In this document: positions 1 to 64,000 of the stretch, one piece after another | Layout of the letters: each line of letters starts with the position of its first letter | Position numbering within the stretch: position 1 is the first letter of the stretch | Assembly: GCF_900101845.1 (NCBI RefSeq) | Contig: NZ_FNAM01000001.1 | Coordinates: forward strand, 1 to 64,000 | DNA from: Sporomusa acidovorans | GTDB taxonomy: Bacteria > Bacillota > Negativicutes > Sporomusales > Sporomusaceae | Direction: 5' to 3' | DNA: 64,000 bases | Translations under genes and position numbers: made by a program | The notes under the pieces: model-generated | The model's input: the letters and a program-made list of their open reading frames with translations, nothing else | Databases searched by the model: none | What the model was told of the DNA's origin: nothing

Positions 1-279
1 AGCCATAATTTGCGTAAAGGCCACAGCGAATGCTTTGGGTGAAATCAGTTGCAGCACTCTGGCAAAGGTTAAACGGCTTGGTATACCGTTTTCCAAAGAA
101 AGGATCGTATTAAGCCATTGCTTTCGGCTAACCGCGAAATCATAGATTTCTAGCGCACTATTAGCATTACAGGTTACTGCAAATAAACAGATGAGTAATA
201 TGTCCGATAGCTTATGTTTAATCTTCCATGCCTGTCGTGGATCTGACACTTTTTCTAATATCGCAATGAGATTTTCCAT
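1..279 (-). CDS. ISAs1-family transposase, N-terminal part (cut by window edge)
   Basis: The reverse strand is open from an ATG at 279 to the window edge (93 codons), with a GAGGTGAAG ribosome site just upstream. It begins MENLIAILEKVSDPRQAWK, continues with a hydrophobic LSDILLICLFAVTC stretch, then an ENGIPSRLTFARVLQLI segment. This order (DPR, HxLxDIL, NGIPSxxTFxRV) is that of the DDE_Tnp_1-associated N-terminal domain of ISAs1/H-repeat transposases. The catalytic DDE core lies outside the window, so intactness cannot be judged. Confidence 0.85.
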   Translation of the reverse strand, partial: MENLIAILEKVSDPRQAWKIKHKLSDILLICLFAVTCNANSALEIYDFAVSRKQWLNTILSLENGIPSRLTFARVLQLISPKAFAVAFTQIMA

Positions 280-362
280 CTTCTTCACCTCATTGCCTTA
301 TATTTTCTATTTCTCTCTTTTTTCCTCTTTTTTTATAACTTATTTTTCATGAACATCCCCTG
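1..362 (-). mobile_element. Right-hand end of an ISAs1-like insertion sequence
   Basis: The transposase fragment is followed by about 80 noncoding bases ending in CATGAACATCCCCTG (348-362). Read inward this begins CAGGGGATGTTCATG, which resembles the CAGGG-type terminal inverted repeats of ISAs1 elements. I place the outer edge at 362. The other end and any target-site duplication lie off the window, so the exact boundary is inferred. Confidence 0.6.
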
Positions 363-381
363 TCAGGTAACTGTTTTTCAG

Positions 382-410
382 TAGTCAAAATACAAAATAT
401 ATGCTAAAAT
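382..410 (+). promoter_or_regulatory. Candidate SigmaA promoter of aroQ
   Basis: TAGTCA (382-387) is followed by a 17-base spacer and TAAAAT (405-410) with an extended TG at 402-403. It is the only reasonable vegetative promoter between the IS end and aroQ. The -35 matches consensus at four of six positions. Confidence 0.45.
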
Positions 411-487
411 GTTAAAGTTAGTACATAAATGTATATTCTGCTAGAGTTATATTGTCCATACAGACTAATTGGTGCGGAGGTGATGGG

Positions 488-946
488 GTGGAAGCATCAA
501 AAAAACGAGTTTTGGTTCTCCATGGGCCTAACCTTAATTTACTCGGCAAACGTGAGCCGGACATATACGGTGCAACTACGCTTCAGACTATTAATGATAG
601 ATTAAATGCGCGGGCAGCAGAGCTTGGGTTAGAATTAACCATTATTCAGACTAACTACGAAGGTAAAATGATCGATGCCATCCAGCAAGCTCAGGACAAC
701 TATGCCTGTATTATTATTAATCCTGCTGCCTTTACCCATTACAGTGTGGCAGTAAGAGATGCGCTGGCGGCTATAAATGTGCCAGCCATTGAGGTACATT
801 TATCTAATATTTACCGTAGAGAAGAATTTCGCCATCATTCCGTTATTTCGCCTGTAGCTGTTGGCCAGATAGCCGGTTTTGGCGCAGATGGTTATTTATT
901 AGCTTTAGAGGCTGCAGTTTGTCTAATTAGGGGTGCGAGTTTATGA
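488..946 (+). CDS. aroQ: Type II 3-dehydroquinate dehydratase
   Basis: Converts 3-dehydroquinate to 3-dehydroshikimate, third step of the shikimate pathway, in the cytoplasm. The 152-residue length is normal for the small dodecameric type II enzyme. Visible motifs are HGPNLNLLG (12-20), the catalytic tyrosine in REPDIYG (Y27), the INPAAFTHYS segment with N78 and H84, and EVHLSN with H104. I chose GTG 488 because GGAGGTGAT lies just upstream and the domain begins at once; an open frame back to a TTG at 452 has no ribosome site. The stop overlaps the next start (ATGA), so the peptidase gene is probably co-transcribed. aroF and aroA lie about 54 kb downstream. Confidence 0.95.
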   Translation: MEASKKRVLVLHGPNLNLLGKREPDIYGATTLQTINDRLNARAAELGLELTIIQTNYEGKMIDAIQQAQDNYACIIINPAAFTHYSVAVRDALAAINVPAIEVHLSNIYRREEFRHHSVISPVAVGQIAGFGADGYLLALEAAVCLIRGASL

Positions 947-2010
947 TGCAACGACGCTTGGCGAATATTCATAAATTAATAGCGGAATATGACCTTGATG
1001 CTATCATCGTAACTAAACCGGAAAACCGCAGGTATTTTAGCGGGTTTACCGGCTCTGCTGGTTTGCTGTTGATTGGCAAAAAAACGCAAATGTTGTTTAC
1101 CGACTTTAGATATATCGAGCAGGCCAAAGCTCAAGCACCGGAGTATAAAATAGTTCGCCATGGGACAGCAGTATTTGATATAGTGGCGGATACAGCGAAA
1201 AAGCTGGATATTACCCGTATTGGTTTTGAAAGTGACTTTGTAACCTGGGACATTTATCAGATGGTAAAGGAGTCTTTTAAGTCGGTAGAGCTGCGGCCCA
1301 TTAAGCTGGATGCGTTGCGCAGGAAAAAAGATAAGGATGAACTTAAGCTTTTGCGAAAAGCTGTTGAGATTGCTGATGCGGCTTTTAATCAGGTAATAAC
1401 AATCATAAAACCCGGAATAACCGAGTTGGAAATCGCCTTGGAACTTGAATATCAAATGCGCAAATTTGGTTCAGAAAAACCTGCTTTTGATACAATTGTA
1501 GCTTCCGGAGACCGAGGGGCTATGCCACATGGTCAGGCGTCGGATAGAGTTATTGAAGCCGGCGATTTTATAACAATGGATTTTGGTGCGGTTTACCGGG
1601 GCTATCATTCTGATATAACGCGAACAGTTGTCGCCGGCAAAGCCAATGATAAACAGCGTGAAATATATAATATTGTCTTAAATTCCCAATTAGCAGGGAT
1701 TAAGGCGGTAGTTGCAGGTAAAACGGGTAAGGAAGTCGATGCGGTTGCCCGGCGGATAATCACTGATGCCGGCTATGGCGATTATTTTGGACACGGCTTA
1801 GGCCATGGGGTTGGGCTTTATATTCACGAAGAGCCCAGGTTGTCCCCTGCCAGCGACAGCATATTGTCAACTGGCATGGTTGTATCAGTTGAGCCTGGAA
1901 TTTATCTGCCCGGTTGGGGCGGCGTACGTATCGAAGATTTGGTTGTAGTTTCCGATACTGGTTGTGAAATTCTTACAGCCAGTAAGAAGAAATTAATAGA
2001 ATTAATCTAA
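943..2010 (+). CDS. pepQ: Xaa-Pro aminopeptidase / M24 metallopeptidase
   Basis: A pita-bread fold dimetal peptidase of 355 residues that removes or releases residues next to proline from peptides. The N-terminal creatinase-like domain spans roughly residues 1-125 and the catalytic M24 domain 130-350. Metal ligands are visible in TMDFGAVYRGYHSDITR (two Asp), FGHGLGHGVG (His), SVEPGIYLPG (Glu) and GVRIEDLV (Glu). Two consecutive ATGs (943, 946) are possible starts. It sits between aroQ and efp as in Bacillus (yqhT). Family and fold are clear; whether it is an aminopeptidase (PepP/YpdF-like) or a prolidase is not settled by sequence alone. Confidence 0.92.
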   Translation: MMQRRLANIHKLIAEYDLDAIIVTKPENRRYFSGFTGSAGLLLIGKKTQMLFTDFRYIEQAKAQAPEYKIVRHGTAVFDIVADTAKKLDITRIGFESDFVTWDIYQMVKESFKSVELRPIKLDALRRKKDKDELKLLRKAVEIADAAFNQVITIIKPGITELEIALELEYQMRKFGSEKPAFDTIVASGDRGAMPHGQASDRVIEAGDFITMDFGAVYRGYHSDITRTVVAGKANDKQREIYNIVLNSQLAGIKAVVAGKTGKEVDAVARRIITDAGYGDYFGHGLGHGVGLYIHEEPRLSPASDSILSTGMVVSVEPGIYLPGWGGVRIEDLVVVSDTGCEILTASKKKLIELI

Positions 2011-2038
2011 TTTGACCGAACTATGGGGAGGCTAATTC

Positions 2039-2596
2039 ATGATTTCAGTTAATGATTTTCGTACAGGAGTAACAGTTGAGATTGATGGCGATGTCTGGCA
2101 AGTAGTCGATTTCCAACATGTAAAGCCAGGCAAGGGTGCCGCCTTTGTCAGAGCAAAGCTAAAAAACGGTCGTACTGGTGCGGTCGTTGAACGTACTTTT
2201 AATGCCGGTGAAAAATTGCCGAAAGCGCATGTTGACCGCCGTGAAATGCAGTATCTCTATGAGAGTGACGGCATGTATAATCTAATGGATAATGAGACAT
2301 TTGAACAGATTGCTATGTCAGCCGAGCAAATGGGCGATGCTACAAAATTTTTAAAAGAAAATATGAATATTGCCGTCCTGTTTTTCCAAGGCAATGTGAT
2401 CGGCATTGATTTGCCGATGTCAGTGGAACTTACGGTTGTTGAAACTGACCCTGGTATCCGGGGTGATACTGCTACTGGTGGAACAAAACCGGCAAAATTG
2501 GAAACAGGTCATGTTGTACGCGTACCTCTCTTTATAAATGTTGGTGAGGTGCTCAGAATTGATACCCGTACCGGGGAATATATCGAACGCGCTTAA
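2039..2596 (+). CDS. efp: Translation elongation factor P
   Basis: Rescues ribosomes stalled at polyproline by entering between the P and E sites. At 185 residues it has the normal length: KOW-like domain I, then two OB domains, with the family signature near the C-terminus (about residues 150-170). The tip lysine is K32 in [10 protein letters not shown], the position that carries the modification where EF-P is modified. The ATG follows GGGGAGGC at a good distance. It is the last of the aroQ-peptidase-efp group. Confidence 0.97.
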
Positions 2597-2617
2597 GTAG
2601 AATATCAGAAAGCGGAA

Positions 2618-2697
2618 AACCTCCTTAGTTATGTTTTAATAAGCATTGGACATACTACAAATAGTATCCGATGTTTAGAACATAGCTAAAGGGGGTT
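2618..2697 (+). promoter_or_regulatory. Large imperfect hairpin that covers the next gene's ribosome site
   Basis: Bases 2618-2655 and 2664-2697 are imperfect reverse complements, with outer paired blocks AACCTCCTTAG and CTAAAGGGGGTT and further pairing inward around a short AT-rich loop. The right arm contains AAAGGGGGT, the ribosome site of the gene starting at 2706, and the left arm supplies the complementary CCTCC. Folding in RNA would hide the ribosome site. A terminator for efp is possible but no T-run follows the stem. Confidence 0.6.
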
Positions 2698-2705
2698 AAA
2701 TTTTT

Positions 2706-3173
2706 ATGAGAAATCTCAAAGAGAAAGTGGCCTATTTACATGGATTAACACAAGGGCTTAATGTTAACGAGCATTCATCCGAAGGTAAAATTTTAATCCA
2801 TATTATTGATGTACTTGATTCATTTGCCGACGAAGTTCAGAATGTCAACCTTGCCCAGGTTGAACTTGAAGATTATGTTGAATCAATTGACGAGGATTTA
2901 ACTGACCTTGAAGAAGAATTTTATGAAGATATTGATGATGATTACAGCGAGGGGGATTTCTCAGAGGACATTGATGATGATATGGTTGAAATGGCCTGCC
3001 CGGATTGCCATGAACTAGTTACCTTTGAATCCGGAATACTGGATGATGATGATGATATTGAAGTAACCTGTCCGTACTGCGGCAGCGTTGTTTACGATAA
3101 TACTCTGGATATTACAGATAACGGCCCTCATGATATCAGTCAAACTAACCATATCATGCATCCAGGTGTATAA
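2706..3173 (+). CDS. Acidic zinc-ribbon protein (CD1247-like)
   Basis: A 155-residue cytoplasmic protein with three parts: a helical N-terminus (1-60), a strongly acidic Asp/Glu middle (about 60-95), and a single zinc ribbon made of CPDC and CPYC knuckles near residues 98-101 and 120-123. This layout matches a small family seen beside efp and spoIIIA in Clostridia and Negativicutes, named after the CD1247 N-terminal domain. Its function is not known to me. It stands alone between a hairpin leader and a terminator, so its expression is probably set independently of efp and spoIIIA. Confidence 0.75.
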   Translation: MRNLKEKVAYLHGLTQGLNVNEHSSEGKILIHIIDVLDSFADEVQNVNLAQVELEDYVESIDEDLTDLEEEFYEDIDDDYSEGDFSEDIDDDMVEMACPDCHELVTFESGILDDDDDIEVTCPYCGSVVYDNTLDITDNGPHDISQTNHIMHPGV

Positions 3174-3183
3174 GAAATTTCTC

Positions 3184-3217
3184 GACTTGGCGATATAACG
3201 CCAGGTCTTTCTTTTTT
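3184..3217 (+). terminator. Rho-independent terminator after zinc-ribbon gene
   Basis: Nine-base stem GACTTGGCG / CGCCAGGTC with a six-base loop, followed by TTTCTTTTTT. It separates the zinc-ribbon gene from the spoIIIA operon. Confidence 0.9.
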
Positions 3218-3218
3218 G

Positions 3219-3247
3219 TCATAATTTATTTTGAGAATACATATCTA
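3219..3247 (+). promoter_or_regulatory. Possible SigmaE-type promoter of spoIIIA
   Basis: TCATAAT (3219-3225), a 14-base spacer, and CATATCTA (3240-3247) partly fit the SigmaE pattern KMATATT / CATACAMT. SigmaE control of spoIIIA is known in Bacillus. The -10 match is only partial. Confidence 0.35.
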
Positions 3248-3301
3248 TGTAAAGAAAAAAGAATATAGGTAAAGTGTTTAATTACTGTAAGGATGATAAA
3301 C

Positions 3302-4309
3302 ATGATCAATATTCATCAGGTCTTACTACAGCATATATATCCGATTCTGCCGTCTCACCTGTCGCAGATCATTAACTCAGTCTCGGACAATGTTTTGTTT
3401 AAGCTTACTGAAATCCGTATTAGGGCAAACCAGCCGCTATTGTTAGTTTTGGGTAGTAATAATGACATAATGGTATCCGCTTCCGGGGAAGTAACGAATC
3501 AGTTTCAAGCCTATCATTGTACTAGGCAGGACTTGCTAACAACTTTTCAATTGATCTGTAAAAATTCTGTTTATGCTTTCGAACGGGAAGTAAGGCAAGG
3601 GTTCCTGACGATTAGCGGCGGACACCGGGTCGGTTTAGCAGGGCACGCAGCAGCTTTTGACGGAACAGTTAAGACACTTAACCATATTAGTTCGTTAAAT
3701 ATTCGTTTAGCGAGGGCTATAGCCGGCTGTGCGGAGGTTGTTTTACCTTTTGTTATTAACAGCAATACGCAAAGCGTATATAACACCTTGCTGGTTTCGC
3801 CTCCCTGCTGTGGTAAAACGACGATGTTACGGGACCTAATTCGGCAATTAAGTACAGGTAATGCCGCATTGGGGATTAAAGGTGTACAAATTGGCTTAGT
3901 GGATGAACGCTCAGAAATTGCTGCCTGCGAGAATGGCATTCCGAGTGTGGATCTAGGTCCGCGCGTTGATGTACTGGATGCTTGTCCTAAGGCAAAAGGG
4001 TTATTAATGCTTATCCGTTCCATGGCTCCGGCAGTAGTGGCAACAGACGAATTGGGACGGGAGGAAGACGCCTACGCGGTCCGGGAGGCCATTCATGCCG
4101 GCGTAAGCGTAATTGCCACTGTTCATAGCCGGACATTAAATGAACTGCGTGAGCGTCCGTATATTGGTGAATTGGTACAGCAAAAGCTGTTTGAACGTTA
4201 TGTTATTTTAAGTAATCGCTTAGGCCCAGGAACCATTGAAGAAATCTATGATGCTCTTAGGGATACGGTAGTGTATACCGGTTTAAATGAGGTGAAGGTA
4301 TGTGGTTAA
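3302..4309 (+). CDS. spoIIIAA: Stage III sporulation protein AA, channel ATPase
   Basis: ATPase of the SpoIIIA-SpoIIQ complex joining mother cell and forespore, related to secretion-superfamily ATPases. 335 residues. The Walker A segment is SPPCCGKTTMLRD near residue 165, followed by DERSEIAA and an ATDELGREEDA Walker B-like acidic motif. ATG 3302 is preferred over ATG 3293, since TAAGG touches the latter and is well spaced for the former. First gene of a complete eight-gene operon; its end overlaps spoIIIAB by ten bases. Confidence 0.96.
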   Translation: MINIHQVLLQHIYPILPSHLSQIINSVSDNVLFKLTEIRIRANQPLLLVLGSNNDIMVSASGEVTNQFQAYHCTRQDLLTTFQLICKNSVYAFEREVRQGFLTISGGHRVGLAGHAAAFDGTVKTLNHISSLNIRLARAIAGCAEVVLPFVINSNTQSVYNTLLVSPPCCGKTTMLRDLIRQLSTGNAALGIKGVQIGLVDERSEIAACENGIPSVDLGPRVDVLDACPKAKGLLMLIRSMAPAVVATDELGREEDAYAVREAIHAGVSVIATVHSRTLNELRERPYIGELVQQKLFERYVILSNRLGPGTIEEIYDALRDTVVYTGLNEVKVCG

Positions 4310-4818
4310 AAATATTGGGAAGTATGTTGGTTATTACTGCCGGAACATCTATTGGATTCAGTTTAGCCTCACGCTATGTTGAGCGCCCCCGTCAGATACG
4401 CCAGCTAATTAGCTGTTTGTCGGCTTTAAAGTCACACATAAATTACGCGGCAGTACCGCTGCCGGAGGCTTTATCACAATGTACCTGTGGTGTTGCCGGC
4501 CCAGTAGCGGAATTCTTTCATACTATGTCATTATTGCTTGCGAATAACGGCTGGTTGACGCCACAGGCCGCAATGGAGCAAGCTCTTAAAGAATCCAAAC
4601 AGCTTATTCTAAATCAGCCGGAGCGAGAGATTCTTGCCGTATTTAGCGCAAATCTAGGCAGCATGGATCAGGAAGAACAGGTTAAATCACTGGAATTGGT
4701 TCACGAGCAATTAGCCAGGCTTCAGTGTGAGGCGGAGAGACTCTGTGAACAAAACGTCAAAATGTGCCGATATTTGGGCATTTGTGGTGGTTTAGCAGTA
4801 GTCATAATTTTAATATAG
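4300..4818 (+). CDS. spoIIIAB: Stage III sporulation protein AB
   Basis: 172 residues with one membrane helix at each end (about 5-25 and 153-170) and a helical middle containing the family-typical PRQIRQL and MDQEEQVK stretches. SpoIIIAB resembles GspF-type secretion platform proteins and acts in the mother-cell membrane with the AA ATPase. The start overlaps the end of spoIIIAA and follows GAGGTGAAGG. Confidence 0.95.
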   Translation: MWLKILGSMLVITAGTSIGFSLASRYVERPRQIRQLISCLSALKSHINYAAVPLPEALSQCTCGVAGPVAEFFHTMSLLLANNGWLTPQAAMEQALKESKQLILNQPEREILAVFSANLGSMDQEEQVKSLELVHEQLARLQCEAERLCEQNVKMCRYLGICGGLAVVIILI

Positions 4819-4856
4819 TCAGCAATGTTATACGCATAAGGAGAGGAGAGTAGAAT

Positions 4857-5054
4857 ATGGGCTTGGACGTTTTGTTTAAAATTGCCGGAGTCGGTATTTT
4901 AATTTCAGTTATTCATACGGCGCTCAAACAAGCCGGAAAAGAGGATATGGCGCATTTATGTACACTCGCCGGTTTTAGCCTTGTCTTATTATGGGTTGTA
5001 GAATTATTAGGGCGGCTTTTTAACACCGTCCAGGATGTTTTTAAGTTGTTCTAA
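4857..5054 (+). CDS. spoIIIAC: Stage III sporulation protein AC
   Basis: A 65-residue, two-helix membrane protein (about 5-22 and 33-55) joined by a KQAGKEDMA loop characteristic of SpoIIIAC. A minor channel subunit in the outer forespore membrane. A strong AAGGAGAGGAG precedes the ATG. Confidence 0.95.
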   Translation: MGLDVLFKIAGVGILISVIHTALKQAGKEDMAHLCTLAGFSLVLLWVVELLGRLFNTVQDVFKLF

Positions 5055-5069
5055 GGGGTTGTAGACGCC

Positions 5070-5456
5070 ATGGAAATCATCCAAATTATTGGTTTGGGGT
5101 TTGTTGTTACGCTCTTAATTTTAATTATTAAACAACAACGGCCGGAATTAGCTATACAGCTCGGGCTAACACTTTCGGCTATCATTTTTTTAATGGTTCT
5201 CAGCAAGCTTGATGTTGTTCTCGATTTATTCCGGGACTTGGCTGAAAAAGCCAATATCAGTCAGATGTATCTGAATACGATTCTGAAGATTATTGGCATA
5301 GCCTATGTTACTGAATTTGGTGCTCAAGTTTGTCGGGATGCCGGTGAAGGGGCAGTTGCCGGCAAAATTGAATTTGCCGGCAAAATATTGGTCATGGTAT
5401 TGGCAATACCCATTATTGCGTTGGTATTAGATACTATTGTAAGACTCATTCCTTAA
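5070..5456 (+). CDS. spoIIIAD: Stage III sporulation protein AD
   Basis: 128 residues with four likely membrane helices and the family segment around ILKIIGIAYVTEFGAQVCRDAGE (residues 71-93). Paralogous in style to SpoIIIAC; both are small membrane parts of the feeding channel. It follows spoIIIAC by 15 bases with AAGGGG upstream. Confidence 0.95.
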   Translation: MEIIQIIGLGFVVTLLILIIKQQRPELAIQLGLTLSAIIFLMVLSKLDVVLDLFRDLAEKANISQMYLNTILKIIGIAYVTEFGAQVCRDAGEGAVAGKIEFAGKILVMVLAIPIIALVLDTIVRLIP

Positions 5457-5468
5457 GGTGGAATGCAC

Positions 5469-6626
5469 GTGAAAAAAATAATAATAGCATTATTGTTCAT
5501 GTTGTGTAGTAATATTGCTTGGGCAGCAACTGATTCCGGTCCGGAGTTACCTATGGACTTGCTTGATAGTTCATCGCTTAACAATGTTAACCATTTTATT
5601 CAACTCGTTAATACAGAGCTGAATGAGGAGGTTCCGCTTTTAACTGCTTCCACAATGAAAGAGATCGCATCCAAGGGGCTTAACTTTAATTGGCAAAATC
5701 TTAGTACTAAATTTCTATCATACTTTCTAACAGAGTTATCAACCAATCTTCATCTTATGGGTAAATTGCTATTTTTGGCCGTATTATGTGCACTATTACA
5801 GAACTTGCAAAATTCTTTTGAACAATCAGCAATTTCTTTATTAGCTTATAGTGTTTGTTTCATCTTTTTATGTGTCATTGCCTTAAGCGCCTTTTATAAT
5901 GGTTTAACACTTGCCAGAGAAACGGTAAACAATATGGTCGGTTTTATGGAAGCGCTCTTGCCTCTTTTGTTATCACTATTGGCGGGAGTTGGGGCGTTAA
6001 CATCGGCAGCACTGCTTACTCCCCTCATGTTATTGGTTGTCAGCGCAACCAGTGTTATTGTAAAGGACGTTATCTTACCCTTATTGTTTTTAACCGCGCT
6101 GTTAGAATGTGTTAACTATCTGTCAGGCAAATATTCCCTCAGTAATTTAACCGGAGTACTGAAACAAGCCGGCATGGTCATATTGGGGTTAGTTTTAGTC
6201 ATATTTATTGGAATTGTCAGTGTCCAGGGGGTTGCTGGGAGTGTTGCCGATGGCTTGACTTTAAGAACGGCTAAGTATGCGACCGCTACATTCATTCCAG
6301 TTGTAGGCAAAATGTTTTCCGATACTGTGGAACTAGTCATGGGGGCATCTCTCTTATTAAAAAACGCTGTAGGTATTTTTGGTGTATCGGCTATTGCCTT
6401 ACTTTGTGCCTTGCCGCTTATCAAGCTGCTTTCCTTAGCTGCGATTATGAAAATTGTCGGCGCTTTGATTCAGCCTATGGGTGATGAAAAAATGGCAAAA
6501 TGCCTCGATTCTATGGGAAATAATTTATTATTGGTGTTTGGCGCCGTGCTTACGGTGGTATTGATGTTTTTTTTGATTGTTACCATGATTATTGGGGTTG
6601 GCAGCGTTACTATGATGCTTCGCTAG
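5469..6626 (+). CDS. spoIIIAE: Stage III sporulation protein AE
   Basis: Largest membrane subunit of the SpoIIIA channel, about 385 residues. It starts with a signal sequence (VKKIIIALLFMLCSNIAWAA) and has roughly seven further hydrophobic helices from residue 90 to the end. I prefer GTG 5469 over the in-frame ATG at 5463, because AAGGTGG at 5455-5461 is seven bases from the GTG but only one from the ATG. Confidence 0.95.
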   Translation: MKKIIIALLFMLCSNIAWAATDSGPELPMDLLDSSSLNNVNHFIQLVNTELNEEVPLLTASTMKEIASKGLNFNWQNLSTKFLSYFLTELSTNLHLMGKLLFLAVLCALLQNLQNSFEQSAISLLAYSVCFIFLCVIALSAFYNGLTLARETVNNMVGFMEALLPLLLSLLAGVGALTSAALLTPLMLLVVSATSVIVKDVILPLLFLTALLECVNYLSGKYSLSNLTGVLKQAGMVILGLVLVIFIGIVSVQGVAGSVADGLTLRTAKYATATFIPVVGKMFSDTVELVMGASLLLKNAVGIFGVSAIALLCALPLIKLLSLAAIMKIVGALIQPMGDEKMAKCLDSMGNNLLLVFGAVLTVVLMFFLIVTMIIGVGSVTMMLR

Positions 6627-6641
6627 GAGTGGTACATAAGG

Positions 6642-7262
6642 ATGATAGCCTACATCACCGTTTGGATCAAAAATATTATTTTTGTTGTCTTATTTGCCTC
6701 CTTTCTGGAACTCTTACTGCCGAGTAACAGTATGCAAAGGTTTGTTAGAGTTATAATCGGTTTATTTATTATGCTGGCTATTTTAAACCCTGTGATTGAC
6801 GTTATTGAAAGTAAAACAGCAGCCAATCAGCTACCTGTACTGGCAACAGGTTTTGACAACGAAGCAGTTAATACGGACATCCTTAATGCAGTTAATCATG
6901 TTGCAGAAAAACGCGATCTTATGGCGCGCGATTTATATATACGGGATTTATCCAAACAAATCCGGGCAACCGTCATGGCCATTGACGGTGTTAAAGACGC
7001 CAAGGTGACGATTAGTCTTGAGCCTGCCACAGCGTCATTAAGTAAAATAAAGAATATAGTGATTTACATTGAACCGGGGACTACCGCGGAAAAAGGAAAA
7101 ATCGCAAAAATAGCCATTGGCAATGCCTCGACGGAAACAGTCCAGGATTCCGGTAATTTGCCGGTTACGGTAGTTGAAAAAACGAAAAAGACCGTAGCTG
7201 AGTTGTACCAGCTTAAGACAAGTCAAATTGACGTGAAACGAATGAAGGAGGGTAAGAAATGA
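6642..7262 (+). CDS. spoIIIAF: Stage III sporulation protein AF
   Basis: 206 residues: two N-terminal membrane helices (about 8-22 and 33-50) followed by a soluble ring-building-type domain. SpoIIIAF in Bacillus has a small ring-building motif fold facing the intermembrane space. The end overlaps spoIIIAG by four bases. Confidence 0.93.
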   Translation: MIAYITVWIKNIIFVVLFASFLELLLPSNSMQRFVRVIIGLFIMLAILNPVIDVIESKTAANQLPVLATGFDNEAVNTDILNAVNHVAEKRDLMARDLYIRDLSKQIRATVMAIDGVKDAKVTISLEPATASLSKIKNIVIYIEPGTTAEKGKIAKIAIGNASTETVQDSGNLPVTVVEKTKKTVAELYQLKTSQIDVKRMKEGKK

Positions 7263-7873
7263 GTGCTTCTGGAATTTCTTTGAAAGAATGGCTTTTGGGA
7301 GCAAAAAAAATTATACCTGGGGCATTTTTGAAAGACGGCGTGATTAATACCCGATTGATTTGGCTTGGAGTGCTGGGAATCTTTCTGTTGATTGTAGGGG
7401 GAATTTATGAGCCATTTACTGTTCCGAAGCCGAGTATTTCAACAGAAAGCGGCCAAGTAGCACCTCTTGTCAGCCGTAGTTATGAAGAAATTCTTGAGAG
7501 CAAGGTTGGCAATCTGTTAGCGCAAGTTAAAGGTGCAGGTGCTGTGTCTGTAAGTATAACGTTAGAGAGAAGCGGTAAACAGGAGCATGCTAAAAATATT
7601 ATTAAGGAGACAAAAACTATACAGGAAAAAGATAATACAGGCGGCATTCGCACGACCACAGAGACCAAAGAATCCGAACAAGTACTGTTAAGTAAAGAAA
7701 ATGGAGCTGATAAACCAGTAATGGTTCAGGAATATAAGCCGGTTATTAAAGGTGTATTGGTTGTTGCGGAAGGAGCTAATGATTCAACGGTAAAAGCCAA
7801 TCTTACCAAAGCGATAGAATCCTGTTTGGGAATTCCGTCATATAAAATTACAGTTTTACCCCAAAGAAAGTGA
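7259..7873 (+). CDS. spoIIIAG: Stage III sporulation protein AG
   Basis: 204 residues with one membrane helix (about 36-54) and an extracytoplasmic domain. SpoIIIAG forms the large ring of the channel between forespore membranes. The segment from LLAQVKGAG to VSITLERSG and the later GVLVVAEGA are the ring-building-motif halves, separated by a charged insertion (about 105-150). GGAGGG upstream of the ATG. Confidence 0.94.
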   Translation: MSASGISLKEWLLGAKKIIPGAFLKDGVINTRLIWLGVLGIFLLIVGGIYEPFTVPKPSISTESGQVAPLVSRSYEEILESKVGNLLAQVKGAGAVSVSITLERSGKQEHAKNIIKETKTIQEKDNTGGIRTTTETKESEQVLLSKENGADKPVMVQEYKPVIKGVLVVAEGANDSTVKANLTKAIESCLGIPSYKITVLPQRK

Positions 7874-7886
7874 GGCGCTAAAAATT

Positions 7887-8429
7887 ATGAAAATAATTTC
7901 GGTTTTTTCGGTAAATAAGCTGGGAAGGTTGGCTGCCCTATTTGTAGCATTGGGTGTATTATTATTGGTAATCAGCGGCGTCTGGAACTGTATCCAGGAT
8001 ATTTTGGATGCCAGGGCAAATCGGTCTAATGCTATGCAGGTTACAAAACAGGTGGCCTCTGAACAGGTTGTACCGGTAATGGCTCCGGACTTTTTTACTG
8101 AGTATCGTTTGGAAAGAGATAAAATAAGAAGTGAACGGACAGATCTTTTACGGGAAATTATTCAAAATGCCAAAACAGAAGATAGTAAACAACAAGCACA
8201 AGAGGCTATTCTTAAAATGACGCTAGAAAAACAGCGCGAAGCGGAGATGGAAAATCTCATTAAGGCCAAAGGATTCAGTGATGCTTTGGTCTTTATCCGT
8301 GACAATTCCGTCAGTGCAGTAGTAAAAACAACGGCTTTAACGCGCGAAGAGGTCGTACAAGTAGCTGATGTGATCAGCCGTATTTCCGGCGTTAAACCTG
8401 GGGACATTACTGTAAGTGCAAAACCATGA
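7887..8429 (+). CDS. spoIIIAH: Stage III sporulation protein AH
   Basis: 180 residues with a single membrane helix (about 13-35), a helical linker, and a C-terminal ring-building (YscJ/FliF-like) domain ending VKPGDITVSAKP. In Bacillus it binds SpoIIQ from the forespore across the intermembrane space; no spoIIQ is visible here. Last gene of the operon. Confidence 0.94.
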   Translation: MKIISVFSVNKLGRLAALFVALGVLLLVISGVWNCIQDILDARANRSNAMQVTKQVASEQVVPVMAPDFFTEYRLERDKIRSERTDLLREIIQNAKTEDSKQQAQEAILKMTLEKQREAEMENLIKAKGFSDALVFIRDNSVSAVVKTTALTREEVVQVADVISRISGVKPGDITVSAKP

Positions 8430-8466
8430 GCAAGCTATTCGACTTTTTCTTATTTTTTTAGTCAAA

Positions 8467-8495
8467 TTGTAAAAATGGAAAAAGCTTGGTATAAT
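8467..8495 (+). promoter_or_regulatory. SigmaA promoter of the Asp23 cluster
   Basis: TTGTAA (8467-8472), exactly 17 bases, then TATAAT (8490-8495). This separates the vegetatively expressed envelope cluster from the sporulation operon upstream. Confidence 0.75.
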
Positions 8496-8563
8496 AATAG
8501 AGTTATAAGATTTCTGCTCATGTAATAGTTTTACTATCCAGTTGATTTCTTGGGGGGGTTGGA

Positions 8564-8965
8564 GTGGAAAAGCGAGAACGTATGGAAAAAACCGAGCATA
8601 ATGATGTTGGATCTATTCGCATAGCCGATGAGGTCGTGGGAATAATTGCCGGACTTGCGGCGACTGAAGTCTCCGGGGTTGCGGGCATGAGTGCGGGTTT
8701 GGTTGGCGGTATAGCTGAAATGCTTGGTAAAAAAAACCTTTCAAAAGGTGTTAAGGTTGAAGTCGGCGAACGGGAAGCAGCCGTAGATCTATATATCATT
8801 GTTGAATATGGTGTACGTATACCGGATGTGGCGCTAAGAGTGCAGGAAAATGTCAAACGTGCGATTGAGTCCATGACTGGCCTTGACGTTGTTGAAGTTA
8901 ATATTCATGTTCAAGGTGTAGGGTTTGTTCCTGAAGGTAAGGAAGAAGATATTAGGGTAAGATAG
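8564..8965 (+). CDS. Asp23/Gls24 family envelope stress protein
   Basis: 133 residues of the Asp23 (DUF322) family, with the typical IADEVVGIIAGLAATEVSGV opening and VEVNIHVQGV near the end. Asp23 proteins form a membrane-associated layer anchored by AmaP, and the next gene is amaP-like. The chosen GTG follows a G-rich site; ATG 8579 is an alternative. In Bacillus the equivalent place upstream of nusB is held by yqhY, also Asp23 family. Confidence 0.92.
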   Translation: MEKRERMEKTEHNDVGSIRIADEVVGIIAGLAATEVSGVAGMSAGLVGGIAEMLGKKNLSKGVKVEVGEREAAVDLYIIVEYGVRIPDVALRVQENVKRAIESMTGLDVVEVNIHVQGVGFVPEGKEEDIRVR

Positions 8966-8993
8966 ATTGGAAAAGGCCAAGAAAGGAGACACT

Positions 8994-9533
8994 ATGGGAA
9001 TCATTGACCGCATCATTTTATCTATATATACTTTTTTGTTGGCATTTTTGTCAGTCGCCGCTATTCTCCTGTCTTTACGCCTTATTCCTTTGGAATTGGC
9101 GTGGACAAGCCTGGCATACATGTATGGTCAATGGGAAGCTTCGCTGGTTGGAGCCGTTTTTTTTCTGTTGAGTATTAGACTGCTATTGGCAGGCTTACGT
9201 TCCCATAAAGCAAAAGACACGATTGTTCACCATAATGACCTGGGAGACGTACATATTTCTCTTGATGCTGTGGAAAATTTGATAGAGAAAGTGGCAAGGC
9301 ATATTCGTGGCGTGCGTGGCATTAAGGTTAAAGTAGCATTAGCCGGACAGGGGATTTCCGTAAAACTGAAAGCGGTTGTCAGCCCGGAAAGCCATGTGCC
9401 AACCGTGGCGGGCGAGATTCAAAACCGCGTTCATGAATACGTAAAAAATACGGTTGGAATAGAGTTGGCAGATGTTCGAGTCATGGTAGAAAACATTAGC
9501 AATGACTTTAAAACTAAGCAACGCGTTGAATAG
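8994..9533 (+). CDS. amaP: AmaP-like membrane anchor for Asp23
   Basis: 179 residues. Two N-terminal membrane helices (about 6-27 and 47-68) with a short outer loop, then a cytoplasmic Asp23-like domain including VARHIRGVRGIKVKV. This is the AmaP architecture, which tethers Asp23 to the membrane. ATG 8994 follows AAAGGAGAC; the open frame back to TTG 8967 has no ribosome site. Confidence 0.88.
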   Translation: MGIIDRIILSIYTFLLAFLSVAAILLSLRLIPLELAWTSLAYMYGQWEASLVGAVFFLLSIRLLLAGLRSHKAKDTIVHHNDLGDVHISLDAVENLIEKVARHIRGVRGIKVKVALAGQGISVKLKAVVSPESHVPTVAGEIQNRVHEYVKNTVGIELADVRVMVENISNDFKTKQRVE

Positions 9534-9543
9534 GGGTGGCAGC

Positions 9544-9771
9544 ATGAATTCTAAACTCTTGGAGGAAATCTGGCAGTATCACAGCGGTAAACTTCTAGGG
9601 GTATTTTTCGGCTTTCTTTTCGGTATCCTGGTTATAACTTTTGGCTTTTTCCGGACCTTATTCGTAGTTTTATGCATTATAGCCGGCTATGTTGTTGGTA
9701 AACGCATTGACCAAAAGGAAGACATTATGGAAATATTGGACAAGCTGCTGCCACCAGGTTACAACCGGTAG
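9544..9771 (+). CDS. DUF2273 small membrane protein
   Basis: 75 residues, two close membrane helices (about 16-35 and 37-54) and a charged C-terminus ending KLLPPGYNR. DUF2273 proteins are routinely found between amaP and asp23-like genes and are thought to belong to the same envelope complex. The start at ATG 9544 follows GGGGTGGC. No enzymatic motif. Confidence 0.85.
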   Translation: MNSKLLEEIWQYHSGKLLGVFFGFLFGILVITFGFFRTLFVVLCIIAGYVVGKRIDQKEDIMEILDKLLPPGYNR

Positions 9772-9793
9772 CTGCTTTAGAAAGAGGGAAATT

Positions 9794-10210
9794 ATGAGTC
9801 GTAGAAAGGCCCGTGAAATGGCTGTTCAGGCGTTATTTCAACTAGACTTTAATTCAGGGGTAACGAGTGAGGAAGCACTTAATTCCGTATTAAATGAACG
9901 GGAAGATACTAATGAAACCACTAGGCTTTATGCAAAGTCGTTAGTAGAAGGAACTCAGAAAAATCTGGAAGCAATTGACGAATATATATCCGAACTGTCA
10001 CGAGAATGGAAAATTGACCGTATGGCCGGTGTTGACCGCAATATTGCCAGGATGGCTATATATGAAATGAAATATAGCCAGGAAAAATTACAGCCTGGAG
10101 TTGCTATTAATGAAGCCGTTGAATTGGCGAAAACTTTTGGCACTGAGGATTCAAGCCGGTTTATTAACGGAATTTTAGGGTCAATTGTAAAAAATAAAGA
10201 ATTATTATGA
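9794..10210 (+). CDS. nusB: Transcription antitermination factor NusB
   Basis: 138 residues, all-helical, with the family-specific MSRRKAREMAVQALFQLDF start and SSRFINGILG near the C-terminus. NusB with NusE binds boxA RNA in rRNA operons. ATG 9794 lies behind AAAGAGGG. The stop overlaps the next gene's start. Confidence 0.96.
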   Translation: MSRRKAREMAVQALFQLDFNSGVTSEEALNSVLNEREDTNETTRLYAKSLVEGTQKNLEAIDEYISELSREWKIDRMAGVDRNIARMAIYEMKYSQEKLQPGVAINEAVELAKTFGTEDSSRFINGILGSIVKNKELL

Positions 10211-11163
10211 ATTACGTGTTAGGTATAGATACCAGCTGCTATACGACTTCAGTTGCCATATTGGATGAGAATGCCCGGATCGTTGCTGATTGCAGGAAGA
10301 TTTTAGCGGTAAAACCGGGTAAGCGTGGTCTCCAGCAATCGGAAATGGTGTTTCAGCATACCCGCAACCTGCCTGACTTATTCGCTCAGGCCTATCATGA
10401 AATTGGTAAAACTGTACGCTTTAAGGCTATTGGTGTTTCGGCTTTTCCCCGTCCATTGCCTAATTCCTACATGCCGGCCTTTTTGGTAGGTGAAGGCTAT
10501 GCGAAGGTATTAGCCCTTAGTCATGATAGTCCGCTTTACCGTATAAGCCATCAGGAAAATCATATTTTAGCCGGGATACGGTCTGCTGGCGGGCCTTTAG
10601 CGTCTCGTTTTTTAGCTGTTCATTTATCCGGCGGTACAACCGAAATTGTTCAGGTATCACGGAATAACGCTGTAGATGACCCAAGGCGTATGGCGATCGA
10701 TATTTTGGGAGGTACTCTGGATATTCATGCCGGGCAATTAGTTGACCGCATCGGCGTTCTTTTGGGACTAAAGTTTCCTGCAGGCCCCCAACTGGAATCT
10801 TTAGCAGCACTTGCTCACGGACAAATAATTAATATCCCGGTGACAGTACGAGATTCCAGTGTTAGTTTTGCAGGTCCGGAGACTTATGTCCGCAAACTGG
10901 TGGCGCAAGGCGCAGAGCCGGCAACCATTGCCGCGGGCGTTCAGCAATGTATAGCGCGGGCGGTAGCGGCTATGATTAAACAAGCACATTCTCATACCGG
11001 GCTTACTGATGTGTTATTGGTCGGTGGGGTGACGGCAAATCAATTTATCAGAAAATATCTTACTTATCAGCTTGAAGAAATTGGTTGCTTGAAATTATAT
11101 TTTCCAGAACCGCCTTATAGTCCTGATAATGCAACCGGTGCTGCGTATTTTGTATGCGCCTGA
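10207..11163 (+). CDS. TsaD/Kae1-like protein (paralog of the t6A enzyme)
   Basis: 318 residues of the ASKHA fold shared with TsaD, the enzyme that adds threonylcarbamoyl to tRNA A37. It keeps a GIDTS nucleotide-binding start (6-10), the iron-binding HxxxH as HQENH (115-119), HLSGGTTEI and LLVGGVTAN. It is shorter and more divergent than genuine TsaD and has the LLVGGVTANQFIRK segment with N in its usual place. Databases often call such genes O-sialoglycoprotein endopeptidase, a historical misnomer. In Bacillus the slot between nusB and xseA holds folD. A second, true tsaD is expected elsewhere in the genome. Confidence 0.8.
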   Translation: MNYVLGIDTSCYTTSVAILDENARIVADCRKILAVKPGKRGLQQSEMVFQHTRNLPDLFAQAYHEIGKTVRFKAIGVSAFPRPLPNSYMPAFLVGEGYAKVLALSHDSPLYRISHQENHILAGIRSAGGPLASRFLAVHLSGGTTEIVQVSRNNAVDDPRRMAIDILGGTLDIHAGQLVDRIGVLLGLKFPAGPQLESLAALAHGQIINIPVTVRDSSVSFAGPETYVRKLVAQGAEPATIAAGVQQCIARAVAAMIKQAHSHTGLTDVLLVGGVTANQFIRKYLTYQLEEIGCLKLYFPEPPYSPDNATGAAYFVCA

Positions 11164-11239
11164 TTTAGACTTGTATATCTCACCATTGCCGCCTGCCCAG
11201 CATACTATACAAAAATGGTATATGCCGGGAGGTGACACT

Positions 11240-11377
11240 ATGGTGCCATATATTCTGGCCGGTGCAGTAATTGGTTCCATTGTCGGGCATCTTATTCCAC
11301 CCGGATATTTATTCTGGTTCGTGGTGGGAAGTGTAAGCGGATATTTGGCTCAACGCTATTTTGGTACCCGATTTTAG
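11240..11377 (+). CDS. 45-residue glycine-rich membrane peptide
   Basis: An ATG behind a near-perfect GGGAGGTGAC opens a 45-codon frame. The product is almost wholly hydrophobic, with two short helices rich in small-xxx-small motifs (AGAVIGSIVG and VVGSVSGYLAQ) around a LIPPGYLFW turn, ending in RYFGTRF. I do not recognise a family. It lies between the TsaD-like gene and a terminator. Confidence 0.65.
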   Translation: MVPYILAGAVIGSIVGHLIPPGYLFWFVVGSVSGYLAQRYFGTRF

Positions 11378-11428
11378 GAAAATAAAAGCAGGAAAAAAGC
11401 CGGGCAGACAGCTTTGAAAAAACTCTTT

Positions 11429-11454
11429 AGCCAGACTTATGTCTGGTTTTTTTT
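11429..11454 (+). terminator. Terminator before xseA
   Basis: Perfect six-base stem CCAGAC / GTCTGG with a TTAT loop, then eight T residues. Confidence 0.85.
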
Positions 11455-11506
11455 GCATTTTTAGGTTATGATTATTAACAGTGTATTGAATATGTGGAGT
11501 AATTCG

Positions 11507-12721
11507 ATGAATAATATTTTTACAGTCAGCGATTTAACTAAATATATCAAGCAGATCTTTGACAAAGATCCCAAACTGGTTTCGATTTTTGTTAAAGGGG
11601 AAATTTCTAATTTCAAATGCCACTATTCCGGCCATTGCTATTTTACCCTAAAGGATGTTGGGTCGCAGATAAAAGGAGTCATGTTTAAAAGCCGTGCGCA
11701 ATTCTTGAAATTTGAGCCTCGCGACGGAATGAAAGTGGTTGCTTATGGTCAAATTACCGTATTTGAAAGAGATGGTCAATATCAGCTTTACACTGATCAA
11801 TTAATACCTGACGGTGTAGGGGAATTAAGTATTGCTTTTAATCAACTTAAAGAGAAATTGAGTGCCGAAGGTTTGTTTGATGATAGCCGGAAAAAGAAAT
11901 TATGTCTCTTGCCCCGAGCCATCGGCATTGTGACTTCGCCGACCGGTGCGGCACTGCGGGATATTGTCACGGTAGCCAAACGCCGGCATCCGGGCATACC
12001 ACTTGTCTTGTATCCTGTTCAGGTGCAGGGTGTAGAAGCTCCCGGGCAGATTGTCCAGGCAATCCGTGGCTTTAATCGGCTAAAAAGTGTTGATGTGATT
12101 ATCGTCGGCAGAGGCGGGGGATCTATTGAGGAACTCTGGGCCTTTAATGATGAGCAGGTAGTGCGGGCAATTGCTGCCTCGCATATTCCTATAGTGTCGG
12201 CTGTAGGCCATCAGACAGACTATACGTTAGCGGATTTTGTTGCCGACCGCCGGGCAGCGACGCCCTCACAGGCGGCAGAAATTGTTGTGCCGGATGTCTT
12301 TGAACTAAATAGGTATATAAAATCACTGCAAACCATGTTGGCAAACAACATGCGGTTATATATCAAGCAACAACGCCAGGCTGTTCGTCAATTACGTGAT
12401 AATAAGGTATTTACTCAGCCGGAAAAATATTTCGCCGACAAACGGCAGTTTATTGATTCTTGTATGGAGCGCTTGGAACAGTCGGTACGAAAAATTATTG
12501 TCGCCAAGCAACATGACTTAAAAATTAATACGGAAAAACTGGCGGTACTCAATCCCTTGGCTGTACTTTCCAGAGGTTACAGTCTGGTGCGAACAATGGA
12601 GGGACAAGTTGTAACCGCTACAAGCCAGGTAGAGACAGGTCAGCAACTAGAGGTTATTTTGCATCAGGGAAGACTAAACGTTCTGGTTAGTCAGGCGGGG
12701 GAGGATATACATGGCAAATAG
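11507..12721 (+). CDS. xseA: Exodeoxyribonuclease VII large subunit
   Basis: 404 residues. N-terminal OB fold (about 1-100), then the catalytic domain with IGIVTSPTGAALRDI, the IIVGRGGGSIEELWAFN motif and VGHQTDYTLADFVADRRAATPSQAAE. Degrades single-stranded DNA from both ends together with XseB. ATG 11507 follows GTGGAG and starts directly in the domain; the ATG at 11468 has no such site. Overlaps xseB by 11 bases. Confidence 0.97.
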   Translation: MNNIFTVSDLTKYIKQIFDKDPKLVSIFVKGEISNFKCHYSGHCYFTLKDVGSQIKGVMFKSRAQFLKFEPRDGMKVVAYGQITVFERDGQYQLYTDQLIPDGVGELSIAFNQLKEKLSAEGLFDDSRKKKLCLLPRAIGIVTSPTGAALRDIVTVAKRRHPGIPLVLYPVQVQGVEAPGQIVQAIRGFNRLKSVDVIIVGRGGGSIEELWAFNDEQVVRAIAASHIPIVSAVGHQTDYTLADFVADRRAATPSQAAEIVVPDVFELNRYIKSLQTMLANNMRLYIKQQRQAVRQLRDNKVFTQPEKYFADKRQFIDSCMERLEQSVRKIIVAKQHDLKINTEKLAVLNPLAVLSRGYSLVRTMEGQVVTATSQVETGQQLEVILHQGRLNVLVSQAGEDIHGK

Positions 12722-12971
12722 AGCGGGAAGTAAACACAAAAATGTATGTTTTGAGGAAGCTCTTGGAAAATTAGAAGTAATTGTAAAGCAATTGGAAACA
12801 GGCGAATTACCTTTGGAAGAAGCTTTAGACAAATTCGGGGAAGGTATTTCCCACGCAAAGTACTGTTTTGAGCAATTAAACACTGCCGAAGCCCAAGTAG
12901 ATAAAATTCTTCAGCAAGAACAAGGCCAGTTAGTTGAAAAACCATTAAATCTAGCGGAGGGTAACCAATAA
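12711..12971 (+). CDS. xseB: Exodeoxyribonuclease VII small subunit
   Basis: 86 residues; the FEEALGKLEVIVKQLETGEL segment followed by PLEEALDKFGEG is the XseB signature. Helical-hairpin subunit that binds XseA. The ATG lies behind GGGGGAGG and the last base of its stop is the first base of ispA, so the three genes are translationally coupled. Confidence 0.97.
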   Translation: MANRAGSKHKNVCFEEALGKLEVIVKQLETGELPLEEALDKFGEGISHAKYCFEQLNTAEAQVDKILQQEQGQLVEKPLNLAEGNQ

Positions 12972-13858
12972 TGTCTGTAGATGAATTAAAACAGTACTGT
13001 CAGCAGAAAATTGAATTGATTGATACGGAACTTTCGCGGTATATTCCCACTGATGCCTATCCACCTGTTATCTACGAAGCTATGCGTTATAGTCTATTTG
13101 CCGGCGGGAAACGGCTGCGGCCAATTATGCTTATGGCGGCTGCTGATGCCGTTGGCGGCAAGGGAAGTGACTATTTACCGGTCGCATGCGGACTGGAGAT
13201 GATTCACACTTATTCATTGATTCATGATGATTTGCCGGCTATGGATAATGATGACTACCGGCGTGGCAAACTGACTAACCATAAAGTGTTCGGTGATGGG
13301 ATCGCTGTCTTAGCCGGCGACGGTCTGCTAACGGCCGCTTTTGAAGTTATATTATCCCAAACCCAGGTGGAGCCGCAGGTACTTAGCCAAGTGGGACGTG
13401 AAATAGCCAGCGCTGCCGGCGCTGCCGGTATGGTTGGCGGTCAAGCAATTGACCTGATTTCTGAAGGCCAACATATTGATGCCCAAACATTGCAATATCT
13501 TCATCAAGCTAAAACAGGAGCGCTATTTAAAGCGGCTTTGCGTTCAGGAGCGTTGTTAGCCGGAGGCAGTCAGATGTACATTGATGCTTTAACGAATTAT
13601 GCCTCGCATTTCGGCCTGGCGTTCCAAATTACGGATGATATCCTCGATGTGGTTGGTACCCAGGAGAAACTTGGCAAACCTGTCGGTAGTGATGAGAAAA
13701 ATCACAAGGTAACTTATGTGACGCTGCATACGCTAGAAGGAGCAAAACAGCTTGCCCGGCAAGCCGTTGACGAAGCAATTAACAGCCTTAGAATATTTGG
13801 ATCGGAAGCAGATATACTGCGTGAGTTGGTAAAACACCTAATAAATCGAGAAGCATGA
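12971..13858 (+). CDS. ispA: Polyprenyl (farnesyl/geranyl) diphosphate synthase
   Basis: 295 residues. Joins IPP to allylic diphosphates to make the C15 precursor of undecaprenyl and menaquinone chains. The first Asp-rich motif is DDLPAMDNDD (about residue 84) and the second is ITDDILD (about 219); AGGKRLRP carries the diphosphate-binding Lys-Arg. The length and the six-residue first motif fit bacterial FPP synthases. Followed closely by dxs of the same pathway. Confidence 0.95.
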   Translation: MSVDELKQYCQQKIELIDTELSRYIPTDAYPPVIYEAMRYSLFAGGKRLRPIMLMAAADAVGGKGSDYLPVACGLEMIHTYSLIHDDLPAMDNDDYRRGKLTNHKVFGDGIAVLAGDGLLTAAFEVILSQTQVEPQVLSQVGREIASAAGAAGMVGGQAIDLISEGQHIDAQTLQYLHQAKTGALFKAALRSGALLAGGSQMYIDALTNYASHFGLAFQITDDILDVVGTQEKLGKPVGSDEKNHKVTYVTLHTLEGAKQLARQAVDEAINSLRIFGSEADILRELVKHLINREA

Positions 13859-13868
13859 GGTGTAGCCT

Positions 13869-14327
13869 ATGGCTGAATTCCTGACCTCAATTGTACATAA
13901 TATCATTTTAATGACATCATTGACTGCATGGGTTACGGCACAATTGTTTAAAACTATGACAGCATACTGGCGCCATGGCAGTTTTAATGCCGAACGGCTT
14001 GTCGGCGCTGGGGGGATGCCTAGTTCGCACACTGCTCTAGTAGTCAGCCTTGCTGTCAGCATTGCGCTTAGGGAAGGACTTGAATCGGATTTATTTGCAT
14101 TAGCTGTAATATTGGCCGGAATTGTTATGTATGATGCCGCGGGCGTACGTCGGGCGGCAGGACGCCAAGCCAAGGTAATTAATAAATTGGTACGTGAAAT
14201 GCGAGTTGAGCATAAAGTGAGGGAAACTCGCCTTAAAGAATTATTGGGCCATACGCCGCTTGAAGTTCTGGGTGGAGCGGTTCATGGTATACTTGTGGCC
14301 TATGTCTTTTATGTTTTATACAAATGA
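13869..14327 (+). CDS. Divergent PAP2-family membrane protein (DUF212)
   Basis: 152 residues with about four membrane helices. It has GGMPSSHTALVVSLAVS and YDAAGVRRAAGRQA, which correspond to the phosphatase motifs of PAP2/acid phosphatase proteins. This divergent group (Bacillus YuiD, plant DUF212) lacks a proven substrate. Its position between ispA and dxs makes a prenyl diphosphate substrate possible, but that is inference only. Confidence 0.85.
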   Translation: MAEFLTSIVHNIILMTSLTAWVTAQLFKTMTAYWRHGSFNAERLVGAGGMPSSHTALVVSLAVSIALREGLESDLFALAVILAGIVMYDAAGVRRAAGRQAKVINKLVREMRVEHKVRETRLKELLGHTPLEVLGGAVHGILVAYVFYVLYK

Positions 14328-14418
14328 ATAGTAAAGATATGCTATAATATGGTTGATATATATATTTACCATAACTAGCAACTTACCTGACCCCAGTCAG
14401 AGAAAGCGGGGAACGAGT

Positions 14419-16311
14419 TTGAGCAGATTGCTTGACAGTATTAATGGGCCACAGGATATTAAACATTTTTCCATGGCGCAATTAGAAAAGCTCGCTGGGG
14501 AAATCCGCGAGCTTCTTATACATACGGTAGCTTCTAATGGTGGGCATCTGGCACCTAATTTAGGTGTTGTAGAATTAACGCTGGCCTTACATAAAATGTT
14601 CGATAGTCCCAAAGATAAAATTGTTTGGGATGTCGGGCACCAAGCCTATGTACATAAGATTTTAACAGGACGTCGAGCAACTTTTTCCACACTCCGTTCT
14701 GTTGACGGAATTAGCGGTTTTCCTAAACGCTGCGAAAGTCCACATGATGTTTTTGGCGCCGGGCACTCCAGTACATCAATATCTTCCGCTGTGGGAATCG
14801 CATTAGCCCGGGACTTGTCAGGAGAAAAATATAATGTAATTGCCGTAATTGGAGATGGATCGTTAACAGGGGGAGAAGCTTACGAGGCGCTTAACCATGC
14901 CGGGCATCTCGGCATAAATCTTACCGTAATTTTGAATGATAACGAAATGTCTATTGCCAAAAATGTAGGTGCCATATCCGAATATCTTGCCAAGATGCGT
15001 ACAGCGCCCACATACTCGAAGGTCAAACGCGACATTGATTTTTTGCTGCGTAGTATTCCGGCTATTGGCGATAGTGTTGCCAAAACGGTTGAAAGATTGA
15101 AGGGGAGTCTCAAATACCTGTTAGTACCTGGTATACTATTTGAAGAACTGGGCTTTACTTATTTTGGCCCTATTGACGGTCATAATATTCCGTCAATTAT
15201 GGAGGTGCTTGATAAAACAAAGAGCATTAAGGGTCCGGTAATTGTCCATATCGTAACTCACAAAGGGAAAGGTTATCAACCTGCCGAAACTAATCCTGAC
15301 AAATTTCATGGGGTAGGGCCTTTTTGCGTGGAAACCGGGGCAGTTATAAAACCTAACGGCAAACCACCCGCCTATACCCAAATATTTGGTAATGCAATCG
15401 TGAAATTAGCGGAACACAATCCTGATATTGTGGCGATAACGGCAGCAATGCCTGACGGAACAGGGCTGCAAAATTTTGCGACAAGGTATCCTAAACGTTT
15501 TTTTGACGTTGGGATTGCCGAACAACATGCGGTAACTATGGCGGCTGGGTTGGCTACCCAGGGTAAGCACCCAATCGTTGCTATATACTCAACCTTTATG
15601 CAGCGCGCTTATGATCAGATTCTCCATGATGTATGCCTGCAAAATCTGCCTGTCACATTTGTATTGGACAGGGCGGGAATTGTGGGGGAAGACGGGCCAA
15701 CCCACCATGGCGTTTTTGACTACTCTTTTTTACGTCATATTCCCAATATTATTGTTATGGCCCCCAAAGATGAGAATGAACTTCAGCATATGTTATATTC
15801 GGCTACTGAGATGAATGCACCCGTAGCCATTCGCTATCCGCGGGGAAGCGGTGTTGGCGTGAATTTGCAATCAGAATTTACTAAACTTGAAATAGGTAAA
15901 TCAGAAATTTTGCATGCAGGCAAGGATGTTGTCTTATTCGCCGTGGGAGCCATGGTTGAACCTTGCCGACAAGCTGCTGAGCTATTGGCAGACAAGGAGA
16001 TTGCAGCAGGTGTGGTAAATAGTAGATTTATAAAACCATTGGATGGAACGATGATTCGCCAAGCAGCCCGCGATACAGGTATTATTGTTACGGTTGAAGA
16101 TAATGTTGTTGCAGGAGGTTTTGGTTCAGCCGTACTTGAATACATTAATTCACAAAATCTTAATTGGGTAAAAATATTACGGCTGGGGTTGCCGGACAAA
16201 TTCATTGAACATGGCCCCCGTAGCTATCTATTACATAAGTATGCCTTGGATGCTCAAGGCATTGCCAATAATGTTGAAACTTTTATCCGGCAGTTTGGAG
16301 TGCGGAAATGA
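14419..16311 (+). CDS. dxs: 1-deoxy-D-xylulose-5-phosphate synthase
   Basis: 630 residues. Thiamine-diphosphate enzyme condensing pyruvate and glyceraldehyde 3-phosphate, first step of the MEP pathway. Visible: DVGHQAYVHKILTGR, the thiamine site GDGSLTGGEAYEALN, and in the pyrimidine domain DVGIAEQHAVTMAAGLA and DRAGIVGEDGPTHHG. Start is taken as TTG 14419 (SRLLDSINGPQDI follows, GCGGGGAACG upstream), which gives the usual length; an in-frame ATG 66 bases upstream adds an unlikely hydrophobic leader. A TATAAT at 14343-14348 could be its own -10. Stop overlaps tlyA (ATGA). Confidence 0.96.
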   Translation: MSRLLDSINGPQDIKHFSMAQLEKLAGEIRELLIHTVASNGGHLAPNLGVVELTLALHKMFDSPKDKIVWDVGHQAYVHKILTGRRATFSTLRSVDGISGFPKRCESPHDVFGAGHSSTSISSAVGIALARDLSGEKYNVIAVIGDGSLTGGEAYEALNHAGHLGINLTVILNDNEMSIAKNVGAISEYLAKMRTAPTYSKVKRDIDFLLRSIPAIGDSVAKTVERLKGSLKYLLVPGILFEELGFTYFGPIDGHNIPSIMEVLDKTKSIKGPVIVHIVTHKGKGYQPAETNPDKFHGVGPFCVETGAVIKPNGKPPAYTQIFGNAIVKLAEHNPDIVAITAAMPDGTGLQNFATRYPKRFFDVGIAEQHAVTMAAGLATQGKHPIVAIYSTFMQRAYDQILHDVCLQNLPVTFVLDRAGIVGEDGPTHHGVFDYSFLRHIPNIIVMAPKDENELQHMLYSATEMNAPVAIRYPRGSGVGVNLQSEFTKLEIGKSEILHAGKDVVLFAVGAMVEPCRQAAELLADKEIAAGVVNSRFIKPLDGTMIRQAARDTGIIVTVEDNVVAGGFGSAVLEYINSQNLNWVKILRLGLPDKFIEHGPRSYLLHKYALDAQGIANNVETFIRQFGVRK

Positions 16312-17126
16312 CAGGAGAACGGGTTAAAGATCGTCTTGATGTGTTGTTGGTAGAAAAGGGACTGGCAGCCAGTCGTGAACGCGCCAAGGCTTATATTATG
16401 GCCGGCCTTGTCACCGTAGATGGTAAAAAAGTAGATAAGGCCGGCACCATGGTTCCCGGCAATGCTAGTCTTCTTGTCCACGGCGATAATATTGGCTATG
16501 TGAGCAGAGGCGGGCTCAAATTAGCCAAGGCATTGGCTTATTTCGGCCTGGATTTAACCGGTAAAGTGATGGCCGATATCGGAGCGTCAACAGGCGGATT
16601 TACTGATTGTGCTTTAAAAAACGGTGTGGCTAAAGTCTATGCAATTGACGTTGGTTATGGACAACTTGCGTGGTCGTTACGAACAGATGAGCGCGTAATT
16701 AATATGGAACGTACAAATATTCGCAATGTTCGACCAGAGGACTTGAATGAATTACTGGACTTTGTTTCCATTGATGTGGCTTTTATTTCCCTTGATAAAG
16801 TCTTGCCGGTAGTAAAAACATTGCTTAAACCTCAAGGCATAGTAGTTGCACTGATAAAACCACAATTTGAGGCGGGGCGGGACAAGGTCGGGAAAAAAGG
16901 GGTAGTCCGTGATCCGGCCGTTCATTGTGAAGTTATTAACAATGTTGTCGAAGTGGCTGCCAGACAATTGCTTACCCCGGCAGGACTGACTTATTCGCCT
17001 GTAAAAGGACCGGAAGGAAATATTGAATATTTATTATATCTTACTAATTATCCAGTGGGAGAAATCGTGGCTGAGTCAAATGTTGCAATTGTAGTGGCAG
17101 AGGCTCATGCCAATTTAACGGGATGA
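16308..17126 (+). CDS. tlyA: TlyA-family rRNA methyltransferase
   Basis: 272 residues. S4 RNA-binding domain at the N-terminus (RLDVLLVEKGLAASRERAKAYI, residues 7-28) followed by an FtsJ-like methyltransferase fold with motif I DIGASTGGFTDCAL. TlyA enzymes 2'-O-methylate rRNA; the Bacillus homolog YqxC sits in the same place between dxs and argR. Overlaps the end of dxs. Confidence 0.93.
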   Translation: MTGERVKDRLDVLLVEKGLAASRERAKAYIMAGLVTVDGKKVDKAGTMVPGNASLLVHGDNIGYVSRGGLKLAKALAYFGLDLTGKVMADIGASTGGFTDCALKNGVAKVYAIDVGYGQLAWSLRTDERVINMERTNIRNVRPEDLNELLDFVSIDVAFISLDKVLPVVKTLLKPQGIVVALIKPQFEAGRDKVGKKGVVRDPAVHCEVINNVVEVAARQLLTPAGLTYSPVKGPEGNIEYLLYLTNYPVGEIVAESNVAIVVAEAHANLTG

Positions 17127-17141
17127 CGGAGGAACACAGAT

Positions 17142-18011
17142 GTGCTGACTGTAGGGTTATTTCCTAACACGAAAAAGCAAGGCATTCATACTGTATTAGC
17201 CTCAATTATACAGTATTTTCATGAACATGGCGTGAAAGTCGTTTTGCCAGAAAATGCGGCGCCGGGACTGAAATATGCTCAATTTACCGAAAAGCTGGAA
17301 TGCGTGAAAAATGATATTACATTTGCTCTTACACTAGGTGGAGATGGGACGCTGCTTAATACGGCCCGGGAGATTGCCCCCTTTGGTATTCCCGTTTGTG
17401 GAATAAATATGGGAAATTTAGGGTTTCTTACTGAAATTGAGTTATCTGATTTGAGTGCGGCTCTTGAACGGCTGGTTAGAGGGGAATATTACATAGAAGA
17501 ACGGCTTATGCTGGATGCTGTTGTGATTCGTGACGGCAGCCCAATTTACATATCCCCTGCACTTAATGATGTCGTTGTTGCCAAAGGTGGTTTTTCCCGG
17601 ATGATCAATCTCAAATTGCTGATCGACGAAGAGCTTACCGCTGAGTATCCTGCCGATGGACTTATCATCGCTACATCAACTGGCTCAACCGGCTATTCTT
17701 TATCTTCAGGTGGACCGATTATCAACCCCAAATTAAAGGTAATCGTTATTACTCCCATTTGCCCCCACACCTTACATTCACGTCCTTTGGTTATTTCCGA
17801 GCGGGAGGAAATAAAAGTCAGGATGCAGGCAACTCACAACGATATTGTGCTTACGGTAGATGGTCAGACTGTCTACAGCTTATTTCCGGATGACACCGTA
17901 GTAGTAAGACGGTCACCCTTCCGTGCCAGATTTATGAAATTTACAGGAAAAAGCTATTATGAAACATTGCGGACTAAATTACGGCGAGGCGACCAGAATG
18001 GAAGTAGCTAA
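17142..18011 (+). CDS. nadK: NAD kinase
   Basis: 289 residues. Phosphorylates NAD to NADP. The GGDGTLL motif with catalytic D68, GNLGFLTE, and the DGLIIATSTGSTGYSLSSGGP region are all present. GTG 17142 lies eight bases behind CGGAGG. Its 3' end overlaps the following methyltransferase. Confidence 0.96.
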   Translation: MLTVGLFPNTKKQGIHTVLASIIQYFHEHGVKVVLPENAAPGLKYAQFTEKLECVKNDITFALTLGGDGTLLNTAREIAPFGIPVCGINMGNLGFLTEIELSDLSAALERLVRGEYYIEERLMLDAVVIRDGSPIYISPALNDVVVAKGGFSRMINLKLLIDEELTAEYPADGLIIATSTGSTGYSLSSGGPIINPKLKVIVITPICPHTLHSRPLVISEREEIKVRMQATHNDIVLTVDGQTVYSLFPDDTVVVRRSPFRARFMKFTGKSYYETLRTKLRRGDQNGSS

Positions 18012-18564
18012 CGCCGTTCGCATGGCTCATCAATTTATAATTCCTCAATTACATAAGGCTAAGTTGGTTATTGACGCCACTGCCGGCAATGGCAAAGATA
18101 CATTGTTTTTAGCTGAACATACTCCGGAATCGACCACTATATGGGCCTTTGATATTCAGCAGCAAGCTCTTTTCCACACCCAATTGCTGCTAACTCAACA
18201 TAGCTTGTCTCACAAAGTCCGGCTTGTGTTGGATAGTCATGCAAACATCGCTGCTTATATTTCTCAGCCAATACATATCGCTATGTTTAATCTTGGCTAT
18301 TTACCAGGCGGGGATCATACAATAAGCACCTGTCCGGATTCTACTATCCAAGCGATAAAGCAAACTTTACCATTACTTGCTGTAAACGGATTGATAACAG
18401 TTGCTGCTTATCCCGGCTATGAGCATGGCAGGCAGGAAGGCAAGGCCGTTTACCAATATATTTCCGGTTTGGACCAAAAAAAGTATACGGTTGCCTGTTG
18501 GTCTATGGTTAATCAGTTAAATAATCCACCGATTTTATACGTCATTGAAAAAAGAAAGGAGTGA
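17998..18564 (+). CDS. Class I SAM-dependent methyltransferase (YtqB/rRNA methylase family)
   Basis: 188 residues. SAM-binding motif I is DATAGNGKDTLFLA (about residues 23-36), followed by WAFDIQQQAL, and FNLGYLPGGDH is the motif IV-like NLGYLPG typical of the putative rRNA methylase family that includes Bacillus YtqB. ATG 17998, overlapping nadK by 14 bases behind GGCGAGGCG, is preferred to ATG 17959. Substrate is not evident from sequence. Confidence 0.88.
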   Translation: MEVANAVRMAHQFIIPQLHKAKLVIDATAGNGKDTLFLAEHTPESTTIWAFDIQQQALFHTQLLLTQHSLSHKVRLVLDSHANIAAYISQPIHIAMFNLGYLPGGDHTISTCPDSTIQAIKQTLPLLAVNGLITVAAYPGYEHGRQEGKAVYQYISGLDQKKYTVACWSMVNQLNNPPILYVIEKRKE

Positions 18565-18569
18565 ATGGC

Positions 18570-19040
18570 TTGAAGACTCTGCGTCACTCAAAGATTAAAG
18601 AAATTATTGAACGTTATATAATTGAAACTCAGGAAGAGTTGGCTGATGCGCTTAGTAAACAGGGAATTGGTGTTACTCAGGCTACTGTTTCAAGAGATAT
18701 TAAGGAGCTTATGCTGATTAAAGTTCCTACAGGCGACGGGCGGTATCGCTACGCATTTCCGCCAGAACAAAATATTGTATTGTCTCAGGCTCGCTTGGAG
18801 CGGACATTTCAAGATTCTATCGTTGCGATTGATTATAGCCAAAATATTATTGTACTGCGTACGTTACCGGGAACTGCTCAAGCAGTTGCCTATACGATTG
18901 ATTACGTAAAATGGCCGGAAATCATCGGTACGGTAGCTGGCGATGACACTATTTTTGTCTTGGTAAAACCGGCTGAAGCGGTTATGCAGGTCATAGCAAA
19001 ATTTCGATCACTTATGGGCAGTGGTATGGAGCGTGCTTAA
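18570..19040 (+). CDS. argR: Arginine repressor
   Basis: 156 residues. Winged-helix DNA-binding domain at the N-terminus with recognition helix TQATVSRDIKEL, and a C-terminal hexamerisation/arginine-binding domain ending with EIIGTVAGDDTIFVLV. TTG 18570 is favoured: AAAGGAG at 18554-18560 is nine bases away, whereas GTG 18561 directly abuts it. Arginine-biosynthesis targets are not in the window. Same argR-recN neighbourhood as Bacillus. Confidence 0.94.
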   Translation: MKTLRHSKIKEIIERYIIETQEELADALSKQGIGVTQATVSRDIKELMLIKVPTGDGRYRYAFPPEQNIVLSQARLERTFQDSIVAIDYSQNIIVLRTLPGTAQAVAYTIDYVKWPEIIGTVAGDDTIFVLVKPAEAVMQVIAKFRSLMGSGMERA

Positions 19041-19053
19041 GGAGTGATAAAAG

Positions 19054-20763
19054 ATGTTAAAATCACTGACGGTCATTAATTTTGCACTGATTGATCGAGC
19101 ATATATTGAATTTGTTTCAGGCCTTAATATATTAACCGGTGAAACTGGGGCAGGCAAATCTATTCTTATTGATGCCCTATCCGCTATAATCGGCGGCAGA
19201 TCTTCAACCGACTCCATTCGTTCAGGAACTGATTATTTTCGAATCGAAGCTGTCTTTGATATAGAGAATATCAGTTCAGTGAAAGCCATTTTGGACGAAC
19301 AGGGTATTCCGCAAGAAGAAGACGGAACGTTAATTTTGACTCGGCGTTTAGCAAAAAATGGCAAGAATTCAATTCATGTTAACGGCTGTCAAGCTACATT
19401 GACTACTTTGCGGAAGGTTGGCGAAAAGCTTGTGGACATGCATGGGCAGCATGAAAACCAAGCTTTGTTAAAACCCGAGGTTCATCTGTCACTTACCGAT
19501 GCTTTTGCCTCCGGAGTCAGGCCTAAACTTGAAGAATACCGGCAAATTTATAAACAATGGCATACTATCAAAACTGAGCTCGCATCACTTATCCAGGATT
19601 CCCGGGAACGTCTGCAGCGGGAGGAAATGCTATCCTGGCAAACCCAGGAAATTGGCGCAGCAGCTTTAACACTAGGTGAGGAAGAAAAGCTTGAAAGCCA
19701 AGTCAAAATTCTTGCCAATTCTGAAAAAATTTCCAATGCCATTTCGCATTCTTATGCACTTTTAAACCAGGGGAGTAAAGGATTTAGTGGGGTAGTATCG
19801 TGCCTGGCAGAGATTAAACGTGATTTGGAAACAGCAGTACGTTATGACGATACACTTAATGAACAGCTAGCTATTGTGACTGATTCTTTGTACCAATTAG
19901 AAGAAATCATGGGCGATCTTAGAGACTATCATGATAATCTTGATTTTAATCCAGGCAAGTTGGCTAAAATGGAAGAGCGGCTTGATGTGATTCATCGACT
20001 TAAGAAAAAGTATGGAGCAACAATTGAAGATATTCTGAATTACTACGAAAATGCGAGTAACGAACTGGCGGCAATTACGCATTATGATGAGCGGCTAACT
20101 GAACTTGAACAAGAAGAGCGCAACCTTGCAGGTAAAGTTGAACAATTGGCCGAAGAACTAAATAACCAGCGCCAGATTGCCGCCAGGCTGTTATCCCGGC
20201 AAGTATCGGAACATTTGGCTGATTTAGGTATGCCAAAGGCGAAATTTCTAGTAGAAGTCAACCGAAATCATCAGTATAATATCGATGGTGCTAATGATGT
20301 CGCTTTTTTGTTTTCAGCCAATTCTGGTGAGGAGGCCAGATTTTTGCACAAAGTTGCATCAGGCGGTGAGTTATCGCGGATTGCACTGGCCATCAAAACA
20401 GTATGCTCGGAACGGGACGGAACAGCTACCATGGTATTTGACGAAGTAGATGCAGGGATTGGGGGACAAACAGCCCAAAAAGTGGCGGAAAAAATTGCAA
20501 GAATCGCCGCGTTTAATAAACAGGTATTATGCATAACACATTTACCGCAAATTGCAGCTATGGCTGATTGTCATATTTATATCGAAAAGGTACTGGAAAA
20601 AAACCGAACCATAACACAAGTAACGGCCCTTACCACTAAGGAACAAGTGTCCGAGTTAGCCAGAATGACTTCTGGTGAGGTAACTAAACTATCTATGGAT
20701 AACGCTGCTCAAATGCTAGAATTAGCTAAGAGAAAAAAGAAAAACTGGGGAAATAAGGTATAA
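19054..20763 (+). CDS. recN: DNA repair protein RecN
   Basis: 569 residues, SMC-like ATPase for double-strand break repair. Walker A GETGAGKSILIDAL (29-42), a long coiled-coil centre (about 150-370), a GGELSRIALAIK signature and the Walker B VFDEVDAGIGGQTA. Full length. A terminator lies 60 bases beyond the stop. Confidence 0.97.
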   Translation: MLKSLTVINFALIDRAYIEFVSGLNILTGETGAGKSILIDALSAIIGGRSSTDSIRSGTDYFRIEAVFDIENISSVKAILDEQGIPQEEDGTLILTRRLAKNGKNSIHVNGCQATLTTLRKVGEKLVDMHGQHENQALLKPEVHLSLTDAFASGVRPKLEEYRQIYKQWHTIKTELASLIQDSRERLQREEMLSWQTQEIGAAALTLGEEEKLESQVKILANSEKISNAISHSYALLNQGSKGFSGVVSCLAEIKRDLETAVRYDDTLNEQLAIVTDSLYQLEEIMGDLRDYHDNLDFNPGKLAKMEERLDVIHRLKKKYGATIEDILNYYENASNELAAITHYDERLTELEQEERNLAGKVEQLAEELNNQRQIAARLLSRQVSEHLADLGMPKAKFLVEVNRNHQYNIDGANDVAFLFSANSGEEARFLHKVASGGELSRIALAIKTVCSERDGTATMVFDEVDAGIGGQTAQKVAEKIARIAAFNKQVLCITHLPQIAAMADCHIYIEKVLEKNRTITQVTALTTKEQVSELARMTSGEVTKLSMDNAAQMLELAKRKKKNWGNKV

Positions 20764-20822
20764 GCATAAGTTAATCGCTAAAGTAAGTATACATTTTTCA
20801 TATATACAGTAAAATGAAGTGA

Positions 20823-20866
20823 CCATGACGCCAATAATAACTTGGTGTCATGGCTGTTTTATTTTT
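20823..20866 (+). terminator. Terminator after recN
   Basis: Twelve-base stem CCATGACGCCAA / TTGGTGTCATGG (one G-U pair), seven-base loop, followed by CTGTTTTATTTTTG. Confidence 0.88.
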
Positions 20867-20903
20867 GATTGGTACACGGCTTTTTGTATTATATCAAAAA
20901 ATT

Positions 20904-20957
20904 ACATGACAATGTCAAAAAAATAATATGGATACTCATTATTAGTTGGCATATAAT
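20904..20957 (+). promoter_or_regulatory. Control region of the Spo0E-like gene
   Basis: A TATAAT (20952-20957) lies 43 bases before the gene with only a weak -35 (TGGATA, 20929-20934). Upstream, CATGACAATGTCAAAA holds a small TGACA/TGTCA dyad. TGTCAAA is one base from the Spo0A-box core TGTCGAA, so feedback by Spo0A is possible but unproven. Confidence 0.35.
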
Positions 20958-20999
20958 AGTAACAAATGAAATTTTTTGTAATAGTAGGAGACATTAGAA

Positions 21000-21206
21000 A
21001 TGCCTGCCAAAAGGGATAAACTATTGCATCTTATTGAAGAATTGCGTGAAGAACTCCAAAAGACAGTGGAAATGTGTGGGATGAATAGCCCACAGGCTTT
21101 AGCCGCAAGTCAGCAATTAGATATTGCACTAAATCAATATAACAAATTAACTAAAATATTATATCAACGGTGTTACCACGACAGGCTAATAGCTAATGCT
21201 ATGTAG
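21000..21206 (+). CDS. Spo0E-like aspartyl-phosphate phosphatase
   Basis: 68 residues predicted to form a helical hairpin, with the family signature SQQLD at residues 37-41 followed by NQY. Spo0E-type phosphatases remove phosphate from Spo0A-P and so delay sporulation. Here it is encoded two genes before spo0A itself, which fits that target. ATG preceded by GTAGGAGAC. The stop codon lies inside a terminator stem. Confidence 0.88.
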   Translation: MPAKRDKLLHLIEELREELQKTVEMCGMNSPQALAASQQLDIALNQYNKLTKILYQRCYHDRLIANAM

Positions 21207-21234
21207 GAGTTACCTACATAGCATTTTTATTTTT
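21198..21234 (+). terminator. Terminator overlapping the Spo0E-like stop codon
   Basis: Ten-base perfect stem GCTATGTAGG / CCTACATAGC with a five-base loop, then ATTTTTATTTTT. The TAG stop is in the left arm. Confidence 0.9.
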
Positions 21235-21527
21235 CTATTACCCAATAGCATTAAAATAGCTTTTAAGGGTGACGGCTAACCCGTAGATGAATTGTAAATC
21301 AACGATTTTATAAGAAAAAATGCCCAATCATTAGCTTTCACTATTTTTATTAAAAAAACGCATAAAATTCAGCTTCCAAGACAATTTATGCTAATAATTC
21401 CGGAATAATCCCCATTAAATTCGGGAAATTCTAATTTTGCAGCAAGTTACAGCTGAAAACAATGTAAGAGGTGAGAGGCGACATGACAATTTTGGGAAGA
21501 ATGTAATAGGGAGTGATGGAAGAAAAT
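21235..21527 (+). other. Noncoding gap before spoIVB
   Basis: About 290 bases with no supported gene. A seven-codon frame at 21483-21506 (ATG to TAA) has a passable AAGAGGTGAGAGG site and ends just before the spoIVB start region; it may be a leader peptide or chance. I looked for SigmaF/SigmaG promoters and found no convincing match. Confidence 0.5.
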
Positions 21528-22922
21528 ATGACAAAATTTATCCGGCTATTTAGCAGTAGGCCCTTATGGGCAATGTTGATTATCAGTACAATCTTTGCAT
21601 TTTGTCTTTCTCCCCAATTCCGTAATATTTACGGTCTTCCCATGCACATCAGAATTATTGAAGGAGAGACGGCATTATTTGATGTGAATTTTCCACTTAC
21701 AGTTACTGTTAGACATGATAGTGACAGTATTCGCGTGCAATCACCCGGTTTTTTACCTACACTGGCGTTATCCCGGCCGGTATCTCTTCAACCGGTCAAA
21801 TTGGGACAATCTACTGTGGAGTTTAAATTATTTGGGATCATACCATTCCGCAGTGTACAAGTGGATGTATTACCGCCCATTCGCTTAATTCCAGGAGGCC
21901 ACTCTATTGGTGTGGTGCTGCAATCACAAGGTGTAATTGTTGTCGGTCATTCACCGGTCTTAAATATGCTGAGTCAATATGTTACTCCAGCTAAAGATGC
22001 TGGTATTGTAGTTGGCGACGTCATTATCAGCATAAACGGTACACCTGTTCAGAGTGACGCTCAGGTTGCTGAGATAATTGATGAAAGCGGCAAGAACAAC
22101 CGGAATGTTGATATTTTGTTAAAACGTGCCGAAGGCCAGCACCATGTTACAGTGGCTCCAGTTTTATGTACGGATACCAAGCGTTATCGTATAGGCTTAT
22201 TTGTTCGTGACAGTGCAGCAGGGGTTGGAACATTGTCTTTTTATGATCCTGAATCAAAAATATATGGAGCTTTAGGCCATGTTATTACTGACAGTGATAC
22301 CAATCAACCCATTGACTGTGATCAGGGAAAAATTGTAATGGCAACAGTATCAGGCATTCAGCAAGGAAAAAGAGGGCATCCAGGCGAAAAAATTGGTGTT
22401 TTTATTGAAGAAGACCAATTATTAGGTACTATCAGTAAAAATACCCAATTTGGAATTTACGGGGAGTTAAATGAAAAATTACCGAATGAAAAATATCCTG
22501 AGTTAATTCCCGTAGCTTCTATGAGCCAAGTGCAAGTGGGACCAGCCGAAATGTTGACAGTAGTGGATGGTCAAACAATTGATCAATTTAATATAGAAAT
22601 CCAAAAAATTAATCTCCAGGAAGTCCCGGAAAGCAAAGGATTGGTTATCAAAGTGGTAGACCAGCGGCTTATCGAAAAGACCGGTGGGATTGTTCAAGGT
22701 ATGAGCGGCAGTCCAATTATCCAAAACGGTAAATTGGTAGGAGCCGTTACCCATGTCTTTGTTCATGATCCAACAAGCGGATATGGTTGCTTTGTTGATT
22801 GGATGCTCATGGAAAGTGGAATAATTCCTAAAAAGGATCATCAATCAGCCAGAAAACTATTTAGTTTTTCTGGCGTTTTTTTTTGTAATATTATTAAAAT
22901 TTCTTGTCCTAACTTGTCATAA
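21528..22922 (+). CDS. spoIVB: SpoIVB serine peptidase
   Basis: Forespore protease that triggers pro-SigmaK processing by cleaving SpoIVFA across the intermembrane space. About 464 residues: N-terminal membrane helix (about 12-28), PDZ domain (about 125-205, AGIVVGDVIISINGTPVQ), and S55 catalytic domain with GHVITD (His) and QGMSGSPIIQNGKLVGAVTHVF (Ser). ATG 21528 follows GGAAG; GTG 21513 and ATG 21516 are alternatives. The end is odd: after the usual DWMLMESGI finish the frame continues 29 codons, through a strong terminator, to TAA at 22920. Confidence 0.92.
   Translation: MTKFIRLFSSRPLWAMLIISTIFAFCLSPQFRNIYGLPMHIRIIEGETALFDVNFPLTVTVRHDSDSIRVQSPGFLPTLALSRPVSLQPVKLGQSTVEFKLFGIIPFRSVQVDVLPPIRLIPGGHSIGVVLQSQGVIVVGHSPVLNMLSQYVTPAKDAGIVVGDVIISINGTPVQSDAQVAEIIDESGKNNRNVDILLKRAEGQHHVTVAPVLCTDTKRYRIGLFVRDSAAGVGTLSFYDPESKIYGALGHVITDSDTNQPIDCDQGKIVMATVSGIQQGKRGHPGEKIGVFIEEDQLLGTISKNTQFGIYGELNEKLPNEKYPELIPVASMSQVQVGPAEMLTVVDGQTIDQFNIEIQKINLQEVPESKGLVIKVVDQRLIEKTGGIVQGMSGSPIIQNGKLVGAVTHVFVHDPTSGYGCFVDWMLMESGIIPKKDHQSARKLFSFSGVFFCNIIKISCPNLS
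22848..22884 (+). terminator. Terminator inside the spoIVB reading frame
   Basis: Stem GCCAGAAAACT / AGTTTTTCTGGC (one bulged base) with a short loop, then G and nine T residues (22876-22884). It precedes the spoIVB stop codon (22920-22922) by about 36 bases. Confidence 0.8.
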
Positions 22923-23001
22923 TCATATATAATGATTTTAAGGCAAGTCTGTTACATATTTTTGTAAATTAAAATAAATGGATTTTTTTTCCATGGTAGG
23001 A

Positions 23002-23026
23002 AGGAATTGACGTATATTTATAGAAT
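23002..23026 (+). promoter_or_regulatory. SigmaH-type promoter of spo0A
   Basis: AGGAATT (23002-23008), 13-base spacer, AGAAT (23022-23026). This matches the SigmaH pattern AGGAWWT / HGAAT. Bacillus spo0A has a SigmaH promoter, so position and identity agree. Confidence 0.7.
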
Positions 23027-23071
23027 ATGTTTTATTATACATATAAGATTTGCTGGGAGGATGTCAAAATA

Positions 23072-23857
23072 ATGGTGAGAGAATCAATTAAGGTAGCTAT
23101 TGCTGACGACAACAAAGAGTTTTCGGATATCTTGCAAGAATGTCTTAACCGGGAACCCGATATTGAATTAGTTGGTGTAGCTTACAACGGAGAACAAATG
23201 CTGTCTATCATTGAAGAAAAAACTCCGGATGTTATTGTGTTAGATATTATTATGCCACATTTAGACGGACTTGGTGTTTTAGAGCGAATTAATGTATCAA
23301 ATTGTAAACGTCCGAAAATCATCATGTTAACTGCGTTTGGCCAGGAGACGATAACGCAACGGGTAGTAGAATTAGGTGCAGACTATTATGTTTTAAAGCC
23401 TTTCAACATGGAGGTGCTTATCAATCGAATTAGGCAATTAGCTGGCACTGCTGCTACTACACGTCCGGTTACTGCAGCGGCTACAACTCCTGTTATCAAA
23501 TCCCGTCCAATGGATGTGGAAGTAACGAATATTATTAGAGAAATTGGTATTCCTGCTCACATTAAAGGCTATCAATATCTGCGTGATGCAATTATGATGA
23601 TCGTAGCGGAAGTAGAATTATTAGGAGCTGTAACAAAAGTACTTTATCCTATGATTGCCGAAAAATATTCCACTACCCCAAGCCGTGTAGAACGCGCGAT
23701 ACGCCATGCGATTGAAGTTGCTTGGAACCGGGGAAATATCGAAATGATTAATAAACTCTTTGGTTATACAATTAAATTGGATAAAGGGAAACCTACAAAT
23801 TCTGAATTTATGGCTATGATTGCCGATAAATTGCGTATGGAAATGCGGGCAAGCTAA
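23072..23857 (+). CDS. spo0A: Sporulation master regulator Spo0A
   Basis: 261 residues. Receiver domain 1-125 with acidic pocket D12/D13, phosphoacceptor D58 (VLDIIMP), T87 and K109; a short Thr/Ala/Pro-rich linker; and the Spo0A C-terminal DNA-binding domain (about 150-261) with the [19 protein letters not shown] recognition-helix region. Phospho-Spo0A commits the cell to sporulation. ATG 23072 has GGGAGG eleven bases upstream. Upstream neighbours spoIVB and recN are as in Bacillus. Confidence 0.98.
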
Positions 23858-23864
23858 CGTTTTT

Positions 23865-23897
23865 CAAACCCTCACTGCTTGAGGGTTTGTTTTTTTT
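23865..23897 (+). terminator. Terminator after spo0A
   Basis: Stem CAAACCCTCA / TGAGGGTTTG with a five-base loop followed by eight T residues. Confidence 0.93.
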
Positions 23898-23963
23898 GCA
23901 GGATTTTTTATCCTGATAATGAATAAGATAACAATAGCATTGAATTTAATTTGGAGGCTATCG

Positions 23964-25034
23964 ATGCAGCAATATAAGATTCTTGCAATAAACCCAGGCT
24001 CGACATCTACTAAAATAGCTGTGTATACAAATGAAAAGATTAATTTTGAACAAGTTATCCGCCATAGTCTTGATGAACTTAAGCCATTTGCAAAAATTTA
24101 TGACCAGTATGACTACCGGCTTCAACTGGTAGAAAAAGCCCTTGCAGACTATCATGTCGATATGGAAAGTTTGGCGGCTGTTGTTGGCCGCGGTGGCCCG
24201 CTTAAGCCACTAGCAAGCGGTACCTATGAAGTTAATGAAACTATGATCGAGGACTTAAAAAGAGGAGTACAAACGGAACATGCCTCAAATTTGGGAGGAA
24301 TTTTAGCAAAAGGTATTGCTGATCAGGTGAATATCCCCGCTTTTATCGTTGATCCGGTAAGTGTGGATGAACTGCAACCGTTAGCCAGAATCAGCGGTTT
24401 ACCAGACGTACCTCGCCGCAGCCTGTTTCATGCATTAAATCTAAAGGCCGTTGCGCATAGGGTAGCAAAAGATTTAAATAAAAATTATGATGAGTTAACT
24501 TTAATTCTAATTCATCTTGGCAGCGGCATATCTGTCGGCGTACAGAAAAACGGTAAAATGATTGATGTAACCAATCCGAATGACCTAGGACCGTTTTCAC
24601 CTGAACGTGCTGGTGCGGTACCTTCGTACGGGTTGATTAATTTGTGCTTTTCTGGTAAATATACTATTGAGGATATTAAGAAAAAGCTCATTGGCAATGC
24701 CGGTTTGCTGGCTCACCTAGGCACTAGTAACGGACGTGACGTAGAAGACCGTATTGCCGCAGGGGATAGTAAAGCCGCTCTTGTCTATGAAGCAATGGCC
24801 TACCAGGTAGCAAAAGAAATTGGTGCCATGGCTACCGTAGTAAACGGACAGGTGGATGGAATTGTGCTTACTGGCGGTTTAGCCTATTCTGCCATGCTGG
24901 TAAAAATGATAACCGCTAGGATAAAATTTATCGCTCCGGTTATCGTTTATCCGGGAGAGGATGAGCTTAAAGCACTGGCTGAAGGAGCACTACGGGTATT
25001 GCGCGGTGAAGAACAGCCAAAAGTATATAAATAG
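23964..25034 (+). CDS. buk: Butyrate kinase
   Basis: 356 residues of the acetate/butyrate kinase family. INPGSTSTKIAVY at the N-terminus is the phosphate-binding loop; HLGSGISVGVQKNGKMIDV and TGGLAYS are also typical. Interconverts butyryl phosphate and butyrate with ATP; some family members act on isobutyrate or other branched acids. ATG 23964 follows TTGGAGG. No phosphotransbutyrylase gene is adjacent; the next gene is a P-loop ATPase. Confidence 0.93.
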   Translation: MQQYKILAINPGSTSTKIAVYTNEKINFEQVIRHSLDELKPFAKIYDQYDYRLQLVEKALADYHVDMESLAAVVGRGGPLKPLASGTYEVNETMIEDLKRGVQTEHASNLGGILAKGIADQVNIPAFIVDPVSVDELQPLARISGLPDVPRRSLFHALNLKAVAHRVAKDLNKNYDELTLILIHLGSGISVGVQKNGKMIDVTNPNDLGPFSPERAGAVPSYGLINLCFSGKYTIEDIKKKLIGNAGLLAHLGTSNGRDVEDRIAAGDSKAALVYEAMAYQVAKEIGAMATVVNGQVDGIVLTGGLAYSAMLVKMITARIKFIAPVIVYPGEDELKALAEGALRVLRGEEQPKVYK

Positions 25035-25052
25035 AGCAGGCAGGAAAATGAT

Positions 25053-25715
25053 ATGAATGATAACCACATTATGGTTTTTGTCGGCGAATTTGGCAGCGGC
25101 AAAACCGAATTGGCCACTAATTATGCTTTACAACTAAAAGCAGCTGGTGCAGATACTGCCATTGTCGATATTGACTTGGTGAAACCCTACTTTCGTACCA
25201 GGGAAAATCAAGAATTATTGGAAAAACACGGCGTCAGGCTTATTGCACCTGATCCCCGCCTGGCACATGCAGATTTACCTGTGTTACCGCATAATTTGGT
25301 TGCAGTCTTTGCTCAGACAACCACTAAGGTTATCATGGATGTTGGTGGTGGCGAGTCGGCTATTGTATTGGGCCAACTAAAACGATCTTTTGATCAATAT
25401 GGTTATCAGGCTTTACTGGTCGTTAACACGCGCCGCCCTTTTACCGGAGATGTTCAAGGTATTATCACGACTCTGGAACGTATTGAACAGGTTTCACGTC
25501 TTAGAATTAGCGGCTTGATCAGTAATACCAATGTTGGTTCAGAGACAACGGTCGAGCATATTTATCAGGGATTGACTATTGTTGAGGAAGCCGCCAGCCG
25601 TTTATCACTGCCTGTTACCTGGGTGGTAGTACCGGAGTGGATAAAATTGCCGATGAAGGTCAATCCGCCTTTGTTTATTTTAAAGCCGTATACACATTAT
25701 CCTTGGATGGTGTAA
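25053..25715 (+). CDS. P-loop ATPase of unknown role
   Basis: 220 residues. Walker A GEFGSGKTELA near residues 11-21, a switch-like DIDLVKPYFRTRE, Walker B-like IMDVGGGES, and a base-recognition-like GLISNTNVGSET. The fold is SIMIBI/MinD-type. Relatives are commonly encoded near buk and 2-oxoacid:ferredoxin oxidoreductase genes in Clostridia, but no biochemical role is known to me. Separated from buk by 18 bases, so probably co-transcribed. Confidence 0.75.
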   Translation: MNDNHIMVFVGEFGSGKTELATNYALQLKAAGADTAIVDIDLVKPYFRTRENQELLEKHGVRLIAPDPRLAHADLPVLPHNLVAVFAQTTTKVIMDVGGGESAIVLGQLKRSFDQYGYQALLVVNTRRPFTGDVQGIITTLERIEQVSRLRISGLISNTNVGSETTVEHIYQGLTIVEEAASRLSLPVTWVVVPEWIKLPMKVNPPLFILKPYTHYPWMV

Positions 25716-25724
25716 CAAAAGGGA

Positions 25725-25757
25725 AAACCGTGGCTTGCCACGGTTTAAGATTTTCCT
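25725..25757 (+). terminator. Hairpin after the P-loop ATPase gene
   Basis: Perfect ten-base stem AAACCGTGGC / GCCACGGTTT with a two-base gap. The T-tract is weak (AAGATTTTCC), so it may be a poor terminator or a two-way one serving the opposite small gene. Confidence 0.55.
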
Positions 25758-25793
25758 TCTGTCAGGATGCTAGTAACGCTCCACTAGTAGAAA

Positions 25794-25919
25794 TTATTGT
25801 CTGGCTCTTGCAAGTAACTCCTGTAGAGTTTTATATGTTCTACTCATATTATGCAATTCTATAAGCAATTCTTTAATTTTACCACAAAAATATACGCCGT
25901 TATTCGCAATGACTTTCAT
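25794..25919 (-). CDS. 41-residue protein with strong ribosome site
   Basis: On the reverse strand an ATG at 25919 lies seven bases behind AAGGAGGG and opens a 41-codon frame. The product begins MKVIANNGVYFCGKIKEL and continues as a single amphipathic helix (LIELHNMSRTYKTLQELLARA). No family recognised. It faces the Nudix gene divergently and ends near the hairpin at 25725. The excellent ribosome site and clean helix pattern are the case for it being real. Confidence 0.6.
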   Translation of the reverse strand: MKVIANNGVYFCGKIKELLIELHNMSRTYKTLQELLARARQ

Positions 25920-25929
25920 TGGACGTCCC

Positions 25930-25989
25930 TCCTTATGGAGGTAGTATATGAATGGTTATGGAAATTTATTCCAAATTATTAGGAGGTAA
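25930..25989 (+). promoter_or_regulatory. Leader region with 13-codon peptide before the Nudix gene
   Basis: CCTCCTTATGGAGG (25930-25943) is a dyad formed by the ribosome sites of two opposed reading frames. On the + strand, GGAGG leads to ATG 25948 and a 13-residue frame, MNGYGNLFQIIRR, whose AGG AGG TAA end is the ribosome site of the Nudix gene at 25994. Coupled translation is plausible. No promoter was identified. Confidence 0.45.
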
Positions 25990-25993
25990 TGCT

Positions 25994-26533
25994 ATGTCGG
26001 ATTCCCAAACAGATCTTTATGAAAAACCTATAAATTCACAACGATTGTTTGAAGGCAAAATTATTAATGTAAGACGTGACGAGGTGACACTGCCAAATGG
26101 CCGAACAGCAACGCGGGAAGTAGTGGAACACCCCGGGGCAGTAGCCATTGTCCCGATAACAAAGGAGGGCAATATTATTTTAGTACGGCAGTTTCGCCAT
26201 CCGATTGGGCGGGTTATCCTCGAAGTGCCTGCCGGCAAACTTGATCCAGGTGAGAATCCGGAAGCTTGTGCTAGGCGGGAATTAGCTGAAGAAACAGGAT
26301 TTATGCCCCAAAAATTACAGAAGTTAACGGCTATATATACTACTCCCGGTTTTTCGAATGAAATTATTCATTTATATATGGCGGAAGACCTTATCGACTC
26401 AGATAAACTACCTGACGAAGACGAGTTTATCCATACCGAGACTTATTCGCCCGAACAAATCCGCCAAATGATCGCCTCTGGTGAATTATGTGATGCCAAA
26501 AGTTTAGTTGCACTTTGTCTGGCTGGAATCTGA
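25994..26533 (+). CDS. nudF: ADP-ribose pyrophosphatase (Nudix hydrolase)
   Basis: 179 residues. Full Nudix box beginning GKLDPGENPEA and ending RRELAEETGF (about residues 79-101). The downstream IYTTPGFSNEIIHLYMAE is typical of ADP-ribose hydrolases of the NudF/YqkG group. Hydrolyses ADP-ribose to AMP and ribose 5-phosphate. ATG 25994 follows TAGGAGGTAA. Confidence 0.92.
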   Translation: MSDSQTDLYEKPINSQRLFEGKIINVRRDEVTLPNGRTATREVVEHPGAVAIVPITKEGNIILVRQFRHPIGRVILEVPAGKLDPGENPEACARRELAEETGFMPQKLQKLTAIYTTPGFSNEIIHLYMAEDLIDSDKLPDEDEFIHTETYSPEQIRQMIASGELCDAKSLVALCLAGI

Positions 26534-26536
26534 GAC

Positions 26537-27721
26537 ATGCTTAATCAGTATTTTACCGATCTCCACATTCATGTTGGCATGAGCGAAAGTGGAAAGTGGA
26601 TTAAGATTCCCACCTCACGTCATTTGACAGTATGCGGAATTCTGGAAGAAGCCGTAGAACAAAAAGGTATGAATATTGTCGGCATTGTTGATGCGTTGTC
26701 ACCGTTGGTACTGGCTGATATTGAAGCCCTTATCGAAAAAGAGTTGCTCGCGCCTGTTAGTTCCGGCGGGTACATGTATCGGGAAAGTACTCTGCTTATT
26801 TTAGGCGCAGAGATTGAAACCCGGGAAGCCAATGGCGGTTTGGCGCATACTCTGGTCTTTATTCCGGATATACAAACAATGTCTTCATTTTCTACATATA
26901 TGAGCCGGTATATCCGCAACATTAATCTCAGTTCACAAAATGCCCATATGCCTCTGAAACAACTCATTCAAATAGCCGGCAGCTTTGACTCGCTTATTAT
27001 TCCGGCTCATGTTTTTACTCCTCATAAGAGCCTATATGGCGTTTGCTGTGAGCGATTTTCACATATTCTTTCTGATAAAGAAATGTACAAAATTGCGGCC
27101 ATTGAATTAGGTCTTAGTGCAGATAGCAATATGGCCGACAGAGTCGGCGAGTTAGCCGAATACACGTTTATAGCCAACTCGGATGCCCACTCACTTGACA
27201 AAATTGCTCGCGAATATAATATTTTTTCTATGAGCGAATTATCCTTTGGAGCAATTGCCAAGGCTTTGTCCCGGACAGAGCAAAATCAGGTTATCGCCAA
27301 TTATGGACTGGATCCCCGACTGGGAAAATATCATCGGACCTTTTGCCAAAAGTGCGGTTTTACCGCTGGTGATGGCCTAATTTATACCTGCCCACAGTGT
27401 GGCAGCAGCGTATTAACTAAAGGCGTTTTAGAACGAATTAATGAAATTGCAGATTATATTGAGCCGCATCACCCTGTGCATCGGTCGCAATATTTCTACC
27501 AGATCCCACTTGAGTTTATCCCCGGAGTGGGAAAAAAAGTCATGGTTAAACTGCTGCGTGAATTTGATACGGAAATGAATATTTTGCATTACGCGACTTA
27601 TGAGGCTTTAGCCGGTGTGGCTGGCAGTAAAATTGCCGGTTTGATCATGGAGGCGCGCAGCGGAAATGCGATTATTAGTGCTGGTGGTGGCGGCATATAT
27701 GGCCGAATGATAGGAACTTAA
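26537..27721 (+). CDS. Endonuclease Q-like PHP-domain protein
   Basis: 394 residues. PHP domain with DLHIHVG at the N-terminus and further metal-ligand segments (IVGIVDAL, GAEIETRE, IIPAHVFTPH, FIANSDAHSLDKI), then a zinc knuckle pair (CQKCG and CPQCG, about residues 273-292) and a helix-hairpin-helix (VGKKVMVKLL). This is the architecture of EndoQ, which nicks DNA 5' of deaminated bases; the Bacillus homolog YqxK lies in the same region. Starts 4 bases after nudF. Confidence 0.88.
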   Translation: MLNQYFTDLHIHVGMSESGKWIKIPTSRHLTVCGILEEAVEQKGMNIVGIVDALSPLVLADIEALIEKELLAPVSSGGYMYRESTLLILGAEIETREANGGLAHTLVFIPDIQTMSSFSTYMSRYIRNINLSSQNAHMPLKQLIQIAGSFDSLIIPAHVFTPHKSLYGVCCERFSHILSDKEMYKIAAIELGLSADSNMADRVGELAEYTFIANSDAHSLDKIAREYNIFSMSELSFGAIAKALSRTEQNQVIANYGLDPRLGKYHRTFCQKCGFTAGDGLIYTCPQCGSSVLTKGVLERINEIADYIEPHHPVHRSQYFYQIPLEFIPGVGKKVMVKLLREFDTEMNILHYATYEALAGVAGSKIAGLIMEARSGNAIISAGGGGIYGRMIGT

Positions 27722-27790
27722 TGGACAAATAGGTCTAACAAGTTTTAGCAAAACATATATTGTAGCAGGTACTGGCAGGGAGGTACATGC

Positions 27791-28429
27791 ATGCTAAAAC
27801 TTCTTCGCAAGAATACTGCCGATTATATTCGTGCCAACATTGTGGCTTACTTTTTTATGATATTGATCTTTGTTATCGGCGTAGTAATTGGCGCTATGGC
27901 TGTTAAGACATTGCCGGATGAACAAAAAGTTGAACTCATCGGCTATTTACGGGTATTCTTTCAGGGACTCGCGGCACGTTCGGAAGGAATCGGTGATACT
28001 CACGTTTTATTAACTAGTGTAGTACTTAATAATATTAAAATAATTGGCATTATGTGGCTGCTGGGTTTTACGATTGTTGGCATACCTTTTGTCTTGTTTA
28101 TGGTATGCTTACGCGGATTTGTCATTGGGTTTACGGTTGGCTTTTTAGTCAATGAGTATGTTATGAAGGGATTATTATTTGCTATTGTTGCCGTACTGCC
28201 GCATAATTTTTTGGCCATACCTGCTATTTTAGCGACAGGGGTAGCTGCGACCACCTTTTCTTTAATGTTGGTAAGACGAAAGAGAAATAAAGAGAACCTT
28301 TTTTACAATTCAATAGCTTATTCGATATTTTGTTTTACCATGGTAATAATTATGTTGGGTGCGGCTTTAATTGAAGTATATGTTTCACCCGTGTTTATGA
28401 AAACAGTTGCTCAATTTTTTGCTCAGTAA
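27791..28429 (+). CDS. spoIIM: Stage II sporulation protein M
   Basis: 212 residues, about five membrane helices, DUF95/SpoIIM family. With SpoIID and SpoIIP it dissolves septal peptidoglycan and drives engulfment. GGGAGG precedes the ATG. A terminator begins at its stop codon. Confidence 0.95.
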   Translation: MLKLLRKNTADYIRANIVAYFFMILIFVIGVVIGAMAVKTLPDEQKVELIGYLRVFFQGLAARSEGIGDTHVLLTSVVLNNIKIIGIMWLLGFTIVGIPFVLFMVCLRGFVIGFTVGFLVNEYVMKGLLFAIVAVLPHNFLAIPAILATGVAATTFSLMLVRRKRNKENLFYNSIAYSIFCFTMVIIMLGAALIEVYVSPVFMKTVAQFFAQ

Positions 28430-28460
28430 AAGGCGGCACAGTATGTGCCGCCTTTTTTTT
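28428..28460 (+). terminator. Terminator after spoIIM
   Basis: Twelve-base stem AAAGGCGGCACA / TGTGCCGCCTTT with a three-base loop and eight T residues; the left arm begins in the TAA stop. Confidence 0.95.
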
Positions 28461-28593
28461 CTCACTTTCTTTATTAGATTCTTGTAAATAGGATTTTCAA
28501 ATGATGAATAAACCTACTGCTGGGTGAATAAGTATGATATTAAGTTAAGCCAGAATCCATTAACATTATAGGGTGGGAGGGAAGTACAGACGC

Positions 28594-28815
28594 ATGGTGA
28601 TAAGAGTTTCATGGCGAAGCATAATTAAGAAATCAAAAATTTACATAAAAATAGCCTTGTTAACGCTTATTATCTTCTACATTCTACCAAAACTAATGAC
28701 CATGCTTTGGGATTGTACTAATCCAGGTCCGAAAATGCGGGACCAGCATCTATTAGAAAAGCCTTTACGGGTTATGGCTGTTTGTCACATGGCTGACCGT
28801 TGCAGTATGACATAG
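28594..28815 (+). CDS. Small single-span membrane protein between spoIIM and xerD
   Basis: 73 residues: a basic N-terminus, one membrane helix (about 17-37), then a hydrophilic tail with DCTNPGPKMRD and three cysteines overall. In Bacillus the same slot holds yqzK (DUF4227), a similar-sized single-span protein, but I cannot confirm homology. Start is ATG 28594; a frame from GTG 28573 is possible, since the GTGGGAGGG would otherwise be the ribosome site. Confidence 0.55.
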   Translation: MVIRVSWRSIIKKSKIYIKIALLTLIIFYILPKLMTMLWDCTNPGPKMRDQHLLEKPLRVMAVCHMADRCSMT

Positions 28816-28887
28816 ATTAGCAGTTTTTGCAAAAAAGCACGAAAACGTTACAAAACATAGTAGTTAAATAAAGGAAAAGTAAACTTA

Positions 28888-28965
28888 ATGTTGAATAAAG
28901 AACCTAGACCAGAAATTGTAAATGTGTTGGCCGGAAATCTGGGAAGAAAAAAGGGTGGTAAATAA
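28888..28965 (+). CDS. 25-residue peptide coupled to xerD
   Basis: ATG 28888 lies nine bases behind AAGGAAA and opens 25 codons starting MLNKEPRPEIVNVLAGN and ending in a very basic RKKGGK. The stop is two bases before the xerD start and its last codons contain the xerD ribosome site (AAGGGTGG), so translation of the two is probably coupled. No family recognised. Confidence 0.45.
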   Translation: MLNKEPRPEIVNVLAGNLGRKKGGK

Positions 28966-28967
28966 AA

Positions 28968-29855
28968 ATGGAATCGTATGTTAATGAATTTATTAACTAT
29001 CTTGCAGTCGAGCGGGGATTAGCTCAAAATACTCTCGAGTCTTATGGGCGGGATTTAAGACAATTTCACACGTTTTTGCAAAATAGTCAATTAGATTTTA
29101 TTCGAAACTCGAACCGTGAAACCATCCTAAGCTATCTAAATAATCTTCAAATGAAGGGGCGAGCTGTCTCTACGATATCACGTAATCTGGCGGCGATAAA
29201 GTCCTTTTATCAGTATCTTGTCAGGGAACGTCATATCGACAAAGATCCCGCTGTTAATTTGGAGTCACCCAAACTTGAAAAGAAACTGCCTAAGATTCTT
29301 ACTATTGCCGAGGTGGAAGAGTTGCTAAAACAACCTAATTCGCTTCAGCCTACCGGTCTTAGAGATAAAGCTATGCTGGAGCTATTATATGCTACCGGGA
29401 TCAGAGTCTCAGAGCTAATCAACCTCAATATTTCCGATGTAAATCTTGATATGGGGTATATTAAATGCTACGGTAAAGGCGCTAAAGAACGGATTGTACC
29501 ATTAGGTTCAATTGCTGCTAAATGTGTGCAGGAATACATCAATAAAGGACGCTCTAAGCTTGTACGTACTTATGAGGAACCTTCATTGTTCGTGAACCAT
29601 CATGGCAATCGGCTTACCCGTCAGGGATTTTGGAAAATTATTAAAAAGTATGCAATGGAGGCTAATATCACTAAGGAAATTACTCCGCATACATTAAGAC
29701 ACTCTTTTGCTACACATTTATTGGAAAATGGTGCAGACCTGCGGTCGGTTCAGGAAATGCTTGGGCATGCTGATATCTCAACAACACAAATTTATACCCA
29801 TGTAACCAAAAACCATTTAAAAGAGGTTTATGACAAAACACATCCTCGCGCATAA
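28968..29855 (+). CDS. xerD: Tyrosine recombinase XerD
   Basis: 295 residues. N-terminal SAM-like core-binding domain (1-90), then the catalytic domain with ATGIRVSEL (Arg), HTLRHSFATHLLENG (His, Arg), MLGHADISTT (His) and the tyrosine in QIYTHV. Full length and motif-complete. Acts with XerC at dif to resolve chromosome dimers; XerD equals Bacillus RipX, which also precedes deoB (drm). Confidence 0.94.
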   Translation: MESYVNEFINYLAVERGLAQNTLESYGRDLRQFHTFLQNSQLDFIRNSNRETILSYLNNLQMKGRAVSTISRNLAAIKSFYQYLVRERHIDKDPAVNLESPKLEKKLPKILTIAEVEELLKQPNSLQPTGLRDKAMLELLYATGIRVSELINLNISDVNLDMGYIKCYGKGAKERIVPLGSIAAKCVQEYINKGRSKLVRTYEEPSLFVNHHGNRLTRQGFWKIIKKYAMEANITKEITPHTLRHSFATHLLENGADLRSVQEMLGHADISTTQIYTHVTKNHLKEVYDKTHPRA

Positions 29856-29907
29856 TAGAATAGAAATGAGAGAATAGCAACCTACATTTTTAGAGGGGTT
29901 TTGAAAT

Positions 29908-31095
29908 TTGTTTAAACGTATATTTGTGATTGTACTTGATAGTGTTGGCATTGGAGCTATGCCTGACGCCGTACAGTATGGTGATGCCATGGCAAATACG
30001 TTGGTACATATTGCTGAATATAAGGGCGGGCTTAAACTGCCGGTACTGGCTAGTATGGGTTTAGGATTAATTGAGCCTATTGCTGGTGTTCCGCAAGTTC
30101 CCCGCCCTATTGCTGCATTCGGGAAAATGGCTGAAATCTCGAAAGGAAAAGATACCACGAGTGGTCACTGGGAGTTAGCCGGTTGTCCATTATTTTCTAC
30201 TTTTCCCGTATATCCTAACGGTTTTCCAGCTGAAGTCATTGCAGCGTTCACCACCTATACAGGAATGGGTGCCTTAGGCAATAAACCAGCATCCGGTACT
30301 GAAATTATTGCTGAAATAGGTGAAGAACATTTACGGACAGGCAAGCCAATCGTATATACTTCCGCCGACAGTGTTTTTCAAATTGCCGCTCATGAAGAAG
30401 TAATCCCGCTGGAGCGTTTATATGAAATATGTCAGATTGTTAGAAACAAAGTTTGTATTGGCGAGCATGCGGTTGGACGGATAATTGCCAGGCCTTTTGT
30501 CGGTAAACCGGGAAGTTTTGTTCGCACTGCCAATCGTCACGACTATAGCTTACAACCACCAGCACCGACCGTGCTTGATAATTTAAAACAGGCTGGATTC
30601 ATGGTATGTGGCGTTGGCAAAATCGCCGATATTTATGCTCATCGGGGGCTAACCCAGTCATATCCGACTCAATCGAACAAGCATGGTATGGAAATCGTAA
30701 CAGAATTGGCACAAAAAGAATGGAATCGTGGTTTAGTTATGGTCAATCTTGTTGAATTCGATAGTGCCTACGGACATCGAAATGATGCGGCAGGTTACGC
30801 TCAGGCATTGGAAGAGTTTGATCTGTCTTTGGCTGTTTTAAAAACTGAGCTTACCGATGACGACTTGTTGCTAATAACCGCCGATCATGGGTGTGACCCT
30901 ACTACAGCAGGAACGGACCATACGCGAGAATATGTACCGATTATAGCTTATCATCACCGATTAATAGAAATCGAAAAAACCGTAAATCTGGGAGTAAGAT
31001 CAACTTTTGCCGACATGGGAGCTACCATAGCTGCTAATTTTGGTTTACAGCCTCTTGCCTTTGGACAGAGTTTTCTAATAGACCTGATGAGGTGA
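29908..31095 (+). CDS. deoB: Phosphopentomutase
   Basis: 395 residues of the alkaline-phosphatase superfamily. DSVGIGAMPDA (N-terminal metal site), DTTSGHWELAG with the phospho-threonine, and ITADHGCDPTT with late metal ligands. Interconverts ribose/deoxyribose 1- and 5-phosphates in nucleoside salvage, feeding from the adjacent phosphorylase. TTG start behind AGAGGGG. Confidence 0.96.
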   Translation: MFKRIFVIVLDSVGIGAMPDAVQYGDAMANTLVHIAEYKGGLKLPVLASMGLGLIEPIAGVPQVPRPIAAFGKMAEISKGKDTTSGHWELAGCPLFSTFPVYPNGFPAEVIAAFTTYTGMGALGNKPASGTEIIAEIGEEHLRTGKPIVYTSADSVFQIAAHEEVIPLERLYEICQIVRNKVCIGEHAVGRIIARPFVGKPGSFVRTANRHDYSLQPPAPTVLDNLKQAGFMVCGVGKIADIYAHRGLTQSYPTQSNKHGMEIVTELAQKEWNRGLVMVNLVEFDSAYGHRNDAAGYAQALEEFDLSLAVLKTELTDDDLLLITADHGCDPTTAGTDHTREYVPIIAYHHRLIEIEKTVNLGVRSTFADMGATIAANFGLQPLAFGQSFLIDLMR

Positions 31096-31102
31096 AGCGA
31101 TA

Positions 31103-32425
31103 TTGCATATTGTTGATATTATTGCAAAAAAACGTGACGGTATAGAGCTTTCACAATCTGAAATAGATTGGTTAATCAAATCCTATACGAGTGACGCGAT
31201 TCCCGACTACCAGATGGCAGCTTGGCTGATGGCAGTTTTTTTTCGGGGCATGTCGGATACAGAAACAGCAGCATTGACTATGGCTATGGCTGCATCTGGC
31301 GATATGGTTGACTTAAGCCAAGTGCCTGGGGTAAAAGTAGATAAGCATAGTACCGGCGGGGTGGGAGACACTACGACGCTGGTATTAGCGCCCACTGTAG
31401 CTGCGGCCGGTGTTCCTGTAGCCAAAATGTCCGGACGTGGCTTGGGGTTTACTGGTGGTACAATTGATAAATTAGAAGCTATTCCGGGTTTTAAAGTTGC
31501 CTTGGAATGTAATGAATTTATTGCTAATTTACAAAGACACAATATGGCAATAACCGGCCAAACTGCATCTGTCGCCCCGGCGGATGGCAAGCTTTATTCG
31601 CTCAGGGATGTTACGGCTACGGTGGAAAGCATACCGCTTATTGCATCTTCGATAATGAGTAAGAAGATTGCTTCCGGTGCAGATAAGATTATATTAGATG
31701 TTAAAGTCGGTAATGGGGCTTTTATGAAAAGTCGGGAAGATGCGATTAAGTTGGCTGAAACCATGGTGCGAATTGGTCAGCTTGTTGACAGAGAGACTGT
31801 AGCGATACTAACGAGTATGGAACAACCTTTGGGAATGGCTATTGGCAATAGCCTGGAAATTAAGGAAGCTATTGAAATCTTGCAAGGAAGAGGAGAACCT
31901 TTGCTTAAAGAGGTTTGTCTGACAATAGGATCATACATGCTTACATTAGGTGGTAAAGCACAAAACTATGAAGATGGACGTCGACAATTTACTGCTTTAC
32001 TTGATACCAGGCAAGCTTTGGCTAAATTCGGTGAATTTATTGAAGCGCAAGGTGGAGATTCCTCAATTTTACAAGATACCACTAAATTGCCGCAAGCTCA
32101 GTTTATTCAAGAAGTTTATAGTGGACGGTCAGGTTACGTTGCGGCAATTAAAGCCGCACAGATTGGCTATGCGGCCATGCGGTTGGGTGCAGGCCGGGAA
32201 TATAAAGGACAAACCATTGATTTATCAGCAGGTATTGTTATGCAATGCAGAGTTGGCCAAGCTGTTCAAAAGGGTCAAGCTTTGGCGGTTATTTATACTA
32301 ATGATAAATCAAAAATTACAGAAGTGGATTTTCTAATCCGGCAGGCTATCTTGTTTGCTGACAAACCTGTTCCTTCTCCACCGCTAATATTGGGAATAGT
32401 TGACAAATATGGATTTCATCGTTGA
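31103..32425 (+). CDS. pdp: Pyrimidine-nucleoside phosphorylase
   Basis: 440 residues. KHSTGGVGDTTTL and SGRGLGFTGGTIDKLEAIPG are the phosphate- and pyrimidine-binding signatures shared by thymidine and pyrimidine-nucleoside phosphorylases. Cleaves uridine, thymidine or deoxyuridine to the base and sugar 1-phosphate, which DeoB then uses. TTG start seven bases after deoB behind GAGGTGA. Confidence 0.95.
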   Translation: MHIVDIIAKKRDGIELSQSEIDWLIKSYTSDAIPDYQMAAWLMAVFFRGMSDTETAALTMAMAASGDMVDLSQVPGVKVDKHSTGGVGDTTTLVLAPTVAAAGVPVAKMSGRGLGFTGGTIDKLEAIPGFKVALECNEFIANLQRHNMAITGQTASVAPADGKLYSLRDVTATVESIPLIASSIMSKKIASGADKIILDVKVGNGAFMKSREDAIKLAETMVRIGQLVDRETVAILTSMEQPLGMAIGNSLEIKEAIEILQGRGEPLLKEVCLTIGSYMLTLGGKAQNYEDGRRQFTALLDTRQALAKFGEFIEAQGGDSSILQDTTKLPQAQFIQEVYSGRSGYVAAIKAAQIGYAAMRLGAGREYKGQTIDLSAGIVMQCRVGQAVQKGQALAVIYTNDKSKITEVDFLIRQAILFADKPVPSPPLILGIVDKYGFHR

Positions 32426-32449
32426 CTGGCTTTGCCAGTCAATTTTTTT
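32422..32449 (+). terminator. Terminator after pdp
   Basis: Perfect nine-base stem TTGACTGGC / GCCAGTCAA with a TTT loop followed by seven T residues; the stop codon of pdp lies in the left arm. Confidence 0.95.
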
Positions 32450-32462
32450 GTTCGAATTTCCT

Positions 32463-32492
32463 GTTTAAGCTGTTTTAATCTGGGAAACATAG
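32463..32492 (+). promoter_or_regulatory. SigmaF-type promoter of dacF
   Basis: GTTTA (32463-32467), a 15-base spacer, GGAAACATAG (32483-32492). It fits GYWTA-N15/16-GGNRANAYTR with one mismatch. Bacillus dacF is transcribed by forespore sigma factors. Confidence 0.7.
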
Positions 32493-32519
32493 ATTTAAAA
32501 GAAAGGAGTGTTTTGATTG

Positions 32520-33686
32520 ATGCGGAAATGTGCGCTGGTTACATTATTGTTGTTTATTTTTTCAGTTACTACAGTTTTTGGTGCCCAGGCGACACCGCCC
32601 AAAATACAATCCGGTACGCAACTGGAAACAAGCGCTGTATCAGCTGTGCTTATGGATGAAAATGGCACCCTACTTTATGAAAAAGATGCTCATAAACGAT
32701 TGCCGCCCGCCAGTGTAACTAAAATTATGACTTTGCTATTAGCGGTGGAAGCTATTGAACAAGGGCGCATCAACATTGCCGACGATGTATACGCCAGTGA
32801 GAATGCCTGGCGCCAGGGTGGATCGCAAATATGGCTTGAACCGGGAGAAAAAATGACAGTCAAGGAGATGTTGACGGCCATAGCGGTCGTTAGTGCCAAC
32901 GACGCAGCCGTAGCGCTTATGGAACATATTTACGGCAGTGAAATCGCGGCTGTGGAAGCTATGAATAAACGGGCTGAGACTCTTGGACTTGCGGATACAC
33001 ATTTTAGCAATGTCAATGGCTTACCGGCACCCAATCATTATATGAGTGCATACGATACTGCGCTAATTGCCAAAGAAGCTGTTACCCATCCATTGTACAT
33101 GGATATGTGCGGCATCAAAGAAACTTGGTTGCGCAATGGGAAGAACTGGCTTGTTAACACAAATAAGTTACTATGGTGGTATAAAGGTGGCGATGGGCTG
33201 AAAACAGGTTGGACTGAAGAAGCAAAGTATTGTTTTGTCGGCACAGCCAAGCGAGATGGACTTCGCCTGATATCGTCCGTATTTGCCACTCCTGAACCAC
33301 GTTCTCACCTGAGAGAAAGCATGAAATTACTTGATTGGGGATTTGCCAATTTTGTCGCAGTACCCATTGTAAATCAAGGAACCGTGGTGGAACGAATTAA
33401 AGTGAACAAAGGTGTTGAAGCAGAAGTCCAATTACTTGCTTCTCAAGATTTAAATCTTATTATCGGCAAAGGTCAAAATAAAAACTTGCAAAAAAAAATA
33501 ATAGCAGATTCGAGTGTTAATGCACCAATTGATGAAGGACAAAAATGTGGAGAACTTATTGTTCTCAAAGACGGCAAAGAAATAGGTAAAGTTGATTTGC
33601 TTGCCGAAAAGACTGTTCCGAAGGCAAGTTTACTGCGAATTTTTCAAAATATGATCACTAATATGTTTAGCATTTCCAACTCATAG
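32520..33686 (+). CDS. dacF: D-alanyl-D-alanine carboxypeptidase DacF
   Basis: 388 residues, penicillin-binding family S11. Signal peptide (1-22), active-site SVTK (65-68), SAN (125-127) and KTG (228-230), then the C-terminal PBP5-like beta domain and a terminal amphipathic anchor (about 365-388). Trims peptide side chains in forespore peptidoglycan. ATG 32520 or TTG 32517 may be used; GAAAGGAG suits both. It precedes spoIIA as in Bacillus. Confidence 0.94.
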   Translation: MRKCALVTLLLFIFSVTTVFGAQATPPKIQSGTQLETSAVSAVLMDENGTLLYEKDAHKRLPPASVTKIMTLLLAVEAIEQGRINIADDVYASENAWRQGGSQIWLEPGEKMTVKEMLTAIAVVSANDAAVALMEHIYGSEIAAVEAMNKRAETLGLADTHFSNVNGLPAPNHYMSAYDTALIAKEAVTHPLYMDMCGIKETWLRNGKNWLVNTNKLLWWYKGGDGLKTGWTEEAKYCFVGTAKRDGLRLISSVFATPEPRSHLRESMKLLDWGFANFVAVPIVNQGTVVERIKVNKGVEAEVQLLASQDLNLIIGKGQNKNLQKKIIADSSVNAPIDEGQKCGELIVLKDGKEIGKVDLLAEKTVPKASLLRIFQNMITNMFSISNS

Positions 33687-33702
33687 AAGGGTAAAATTTT
33701 TT

Positions 33703-33731
33703 AACTGCGGAAAAATTCCGCAGTTTTTTTT
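33703..33731 (+). terminator. Terminator between dacF and spoIIAA
   Basis: Perfect ten-base stem AACTGCGGAA / TTCCGCAGTT with an AAA loop and a T-run. It implies that dacF and spoIIA are mostly separate transcripts. Confidence 0.93.
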
Positions 33732-33743
33732 AAAATATTTGGC

Positions 33744-33768
33744 AGGAAAATATTTCCTTTTACCGAAT
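33744..33768 (+). promoter_or_regulatory. SigmaH-type promoter of spoIIA
   Basis: AGGAAAA (33744-33750), 13-base spacer, CGAAT (33764-33768). Same layout as the site before spo0A. SigmaH transcription of spoIIA is known in Bacillus. Confidence 0.72.
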
Positions 33769-33801
33769 TAGCAATATAAAATAAGTAACTAGGGGGTTGT
33801 G

Positions 33802-34140
33802 TTGTTGAAAGTCGATACATATATGAAGCAAGGAGTCCTAATTGTAAAAATTGATGGTGAATTGGATGTTTGTGGAGCTAACGAATTTCGTACTTACGTT
33901 GACGAGGCACTGGATATGACAGGGGCTAAACATATTTTACTGGATATGCAAGCTGTTGGTTTCATTGATAGTTCAGGAGTGGGCGCTATCCTTGGTCGGT
34001 ATAAGCGTATTGCGCAAAACGGAGGTAAGCTGTTTGTTGTGAACCTTGAACCACATAGCAAGCGGATATTCGAATTAGCTGGATTATTGAAAGTGTTGAC
34101 AGTATATCAGTCTGAAGAGCAGGCACTAGAACTATTATAG
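33802..34140 (+). CDS. spoIIAA: Anti-sigma F factor antagonist SpoIIAA
   Basis: About 112 residues, STAS domain. The phosphorylatable serine is in FIDSSGVGAILGRYK. Unphosphorylated SpoIIAA frees SigmaF from SpoIIAB in the forespore. The start is ambiguous: GTG 33799, TTG 33802 and TTG 33805 are consecutive and all lie behind AGGGGG at 33791; the middle one is shown. Confidence 0.93.
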   Translation: MLKVDTYMKQGVLIVKIDGELDVCGANEFRTYVDEALDMTGAKHILLDMQAVGFIDSSGVGAILGRYKRIAQNGGKLFVVNLEPHSKRIFELAGLLKVLTVYQSEEQALELL

Positions 34141-34152
34141 GGAGGGTAGACA

Positions 34153-34599
34153 ATGGGGACGCACATAAAAAATCAAGTAAAGTTATCACTTCTAAGTATC
34201 AACGAAAATGTGAGTTTCGCCAGGGCGGCAGCAGCCGCTTTTTCGGCTCAGGTAGATTTGACAATTACAGACATTGATGAGATTAAGGTAGCTGTTTCAG
34301 AAGCGGTATCGAACGCCGTTATTCATGGCTATGGCGGCAATAATCATAAACAAAATTTTATTGAATTAGTTATGAACTTATATCGTGACAAACTGGAATT
34401 TTTCATTATTGATTTTGGGAAAGGAATTGCCAATATTGAAGAGGCCCGCCAGCCTTCATTTTCTAGCGACCCGGAACGTATGGGGCTAGGGTTTGTTTTT
34501 ATGGATTCTTTCATGGATGAACTGGAGATTATTTCAAAACTGGGGCAGGGTACAACAGTGAAGATGGTTAAATTGCTTGTACCAAGCACAGAGCACTAG
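34153..34599 (+). CDS. spoIIAB: Anti-sigma F factor / kinase SpoIIAB
   Basis: 148 residues, GHKL ATPase fold. N-box EAVSNAVIHGYGG, G1-like IIDFGKGI and G2-like MGLGFVFM are visible. Holds SigmaF inactive and phosphorylates SpoIIAA. Follows spoIIAA by 12 bases behind AGGGAGG. Confidence 0.96.
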   Translation: MGTHIKNQVKLSLLSINENVSFARAAAAAFSAQVDLTITDIDEIKVAVSEAVSNAVIHGYGGNNHKQNFIELVMNLYRDKLEFFIIDFGKGIANIEEARQPSFSSDPERMGLGFVFMDSFMDELEIISKLGQGTTVKMVKLLVPSTEH

Positions 34600-34607
34600 G
34601 TGCCAAT

Positions 34608-35354
34608 ATGCTCACAGAAGAAGAATTTAAAAGTTTGTTAAGCAAGGCACAGTCTCCTGACTTATCCAGCAGTGAGGAAGCCAAAGAACGTATTCTGGAA
34701 GCTAACCTGAATTTGGTGAGAAGCATTGTTCATCGTTTTTCCAACCGTGGCTATGAATGGGATGATTTATTTCAGATCGGTTGTATTGGTCTCTTAAAAG
34801 CCATTGAACGTTTTAATCTTGAATTTAGTGTCAAATTCTCTACTTATGCCGTACCTATGATTATTGGCGAGATTCGCAGATTTATTCGTGATGATAATCC
34901 GGTTAAAGTCAGCCGTCCTTTAAAAGAACTCGCTTATCGGGTTCACAAAACACAGGAAAGATTACAAGGAGCATTAGGCAGGGAGCCAACAATAACTGAA
35001 ATCGCCAGAGAACTTTCACTTGCTCCCCAGGAAATTGTATCTGCCCTGGAAGCCGTTCAACCGCAGCTCTCTTTGTACGAACAAACATTTCAGAGCGACA
35101 GTGGTGATACGATTCATCTATTAGACCAGCTTATGCTGGCAGACGGACAGGATAATAATTATTTTGACAAGTTAGCTTTGCGGGAAGTAATAGCCCGCTT
35201 GCCTGTGAAGGAACGAACTGTTATTTATTTACGTTTTTTTGCCGATAAGACCCAGGCTGAGATTGCCGCATTAATCGGCCTATCGCAAGTGCAGGTATCA
35301 AGAATAGAAAAGCAAGCGTTGAAAATAATTAGAGAATTGCTCCAGACCTCATAA
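34608..35354 (+). CDS. sigF: Forespore sigma factor SigmaF
   Basis: 248 residues, sigma70 family. Region 2 with YEWDDLFQIGCIGLLKAIERF, region 3 about 100-170, and region 4 helix-turn-helix KTQAEIAALIGLSQVQVSRIEK. First compartment-specific sigma factor of the forespore. The ribosome site is weak (TAGGTG), so coupling to spoIIAB is likely. Its last codons overlap a terminator. Confidence 0.97.
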   Translation: MLTEEEFKSLLSKAQSPDLSSSEEAKERILEANLNLVRSIVHRFSNRGYEWDDLFQIGCIGLLKAIERFNLEFSVKFSTYAVPMIIGEIRRFIRDDNPVKVSRPLKELAYRVHKTQERLQGALGREPTITEIARELSLAPQEIVSALEAVQPQLSLYEQTFQSDSGDTIHLLDQLMLADGQDNNYFDKLALREVIARLPVKERTVIYLRFFADKTQAEIAALIGLSQVQVSRIEKQALKIIRELLQTS

Positions 35355-35378
35355 ATGTGATGAGGTCTGGTTTTATTT
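35342..35378 (+). terminator. Terminator overlapping the sigF stop
   Basis: Perfect ten-base stem CCAGACCTCA / TGAGGTCTGG followed by TTTTATTTT; the TAA stop is at the base of the loop. Confidence 0.9.
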
Positions 35379-35425
35379 TATTATCAGCAGTTATTTTGGA
35401 CATAATAAAACCAGAGGTGATAGTA

Positions 35426-35641
35426 ATGGATCGAAGTATTGGTAATGTTAAAGTAAAAGGCATTATTTACCTGATCATACTATTCATGATGGTAGCCGGC
35501 AGTACGGCTGCCTGGCTGTATTTTGGTTCTGATATCCCCAAAAAAGCACCGCTTAGAGCAAAACAAGTTTTTCTTTGGCATAACAATCAGAATAATGCAC
35601 ACACTATCATTGTCAACGATCACATCATTTCAGGGGGGTAA
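35426..35641 (+). CDS. 71-residue single-span membrane protein
   Basis: ATG 35426 sits behind AGAGGTGA. The product has a short cytoplasmic start, one membrane helix (about 13-33) and a hydrophilic tail rich in Asn and His (QVFLWHNNQNNAH). No family recognised. Its stop overlaps the GGGGGG ribosome site of the dodecin-like gene, so the two are likely co-translated. Lies between the sigF and spoVA operons. Confidence 0.6.
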   Translation: MDRSIGNVKVKGIIYLIILFMMVAGSTAAWLYFGSDIPKKAPLRAKQVFLWHNNQNNAHTIIVNDHIISGG

Positions 35642-35645
35642 TAAC

Positions 35646-35846
35646 ATGGTTGTAAAAGTAATTGAACTGGTAGGAACTTCCCGACATAATTGGACAGATG
35701 CGGTGGATAATGCTATTTTAGAAGCTTCTAAAACTGTTGACGACATTCTGGGCGTTGAGGTTACTAATTTTACGGCCAATGTAGGCAATGGGCATATTGC
35801 CGAATACAAAGCTGATGTAAAGATTGCTTTCCAGGTTCACCACTAA
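35646..35846 (+). CDS. Dodecin-family protein without the flavin tryptophan
   Basis: 66 residues, the length of dodecin, a small beta-alpha-beta-beta protein forming hollow dodecamers. It opens VVKVIELVGTSRHNWTDAVDNAI, and ends AEYKADVKIAFQVHH, both typical. Flavin-binding dodecins carry a Trp in a WFEV strand; here it reads ILGVEVTNF, so flavin stacking is unlikely. It may belong to the non-flavin, SecE2-like group. Confidence 0.85.
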   Translation: MVVKVIELVGTSRHNWTDAVDNAILEASKTVDDILGVEVTNFTANVGNGHIAEYKADVKIAFQVHH

Positions 35847-35863
35847 AATTCCTTGAACATAAA

Positions 35864-35895
35864 AGAAAGACACCTTATGTGGTGTCTTTTCTTGT
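35864..35895 (+). terminator. Terminator after the dodecin-like gene
   Basis: Stem AGAAAGACACC / GGTGTCTTTTCT (one bulge) with a TTATGT loop; the T-tract is part of the right arm. Confidence 0.75.
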
Positions 35896-35942
35896 TATAT
35901 CACTTGTACTATGCGGCTTACCTTGAAACTAAATCATATCAA

Positions 35943-35973
35943 TGAATGAATCTGTTTCTCAATGGCTACAATA
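35943..35973 (+). promoter_or_regulatory. Possible SigmaG-type promoter of spoVA
   Basis: TGAATG (35943-35948), 18-base spacer, TACAATA (35967-35973). Partial match to TGMATA / CATNNTA. SigmaG control of spoVA is known in Bacillus; the match here is modest. Confidence 0.35.
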
Positions 35974-36035
35974 AAAGCAGCAAACTCCAGTACAAACTTT
36001 TCTTAAATATTTTATAAGCAATTGGAGGTGGCGCA

Positions 36036-36491
36036 TTGTTTAACAGTCAAGCCAGTGATGCTGAACAACAGAAATATCAGGAAAAATTTGATCAATTGAA
36101 ACCCAAAACTCCCATACTGAAAAATATTATATGGGCTTTTATTGTGGGGGGATTAATTTGTGTTTTAGGACAATTTTTTCTTAATTATTTTGTAAGTCTG
36201 GGATTAAGTAAGAACGAGGCTGGTGGCCCTACTTCCCTAGCACTGATCTTTTTAAGTGAATTTTTTACCGGCTTGGGTGTCTACGACGAGCTGGGACGCA
36301 AGGCAGGAGCTGGATCAATAGTACCAATTACTGGCTTTGCCAACTCCGTTGTCGCTCCGGCTATGGAGTTTAAGCGCGAAGGATATGTTTTCGGGATAGG
36401 GGCTAAAATGTTTACTATAGCCGGTCCGGTCCTGGTATATGGTATTTCAACAGCTGTACTTATTGGTTTTATTTATTGGTTACGTTTATAA
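36036..36491 (+). CDS. spoVAC: Stage V sporulation protein AC
   Basis: 151 residues with a hydrophilic N-terminus (1-30) and about three to four membrane helices from IIWAFIVGGLICVLGQFF onward. SpoVAC is a membrane channel part for dipicolinate uptake into the forespore and its release at germination; the Bacillus protein behaves as a mechanosensitive channel. TTG start behind TTGGAGGTGG. It shares the FIVGGLICVLGQ segment with SpoVAE below. Confidence 0.95.
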   Translation: MFNSQASDAEQQKYQEKFDQLKPKTPILKNIIWAFIVGGLICVLGQFFLNYFVSLGLSKNEAGGPTSLALIFLSEFFTGLGVYDELGRKAGAGSIVPITGFANSVVAPAMEFKREGYVFGIGAKMFTIAGPVLVYGISTAVLIGFIYWLRL

Positions 36492-36506
36492 AGAGAGGGG
36501 GATACT

Positions 36507-37514
36507 ATGAATAAAAAAAAATGCGGACAGCAAAGTATTCTTTTTGCGTCGCCGCCAGTCATAACCAGTACGGCCAATATTGTGGGGCCAATGGAAGGAG
36601 ATGGGCTTCTAACTGAGTTCTATGACCGGATTCTTGAAGATAACCTTGATAATAATTCCAGTTGGGAAAAATGTGAGTCCAGCATGATGGAATGGGCGAT
36701 AAAAACAGCAATAACTAGAGAAAATAGTGCGACAAATGATATTGATTATGTTTTGGCAGGCGACTTACTTAACCAGCTAATGAGTACGCATTTTGCGGTC
36801 AGGGGAATTGGTCGTCCTTTTTTAGGCCTGTATGGCGCATGCTCAACACTGGCAGAAGGCATGTTAATCGGCTCTACACTTATTGATGGGGGATTTGCCA
36901 GTAAAATCGTTACCGCTGTTTCCAGTCACCATGATACTGCGGAACGGCAGTATCGTTTTCCTACCGAGCAGGGCGTCCAGCGGCCGATGGTATCGCAATG
37001 GACGGTGACTGGCTCGGGTGCCGTAGTCATCTCTTCTGCCGGAAACGGTCCACGAATTACTGCGGCAACAGTGGGAAAAATAGTAGATATAGGAATGCAG
37101 GATCCTAACGCTATGGGGGCAGCGATGGCACCGGCTGCTGCCGATACGTTATGGCATCATTTTGAAGATACGGGTCGGCAGCCTAATTATTATGACATGA
37201 TTTATACCGGCGATTTAGGAAGCGTCGGTAAAGCTTTGGTTATTGAATTATTCAAAGAAAAGAATATTGATTTGTCTACAAATTATGAAGATTGTGGTTG
37301 TATGATATTCCGGGAAGACCAGGACGCTCACGCCGGTGCCAGCGGTTGCGCCAGCTCAGGTATAGTCTTCACAGGCTATATTTACCAACTGCTTATGCAG
37401 CAAAAACTTCGTAAGATTTTGCTGGTAGGTACGGGTAGTTTGCATAGTACGACATCTTATCAACAAAAAGAATCCATTCCCTGCATTGCGCATGCTGTAG
37501 CAGTGGAAGGGTAA
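36507..37514 (+). CDS. spoVAD: Stage V sporulation protein AD
   Basis: 335 residues with a thiolase/ketoacyl-synthase-like fold, soluble, and known in Bacillus to bind dipicolinate directly. Visible: ASPPVITSTANIVGPMEGDG start, GLYGACSTLAEGM around the position of the thiolase cysteine, and HAGASGCASSG. GAGAGGGGG upstream of the ATG. Key member of the operon. Confidence 0.96.
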   Translation: MNKKKCGQQSILFASPPVITSTANIVGPMEGDGLLTEFYDRILEDNLDNNSSWEKCESSMMEWAIKTAITRENSATNDIDYVLAGDLLNQLMSTHFAVRGIGRPFLGLYGACSTLAEGMLIGSTLIDGGFASKIVTAVSSHHDTAERQYRFPTEQGVQRPMVSQWTVTGSGAVVISSAGNGPRITAATVGKIVDIGMQDPNAMGAAMAPAAADTLWHHFEDTGRQPNYYDMIYTGDLGSVGKALVIELFKEKNIDLSTNYEDCGCMIFREDQDAHAGASGCASSGIVFTGYIYQLLMQQKLRKILLVGTGSLHSTTSYQQKESIPCIAHAVAVEG

Positions 37515-37529
37515 AGGAGGAGTTTTGGG

Positions 37530-37883
37530 TTGCAGGCATATCTAATGGCTTTTGTTATCGGTGGGTTAATTTGCGTACTTGGACAACTACTCATGGATTT
37601 AACCCCGCTTACACCTGCTCACGTGTTGGTGCTTTTTGTTGTTTTAGGTGGTGTTTTAAGTGGCTTAGGGTGGTACCAGCCACTTATTGATATTGGTGGT
37701 GCCGGGGCAACTGTTCCCCTCCCCGGTTTTGGACATTCTTTAGTCTCCGGCACTATCGAGGAAATAAATAAAGTAGGATTCTGGGGGATTTTTAGTGGAG
37801 GCTTTAAAGCTACTGCAACAGGAGTTACAGCTGCGGTATTTTTTGGCCTTGTAATCGCGATAGTATTTAATCCAAAAGGGTAG
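37530..37883 (+). CDS. spoVAE: Stage V sporulation protein AE (SpoVAEB type)
   Basis: 117 residues, about four membrane helices, with VIGGLICVLGQLLMD and GAGATVPLPGFGHSLVSG typical of the SpoVAC/SpoVAEB family. Paralog of SpoVAC. TTG start behind AAAGGAGGAG. Confidence 0.94.
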   Translation: MQAYLMAFVIGGLICVLGQLLMDLTPLTPAHVLVLFVVLGGVLSGLGWYQPLIDIGGAGATVPLPGFGHSLVSGTIEEINKVGFWGIFSGGFKATATGVTAAVFFGLVIAIVFNPKG

Positions 37884-37889
37884 GTAAAA

Positions 37890-38276
37890 ATGTTAGCAAT
37901 AGATATTGTCGGCTTACTGATATCGATATGTTTAGTTAGTATACGATACCCCCATTATGCTTTTATGGCTGCCATGGTCAATGTTCTGGGGCAAATTATT
38001 ACCGCTGTTTTATTTACAGGCAATGTTGAAAAATTTATTACGGCAGGAGTTTTTAGTTCAGCCGAAGTTACAAACTTAGGCGGATTAAAGACGATCCTTT
38101 TTACTTTTAGTGGACCTATAACTAATTTTTTACTTAGTAAAATGGCGGGTGGGGTAGAATTTGTGAGCACAGCTAATATAGTCAACCCATTTGCGGTTTT
38201 AAAACATCCTTTAGCTGTAATAAATTTAAGATTTGCGGTAGTCTCATTCCTACTAGGTTTATGCCAACTTCTTTAA
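37890..38276 (+). CDS. Unidentified membrane protein in the spoVA operon
   Basis: 128 residues with about four hydrophobic segments (roughly 4-18, 25-43, 66-82, 108-126). It starts MLAIDIVGLLISICLVSIR and lacks the SpoVAC/AE motif GGLICVLGQ. It does not resemble SpoVAA or SpoVAB as I know them. ATG behind AGGGTAGG, six bases after spoVAE, so certainly in the same operon. A role in the spore inner-membrane channel is inferred from location only. Confidence 0.75.
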   Translation: MLAIDIVGLLISICLVSIRYPHYAFMAAMVNVLGQIITAVLFTGNVEKFITAGVFSSAEVTNLGGLKTILFTFSGPITNFLLSKMAGGVEFVSTANIVNPFAVLKHPLAVINLRFAVVSFLLGLCQLL

Positions 38277-38339
38277 TACGAATAGAAAGAAGAAATCACT
38301 AAGAAGTCGATTTGCTTATAAATTATGGGGTGATTTAAT

Positions 38340-38906
38340 ATGCCAAAACGAGTTTCAAGTAAAATTGCCAGTTATATTAAGCCTAATCAATTACAACCAC
38401 AATCGACTAATTCGCAGGGAGTTGTAGACTTATTACAAAAAATAAATCAAAAACTGGAAAATCTGCAAAATTCTCTCGTTACAGGTAATTCAGATAATCA
38501 GTCACGACAAGAAATTCAGCCCCCAATTTACCAATCGCAACAAAAGGAAGGACTAAACGCTCCACAATCAGACGCCGATGTATCGCAAGAATTAAGAAAC
38601 TTGTTTAGCTCTTTACTCACACAAGAAAAACAGCAAAACACGCTGCCAAACAATGGGAATATGGAGCAACAGAATTTGGCGCAAAACCAGAGCCAGCAAC
38701 AAAATCAAGCGGCAGAGCAGGGGAATAATCAAAATAACTCTATTACTGTGCAAACGGCTGCACAAGTATTGGCGCAAGCACAATATGAGCTTTCTAATGA
38801 GTTAGAAGCGAGCCTGCAAAAGCTGAAACAGGTAATCAGCGAGAGTGAAAAAATTGCCAACAAAATAAGTAATTTGTTAGGAGAAGAAAATAACCAGCAG
38901 CAGTGA
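38340..38906 (+). CDS. Gln/Asn-rich coiled-coil protein in the spoVA operon
   Basis: 188 residues, no membrane helix, extremely rich in Gln and Asn, especially from about 95 to 135. Heptad-like stretches (VVDLLQKINQKLENLQNSL near 28-46 and LSNELEASLQKLKQVISESEK near 147-170) suggest coiled coils flanking a low-complexity centre. No family recognised. ATG behind GGGGTGA and the stop is two bases before the spoVAEA frame opens. Possibly a spore structural or scaffold protein; unproven. Confidence 0.75.
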   Translation: MPKRVSSKIASYIKPNQLQPQSTNSQGVVDLLQKINQKLENLQNSLVTGNSDNQSRQEIQPPIYQSQQKEGLNAPQSDADVSQELRNLFSSLLTQEKQQNTLPNNGNMEQQNLAQNQSQQQNQAAEQGNNQNNSITVQTAAQVLAQAQYELSNELEASLQKLKQVISESEKIANKISNLLGEENNQQQ

Positions 38907-38916
38907 GGTGGATAAG

Positions 38917-39525
38917 TTGGGCAATGATACCGCATCTGACAAAAAAATTCGCGTTATTCTTGTTACCGATGGTGATAAGGTAGCTCAGCAAGCAGTTGAA
39001 ACTATTGCTTCTTCATTAAGGTTAAGGTGTATTTCGGCTTCCGCAGGCAATCCAACCCCTATTAGCGGGAAAAAAATTGTTGAATTATTAAAAACTGTGC
39101 CTTATGATCCAGTACTGGTTATGTTTGACGATAAAGGACGTTGCGAAAAAGCGGCAGGCGAGCGGGCACTTGAATATGTCGCCAATCACCCTGACATTGA
39201 AGTACTTGGGGCTATAGCCGTGGCGTCTAATACTACAGGTATCACAGGAGTTCACGCAGATGCATGTATTGATTGTCAAGGGCATGTCATAGACATGTCT
39301 GTTGATAAAAAAGGGGAAATTAAGAACAACAACAATTGCGACTGTAAGCCGGTAATAACCGGTGATACGGTTGATGTTCTCAATGATGTTAACATACCTG
39401 TTATTATCGGTGTAGGTGATATCGGGAAAATGGATAAACATGATGACTTAAGTCGTGGGGCACCCATTACCAAAAGGGCAATAGAAGAGATATTGAAACG
39501 GAGTGGTGTGACTTATGGCAAATGA
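38917..39525 (+). CDS. spoVAEA: Stage V sporulation protein AEA
   Basis: 202 residues of the SpoVAEA family: RVILVTDGDKVAQQA start, ISASAGNPTPISGKKIVELL, PVLVMFDDKGR, EVLGAIAVASNT and PVIIGVGDIGKMDKHDDLSRG. A soluble protein of the dipicolinate transport operon with uncertain biochemical role. TTG 38917 is five bases behind GAGGTGG; GTG 38908 would have no site. Overlaps spoVAF by 11 bases. Confidence 0.93.
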   Translation: MGNDTASDKKIRVILVTDGDKVAQQAVETIASSLRLRCISASAGNPTPISGKKIVELLKTVPYDPVLVMFDDKGRCEKAAGERALEYVANHPDIEVLGAIAVASNTTGITGVHADACIDCQGHVIDMSVDKKGEIKNNNNCDCKPVITGDTVDVLNDVNIPVIIGVGDIGKMDKHDDLSRGAPITKRAIEEILKRSGVTYGK

Positions 39526-41029
39526 AAAAACAATTGCCAAAGAACTTGATACTAATATAAATTATATTAAAGATAAGCTTGGAGTTGGCGAAAGTTTTGA
39601 TATCATATTTCGTGAATATAAAGTAGGCCGGAAACGCGCGGCTTCATTTTCCATCAACGGTATGACCAATGACGTTGTTTTAGCCAATGTGTTGGAAGAA
39701 TTGACTGCCTATAACCAGGAAGAGTTATCCATAAATACTATGGAAAAGCTTTTTTATTCACGCGCAACCCACTCGCAAGTCAAATTAGTAGAAAATATGA
39801 ATGATGCGATAACCAGCCTTTTGTCAGGTGAAATGCTTTTCTTTGTGGAAGGTTCAGATCAAGTAATGGTTATCGATGCTCGTTCTTATCCTATCCGTAC
39901 TCCTGCCGAATCTAATATTGAAAAGGTTACAAGAGGATCACGCGATTCTTTTGTTGAAACAATTGTATTTAATACGGCATTAATCCGCAGACGATTACGC
40001 GATCCTAACCTTAGGTTTGAAATAATAAAGGTTGGTACACGTTCGCAATGCGATATTGCAATTTGTTATATTAAAGATATTACGAATACGCAATTGATTG
40101 CCACTGTTAAAGATAGGCTTAATAACATTAATATTGACGGTGTACCTATGGCAGAAAAGGCAATCGAAGAGTATATTGTCAAGGGAAGCAAATGGAATCC
40201 TTTACCGCGAGTACGCTATACAGAACGCCCGGATGTAGCGGCAGTACACCTGCTAGAGGGGCATGTCTGCATAATTGTCGATACTTCACCTAACATTATG
40301 ATTCTGCCAACTACCTTGTGGCATCATGTCCAACATGTTGAAGAATTTCACCAGAATGTAATTATCGGTTCCTATTTGCGATTAATTAGGCTGGCAGGTG
40401 TATTATTGTCATTAATTTTACCGCCGCTCTGGCTGGCAATGGTATTAAACCGTCATTTATTGCCTGAATCGTTGGCTTTTCTTGGCCCGAGGGATCCGGG
40501 AATTATACCTATCGGTATCCAATTCCTTTTGGCCGAATTTGGAGTTGAATTAGTTAGAATGGCTACCGTACACGTTCCCACAGCACAATCCACTGCTCTT
40601 GGTTTTATTGGGGCCTTTATGCTGGGCGATATAGCTACTAAAGTAGGGTTGTTTGGTAATGAAACTATATTTTACACTGCGGTAGCTGCTGTGGGTGCTT
40701 TTGCCACACCCAGCATGGAATTTGCGATGGCAATCCGGCTCTTCCGGGCCATTATTATTGTCCTTGTCATGTTTTTTAAACTGCCGGGTTTGGCAGGTGG
40801 TTTAGCAGGAGTATTTTTATTGATGCTTACAACAAAATCGTTTAATATTCCTTATTTATGGCCAGCGTTGCCCTTTAATTTCAGTGCAATGAAAGATGTC
40901 TTATTTCGTCTGCCTATTCCTAATAAAATTTTGCGGCCTGCCGTACTCAAGCCTCAAGATCAGGACCGGCTTGAAAGTGGCGGTGTGCAAGAAAACGATA
41001 CTAAAAACAAAAAAAATAAAGAGAAATAA
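39515..41029 (+). CDS. spoVAF: SpoVAF, GerA-family spore germination protein
   Basis: 504 residues. Cytoplasmic N-terminal domain (1-260), then about five membrane helices (290-460) including ILPPLWLAMV and LPGLAGGLAGVFLLML, and a hydrophilic, Lys/Asn-rich tail. Homologous to the A subunits of germinant receptors. SpoVAF closes the spoVA operon and in Bacillus modulates germination. Confidence 0.94.
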   Translation: MANEKTIAKELDTNINYIKDKLGVGESFDIIFREYKVGRKRAASFSINGMTNDVVLANVLEELTAYNQEELSINTMEKLFYSRATHSQVKLVENMNDAITSLLSGEMLFFVEGSDQVMVIDARSYPIRTPAESNIEKVTRGSRDSFVETIVFNTALIRRRLRDPNLRFEIIKVGTRSQCDIAICYIKDITNTQLIATVKDRLNNINIDGVPMAEKAIEEYIVKGSKWNPLPRVRYTERPDVAAVHLLEGHVCIIVDTSPNIMILPTTLWHHVQHVEEFHQNVIIGSYLRLIRLAGVLLSLILPPLWLAMVLNRHLLPESLAFLGPRDPGIIPIGIQFLLAEFGVELVRMATVHVPTAQSTALGFIGAFMLGDIATKVGLFGNETIFYTAVAAVGAFATPSMEFAMAIRLFRAIIIVLVMFFKLPGLAGGLAGVFLLMLTTKSFNIPYLWPALPFNFSAMKDVLFRLPIPNKILRPAVLKPQDQDRLESGGVQENDTKNKKNKEK

Positions 41030-41035
41030 GGAAAT

Positions 41036-41061
41036 GCCGCCCGATACACGGGCGGCGTTTT
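41036..41061 (+). terminator. Terminator between convergent spoVAF and lipoprotein genes
   Basis: Perfect eight-base GC-rich stem GCCGCCCG / CGGGCGGC with an ATACA loop and GTTTT. It may serve both strands. Confidence 0.85.
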
Positions 41062-41072
41062 AATAGGTAACT

Positions 41073-41825
41073 TTATTTGCCCCTGAAAAAATCACGGATG
41101 CGTCCCATGCTTTCATTAATGCTAGCTAGCTGCTCTTGGAACGCTCCTTTGTTTTCCGCATTAACGGCATCTTTCATTTGATTGACTGTGGAATGAGTCT
41201 TCGTAACTTCTCCTAAAATGCCAACCTGCTCCATACTTGGCTTAACTTTCTCCCAGGTACCCTGCAGTTCTTTTACCTTGGCGGCAGCTTTTACCCAGTC
41301 TTTGTCCTCAACAAAAAAACTTACATTGCGAATCCCGTTATCAACCGCAATAATATCAGCAATGGGAGAAAGTTTATAGGATTTACCGATATCGCTTACA
41401 CTACCCATAAACTTATTTAGATTTTCATACGAATCTGTTATTTTTTTGTTGTTGACAGCAGCAGTAAGTTTTTGTATTCCTTCATCGCCTTCTTTAACAC
41501 CTTTTTTATCGCCGACTGCCGTTTTAACTTGTTGCCATAAAGATTGAAGATTAATAAGTCCAGCCTGCGCTTGCGACCAATCTTCTTTATTAATCCCCTC
41601 AAAAACAACACCGGCGGTTGCTTCTAGATCATACAGTTCGGCAGGAGCTGAAAAAAATCTTTCCATAAAGGGTGGATTCGGTTTGGATTCCACCGGTTTG
41701 CCTGCAGGGCCTGTTTCTGGTTTGGGGGCTGGTTTCGCTAACCCAGACAAGAATGAACAGCCGGATAAAAAACAGGTTAGAATCAAAAAAGCCGTGATTA
41801 ATTTTACCGGAATCGCTCTTCGCAT
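41073..41825 (-). CDS. Lipoprotein with a duplicated helical domain
   Basis: 250 residues. Lipoprotein signal with lipobox LSGC (C23), a Pro/Lys linker (30-53), then two related helical repeats (about 66-140 and 154-240). The repeats align at DWSQAQAGLINLQSLWQQVK and DWVKAAAKVKELQGTWEKVK (first Trp at 83 and 177). No family with known function is recognised. Start at ATG 41825 behind AAGGGAGG; a longer frame upstream lacks a site. Read on the reverse strand between spoVAF and the site-2 protease. Confidence 0.8.
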   Translation of the reverse strand: MRRAIPVKLITAFLILTCFLSGCSFLSGLAKPAPKPETGPAGKPVESKPNPPFMERFFSAPAELYDLEATAGVVFEGINKEDWSQAQAGLINLQSLWQQVKTAVGDKKGVKEGDEGIQKLTAAVNNKKITDSYENLNKFMGSVSDIGKSYKLSPIADIIAVDNGIRNVSFFVEDKDWVKAAAKVKELQGTWEKVKPSMEQVGILGEVTKTHSTVNQMKDAVNAENKGAFQEQLASINESMGRIRDFFRGK

Positions 41826-41941
41826 GTAGAAAATACCTCCCTTAAGTTTGACAAAACACTGTTTATTATGCTGCTTATGTTTATTCTGGACAATTTTATT
41901 GATTTTAGTATACAAATAATCAGCTATTTCGTTTTGCTTTT

Positions 41942-41970
41942 TACTACTTTTTTAGTATAATTTAGTAGTA
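41942..41970 (+). promoter_or_regulatory. Promoter and dyad before the site-2 protease gene
   Basis: TATAAT at 41956-41961 with a weak TTGCTT -35 (41934-41939, 16-base spacer). An inverted repeat ACTAC / GTAGT brackets the -10 and could be an operator or chance in AT-rich sequence. Confidence 0.4.
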
Positions 41971-42000
41971 TATCAATGAAAGTACTAAGGAGGCTATCAT

Positions 42001-42621
42001 TTGTTTGGTTTTGACGCCGATATGATTTTTCGGATTCCGGCTCTTTTAATTGCACTTACTGTACACGAATATGCTCACGCTAAAGCTGCTGTCGCTTTAG
42101 GTGATCCTACACCAAGATTTATGGGGCGCTTAACGCTTAATCCAATTGCTCACTTAGATCCGTTAGGCCTTCTCATGTTGTGGCTATTCAAATTTGGCTG
42201 GGCAAAACCAGTACCTATCAATCCCAGCTATTTTAAAAATTATCGCCAGGGAATGTTATTTGTAGCCCTGGCAGGACCGCTGTCAAATATGTTGCTAGCC
42301 CTTTTAACAGCTTTTCTTATTGTGATTTTGGCTAAGATGCAGCTTTTAGGAGGAGAATGGATTAAGGTTTTGCAGTTGACCTATAGCTATAATATTCTTT
42401 TGGCTATTTTTAATTTGGTGCCAATACCGCCGCTAGATGGTTCCAAAATACTTTCCAGCATACTTCCCGGGCAACAGGGACGCATATTTGAGCAAATGGA
42501 ACAGTTTGGCCCGTTTATATTAATGGCACTTGTTTATATTGGGGTTATTGGTATGATTACGTATCCATTGGAAAGAGGCCTAGCCTATGTGATTAATACA
42601 ATAGTTATGACAATTTTGTAA
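42001..42621 (+). CDS. Site-2 protease family (M50) membrane metallopeptidase
   Basis: 206 residues, about five membrane helices. Zinc-binding HEYAH at residues 22-26 and the third-ligand motif FNLVPIPPLDGSK. Short YwhC/FtsEX-independent S2P type without PDZ domain, likely cleaving membrane substrates in the bilayer. TTG start behind AAGGAGG. Substrate unknown; it lies directly upstream of trpS. Confidence 0.9.
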   Translation: MFGFDADMIFRIPALLIALTVHEYAHAKAAVALGDPTPRFMGRLTLNPIAHLDPLGLLMLWLFKFGWAKPVPINPSYFKNYRQGMLFVALAGPLSNMLLALLTAFLIVILAKMQLLGGEWIKVLQLTYSYNILLAIFNLVPIPPLDGSKILSSILPGQQGRIFEQMEQFGPFILMALVYIGVIGMITYPLERGLAYVINTIVMTIL

Positions 42622-42636
42622 CAGGAGGAGATATAC

Positions 42637-43614
42637 TTGGCAAAAAAACGTATATTTAGCGGCATGCAGCCGTCAGGAAGATTCCATATGGGAAACTATC
42701 AGGTATTAACTAACTGGATTAAGCTGCAAGAGGAATATGACTGTATCTTTTCGATTGTTGATTGGCACTCACTTACCTCTTCTTATGAAGATACCAGTAA
42801 GCTTCCCGAGCGAATTGAAACAATGGCACTAGACTGGTTGAGCGCAGGCTTGGATCCGGAAAAAAATATTATTTTTGTTCAATCCCATGTCAAAGAGCAT
42901 GCGGAATTACATTTATTGTTATCAATGATGACTCCCTTGTCATGGTTAGAACGCGTACCGACTTATAAAGACAAACTTCAGCAGTTGGGTGAAATGGGCA
43001 AAGAGATCAACACATACGGTTTTCTTGGTTATCCGGAGCTAATGACTGCCGATATTATATTATACAAGGCCAATGTTGTTCCGGTAGCCGAAGACCAACT
43101 CCCGCATCTTGAGCTATCCCGAGAAATAATTCGCCGCTTCGCCAATTTGTACAAGCCGGTCTTTCCGGAACCTCAACCCATCTTAAGCCCTTTACTCCCG
43201 GGAATTGACGGGCGGAAAATGAGTAAGTCTTATGGGAACGAAATCCCTTATGCAGCAGAACCTGATGAAATAAGTGCACGGGTAAGGCTCATGGTTACCG
43301 ATCCCCAGCGTGTAAAAAAGACGGATCCCGGTAATCCGGACATTTGTACAGTGTATACTTTTCATAAGATTTTTTCTCCCGAACACAATGAAATTACCGG
43401 ACATTGCCGCAATGCCAGTATTGGCTGTGTAGAGTGCAAAAAGCGTTTAGCAGAAAAAATGATTATGACTTTAGCTGATGTTCATGGGCGTCGCAGGGAG
43501 ATGGCGAAAAATCCAGAAAAAATAAAAGAATTGCTTGCTTATGGTGCTGAAAGGGCGAGAAAAATAGCAGCAACAACCATGGAAGAAGTGCGGTCAGTTA
43601 TGAACCTGGGCTAA
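42637..43614 (+). CDS. trpS: Tryptophanyl-tRNA synthetase
   Basis: 325 residues, class I. GMQPSGRFHMGNY carries the HIGH-type motif and GRKMSKSYGN the KMSKS motif. Charges tRNA-Trp. TTG start behind AGGAGGAG. Ends four bases before scpA. No T-box leader is visible upstream. Confidence 0.96.
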   Translation: MAKKRIFSGMQPSGRFHMGNYQVLTNWIKLQEEYDCIFSIVDWHSLTSSYEDTSKLPERIETMALDWLSAGLDPEKNIIFVQSHVKEHAELHLLLSMMTPLSWLERVPTYKDKLQQLGEMGKEINTYGFLGYPELMTADIILYKANVVPVAEDQLPHLELSREIIRRFANLYKPVFPEPQPILSPLLPGIDGRKMSKSYGNEIPYAAEPDEISARVRLMVTDPQRVKKTDPGNPDICTVYTFHKIFSPEHNEITGHCRNASIGCVECKKRLAEKMIMTLADVHGRRREMAKNPEKIKELLAYGAERARKIAATTMEEVRSVMNLG

Positions 43615-43617
43615 TCT

Positions 43618-44331
43618 ATGGCTACAGTTAGCTATAATATTAAGTTAGAAGCCTTTGAAGGGCCGTTGGCTCTATTAATGCATCTGATTGAAAAAAATCA
43701 GATTGATATTTACAATATTCCCATTGCAGAAATCACGGAACAATACTTGGCTTATCTTAAGGCCATGGAACACTTCAATATTGAGGTAGCCAGCGAATTT
43801 TTAGTTATGGCGGCAACTTTGCTGCAAATAAAATCACGCATGCTGCTGCCGCGGCCGGTTCGTGTGGACGCAGTCGAAGAAGACATTGATCCGCGTCAGG
43901 AACTAGTTGAACGATTGATTGAATATCGCAAATTTAAGCAAGTTGCAGGTTTATTTGAAAAATTAGGCAGTGAACGCGGACAATTTATTACCCGTTTTCC
44001 TCAAGAATTTGCCAAACAATTTCCATTGCCTGAGGGACTTTGCCTGGATGATCTTTTGAAAGCTTATGTTACGCTTTGGGAAAGTACTATCCCGAGTTTT
44101 GCCATTATTGCACCTGAGCAAATTAGTGTTAAAGACAAAATGCAGGATATTATTACCCTGTTGCGAAATAATGACGGGAGTATGGAGTTGAGCAAAACTA
44201 TAATTAGGACAGGTTCTCGCTCAGAATTTATCGCTGCTTTTCTGGCCGTATTGGAGTTAGTTAGATTAAAACAGATAGAAGTTTATCAGAAACGGCAATT
44301 TGAACCTATTTGCCTCAAGTTAAAGGAGTGA
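43618..44331 (+). CDS. scpA: Segregation and condensation protein A
   Basis: 237 residues. Kleisin of the SMC-ScpAB condensin: N-terminal KLEAFEGPLALLMHLIEKNQIDIYNIPI, C-terminal winged helix (about 180-235). Partner scpB follows seven bases later. Confidence 0.95.
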   Translation: MATVSYNIKLEAFEGPLALLMHLIEKNQIDIYNIPIAEITEQYLAYLKAMEHFNIEVASEFLVMAATLLQIKSRMLLPRPVRVDAVEEDIDPRQELVERLIEYRKFKQVAGLFEKLGSERGQFITRFPQEFAKQFPLPEGLCLDDLLKAYVTLWESTIPSFAIIAPEQISVKDKMQDIITLLRNNDGSMELSKTIIRTGSRSEFIAAFLAVLELVRLKQIEVYQKRQFEPICLKLKE

Positions 44332-44338
44332 CGAATGT

Positions 44339-44938
44339 ATGTTTAGCAGGCATTTGCGCGGGGCAATTGAGGCTTTATTATTTGCAAGCGGGCAACCGCT
44401 TGCCGCAGATAAAATTGCCGGACTACTTAATATTCAAGTTGAACAGGTTTATACGTTACTGCAGGAAATGACAAATACGATGTCTGACGAAGAGCGTGGA
44501 TTAACAATAGTTGAAGTGGCCGGTGGGTATCAGCTATGTACAAAACCTGAACTATTTCCTATTATTGGAAAATTAGCCGAGGTACAAGACAGTAAATTAT
44601 CTGCAGCCGCTTTGGAAACTCTGGCGATTGTGGCATTTAAGCAGCCGGTAACACGACAAGAAATTGAAGGTATTCGCGGTGTTAAGTCCGACAGAGTAGT
44701 TACCACCTTACTTGATCGTTTGCTTATCAAAGAAGTAGGACGTAAAGATGCGATAGGACGTCCTATATTGTATGGTACCACTAATGAATTTTTACAGTGT
44801 TTTGGATTGAAAAACCTGGAACAATTGCCTGATATTACCAACATACTGACGTCTGATGCCATTGAAGGCGAGGACGATGCGCCGACGGACGAACAGCTAA
44901 TTTTGGATATTCAAGAACAACTTCCAACTGGCAAGTAA
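44339..44938 (+). CDS. scpB: Segregation and condensation protein B
   Basis: 199 residues, two winged helices. LRGAIEALLFASGQPL at the start and ETLAIVAFKQPVTRQEIEGIRGVKSDRVV are family signatures. Binds ScpA dimers in the SMC complex. AAAGGAGTG upstream of the ATG. Confidence 0.96.
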   Translation: MFSRHLRGAIEALLFASGQPLAADKIAGLLNIQVEQVYTLLQEMTNTMSDEERGLTIVEVAGGYQLCTKPELFPIIGKLAEVQDSKLSAAALETLAIVAFKQPVTRQEIEGIRGVKSDRVVTTLLDRLLIKEVGRKDAIGRPILYGTTNEFLQCFGLKNLEQLPDITNILTSDAIEGEDDAPTDEQLILDIQEQLPTGK

Positions 44939-45037
44939 TATCTATCAGCTCTACAAAAATTCAAATGCATAGTATGTTGCAGTAATGCAAAAGATTTAAT
45001 ATGTAGAATATTGATAGCAAATCAAGAGGAAACGCTG

Positions 45038-45715
45038 ATGAATAATTGGCTATTCATGCTGATCGCAGCAGTCATTTTGCTGTTACTGCTTTTTAAAATC
45101 AGTTTGTTTATTGAATTTCACTTTTGCCGTCGTAAAGATGATGACTATATAGCCGTTTCTGTGTTCGCCCTGCAAAAAAATTTTCTTTATACTATAAGGA
45201 TTCCGACAATAGCGGTTATCCAGCATAACGAGATACCCTGGATTGCATCCAATATTAAGACACCCCAAGGAGATACCAAAACACAAGTCGGGCGGGAGCA
45301 ACGCTTTTTGAAAAAATCCATCCAAATATTATTTCATAATCCAGAAGAATTTGTGCAATTGGTTAGATCGGTTAAACAGTTTATACGCGGATATAACCAT
45401 TACATAAGCAAACTAGCTCAAGGCATCCGTTGTGAAAAGTTTGAGCTTTCTACAATATATGGATTTGAGGATGCCGCCTTTACCGGGATTATGATGGGTG
45501 TATTGGGATCATTTGTTAATACGCTGTTGTCATCCGCACAGAAGCGGTTGATATTTGATGCTAAGCCTGTAATTTTATTACAGCCGGTTTTTGGATGCAG
45601 CCAAGCAGAAATTGAATTCAGGTGTATATTGCGAATAAGATTTGGCAATGTTATAACTGCAACTATGTCGGTACTACTAAATTCATTGCATGGGGAGGTG
45701 ACTCGCAGTGGCTGA
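45038..45715 (+). CDS. DUF2953 (YtfI-like) protein
   Basis: 225 residues; one N-terminal membrane helix (about 4-25) then a soluble region. The ALSTIYGF-like segment FELSTIYGFEDAAFTGIMMGVLG (about 144-166) is typical of DUF2953. In Bacillus ytfI lies beside ytfJ, and here it overlaps the ytfJ homolog by eight bases. Role in spores is unknown. Start at ATG 45038 behind AAGAGGAAA. Confidence 0.82.
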   Translation: MNNWLFMLIAAVILLLLLFKISLFIEFHFCRRKDDDYIAVSVFALQKNFLYTIRIPTIAVIQHNEIPWIASNIKTPQGDTKTQVGREQRFLKKSIQILFHNPEEFVQLVRSVKQFIRGYNHYISKLAQGIRCEKFELSTIYGFEDAAFTGIMMGVLGSFVNTLLSSAQKRLIFDAKPVILLQPVFGCSQAEIEFRCILRIRFGNVITATMSVLLNSLHGEVTRSG

Positions 45716-46154
45716 GCATCCAATACAGGGTTTGATGAAAACAGCTATGGAAAGCATCAAAGGCATGGTAGATGTTAATACCATTGTTGGTGACGCGGTG
45801 GAAACCCCCGATGGCACAGTAATTGTTCCTATATCGCGGGTAGCATTTGGATTTGCGGCAGGTGGCGGTGACTATGAAGCAGAAAATACAGAGAAAGAAC
45901 ATCCTTTCGGCGGTGCCAGCGGTGCCGGCATTAGTGTTAAGCCTGTAGGCTTTTTAGTTTGTTCGCCCTCCAGTGGTGTAAGATTTATGTCTGTGGAAAG
46001 CAATTTATTTTATGACCGTCTTATCGATATGGTCCCGCAGGTAATGAATAAAATTGAGAATATGCTGGGAAAGAGCAATGATGAGGATACTGATCTTGAA
46101 GAACTTGCGCAAACAGCTGAAACTCAACCGATTCATCAACACTCTACTCTATGA
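45708..46154 (+). CDS. ytfJ: GerW-family sporulation protein (YtfJ)
   Basis: 148 residues. TAMESIKGMVDVNTIVGDAVETPDGTVIVPISRVAFGFAAGGG is cut here to its core, VNTIVGD to VAFGFAAG, which is the family hallmark, followed by a Gly-rich GGASGAGISVKPVGF. GerW is needed for proper germination in Streptomyces and YtfJ is a Bacillus spore protein. GTG behind GGGGAGGTGA. Confidence 0.92.
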   Translation: MAEHPIQGLMKTAMESIKGMVDVNTIVGDAVETPDGTVIVPISRVAFGFAAGGGDYEAENTEKEHPFGGASGAGISVKPVGFLVCSPSSGVRFMSVESNLFYDRLIDMVPQVMNKIENMLGKSNDEDTDLEELAQTAETQPIHQHSTL

Positions 46155-46169
46155 TACTGAACTTTTAAA

Positions 46170-46195
46170 ACCCACACATAATTGTGTGGGTTTTT
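46170..46195 (+). terminator. Terminator after ytfJ
   Basis: Perfect eight-base stem CCCACACA / TGTGTGGG with a TAAT loop and five T residues. Also placed to terminate the opposite-strand gene at 46221. Confidence 0.9.
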
Positions 46196-46220
46196 ACATA
46201 TAAATCAACAAATTAATAAA

Positions 46221-46409
46221 CTAAGCTAACTGATCAAGTTTGTCCTTAATTTGAGTGGAATGTAATGCCTCTGCTTCGGCGAAATGTTTAAACATTTTAG
46301 CGACTTCTTCGTTGTTTATACGATCAGCGAAAGATTGATAATCACGCACAAGTTCTTGCTTTTGGGTAAGCGTGGTGCGTAAAGCTGTTTTAACGTCAAG
46401 CATTTCCAT
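46221..46409 (-). CDS. Small ferritin-like (half-rubrerythrin) helical protein
   Basis: 62 residues forming two helices. The second contains FAEAEALHSTQIKD, which resembles the ExxH iron ligand helix of rubrerythrins and ferritin-like proteins; the first has QKQELVRDYQSFA. As a half four-helix bundle it would have to dimerise to form a diiron site. Metal binding is inference. ATG 46409 behind AAGGAGGTGA. Gene lies between ytfJ and dacB on the reverse strand. Confidence 0.6.
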   Translation of the reverse strand: MEMLDVKTALRTTLTQKQELVRDYQSFADRINNEEVAKMFKHFAEAEALHSTQIKDKLDQLA

Positions 46410-46515
46410 ATTGATTCACCTCCTTAAATTTGTTACTATTATTTCCGTTACCTCTTTACTTAATGCCAGGATATTATTACATACCAAAATTAGACAAGCC
46501 TGGAATGAGTACACT

Positions 46516-46544
46516 TTGACCTTTAGCGAAATTAATTATATAAT
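46516..46544 (+). promoter_or_regulatory. SigmaA-type promoter before dacB
   Basis: TTGACC (46516-46521), 17-base spacer, TATAAT (46539-46544), 37 bases before the gene. A vegetative-looking promoter, whereas Bacillus dacB is SigmaE-dependent. Confidence 0.7.
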
Positions 46545-46580
46545 AATTCTTGGTTTAACCTAAATGAAAGGACTGGATCC

Positions 46581-47729
46581 ATGCGACAACTAATTAATCT
46601 TGGATTACTGTTATTTATATGTCTGTTTTTTTTGCCAAAAACCGTAGCTGCACAAGACTCTATACCGGATCTTACAGCTAAAGCGGCTATTGTTATGGAA
46701 GCATCAACAGGAAAGGTACTTTACAGCAGAAATGCCGAAGAACGGCGTTATCCGGCCAGTACCACCAAGATTATTACGTTGATTACTGCACTGGAATACG
46801 GCAAACTTGATGATGTGGTTACCGCCAGCCAGAACGCCGCGACTACCGAAGGGTCCTCACTATGGCTTTTACCGGGAGAGCAGCTTACATTACTTGATAT
46901 GTTATATGGGATAATGCTTGTTTCCGGTAATGATGCGACAGTGGCGGTAGCCGAACATATTTCGGGCTCAGTCGACGTTTTTGCCAAACTAATGACTGAG
47001 AAAGCCCATTCAATTGGCGCAGTAAACAGCAATTTTGTTAATACCAGCGGATTGCCTGATGAAAGGCATTATACAACGGCTCATGATTTAGCTAAAATTG
47101 CAGCATATGGCTATAAAAATCCGCTGTTTACTCAAATTGTTTCTACTCAGCACAAAATTATTCCCTGGCCAGGCAAAGAACACGATCGAGATCTATACAA
47201 CGAAAACAGAATGTTGTGGTTATATGATGGGGCAAACGGTGTTAAAACCGGTTATACGGATGCTGCCGGGCGTTGTTTGGTTTCAGCGGCCAACCGCAAC
47301 GGGGTTCAGCTTGTTGCCGTAGTATTAGACAGCGAACGGATGTGGGACGATTCAATTAAACTTTTGAATTATGGCTTTGCGCAACTTAAACCAGTTCCCG
47401 TTGTTCACAAAGGCGATATTTTAAAAACTGTTAAAATTAGCGAGGGAAAAACCGGCAATGTGAAATTAGTGGCGGACCAGGATATTGTTTTACCAATGGC
47501 TGACAATGAACATGATCAATTTTCCACTGTTATTGATGCTCCCAATAAGATGAATGCGCCGGTCGCTGCGGGGCAGAAAATCGGCACAGTCAAAGTACTT
47601 TATAACAATGTTGAGGTCGCCAATGCTGATTTACTTGCCGATCAGCAGGTAGAGCGAAAATCATTTTTTGGAATGCTTTGGGGCTCCGTCTTAGGAATTG
47701 TATCCTTTGTAATTCATAATTTTGCTTAA
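46581..47729 (+). CDS. dacB: D-alanyl-D-alanine carboxypeptidase (DacB type)
   Basis: 382 residues, S11 family. Signal peptide (1-24), active-site STTK, SGN (in MLVSGNDATVAV) and KTG (GVKTGYTD), a C-terminal beta domain, and a terminal helix (KSFFGMLWGSVLGIVSFVI). Its place directly before spmA-spmB is that of Bacillus dacB (PBP5*), which sets cortex cross-linking. Second S11 enzyme of the window after DacF. Confidence 0.92.
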   Translation: MRQLINLGLLLFICLFFLPKTVAAQDSIPDLTAKAAIVMEASTGKVLYSRNAEERRYPASTTKIITLITALEYGKLDDVVTASQNAATTEGSSLWLLPGEQLTLLDMLYGIMLVSGNDATVAVAEHISGSVDVFAKLMTEKAHSIGAVNSNFVNTSGLPDERHYTTAHDLAKIAAYGYKNPLFTQIVSTQHKIIPWPGKEHDRDLYNENRMLWLYDGANGVKTGYTDAAGRCLVSAANRNGVQLVAVVLDSERMWDDSIKLLNYGFAQLKPVPVVHKGDILKTVKISEGKTGNVKLVADQDIVLPMADNEHDQFSTVIDAPNKMNAPVAAGQKIGTVKVLYNNVEVANADLLADQQVERKSFFGMLWGSVLGIVSFVIHNFA

Positions 47730-47755
47730 AGGACGCCAATTGGCGTCCTTTTCGT
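47728..47755 (+). terminator. Hairpin after dacB
   Basis: Perfect ten-base stem AAAGGACGCC / GGCGTCCTTT with an AATT loop, followed by TCGTT. The T-tract is short, so partial read-through into spmAB is likely. Confidence 0.75.
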
Positions 47756-47802
47756 TCTAGCATACGATAATCTGTCATAGCATCATAATGGGTGAGAAGA
47801 TC

Positions 47803-48384
47803 ATGATCAATGTAATTTGGATGATTCTTATGGCAAGCGGGATTATTTATGCCGGTATGAACGGAAAAATTGAACTTGTTACAGCCAGCGCTATCAATGC
47901 GGCCAAAGATGCGGTAGAGCTATCGCTCAACTTAATCGGCGTTATGTGCTTATGGCTGGGTATTATGAAAATTGCCGAATTATCCGGGCTTATCAAGGCA
48001 ATTTCTTATCTGTTGAATCCGATTGTTGGGTTACTGTTTCCCCGTGTGCCTAAAAATCATCCGGCTATGGGTGCAATTATTATGACAATCAGCGCAAACC
48101 TGCTAGGATTAGGTAATGCAGTAACGCCTCTGGGAATTAAAGCCATGCAACAACTACAAACACTTAACCCGAAAAAGGATACGGCTACGCCGGCAATGTG
48201 TACTTTATTAGCCTTATGTACAACTGGTTTTACCTTAGTTCCGGCAACAATTATTGCCATACGGTCGGCAGCAGGTTCCACCAATCCCACAGCAATTGTT
48301 GGCGCAACCATAATCGTCAGTTTGTTTGCCACTATTTTTGTATTATGTGTTGACCGGATTTGCCAATTGCTATCTAGACGATAA
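47803..48384 (+). CDS. spmA: Spore maturation protein A
   Basis: 193 residues, nucleoside-recognition (Gate) membrane domain, about five helices. NLLGLGNAVTPLGIKAMQQLQ is the SpmA signature. Needed with SpmB for spore core dehydration. ATG 47803 is preferred over 47788 because GGGTGAG precedes it. Confidence 0.95.
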   Translation: MINVIWMILMASGIIYAGMNGKIELVTASAINAAKDAVELSLNLIGVMCLWLGIMKIAELSGLIKAISYLLNPIVGLLFPRVPKNHPAMGAIIMTISANLLGLGNAVTPLGIKAMQQLQTLNPKKDTATPAMCTLLALCTTGFTLVPATIIAIRSAAGSTNPTAIVGATIIVSLFATIFVLCVDRICQLLSRR

Positions 48385-48402
48385 ACGGGAGGGGATATCC
48401 TA

Positions 48403-48942
48403 GTGCTGGTAGAATTGTGTGAGCAGCTATCAGTATGGGCAATACCTATTGTCTTGCTGGTAATTCCCCTAATAGGGTATTGTCGAAAAGTTAAGGTCTA
48501 TGAAGCTTTTATTGAAGGAGCTAGCGAGGGGTTTCATACTGCAATTCGTATTCTTCCCTGCCTTGTTGCCATGTTAGTGGCTATCAGTATCTTTCGGACG
48601 TCAGGCGCTATGGATGTATGTGTAGTTTGGATGGCTCCGTTACTAAATATATTAGGTGTGCCACCTGAATTGGTACCGCTGGCAGTTATGCGGCCATTAT
48701 CAGGAAGTGGTTCATTGGGGCTGGCAACAGAACTTCTTAACACCTATGGTCCTGATTCATTAATCGGACAGATTGCTTCAACGGTTTTAGCCAGTACGGA
48801 TACAACCTTTTATGTGTTAACCGTATATTTTGGCGCGGTGTCGATCAGTAATCCCCGGTATGCTCCGTTAGTAGGTTTTTCAGGTGATATAGCAAGCTTT
48901 CTGGCCTCTGTTTATATTTGCAAATATTTGTTTAGTACATAA
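48403..48942 (+). CDS. spmB: Spore maturation protein B
   Basis: 179 residues, Gate domain. Signature MRPLSGSGSLGLATELLNTYGPDS and STDTTFYVLTVYFGAV. Partner of SpmA. GTG start behind CGGGAGGGG. Confidence 0.95.
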   Translation: MLVELCEQLSVWAIPIVLLVIPLIGYCRKVKVYEAFIEGASEGFHTAIRILPCLVAMLVAISIFRTSGAMDVCVVWMAPLLNILGVPPELVPLAVMRPLSGSGSLGLATELLNTYGPDSLIGQIASTVLASTDTTFYVLTVYFGAVSISNPRYAPLVGFSGDIASFLASVYICKYLFST

Positions 48943-48969
48943 CTGGTAACTATTGTTACCAGTTTTTTC
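48941..48969 (+). terminator. Terminator after spmB
   Basis: Perfect ten-base stem AACTGGTAAC / GTTACCAGTT with a TATT loop and six T residues. Confidence 0.92.
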
Positions 48970-49048
48970 TATGCCTCCATTTGTAGCACTTGAATAAGCA
49001 ATGAATACACTGTAGTGTGATTTTAAAGCAGGGAATGGAGGGAATTCC

Positions 49049-50329
49049 ATGATTAAAGTGGTAGTTGTCGGCGGTGGTTGGGCCGGCTGTGCCGCAGCAC
49101 TAGCAGCATCCAAGGCCGGTGCACAAGTGGTTTTGCTTGAGCGCACCGACTTATTGCTGGGAACCGGCTTGGTAGGCGGTATATTTCGTAATAATGGCAG
49201 GTTTACTGCGGCTGAGGAAGCAATTGCCATGGGCGGCGGGGATTTATTTGTAGCCATGGATGCTAATGCCAGGCACCGGGGAATAAATTTTCCCGGACAC
49301 AGTCACGCTTCCTTCTACGACGTAACGACGATGGAACCACTGGTCAAAAAAATTCTTCAAAACTATGGCATAGATATTAAAACCAGAGTAAGGGTTTCCA
49401 CTGTTGTTAAATATGGCAAAAAAATTCAGTATTTATCGGATGATAACGAGGAAGTTATTGAAGGGGACGCTTTTGTCGACACTACTGGCACTTCAGGACC
49501 GATGGGAAATTGCTTGAAATATGGTAATGGATGTGCTATGTGTATTTTACGGTGCCCTACTTTTGGCCCGCGGGTAAGCGTTACTGCCAAGGCGGAAGTT
49601 AAGGAAGTTATGGGTAAAAAAGCGGATGGAACATATGGCGCCATGAGTGGATCATGCAAAATCAATAAAGATTCCCTAAGTCCTGAACTTAAAGACAAGC
49701 TGGAAAAAGAAGGCATGGTAGTTATACCGCTGCCTGAAAACCTAAAAAAGACTGGCATGTTAGGCAAGAAAGCCTGCACACAATATGCAATTGCTGATTA
49801 TGCTGAAAACATCGTTTTGATTGATACCGGCCATGCCAAACTTATGACGCCGTTCTTTCCGCTTGATGCACTTAGAACGATACCAGGGCTTGAACGTGCC
49901 AGATATGAGGACCCGTATTCCGGTGGTATTGGCAATTCTATACGGTATTTGGGTATAGCACCATGTGATAATTCGCTCAAAGTGGAGGGTATTGATAACT
50001 TGTTTTGTGCAGGAGAAAAATCCGGTATATTAGTCGGTCATACGGAAGCTGTTGTGACAGGACTACTTGCTGGCCATAATGCTGTACGGTACTGCTTGGA
50101 TATGCAATATCTTGAATTGCCGAATGAACTGGCATCCGGTGATTTTATTAGATTCATTCATCAACAGATGGAAACGGAAGATGGCATTAAGCAAAGATAT
50201 ACCTTCTCAGGTGCGGCATATTTTGCGCATATGAAAAAAACAGGCCTTTATTCGGCAAGGCGGGAGGAAATAAATGAACGTGTTGCTAAAGCGGGGCTTA
50301 CGGACGTATATAATGTTTGTTTAGTATAG
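49049..50329 (+). CDS. FAD-dependent oxidoreductase with cysteine cluster
   Basis: 426 residues. N-terminal dinucleotide-binding VVGGGWAGCAAALAA (6-20), a GIDNLFCAGEKSG FAD-closing motif near 318, and a GidA/TrmFO-like overall layout. In the middle C155, C162, C165 and C169 (the last in CILRCP) are spaced CX6CX2CX3C, which could hold an iron-sulfur cluster. The next gene, 17 bases later, is an iron-sulfur/FAD reductase of the PyrK type, so the pair probably forms one redox enzyme. Substrate unknown. Confidence 0.75.
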   Translation: MIKVVVVGGGWAGCAAALAASKAGAQVVLLERTDLLLGTGLVGGIFRNNGRFTAAEEAIAMGGGDLFVAMDANARHRGINFPGHSHASFYDVTTMEPLVKKILQNYGIDIKTRVRVSTVVKYGKKIQYLSDDNEEVIEGDAFVDTTGTSGPMGNCLKYGNGCAMCILRCPTFGPRVSVTAKAEVKEVMGKKADGTYGAMSGSCKINKDSLSPELKDKLEKEGMVVIPLPENLKKTGMLGKKACTQYAIADYAENIVLIDTGHAKLMTPFFPLDALRTIPGLERARYEDPYSGGIGNSIRYLGIAPCDNSLKVEGIDNLFCAGEKSGILVGHTEAVVTGLLAGHNAVRYCLDMQYLELPNELASGDFIRFIHQQMETEDGIKQRYTFSGAAYFAHMKKTGLYSARREEINERVAKAGLTDVYNVCLV

Positions 50330-50346
50330 AATGGGAGGAATAAGTC

Positions 50347-51330
50347 GTGCTAAAAAAACTTGTGACCAGATGTATTGATATTAATTCGGCTTATTGTCCC
50401 TGCTTCCTCGCAGATACAAATCATTGTACGTTTTGTAGTCATTTGAAAGGTGAAGACGTATGTGACTGCAACTGGAGTGGAGTGTGCATACTATATGAGA
50501 AACAGTGGCAGCCCAAAAAAAGAATGTGGATCCCTGATGCCGATACGCCTATACGGCTGGAAAGCGATACTCAATTTGTAGTGAAGCAAATAATCTCTAA
50601 AGATACATACTTGTTAGAGTTTGCTGTGTCTCATGAACTTGCCCGGTCACTTGACAAATGTGGCGCATTTGTTTTTTTGCGCCGGTCGTCAGATCCACAA
50701 TTTTATCATTTTCCGGTAGGTATTATGAAAGTCGAAGGGAATACGATTCAGGTTGTCATTGAAACAATTGGACCCAAGTCAGCCCGGCTGTTGGCTGACA
50801 GGAATAATCAAGTTCTTGTCCGCGGTCCGTATTATAATGGTATTTTTGGTCAACCATGGATTGACAATATAGATAATGGTAAAATATTATTAATAGTTGG
50901 AGGTATGGGTCAACCGCCGGCTATGCCGATAGCCCGCCAGCTAACAGAAAAAAATAATTGTGTAAACGCTATTGTAGCACCCGGAAAGATTGGTAAAATA
51001 TTTATTGCCGAAGAATTGGGCAAATTAGGTATCCGGGTTCAGGAAATACCTTCTATGCGTCAGGTGGGTATCCAATTGTTTTCTCAATTATTGACAAATC
51101 GCCAGGAATGTCCGGAATTAGTTGTTAGTTCCGGCTCTGATGATCAACATTATGCATTGATTGCTGCCATGCATGCAGCCGGTATCAATTTGCCGATGGC
51201 AGCCACAAATAATACGGCGATGTGCTGCGGCGAGGGTATCTGTGGTAGTTGTGAGCGGGTAACTAAAGATAATAAACGCTTACGTACTTGTAAAGTCCAG
51301 ACAGATTTTAGCCAATTTATTCAGGAATAA
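50347..51330 (+). CDS. PyrK-like FAD/2Fe-2S reductase subunit with extra Cys domain
   Basis: 327 residues. The first 47 hold eight cysteines (9, 17, 19, 27, 30, 39, 41, 47), suggesting one or more extra metal centres. Then an FAD-binding beta barrel (70-170), an NAD-binding lobe beginning LLIVGGMGQPPAMPIA, and a C-terminal CCGEGICGSCERV with a later RTCK, the 2Fe-2S motif of dihydroorotate dehydrogenase electron-transfer subunits. There is no pyrD nearby; its partner is probably the preceding flavoprotein. GTG start behind GGGAGG. Confidence 0.75.
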   Translation: MLKKLVTRCIDINSAYCPCFLADTNHCTFCSHLKGEDVCDCNWSGVCILYEKQWQPKKRMWIPDADTPIRLESDTQFVVKQIISKDTYLLEFAVSHELARSLDKCGAFVFLRRSSDPQFYHFPVGIMKVEGNTIQVVIETIGPKSARLLADRNNQVLVRGPYYNGIFGQPWIDNIDNGKILLIVGGMGQPPAMPIARQLTEKNNCVNAIVAPGKIGKIFIAEELGKLGIRVQEIPSMRQVGIQLFSQLLTNRQECPELVVSSGSDDQHYALIAAMHAAGINLPMAATNNTAMCCGEGICGSCERVTKDNKRLRTCKVQTDFSQFIQE

Positions 51331-51360
51331 AATAAGTTTGAAAGTAGGAGTCGAATTTCA

Positions 51361-52095
51361 ATGTTAGAACGTTTGCAGAAGATAATTGCTCAAGCGGGTA
51401 TTGCTTCACGCCGGGAGGCTGAGGAACTCATTAAAGCCGGCCGGGTAGCGGTTAACGGCAAGATTGTTACCGAACTTGGCACGAAAGTTGAACCAAGACG
51501 GGACCGGATCACCGTTGACAGCAAGCTCGTGAAAGCCGAAAAGTATAGATATATTTTACTGAACAAACCTAAAGGAGTAATAACGGCACTGGAAGATCCC
51601 CGTGGTCGCAAGACAGTTGCCGACCTTGTAGCCGATATTCCGGAAAGAATCTATCCGGTAGGAAGACTTGATTATAACACCGAAGGCTTGCTTATCATGA
51701 CTAATGATGGCGATTTGACTTATGCTTTAACACATCCTAGTCATGAAATTACGAAAACTTATTTAGCGAAAGTACATGGTTGTCCTCCCGAAGAAAAGCT
51801 CGACAAACTGCGTGTGGGTATTAAACTCGAAGATGGTGTAACTGCTCCGGCTAAAATAAATATTATTGCTATTGATCAAGAAAGAGAATTAACTACATTG
51901 GAGATTGCCATTCATGAAGGAAAAAACAGGGAAATTCGCCGCATGTGTGAAGCGATCGGCTATCCAGTAAAAAATCTTAAGCGAATTAGGTTTGCTTTTT
52001 TAACATTGGAAGGGCTTCGCCGAGGGCAGTACCGCCAACTGCTCGCTGGCGAAGTAGAAGAATTAAAGCGGCTTAGTAAAAAGCCAAACGTCTAA
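51361..52095 (+). CDS. rluB: Ribosomal large subunit pseudouridine synthase B
   Basis: 244 residues. S4 domain (1-60) followed by the RsuA/RluB catalytic domain with active Asp in GRLDYNTEGLLIMTNDG. Modifies 23S rRNA helix 89. AGTAGGAG upstream. In Bacillus rluB (ypuL) also lies after spmB. Confidence 0.95.
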   Translation: MLERLQKIIAQAGIASRREAEELIKAGRVAVNGKIVTELGTKVEPRRDRITVDSKLVKAEKYRYILLNKPKGVITALEDPRGRKTVADLVADIPERIYPVGRLDYNTEGLLIMTNDGDLTYALTHPSHEITKTYLAKVHGCPPEEKLDKLRVGIKLEDGVTAPAKINIIAIDQERELTTLEIAIHEGKNREIRRMCEAIGYPVKNLKRIRFAFLTLEGLRRGQYRQLLAGEVEELKRLSKKPNV

Positions 52096-52102
52096 GACGT
52101 TT

Positions 52103-52128
52103 ACCCTTATTTTCAATAAGGGTTTTTT
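52103..52128 (+). terminator. Terminator after rluB
   Basis: Perfect eight-base stem ACCCTTAT / ATAAGGGT with a TTTCA loop and six T residues. Confidence 0.85.
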
Positions 52129-52163
52129 ACTATTGGCAATCCAATAAAAAGTGAGTGTGAACT

Positions 52164-53402
52164 ATGAAACAAGTCTTAATCATCGGTGGTGGTGCTGCTG
52201 GTCTTATGGCCGCAATCAGCGCAGCCCGACATGGGGCAAAAGTAATCATATTGGAAAAAATGAAAGATCTGGGCCGTAAAATATTGATTACCGGAAAAGG
52301 CCGCTGCAATTTAACCAACAATTGCGATATTCCTGATTTAATAAAAAATATGCCGGGTAATGGAAATTTTTTATATAGTGCCTTTTATGCTTTTAACAAT
52401 CAGGATGTGATTGAACTTTTTAACCAGGCTGGTTTACCGACAAAAATAGAACGTGGTGGCCGGGTTTTTCCTGTAAGCGACCAAGCCAAAGATGTTGTTA
52501 AAACATTGGCCAAAGAATTGGCCAAACTAAATGTAACGGTTAGAGTAGGGCAACCTGTAAAACGGCTAATCATAGAAAATGGGCAGGCTGTCGGAGCCGT
52601 TACCGTTGATAACGAGTATCGGGCTGACGCCGTCATTGTGGCAACAGGCGGTGCTTCTTATCCAGGGACAGGTTCTTCGGGCGATGGTTATCGGTTGGCT
52701 CAGGCATGCGGACATACCATCGAACCACTCAAGCCTTCCCTTGTGCCACTTGAAGTGGAAGAAGAATGGGTAGCCGAACTACAAGGGTTGTCGCTCAAAA
52801 ATGTCAAGGCAACCGTTTTATATAACGAAAAAAAAGCTGCCGAAGAATTTGGCGAAATGTTATTTACGCATTATGGATTGTCGGGGCCTATTATCCTTTC
52901 CCTGAGCAAAAAAGTTGCCGAACTTCTTGCCGCCTATCCCACTCAAGAAGTTACCATAGCAATTAATCTCAAACCGGCACTAAGCGCCGAAACATTGGAC
53001 AAGCGCTTGCAGCGCGACTTTACCCAGTTTGCCAGGAAACAACTAAAAAACTCATTGCATGAACTGTTGCCAGCCAAATTAATTCCTGTTGTTATTGATT
53101 TATCTTTTATCGATCCGGATAAATTTGTACACCAGATTACCAAAGAAGAACGGTCTCGTCTGGTGGCTGTATTGCAACATCTAACTTTTACCATTACACA
53201 AACCAGACCAGTGGCTGAAGCGATAGTAACAGCCGGCGGTGTAAGCACGAAGGAAATTGAGGCACGTACCATGGAATCAAAATTAATCCAATCACTTTTT
53301 TGGGCCGGCGAAGTCATTGATATTGATGGTTATACCGGCGGGTATAATTTACAGGCGGCTTTTTCAACGGGATATGTGGCCGGTAAGTATGCTGCGATCT
53401 AA
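52164..53402 (+). CDS. BaiN/HI0933-family flavoprotein
   Basis: 412 residues. N-terminal IIGGGAAGLMAAISAA (5-20), KILITGKGRCNLTN (39-52), VATGGASYPGTGSSGDGY, and the C-terminal FWAGEVIDIDGYTGGYNLQAAFSTG, all characteristic of the HI0933 family (Bacillus YtfP). Probable NAD(P)H-dependent reductase; the Clostridium relative BaiN acts on bile-acid intermediates, but most members have no known substrate. Confidence 0.9.
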   Translation: MKQVLIIGGGAAGLMAAISAARHGAKVIILEKMKDLGRKILITGKGRCNLTNNCDIPDLIKNMPGNGNFLYSAFYAFNNQDVIELFNQAGLPTKIERGGRVFPVSDQAKDVVKTLAKELAKLNVTVRVGQPVKRLIIENGQAVGAVTVDNEYRADAVIVATGGASYPGTGSSGDGYRLAQACGHTIEPLKPSLVPLEVEEEWVAELQGLSLKNVKATVLYNEKKAAEEFGEMLFTHYGLSGPIILSLSKKVAELLAAYPTQEVTIAINLKPALSAETLDKRLQRDFTQFARKQLKNSLHELLPAKLIPVVIDLSFIDPDKFVHQITKEERSRLVAVLQHLTFTITQTRPVAEAIVTAGGVSTKEIEARTMESKLIQSLFWAGEVIDIDGYTGGYNLQAAFSTGYVAGKYAAI

Positions 53403-53434
53403 ATAAACGTTTTACTCTATATAGGAGGAGTTGT

Positions 53435-53992
53435 ATGGAGAACAGAAATCACAAGTTCCGCCACAAGCATTTTGCATATATTGATCGCTTACTTATAAGA
53501 CTGGCGACAAGTGCGATTGTTCTGTTATTAATAACTCAAGCACTCCTGCTAAATGGTGAAGCCAGAAAATACTTATCTCTTGTAGATCGACTAGAAGGAG
53601 AACAAATAACATCTCCTTCTGCAATGTATGCGATTGATGTTTCACGATCTGATTCAAATAGGGTATGGGGTACAGTAAATAAGGCGATTGCCAAATCAAT
53701 ACGTACGTTAAGATCCGGAAAAAATATTACGGTGCGTATGATTACTCCGTCAACCAGTGGCGATGCGTTTGTCACAATAAATGGCGAGATAGCAGGTAAC
53801 TTTGCCAAAGGGAAAGTAGAATTAACGGTTTTTGATGGCGATTATATGGAACTTGATATTACCGCTGTTGAAAAACCTGCTCAATTTATTATCGACACTC
53901 ATAAAAATGACATGATTTATCCGGCTGACGGCATCTTACTGGAAGGCAAAGATAATATTCTTGTTATTGGCAAAGTCATTTTTAAACAGTAA
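53435..53992 (+). CDS. Single-span membrane protein of unknown function
   Basis: 185 residues: basic His-rich N-terminus (1-18), one membrane helix (about 21-40), and an outer domain rich in beta-type segments (95-185, VTINGEIAG, KVELTVFDGDYMELDI). No family recognised. GGAGGAG seven bases before the ATG. It follows the BaiN-like gene by 32 bases and probably shares its transcript. Confidence 0.7.
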   Translation: MENRNHKFRHKHFAYIDRLLIRLATSAIVLLLITQALLLNGEARKYLSLVDRLEGEQITSPSAMYAIDVSRSDSNRVWGTVNKAIAKSIRTLRSGKNITVRMITPSTSGDAFVTINGEIAGNFAKGKVELTVFDGDYMELDITAVEKPAQFIIDTHKNDMIYPADGILLEGKDNILVIGKVIFKQ

Positions 53993-54120
53993 ATATACTT
54001 AATTATTGGCTGAGGTTGATGGAATAGAGAAACTTACCGGCAAACTGCAAAGATTAGAGGAAATTTTTGTTTAATAGGGAATTATAATGAATAGATTTTT
54101 GAGGTATTTGGAGGCTTACT

Positions 54121-55149
54121 ATGATTATTCTGATGAATGCAGCCACTACCGAACAAGTTAACCGGGTATTGGATAAGCTTCGTCAATTAGGTTTAGATAG
54201 TCATTTAATTACTGGCTTACATAGTAAAATAATTATGGCCAATGGCGACTTGTCTGTCTGTAATCCTGCGTTATACGAAAGAATGCCTGGAGTTGACAAA
54301 GTGCTGCTTGTTGAAACCCCCTATAAACTTGCAAGCAGAGAATTTCAGCGAGAGGATACGATTGTTACAGTTGGCTGTGCTAGTTTTGGGGGAAAAACCA
54401 TTCCTGTAATTGCCGGGCCATGTGCGATTGAAAGTTATGACCAGCTCTATCAGGCCGGTGTAACGGCAAAAGCGGCAGGAGCCGCTATGCTACGCGGCGG
54501 TGCTTACAAACCGCGCACTTCGCCGTATAGTTTTCAAGGACTTGAAAAAAAAGGACTTGAAATAATCAAGGCTGTAGGACGTGAATTAGAATTGCCTGTT
54601 GTTTCCGAAGTTACAGATCCTCGTAGCATCGATCTCTTTGCGGAACATGTGGATATGCTGCAAATAGGAACACGTAACATGCAGAATTTTGTCTTACTTA
54701 AGGAAGTTGCTCTCAGTAAGAAACCGATTTTATTGAAACGAGGCCTAGCGGCCACGATTGAAGAATGGTTAATGGCTGCCGAATACATTATGGCTAGCGG
54801 CAATAACCAAATCGTATTATGCGAAAGAGGTATTCGAACTTATGAAACCTTTACACGCAATACTCTGGACTTAACCGCTATACCGGTAATCAAACATGTA
54901 AGTCACTTACCTGTCATTGCTGATCCTAGTCACGGCACCGGCAGTTGGCGTTGGGTTAATCCTATGTCTAAGGCTGCGATCGCTGCCGGTGCCGACGGAC
55001 TTTTAATTGAAATGCATCCAAATCCGGAAGAAGCTTTATCTGATGGGCCGCAGTCACTGACTCCTGAAAATTTTTCCCAGCTTATGACAGATCTGGACGG
55101 ATTAACTGGAGCGCTCGGGCGGTTACTATACAAAAATAAAGGGGAGTAG
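54121..55149 (+). CDS. aroF: 3-deoxy-7-phosphoheptulonate synthase (type I-beta)
   Basis: 342 residues. N-terminal ferredoxin-like regulatory domain (1-75) followed by the barrel with VIAGPCAIES, RGGAYKPRTSPYSFQG, LLKRGL and ADPSHGTG. First step of aromatic biosynthesis, from PEP and erythrose 4-phosphate. The extra N-terminal domain is linked to aromatic amino-acid feedback in this class. TTGGAGG precedes ATG. Confidence 0.95.
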   Translation: MIILMNAATTEQVNRVLDKLRQLGLDSHLITGLHSKIIMANGDLSVCNPALYERMPGVDKVLLVETPYKLASREFQREDTIVTVGCASFGGKTIPVIAGPCAIESYDQLYQAGVTAKAAGAAMLRGGAYKPRTSPYSFQGLEKKGLEIIKAVGRELELPVVSEVTDPRSIDLFAEHVDMLQIGTRNMQNFVLLKEVALSKKPILLKRGLAATIEEWLMAAEYIMASGNNQIVLCERGIRTYETFTRNTLDLTAIPVIKHVSHLPVIADPSHGTGSWRWVNPMSKAAIAAGADGLLIEMHPNPEEALSDGPQSLTPENFSQLMTDLDGLTGALGRLLYKNKGE

Positions 55150-55152
55150 CTA

Positions 55153-56469
55153 ATGGGTCAAAATATACAAATACAGCCAACCGGTAATCTGACAGGGTCA
55201 GTCAATATTCCTGGCGATAAATCGATATCGCACCGCAGTATCATGTTGGCCGGGCTGGCCAATACACCGGTAAAAGTGACCAATTTTTTGCACGCTGCGG
55301 ACTGCTGGTCAACAATTAATTGTATGCGGGCATTAGGGGTTAGTGTTGATCAGGATAAAGAGGGTGCGCTTACAGTAACCGGCAATGGCTTTTATGGACT
55401 AAGGGAACCAAAAAATATACTTGATGCCGGTAACTCCGGAACCACCATCAGGTTATTGACCGGCTTACTGGGTGCGCAGCCTTTTTTTAGTATTATAACG
55501 GGCGATGCCTCGCTGCGAAAACGTCCAATGGCCCGTGTTATAACACCACTGATCCAAATGGGATTACATATTGTAGGACGCGAGCAGTCGCGCTATGCGC
55601 CTTTGGCTATTCATGCGGCCGAACAAATACGGGGTATCGAATATGATATGCCTGTTGCCAGTGCGCAAGTAAAGTCAGCTATCCTGCTTGCTGCCCTTTA
55701 CGCTAGTTCTCCTACTGTGCTGCATGAAACGATGCCTTCACGTGATCATACGGAGCGGATGTTTGAAACATTCGGGATACCTGTAAAAAGGGTAGGAAAC
55801 TCTATTATTTTGGAACCGGTAAAACAACTTCAGGCGCCGGAACATATTAACGTGCCTGGTGATATTAGCTCTGCTGCTTTTTGGCTAATTGCCGCTTCGA
55901 TCATTCCTAACAGTCAGTTAGTATTACATAATGTTGGCATTAATCCTACGCGCACAGGTATTCTTGATATTTTACAGCAAATGGGTGCAGATATCACTGT
56001 TACTAACGAACGCTGGAGCGGAAGAGAACCGGTTGCCGATCTTGTTGTGCGTTCAGCTAAGCTGAAAGGTGTCACCGTCGAAGCTGAAATTATTCCACGA
56101 CTTATTGATGAAATTCCCATTCTGGCGGTAGCTGCTTCATTTGCTCAGGGTCAAACGATTATCAAAGGCGCTGAAGAATTACGGGTAAAGGAAACAGACC
56201 GTCTCAAAGCGATTTCCTTAGAACTTGGAAAAATGGGTGCCCGGATTACTGAAACGGCAGATGGGCTTATTATTGATGGATCACAGTCATTACATGCAGC
56301 ACTATGCCATTCCCATGACGATCATCGTATGGCTATGGCATTAGCAATTGCCGGCTTAGCAGCCCGCGGTGTTGAAATCGAAGAAGCTGATTGTGTAAAA
56401 ATTTCTTATCCTGATTTCTTTGCCGTGTTAGCTGATTTAAGCTCAGGATTAACGGGAGGTAAGCAATGA
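55153..56469 (+). CDS. aroA: 3-phosphoshikimate 1-carboxyvinyltransferase (EPSP synthase)
   Basis: 438 residues. GDKSISHRSIMLAGLA near the N-terminus, LDAGNSGTTIRLLTGLL, and KETDRLKAIS with the substrate-binding residues; DHRMAMALAIAGL near the C-terminus. Alanine at residue 103 region follows the class II-like GNSGT form. Starts four bases after aroF and overlaps cmk by four, forming an aroF-aroA-cmk-plsC run. Confidence 0.95.
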   Translation: MGQNIQIQPTGNLTGSVNIPGDKSISHRSIMLAGLANTPVKVTNFLHAADCWSTINCMRALGVSVDQDKEGALTVTGNGFYGLREPKNILDAGNSGTTIRLLTGLLGAQPFFSIITGDASLRKRPMARVITPLIQMGLHIVGREQSRYAPLAIHAAEQIRGIEYDMPVASAQVKSAILLAALYASSPTVLHETMPSRDHTERMFETFGIPVKRVGNSIILEPVKQLQAPEHINVPGDISSAAFWLIAASIIPNSQLVLHNVGINPTRTGILDILQQMGADITVTNERWSGREPVADLVVRSAKLKGVTVEAEIIPRLIDEIPILAVAASFAQGQTIIKGAEELRVKETDRLKAISLELGKMGARITETADGLIIDGSQSLHAALCHSHDDHRMAMALAIAGLAARGVEIEEADCVKISYPDFFAVLADLSSGLTGGKQ

Positions 56470-57140
56470 AACGTTTAAATATTGCCATTGACGGGCCGGC
56501 AGGGGCAGGAAAGAGCACAGTGGCCAAACTTACTGCTCAAAAACTTGGATATACTTACATTGATACCGGCGCTATGTATCGGGCGGTAGCCTGGCAGGCA
56601 CTTAAAAAAGGCGTTGAGCATGATAATCGTGCAATTGCCGAATTAGCCTGTAATCTTGATTTGAAACTAACAAATATTGATAACAAAACTAATGTAACTG
56701 TGGCCGGCCATGACATAACGGAGGCAATCCGTACACCGGAGGTCAGTCGGTTAGTACCCAAGGTGGCTCAAGTCGGTGAACTTAGAGAGGTCATGCTAAA
56801 ACTGCAGCAAGACATGGCCAAACCAGGCGGTGTTGTTATGGACGGCCGTGATATTGGTACACGTGTCTTACCTCATGCGGATATAAAAGTTTTTTTAACA
56901 GCTTCTATTGCTGAACGAGCAAGAAGACGCTGGCAGGAATTAACGGCCAAAGGATATTCTATATCCCTCGCTGAACTGGAAGCTGAAATTGCCTGCCGGG
57001 ATAAAGAGGATTGTGAGCGGGAAATTGCACCTTTAGTCGCTGCGCCTGATGCAATTAATATTGATACGACCAATTTGTCCATTGATGCTACGGTGGCGTC
57101 AATTTTAGAGTTGCACAGGGAGAAACAAGCAAGTGTATGA
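56466..57140 (+). CDS. cmk: Cytidylate kinase
   Basis: 224 residues. P-loop IDGPAGAGKSTVAK (7-20), TGAMYRAVAW, DGRDIGTRVLP and the DNxD-like IDTTNLS end. Phosphorylates CMP and dCMP. Conserved neighbour of aroA and rpsA in many bacteria, as here with plsC next. Confidence 0.96.
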   Translation: MKRLNIAIDGPAGAGKSTVAKLTAQKLGYTYIDTGAMYRAVAWQALKKGVEHDNRAIAELACNLDLKLTNIDNKTNVTVAGHDITEAIRTPEVSRLVPKVAQVGELREVMLKLQQDMAKPGGVVMDGRDIGTRVLPHADIKVFLTASIAERARRRWQELTAKGYSISLAELEAEIACRDKEDCEREIAPLVAAPDAINIDTTNLSIDATVASILELHREKQASV

Positions 57141-57738
57141 ATTATTGCGTATTCTTTTTACTACACTTTTCTCTATTGTTTTTCGCTGGCAAATTATAGG
57201 TGCAGAAAATATTCCCCCGGGTGGCGTTATTATTGCGGCAAACCATATAAGCCTCTGGGATCCGCCGGTAATTGGTAGCGCCTTATCGCGGAGGATTCAC
57301 TTTATGGCTAAAGAAGAATTATTTACTAACCGAATATTTAGTTGGATCATTACTAAATTAGGAGCTTTTCCTGTAAAACGTGGTACTGCTGACCGGACCG
57401 CCATTCGAACCGCTTTAACAATTCTGGAAAAAGGTGCTGTCCTTGGCATATTTCCAGAAGGTACTCGAAGTAAAAATGGAAAATTAGGCAATCCCGAACC
57501 TGGTTTGGCTCTACTTGCGCTTAAAGCCGGCGTCCCCATTATACCTACAGCTGTAATTGGTACCAACAAAGTTTTTAGCAATGGCTGTTTGTTGCCTAGG
57601 TTTAAAGTGATATTTGGCAACCCAATAATCCTTAGTCGCAGTGAAACTGTCAAAGAAAGTATGGAAGCCATGAGTAGCAAAGTTATGACGGAGATTGGTA
57701 ACCTGCTTGAGCGGGCAGATGCGGATAAGCCGGTATAG
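57133..57738 (+). CDS. plsC: 1-acyl-sn-glycerol-3-phosphate acyltransferase
   Basis: 201 residues. Acyltransferase motif NHISLWDPP (HX4D), FPVKRG, and FPEGTRSKNG. Makes phosphatidic acid at the membrane. GTG start overlapping cmk by eight bases, behind AGGGAG. Confidence 0.94.
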   Translation: MYELLRILFTTLFSIVFRWQIIGAENIPPGGVIIAANHISLWDPPVIGSALSRRIHFMAKEELFTNRIFSWIITKLGAFPVKRGTADRTAIRTALTILEKGAVLGIFPEGTRSKNGKLGNPEPGLALLALKAGVPIIPTAVIGTNKVFSNGCLLPRFKVIFGNPIILSRSETVKESMEAMSSKVMTEIGNLLERADADKPV

Positions 57739-57740
57739 CT

Positions 57741-59465
57741 ATGGAAAACACTACAATTGGGCTACTGGACGGAAACCTATCAATAATCCTAGTGCAGCGG
57801 ATTGCCATCATCGCTGTGTTTGCTTATGTATTATCCCATATGCAAGTGTTTCGTTTACTTTTCAAGGAAAAAACCACAGCTCGCGAAAAGATGGTATTGG
57901 TCTTTATTTTTTCGCTAATTTCTATCGTAGGCACTTATTTTGGCATCCCCATTGAAGGTGCGCTTGCTAACGTCCGGGATACCGGCGCTATTGTTGCAGG
58001 CCTTCTGGCAGGACCGGCCGTCGGGACAGCGGTTGGCATGATTAGTGGGAGTCATCGCATTTATTTAGGAGGCTATACCGCTTTACAATGCGGCCTTGCT
58101 ACTATGATTGGCGGCGTTCTGGCCGGCTACATCCATGTACGGACAAAACCTAAATCGCCGGAGTGGATTACGGGAATTATTACCGGCAGTTGTGTTATTT
58201 TGCTCAGCATGGGGTTAATTATCCTGTTTGCCAAGCCCTATGAAACAGCAGTATCGCTTGTTACACAAATAACAATACCAATGGTTCTGGCTAATGCGCT
58301 GGGTATTGCCATCTTTATGATTATTATTCATAATGCCAGGGAACATCAGACCAAAATTGCCGCCTTACAAACCCATAAAGCACTTAGAATCGCAAATATT
58401 ACATTACCTCATTTCCGGCAGGGACTCAATTCGACATCTGCTGAGAAGGTGGCTGCCAACATATTAAGTATGACTTCGGCTGCGGCAGTAGCTATTACTG
58501 ATTTGGAACGTGTTTTAGCGCATGTTGGCTTAGGTAGTGACCATCACGTAACGGGAATGCAAATAGTGACGAAATTAACCAGAGCTTGTTTAACTCAAAA
58601 ACAGGTCACTGTAGCGCAAAGTCAAGAAGAAATTGGCTGTAAAGTACCAGCTTGTCCTCTGAAATCGGCCATTGTAGTACCGCTGTACTGCCGGGAAGAA
58701 CTTGTCGGTACGTTAAAAATTTATTATGCACGCGAAGAGGCACTGACGGCGCTTGATATCGAATTTGCACAAGGACTTGGACAGGTATTTAGTACGCAAC
58801 TGGAATTATCAGCGCTTCAGCATAAAGCAGAATTGGCCGCAAAGGCCGAGCTTAAAGCACTCAGGGCTCAGATTAATCCCCATTTTCTGTTCAATGCTCT
58901 TAATACCATTGTTTCTTTCTGCCGTACCAATCCGGAAAAAGCACGCAGCCTTCTAATTGAGCTAAGTGAGTTTTTCCGGCGAAGTCTGAAAACAGCACGT
59001 GATTTTGTAACACTCAGTGAAGAACTTGAACATGTAGATTCTTACCTGGCACTTGAACAAGCACGATTTGGTGACAGGTTAACAATTAAACAAGAAATTG
59101 AGCCCGATACGTTAAATATACTAATTCCTACGTTCACTCTTCAGCCTTTGGTGGAGAATGCAGTTAAACATGGCTTGTTAGCTAAGACTGATGGCGGAAC
59201 CATTACCATTGTAGCGAAAAAAATAGAAAATCAAGTTGAAATTCTTATCAATGACGATGGCATAGGAATTTCACCTGACATCCAAAAACAAGTATTGGAG
59301 TATGGTTTTGGTAAAGGGGCAGGTGTAGGGCTGACTAATGTGAATGAGCGCTTAAAAACGATTTATGGAACCAAACACGCCCTTACCATTACCAGCATAA
59401 TGGGGGAAGGTACATCAATACGGCTGCATATTCCTGTAAATATGGAGGTTGTAGATGATGACTGA
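57741..59465 (+). CDS. LytS-type sensor histidine kinase
   Basis: 574 residues. Five to six membrane helices in a 5TMR-LYT sensor domain (about 14-200, with NVRDTGAIVAGLLAGP), a GAF domain (about 225-355) containing C300 and C305, the His kinase domain with H381 in NPHFLFNALNTI, and an ATPase domain with LVENAVKHG. Same order as BtsS/YehU and LytS. The next gene is its LytTR regulator and beyond it lies a CstA-type transporter, so pyruvate or another small carbon source is a likely signal by analogy with BtsS. Confidence 0.92.
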   Translation: MENTTIGLLDGNLSIILVQRIAIIAVFAYVLSHMQVFRLLFKEKTTAREKMVLVFIFSLISIVGTYFGIPIEGALANVRDTGAIVAGLLAGPAVGTAVGMISGSHRIYLGGYTALQCGLATMIGGVLAGYIHVRTKPKSPEWITGIITGSCVILLSMGLIILFAKPYETAVSLVTQITIPMVLANALGIAIFMIIIHNAREHQTKIAALQTHKALRIANITLPHFRQGLNSTSAEKVAANILSMTSAAAVAITDLERVLAHVGLGSDHHVTGMQIVTKLTRACLTQKQVTVAQSQEEIGCKVPACPLKSAIVVPLYCREELVGTLKIYYAREEALTALDIEFAQGLGQVFSTQLELSALQHKAELAAKAELKALRAQINPHFLFNALNTIVSFCRTNPEKARSLLIELSEFFRRSLKTARDFVTLSEELEHVDSYLALEQARFGDRLTIKQEIEPDTLNILIPTFTLQPLVENAVKHGLLAKTDGGTITIVAKKIENQVEILINDDGIGISPDIQKQVLEYGFGKGAGVGLTNVNERLKTIYGTKHALTITSIMGEGTSIRLHIPVNMEVVDDD

Positions 59466-60225
59466 TCAATTATGTATCATCAGAGTAATTATTGTGGATG
59501 ATGAAGAACCGGCACGAAGTGAGCTAAGATTCTTATTGGAACAATTTGAAGAAGTTGAAATTGTAGGTGAGTTTTCAAGCGGCGAAGCCGCTCTTAAGGC
59601 AATAACGTCTTTGCGTCCGCATTTAATCTTTGTAGATATTGAGATGCCGGGAATAAGCGGCCTGCAAACTGCTGAAAAAATGAAAATAGCAGAAACATTT
59701 CCGTTAGTTGTTTTTGCAACTGCCCACGAAGAATTCGCTGTGAAGGCTTTTGAACTCAATGCGGCTGACTATTTACTTAAACCCTTTTCCAGCAAAAGGG
59801 TCGCTAAATGCATTGACAAGGTTCGGACTCGCTTAGCGGAAGCCGAGCAGGCCCTGATAAAAAAGCAAGATACTGATTTAGCCGGGCGTTATAGCCTGCA
59901 GAAACTTGCTATTGAATATAATGGCAAAGCAGTTGTAATTGCTAGCAAGGATATTATTGCGGCGTATTGTACGGAAGGGCAGTTATTAATTCGCACTGCC
60001 GACAAGTGTTATTATTCCAACATGCCACTTCAGGATTTGCAGTCCCGTCTGGATGACCGCCTATTCTTTCGAACCCACCGCGCCTATCTTGTTAATATTG
60101 AGAAAATACGCGAGATAATTCCTTGGTTTAACGGCACATATAACTTAATATTAGAAGGTCTAGATGAAGAAATTCCCGTTAGCCGTCAGCAAGTTTCTAA
60201 ACTAAAGAAATTGTTTGGATTATAA
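59455..60225 (+). CDS. LytTR-family response regulator
   Basis: 256 residues. Receiver domain with D15/D16, phosphoacceptor D61 (IFVDIEMPG) and conserved Lys in LLKPFSS; LytTR DNA-binding domain (about 150-255) with FRTHRAYLVNIEKI. Overlaps the kinase gene by 11 bases. ATG 59455 or 59458 may start; ATGGAGG lies upstream. Probably controls the transporter gene downstream. Confidence 0.94.
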   Translation: MMTDQLCIIRVIIVDDEEPARSELRFLLEQFEEVEIVGEFSSGEAALKAITSLRPHLIFVDIEMPGISGLQTAEKMKIAETFPLVVFATAHEEFAVKAFELNAADYLLKPFSSKRVAKCIDKVRTRLAEAEQALIKKQDTDLAGRYSLQKLAIEYNGKAVVIASKDIIAAYCTEGQLLIRTADKCYYSNMPLQDLQSRLDDRLFFRTHRAYLVNIEKIREIIPWFNGTYNLILEGLDEEIPVSRQQVSKLKKLFGL

Positions 60226-60247
60226 GAGCGTAACTATTTTGTATTTG

Positions 60248-60281
60248 ACCAGGACATTAGTGTATTTCGTCCTGGTTTTTT
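60248..60281 (+). terminator. Terminator after the LytTR gene
   Basis: Perfect eight-base stem ACCAGGAC / GTCCTGGT with a 13-base loop and six T residues. It separates the regulatory pair from the transporter gene. Confidence 0.85.
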
Positions 60282-60437
60282 GTCATTTCATCAGATACAT
60301 CTTGCCTGTTTAACCTATATACTGTATTATTTGAAATATAAAGAAAATTGTAACAGAAAGGAGGACAGGGTTAGTATTTAAGGCCTTTTTTCTATCATTT
60401 TTTTGTAATTGTATTCTTGAAAGGAGGACTAATTTTT
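60282..60437 (+). promoter_or_regulatory. Leader of the cstA-type gene with a repeated ribosome-site block
   Basis: The block GAAAGGAGGAC occurs at 60356-60366 and again at 60419-60429, each downstream of an ATTGTAA. Only the second is followed by a start codon at the right distance. I could not define LytTR operator repeats or a convincing promoter here. Confidence 0.45.
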
Positions 60438-62297
60438 ATGAATTCAGTCAATTTGTTGGTAGTTGCCATATGTTTTTATGTTTTAGCCTATCGGTATTAT
60501 TCTGCTTTTATTTCTGCCAAGGTTCTTGCTTTAAATGACGCTAACATAACCCCTGCCTACCGTTGCAATGACGGCCGGGAGTTTGTCCCAACCAATAAGT
60601 GGGTATTGTTTGGTCATCATTTCGCAGCTATAGCGGGTGCTGGTCCGCTTGTCGGCCCGGTATTGGCTGCTCAGTATGGCTGGGGTCCTGGATTTATGTG
60701 GATTTTGCTTGGCTCAGTATTTGCGGGTGCAGTCCATGATTTTATTATTTTGTTTGCCTCAATACGGCATAATGGTCAATCACTGTCTGTTATTGCCAGA
60801 CGTGAGGTGGGGCCGGTAAGCGGTGTAACAACGTCCTTTGCGATTCTATTCATTATCATTGTTGCACTTGCCGGCTTGGCTATCGTGGTCGTAAATGCCC
60901 TCTTTAAAAATCCTTGGGGACTGTATACACTTTCTATGACTATCCCCATTGCGATTGTCGTTGGCCTTTATATGTTTAAAATTGCTCCCGGCTCTATTCG
61001 GTCAGGGTCTATCGTGGGTTTCCTGTTAGTATTAGGTGCGGTATTTACCGGTCACTGGTTAAGTCCCGGTCAGCCTTGGGAAGGTATTGCCAATATTTTT
61101 AACCTTACCAAACCACAGCTATCAATTGCCTTACCGCTTTACGGATTCTTTGCCGCAGTCTTACCGGTATGGCTGTTGTTAGCTCCGCGCGATTACTTAA
61201 GTTCATACATGAAAATAGGTACGATTGTAGCCTTGGCTCTGGGCATTCTTATTGTACAGCCCATGATCAACATGCCTTTTACTACTAAATTTATGGATGG
61301 CGGTGGACCGATCATCCCGGGTCCCTGGTGGCCATACCTGTTTATTACTATCGCTTGCGGTGCTATTTCCGGCTTCCACGCATTAATTAGTTCAGGCACT
61401 ACCTGTAAAATGATTGAACGCGAATCACAGTCACGCATGATTGCCTATGGCGGTATGATCACCGAAGGTTTTGTTGCCGTAATGGCTATTATTTCAGCTG
61501 TTGTACTGATGCCCGGAGATTATTTTGCTATCAACAGTCCGGCAGCAGTATTTGCAAAATTAGGTATTCCAACCGTTGAAATTAAGGAATTATCACGTTT
61601 AGTAGAAATGGATGTTGCTCACCGTCCCGGCGGCGCAGTATCCTTGGCAGTCGGTATGGCTCATATTTTTTCCAATATTGGTGGCATGAAACATCTTATG
61701 AGCTATTGGTATCAATTTGCCATTATGTTTGAAGCGCTCTTTATTTTAACTACAATTGATGCGGGAACGCGTGTTGCGCGTTATATTCTGCAAGATATTC
61801 TTGGTACGTATGTATATGCTCCGCTTAAGCAGACGAATTGGTGGCCCGGAATTTTATTTACCAGCGCGATTGTAACGTACTGCTGGGGTTACTTGCTTTA
61901 TAGCGGCGACGTTGCCACTATCTGGCCGTTATTTGGTGTTGCCAATCAGCTTTTAGCCGTAATTGCCTTGGCTCTTGGAACCACTATTATTCTCAAAATT
62001 GCTCCTAAAAAATCTTATGCCCTGGTAACATTTGCGCCACTTGCTTTTCTGGCTGTAACTGTTCTGCTTGCCGGTATAATGAATGTCCAAATGTTCTTCA
62101 ATCGCGGTGATACGCTTGGCAATACTAACGGGACAGTGAGTATTATCCTCATTATTTTGGTAATTATTACCTTGGTCGACTCGATAAGGGTTTGGTTGAA
62201 ACTCTTGAAGACTGATAAACCCATCGGCATGAACACCGAAATTTCATTCCAGTCGTGCCCCATTGACTCTAATTCTCGTCCCAATATTCCAAGCTGA
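60438..62297 (+). CDS. cstA: CstA-family carbon starvation / pyruvate transporter
   Basis: 619 residues, about 16 membrane helices. Typical CstA segments are GHHFAAIAGAGPLVGPVLAAQ, GAVHDFIILFASIRHNG and SGTTCKMIERESQ. CstA and BtsT (YjiY) of E. coli import pyruvate or peptides; BtsT is induced by BtsSR, a LytS/LytTR pair like the one just upstream. ATG 60438 behind AAAGGAGGAC. The substrate here is inferred. Confidence 0.92.
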   Translation: MNSVNLLVVAICFYVLAYRYYSAFISAKVLALNDANITPAYRCNDGREFVPTNKWVLFGHHFAAIAGAGPLVGPVLAAQYGWGPGFMWILLGSVFAGAVHDFIILFASIRHNGQSLSVIARREVGPVSGVTTSFAILFIIIVALAGLAIVVVNALFKNPWGLYTLSMTIPIAIVVGLYMFKIAPGSIRSGSIVGFLLVLGAVFTGHWLSPGQPWEGIANIFNLTKPQLSIALPLYGFFAAVLPVWLLLAPRDYLSSYMKIGTIVALALGILIVQPMINMPFTTKFMDGGGPIIPGPWWPYLFITIACGAISGFHALISSGTTCKMIERESQSRMIAYGGMITEGFVAVMAIISAVVLMPGDYFAINSPAAVFAKLGIPTVEIKELSRLVEMDVAHRPGGAVSLAVGMAHIFSNIGGMKHLMSYWYQFAIMFEALFILTTIDAGTRVARYILQDILGTYVYAPLKQTNWWPGILFTSAIVTYCWGYLLYSGDVATIWPLFGVANQLLAVIALALGTTIILKIAPKKSYALVTFAPLAFLAVTVLLAGIMNVQMFFNRGDTLGNTNGTVSIILIILVIITLVDSIRVWLKLLKTDKPIGMNTEISFQSCPIDSNSRPNIPS

Positions 62298-62320
62298 TTA
62301 TTAAGTTAATAAAAAATCAG

Positions 62321-62366
62321 AACCGTCACTATTTTGCTTTAGCTAGATAGTGGCGGTTTTTAATTT
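62321..62366 (+). terminator. Terminator after cstA
   Basis: Twelve-base stem AACCGTCACTAT / ATAGTGGCGGTT (one G-U pair), 14-base loop, then TTTTTAATTT. Confidence 0.85.
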
Positions 62367-62393
62367 GAAACAACAGGATAAAGGGGGTATAAT
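62365..62393 (+). promoter_or_regulatory. SigmaA promoter of ispH-rpsA
   Basis: TTGAAA (62365-62370), exactly 17 bases, TATAAT (62388-62393), 43 bases upstream of the start codon. Confidence 0.8.
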
Positions 62394-62435
62394 AAATAGG
62401 ATGAATATGCCAGAGACTATCAGCAGGAGGCAATT

Positions 62436-64000
62436 ATGAAAATTTACCTGGCCGAACACCGGGGATTTTGTTATGGTGTAAAACGAGCTGTCGATATGGC
62501 AATTAGCTCAGCAGATGAAGGCTGCCTAGTGCATACCTTAGGACCAATTATCCATAATCCGCAAATGATAAACCGACTTAAAGAATTAGGAATTAAGACT
62601 GTTGACCAGTTAGCAGAAATTCCTGAAGGCAAAGTCATCATCCGTTCACACGGTGTCGCTCCCGCCATTTATAGGCAGGCTGAAAATAAACACTTAACGA
62701 TTATAGACGCCACCTGTCCCCATGTAAAAAAGGCTCAGCAAGCCGCACACGAACTTGTAACTGCAGGTTATAAAGTAGTTATTGTCGGTGAACCTCACCA
62801 TCCTGAAGTTCAAAGTATTCTTGCCTGGACAAATCAAGAAGCGGCCGTCATTGAAACACCGGCAGAAGCCGAAAAATTACCTAATTACTCCCGATTGGGA
62901 ATTGTAGCGCAAACTACATTCGCTGCTAATAAATTTGATGCTATTGTCGCAATCTTGAAATCAAAAAGCGAGGAAATAAGAATTGAACGCACAATCTGTA
63001 CGGCAACAGATTTTAGGCAGCAAGCAGCCGTTAACCTGGCAAAAAAAGTCGACGTCATGATCGTCGTGGGTGGTAAAAACAGTGCCAACACAGCTCGCTT
63101 AGCCAGCGTTTGTCAGGATATTGGCAAACCGGCTTATCATATTGAATCAGCTAGTGAACTTAAACCGGATTGGTTTATTAATGTTCAGGCTGCAGGGATT
63201 ACAGCGGGAGCATCAACACCTGACTGGGTAATTAAGGAGGTATACGAAAGAATGGAAGAATTGACAATGCATGATGTAATTCATTTAGAAAATGGCAGCC
63301 TGATAAAAGGTACTGTTGTTGGCGTCCGTCATGATGAAGTATTTGTTGATATTGGTTATAAGGCCGAGGGTGTTATTCCCTTAACTGAACTTACTTATCC
63401 GACCCCGCAGACTGCCAGCGATATTGTCAGTGAGGGACAAATCATTGATGTTTTGGTCCTTGATGCTGATAGTTCTGAGGGGCAGGTTAAATTATCCAAG
63501 GTTCAAGCAGATAGAATTATCGCCTGGGATAAACTGGAGCAGGCATTTTCCAAAAAACAACCGCTAGATGTAAAAGTTACTGAAGTAGTCAAAGGTGGAT
63601 TGGTTTGCAGCATTTTAGGCATTCGCGGTTTTATTCCGGCTTCACAGGTAGATCTTAGATTTGTTGAAGATTTAAAACCATTTGTAGGGCAGGTTATTGG
63701 GGTCATACCTATTGAAATTGATAGGGAGAAGCAAAGAGCGGTTCTATCCCGTAAACAATTGCTTATGCAAGAAAAAGAAAAAAAGGAAAAAGAATTATTT
63801 GCTAAATTGACCATAGGACAGACCATAACAGGTAAAGTAAGTCGTTTAACAAACTTTGGGGCATTTGTCGATGTCGGCGGAGTTGACGGACTTATTCATA
63901 TCTCTGATTTATCCTGGCAGCGGGTAAAAACCCCACAAGAAGTTGTCAATGTTGGCGATGAGGTGACTGTCGTTGTTCTTAAAGTTGACGCTGAAGCAAA
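62436..64000 (+). CDS. ispH: IspH reductase fused to ribosomal protein S1 (cut by window edge)
   Basis: The frame is open from ATG 62436 (behind GCAGGAGG) to the window end, at least 521 codons. Residues 1-270 are 4-hydroxy-3-methylbut-2-enyl diphosphate reductase, last MEP step: the 4Fe-4S ligands are C12 (GFCYGV), C94 (DATCPHV) and C188 (TICTATDFRQ), with GGKNSANT near 208. From about 285 come S1 repeats: LIKGTVVGVRHDEVFVDIG, then LDVKVTEVVKGGLVCSILG, then GKVSRLTNFGAFVDVGGVDG, and more beyond the edge. No stop separates the halves. Such bifunctional genes are known in Clostridia and Negativicutes. Confidence 0.95.
   Translation, partial: MKIYLAEHRGFCYGVKRAVDMAISSADEGCLVHTLGPIIHNPQMINRLKELGIKTVDQLAEIPEGKVIIRSHGVAPAIYRQAENKHLTIIDATCPHVKKAQQAAHELVTAGYKVVIVGEPHHPEVQSILAWTNQEAAVIETPAEAEKLPNYSRLGIVAQTTFAANKFDAIVAILKSKSEEIRIERTICTATDFRQQAAVNLAKKVDVMIVVGGKNSANTARLASVCQDIGKPAYHIESASELKPDWFINVQAAGITAGASTPDWVIKEVYERMEELTMHDVIHLENGSLIKGTVVGVRHDEVFVDIGYKAEGVIPLTELTYPTPQTASDIVSEGQIIDVLVLDADSSEGQVKLSKVQADRIIAWDKLEQAFSKKQPLDVKVTEVVKGGLVCSILGIRGFIPASQVDLRFVEDLKPFVGQVIGVIPIEIDREKQRAVLSRKQLLMQEKEKKEKELFAKLTIGQTITGKVSRLTNFGAFVDVGGVDGLIHISDLSWQRVKTPQEVVNVGDEVTVVVLKVDAEA

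Follow-up and report, generated by a model that had tools for sequence, protein, structure and literature searches.

The spoVA operon of Sporomusa acidovorans contains, directly downstream of spoVAE, an unnamed gene (ORF1) whose product is probably a short relative of the SpoIVFB-type site-2 proteases that has lost its catalytic residues. The best explanation, to which we assign a probability of about 50%, is that this dead protease relative would be an accessory of the SpoVAC/SpoVAEb dipicolinate channel, with the product of the following gene (ORF2) as a linker or scaffold. The window, that is, the whole stretch of DNA analysed, comprises 64,000 nt, and the genes of the locus are as follows.

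33799..35354, plus strand: spoIIAA, spoIIAB and sigF, with STAS, HATPase and sigma-70 domains (named by order and domains), upstream of the spoVA genes
36036..36491, plus strand: spoVAC (Pfam PF03862, TIGR02838), dipicolinate (DPA) channel membrane subunit by homology
36507..37514, plus strand: spoVAD (Pfam PF07451, TIGR02845), channel plug by homology
37530..37883, plus strand: spoVAE(b) (TIGR02839), channel membrane subunit by homology
37890..38276, plus strand: ORF1, 128 aa, four predicted helices, putative degenerate site-2-protease (M50) relative
38340..38906, plus strand: ORF2, 188 aa, Gln/Asn-rich, helical, with a conserved C-terminal helix (131-186)
38908..39525, plus strand: spoVAEA (spoVAEa) (Pfam PF14097, NF052647)
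39515..41029, plus strand: spoVAF, GerA family (Pfam PF03323), orthologues in the same place; in Bacillus the ion channel partner of FigP

The order on the plus strand is spoIIAA, spoIIAB, sigF, a small ORF, a dodecin gene, spoVAC, spoVAD, spoVAE, ORF1, ORF2, spoVAEA and spoVAF. This type of operon is known, and the order AC, AD, AEb, AEa, AF is shared with the Bacillus operon (spoVAA-AB-AC-AD-AEb-AEa-AF), from which the window differs in that ORF1 and ORF2 lie between AEb and AEa and that spoVAA and spoVAB were not found (tBLASTn with one query each, by which divergent copies could be missed). The initial annotation had already described both the two unnamed ORFs and the lack of spoVAA and spoVAB, and these observations hold; the absence itself says little, because both genes rank among the less widespread sporulation genes in the available part of a survey (PMC3533761). 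Pfam and NCBIfam between them named the spoVA neighbours, and ORF1 and ORF2 had no meaningful match to a named family in either, except for a weak M50 signal. The ribosome sites that had been proposed are represented by a G-rich stretch before each of the two start codons. Tight spacing, also claimed before, applies to the gaps between spoVAE and ORF1 (6 nt) and between ORF2 and spoVAEA (1 nt) but not to the 63 nt between ORF1 and ORF2. Inspected by eye, nine spoVAC upstream regions shared no block but a GGAGG-like stretch ahead of the start; one match to a simple sigma-F/G pattern was obtained, at the start of spoVAD. The small unnamed ORF and the dodecin gene (35357-35846) separate sigF from spoVAC, and downstream of the dodecin gene there is a hairpin with a T-run after it; among 12 of the loci read that include sigF, the dodecin gene is in this position in 11 and the small ORF in 8.

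The conservation of both ORFs was assessed by protein searches in 150 whole genomes centred on, and including, the window genome. SpoVAD was found above 60 bits in 54 of them; at E<=0.001 the number is 67, from which 13 genomes scoring 17-21 bits were removed, presumably related thiolase-fold enzymes, some of which pass the Pfam cut-off when neighbouring pieces are added. ORF1 is present in 40 genomes and ORF2 in 44 (both in 37), and all of these fall among the 54 with SpoVAD, that is, neither ORF occurs in any of the 96 genomes lacking it. Occurrence apart from spoVA genes, which had been named in advance as evidence against a part in the channel, was thus not seen, and the idea that a membrane protein and a helical protein of low complexity form a pair tied to the operon is upheld.

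The ORF1 locus was read in 39 of the 40 genomes (G045 was left out). In all 39 the gene lies inside a spoVA operon, in G012 beside spoVAEA and spoVAF only, and G012 is also the one exception to spoVAE being directly upstream (38 of 39). A complete ORF2 follows in 36 loci; in G089 it is partial at a contig end, in G018 the contig stops there, and in G010 no ORF2 was recognised behind ORF1. Gene order, whose conservation with spoVAD had been suggested as a check, is likewise kept among the genomes carrying ORF1 or ORF2. The nearest of 14 named records retrieved with the ORF1 profile is that of Sporomusa malonica DSM 5090 (66% identity), and comparison of this sequence with that of the window gave dN 0.23 and, with dS about 2 and so near saturation, a dN/dS of about 0.12, so that ORF1 is under purifying selection in Sporomusa. 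Since the homologues keep their place among the spoVA genes in 39 of 39 loci and ORF1 shows this selection, the ORFs are not chance reading frames. ORF1 is kept in spoVA operons, nearly always adjoining spoVAE.

What had been missed is the resemblance of the ORF1 family to a degenerate site-2 protease. The four membrane spans noted earlier agree with four predicted helices (2-16, 21-43, 66-85 and 107-127), and HExGR lies in helix 2 of many members, which also have FG behind a short hairpin, SGPLANY within helix 3 and VINLRLA within helix 4. The SpoIVFB-like proteases encoded by these genomes have HExxH, LPFGG, AGPLAS and VNLMLAxFNLLPALPLDGG, or close variants, in the same order. The apparent likeness to SpoIVFB and other M50 site-2 proteases (PDB 8vjl/8vjm, 3b4r, 9j82) would cover the helix order, the HExG stretch of helix 2, the FG hairpin, the GPxxN-like helix 3 and the VxNLxLA-like start of helix 4; the difference is that ORF1 has only about 128 aa and ends before NLLPALPLDGG, with the second His replaced and no Asp ligand.

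Profile comparisons point in the same direction. An alignment of 34 members was used, taken from 39 distinct sequences read after leaving out near-identical ones and the shortened G011 copy. With hhalign, ORF1 against the SpoIVFB-like family scored 32.8 (probability 39%; E of the single comparison 3e-4), where the best of 150 block shuffles reached 22.7 and reversed controls 13.6 and 16.8; when 20 members from other Bacillota were added to the ORF1 alignment, the SpoIVFB score was lower (23.5, probability 4.5%). We also ranked 3,369 ORFs with profiles in both directions. Each of the 58 matches of the ORF1 profile at E<1e-6 came from an ORF1 locus, and all of them lacked HExxH; after these and one weaker member the next 11 of 11 were HExxH proteases. 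The SpoIVFB-like profile had 72 HExxH matches (E up to 0.02), and the first 15 of 15 ORFs without HExxH in its ranking were ORF1 proteins. This set is not a random background, because M50 searches contributed to it and the ORF1 profile had itself retrieved four (L191-L194) of those 11 HExxH proteases. Two tests are free of such a choice of background, that is, a search of all PDB sequences and a Pfam scan of the 34 members. In the former, four of the five matches at E<=10 were SpoIVFB or RseP, with single E-values that are weak, and the best match among solved structures was SpoIVFB. In the latter, out of 24,736 models Peptidase_M50B and Peptidase_M50 matched most often, with a best E of 5.3e-4; judged by E-value, these matches fall short of the curated cut-offs. 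In the window genome itself the ORF1 profile found no M50 protein at E<=10.

The predicted structure of ORF1 (15 sequences, pLDDT 80, pTM 0.73) may point the same way. The four best hits of the model in VIA-align were site-2 proteases, the fourth tied with unrelated chains, within a limited list that leaves room for other fold families, and Foldseek placed MjS2P second, without significance. Taken together, we regard common descent of ORF1 and the site-2 proteases as highly probable, and the comparisons support the view that the short membrane proteins of the unnamed ORF1 family would derive from the membrane core of a SpoIVFB-type protease.

The residues needed for catalysis are another matter. 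Both features by which an active M50 protease was judged, the HExxH motif and the Asp ligand, are lacking in ORF1. The second zinc His is absent in 34 of 34 members, with Arg in its place in 18, and none of the 34 has an Asp in the last 25 residues, where no counterpart exists to NxxPxxxxDG, which we take to be the third-ligand motif of M50 (compare NLLPALPLDGG of SpoIVFB-like proteases). The His of helix 2 is kept in 27 members and the Glu in 17, together as HE in 16, and HD occurs in 9; the HE pair is gone in the Sporomusa sequences, the window protein reading VNVLGQ at the zinc motif. Because the second His and the Asp ligand are missing throughout, ORF1 should be a pseudoprotease, a catalytically dead relative. 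Eight columns are invariant in the 34-member Negativicutes alignment (M1, D5, R19, Y20, G53, F55, P100 and R114), and since none is a zinc ligand, selection would act on something other than catalysis.

ORF1 is common but dispensable, as seen in congeners that keep the operon without it. Six of eight congeners (G001-G004, G007 and G008; four of these loci were read at length) have the spoVA genes and ORF2 without ORF1, as does G061, and the G011 copy is shortened to a 66-residue frame matching residues 69-128 only. Owing to the loss in six of eight congeners and the shortening in G011, ORF1 is not an obligatory part of the channel. Seven SpoVAD genomes have neither ORF by these searches (G028, G030, G032, G043, G050, G073 and G085); G073 and G085 show only a second-type spoVA cluster, the stretches read in G050 and G028 stop or start at a contig end, and in G043 spoVAE and spoVAEA are separated by a weak ORF2-like frame.

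Outside the Negativicutes, the ORF1 profile gave 26 matches in 398 genomes of the phylum, the window genome included, against SpoVAD in 337 of the same genomes, so that ORF1 is a minority trait there at this sensitivity. The 25 other matches comprise 21 short ORF1-type proteins and 4 M50 proteases (PF02163 above the cut-off). The next recognised gene upstream of the ORF1 relative is spoVAE in all 21 cases, across a gap of about 470 nt in L189. A downstream spoVAF is present in 10 of the 20 loci read further, in L197 as a match to a 103-codon piece only, and 11 of these other Bacillota have no SpoVAF-like match above 33% identity genome-wide (two of the genomes are 86% complete). No match to the ORF2 profile was obtained in any of the 21 loci. 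The suggestion that the pair is lineage-specific therefore stands for ORF2 in its spoVA place but not for ORF1, which has relatives in the spoVA operons of 21 other Bacillota. In one of the loci (L206 of genome G479, 4814-6333), the spoVAF next to the ORF1 relative is spread across three reading frames.

The dipicolinate path of B. subtilis is made up of SpoVAC and SpoVAEb, with SpoVAD as plug and SpoVAA and SpoVAB as accessory proteins, and SpoVAF forms an ion channel with FigP, according to the available part of the source (PMC11841064). In B. anthracis, the available part of another paper describes NJ2 as the fourth subunit of the spoVA2 complex and a predicted cap, and states that dipicolinate transport models await structural and functional study (PMC13059800). 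We propose that ORF1 would still grip a transmembrane helix as site-2 proteases do, though without cleaving it, and that it may be an accessory membrane subunit or an assembly or gating factor of the SpoVAC/SpoVAEb channel in the spore inner membrane, in a role comparable to that of NJ2 in spoVA2 or of SpoVAA/SpoVAB in Bacillus. Like ORF1, NJ2 is an extra gene that other spoVA loci lack; it is, however, a lipoprotein with shown binding and a predicted position as channel cap, as far as that text goes (PMC13059800), whereas ORF1 is a predicted four-helix membrane protein. A conserved, unannotated membrane gene adjoining spoVAE in Negativicutes and other Bacillota offers a direct test for further channel subunits.

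Natural rearrangements bear on which partner ORF1 serves. In six Negativicutes genomes (G014, G017, G022, G040, G055 and G064; loci L247-L253 and L168) spoVAD, and in G064 also spoVAC, lies elsewhere, and ORF1 stays with spoVAE. Together with the 11 other Bacillota that carry ORF1 along with C/D/E and lack SpoVAF, these relocations favour the channel core. G012 (L246:6641-10262) is a natural deletion in which the C-D-E block is gone and dodecin-ORF1-ORF2-spoVAEA-spoVAF remain, and its sole SpoVAD belongs to a second-type set; this arrangement favours SpoVAEa/SpoVAF as partners or cooperation with the second-type channel.

G012 also fits an unlikely alternative, namely that ORF1 is the missing partner of SpoVAF and substitutes for FigP (YqhR) of the Bacillus germination ion channel. 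FigP works with SpoVAF, the product of the same operon type as that of ORF1, ORF1 lies close to spoVAEA and spoVAF, and FigP (PF11085) was found in none of 60 genomes, spore formers and others and the window genome included, with a positive B. subtilis control. Moreover, G028, G030 and G043, which are Negativicutes without ORF1, also have no SpoVAF-like match above 31% identity. This reading is weakened by the 11 Bacillota in which ORF1 occurs without SpoVAF and by the reverse case, SpoVAF without ORF1, in the six congeners and G032. The candidate identities tried by Pfam were rejected, ORF1 and ORF2 matching neither FigP (PF11085) nor SpoVAA (PF12164) nor SpoVAB (PF13782), and the coexistence of SpoVAA, SpoVAB and an ORF1 relative in one genome (L196) means that ORF1 is neither SpoVAA nor SpoVAB in disguise.

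The remaining alternatives appear less probable still. If ORF1 and ORF2 were functionless relics riding along in the operon, the loss of ORF1 in six congeners, its shortening in G011 and the vanished HE pair in the window lineage would be accounted for; the dN/dS of about 0.12 (dS near saturation), the eight invariant columns, none a zinc ligand, and the retention of ORF1 in 40 of the 54 SpoVAD genomes make this improbable. Less credit goes to the relics than to the idea of the FigP substitute, and slightly less again to a decoy function, in which ORF1 would tune the true protease SpoIVFB in pro-sigmaK processing as dead rhomboids tune rhomboids, a precedent being the iRhoms, which inhibit rhomboid signalling (PMC3149277, available part). 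SpoIVFB is indeed the best match of the ORF1 profile among solved structures, and in the window genome HExxH and LDGG are found in another, SpoIVFB-like protein (L144), so that ORF1 is no replacement of SpoIVFB. The site of SpoIVFB action is the membrane on the mother-cell side, which counts against a decoy, and a constant linkage to spoVA would not be expected of one. The spoVA genes are, furthermore, expressed in the forespore of B. subtilis, as stated in the available part of the source (PMC11841064). An active protease was rejected on account of the missing ligands, and a still-active metalloprotease with an altered metal site seems very improbable: the HE pairs of 16 and HD pairs of 9 members would suit it, but the second His and the Asp ligand are each absent throughout and the window protein lacks HE too.

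The reading of ORF1 as a channel accessory can be extended to a wider claim, to which we give somewhat less than even odds: that in Negativicutes and in several further lineages of Bacillota a dead, shortened site-2 protease was recruited into the dipicolinate channel, as a membrane subunit or as its gate, and so is a bacterial counterpart of EGY3. Both EGY3 and ORF1 are site-2-protease relatives predicted to be inactive; EGY3 differs in being a plant chloroplast protein without a link to spores, and a 2022 paper states that it was identified only in plants and calls it the only pseudoenzyme homologous to the site-2 protease family (PMC9355673). If ORF1 is indeed what it seems to be, bacteria would have a pseudoprotease of this class as well. 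Among the papers listed in a literature survey, no title or beginning of an abstract reported extra spoVA genes in Negativicutes or described ORF1 or ORF2.

The product of ORF2 is, by prediction, a helical and partly disordered protein of spore-forming Negativicutes. Its earlier description as a Gln/Asn-rich, low-complexity coiled-coil protein agrees with 33.0% Gln+Asn in the window copy (15-34% across 34 family members) and with the predicted helices. The family consists of a basic N-terminus, the motifs LLxKINxQLExLQ and ELxxLFSxLL and, at the C-terminus, a conserved stretch of some 50 residues, with linkers rich in Gln, Asn, Ser and Gly between these parts; the family stretch LIADMAKGF-AQ is missing in the window copy. 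AlphaFold2 predicted helices at 23-48, 77-98 and 131-186 (mean pLDDT 62), with low-confidence linkers and blocks averaging pLDDT >=90 at residues 141 to 180 only. A membrane span was not found in ORF2 (maximum 19-residue hydropathy 0.31), and its two matches to solved structures (E 0.55 and 0.62) were to unrelated proteins. ORF2 might be a soluble helical linker or scaffold acting with SpoVAEa/SpoVAF or ORF1 at the same membrane; the scaffold role is a guess.

Matches of the ORF2 profile in the 398 genomes were also inspected. Those in G157, G203, G241 and G328 were set aside as very long open frames (767 to 1,515 aa), and those in G275, G304, G335, G450 and G466 had no spoVA gene in the fetched stretch of about 3-3.5 kb, with relatives of the ORF2 C-terminal helix in G466 and G304. 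In three loci of other Bacillota (L216, L217 and L223) the C-terminal helix motif lies in fetched stretches devoid of spoVA genes, and the L216 protein sits between a PDZ/Lon-type protease and an amidohydrolase-like gene (named by their look). One alpha/beta-type SASP (L225:710-964) matched the profile over AAQALDQLKFEIANEL, probably by chance; the alignment of the ORF2 C-terminal helix with the two-helix domain of this type spans 16 columns, against a single SASP sequence.

Two further observations concern the window genome. By eye, no NJ2-like lipoprotein was seen among the listed ORFs of a second spoVA cluster, of the spoVA2 type, on contig C28 at about 45-48 kb (L166:5266-8453), which consists of DUF1657, a DUF421+DUF1657 fusion (2Duf-like), spoVAC, spoVAD, spoVAE and DUF1657; in Bacillus, the 2Duf of spoVA2mob is credited with a gain in wet-heat resistance (PMC10126465). 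Finally, between spoVAF and trpS, about 1 kb downstream of the former, there is a genuine M50 protease gene (PF02163; window 42001-42621), which has the same place in 11 of 17 loci, the others ending earlier or lying elsewhere.
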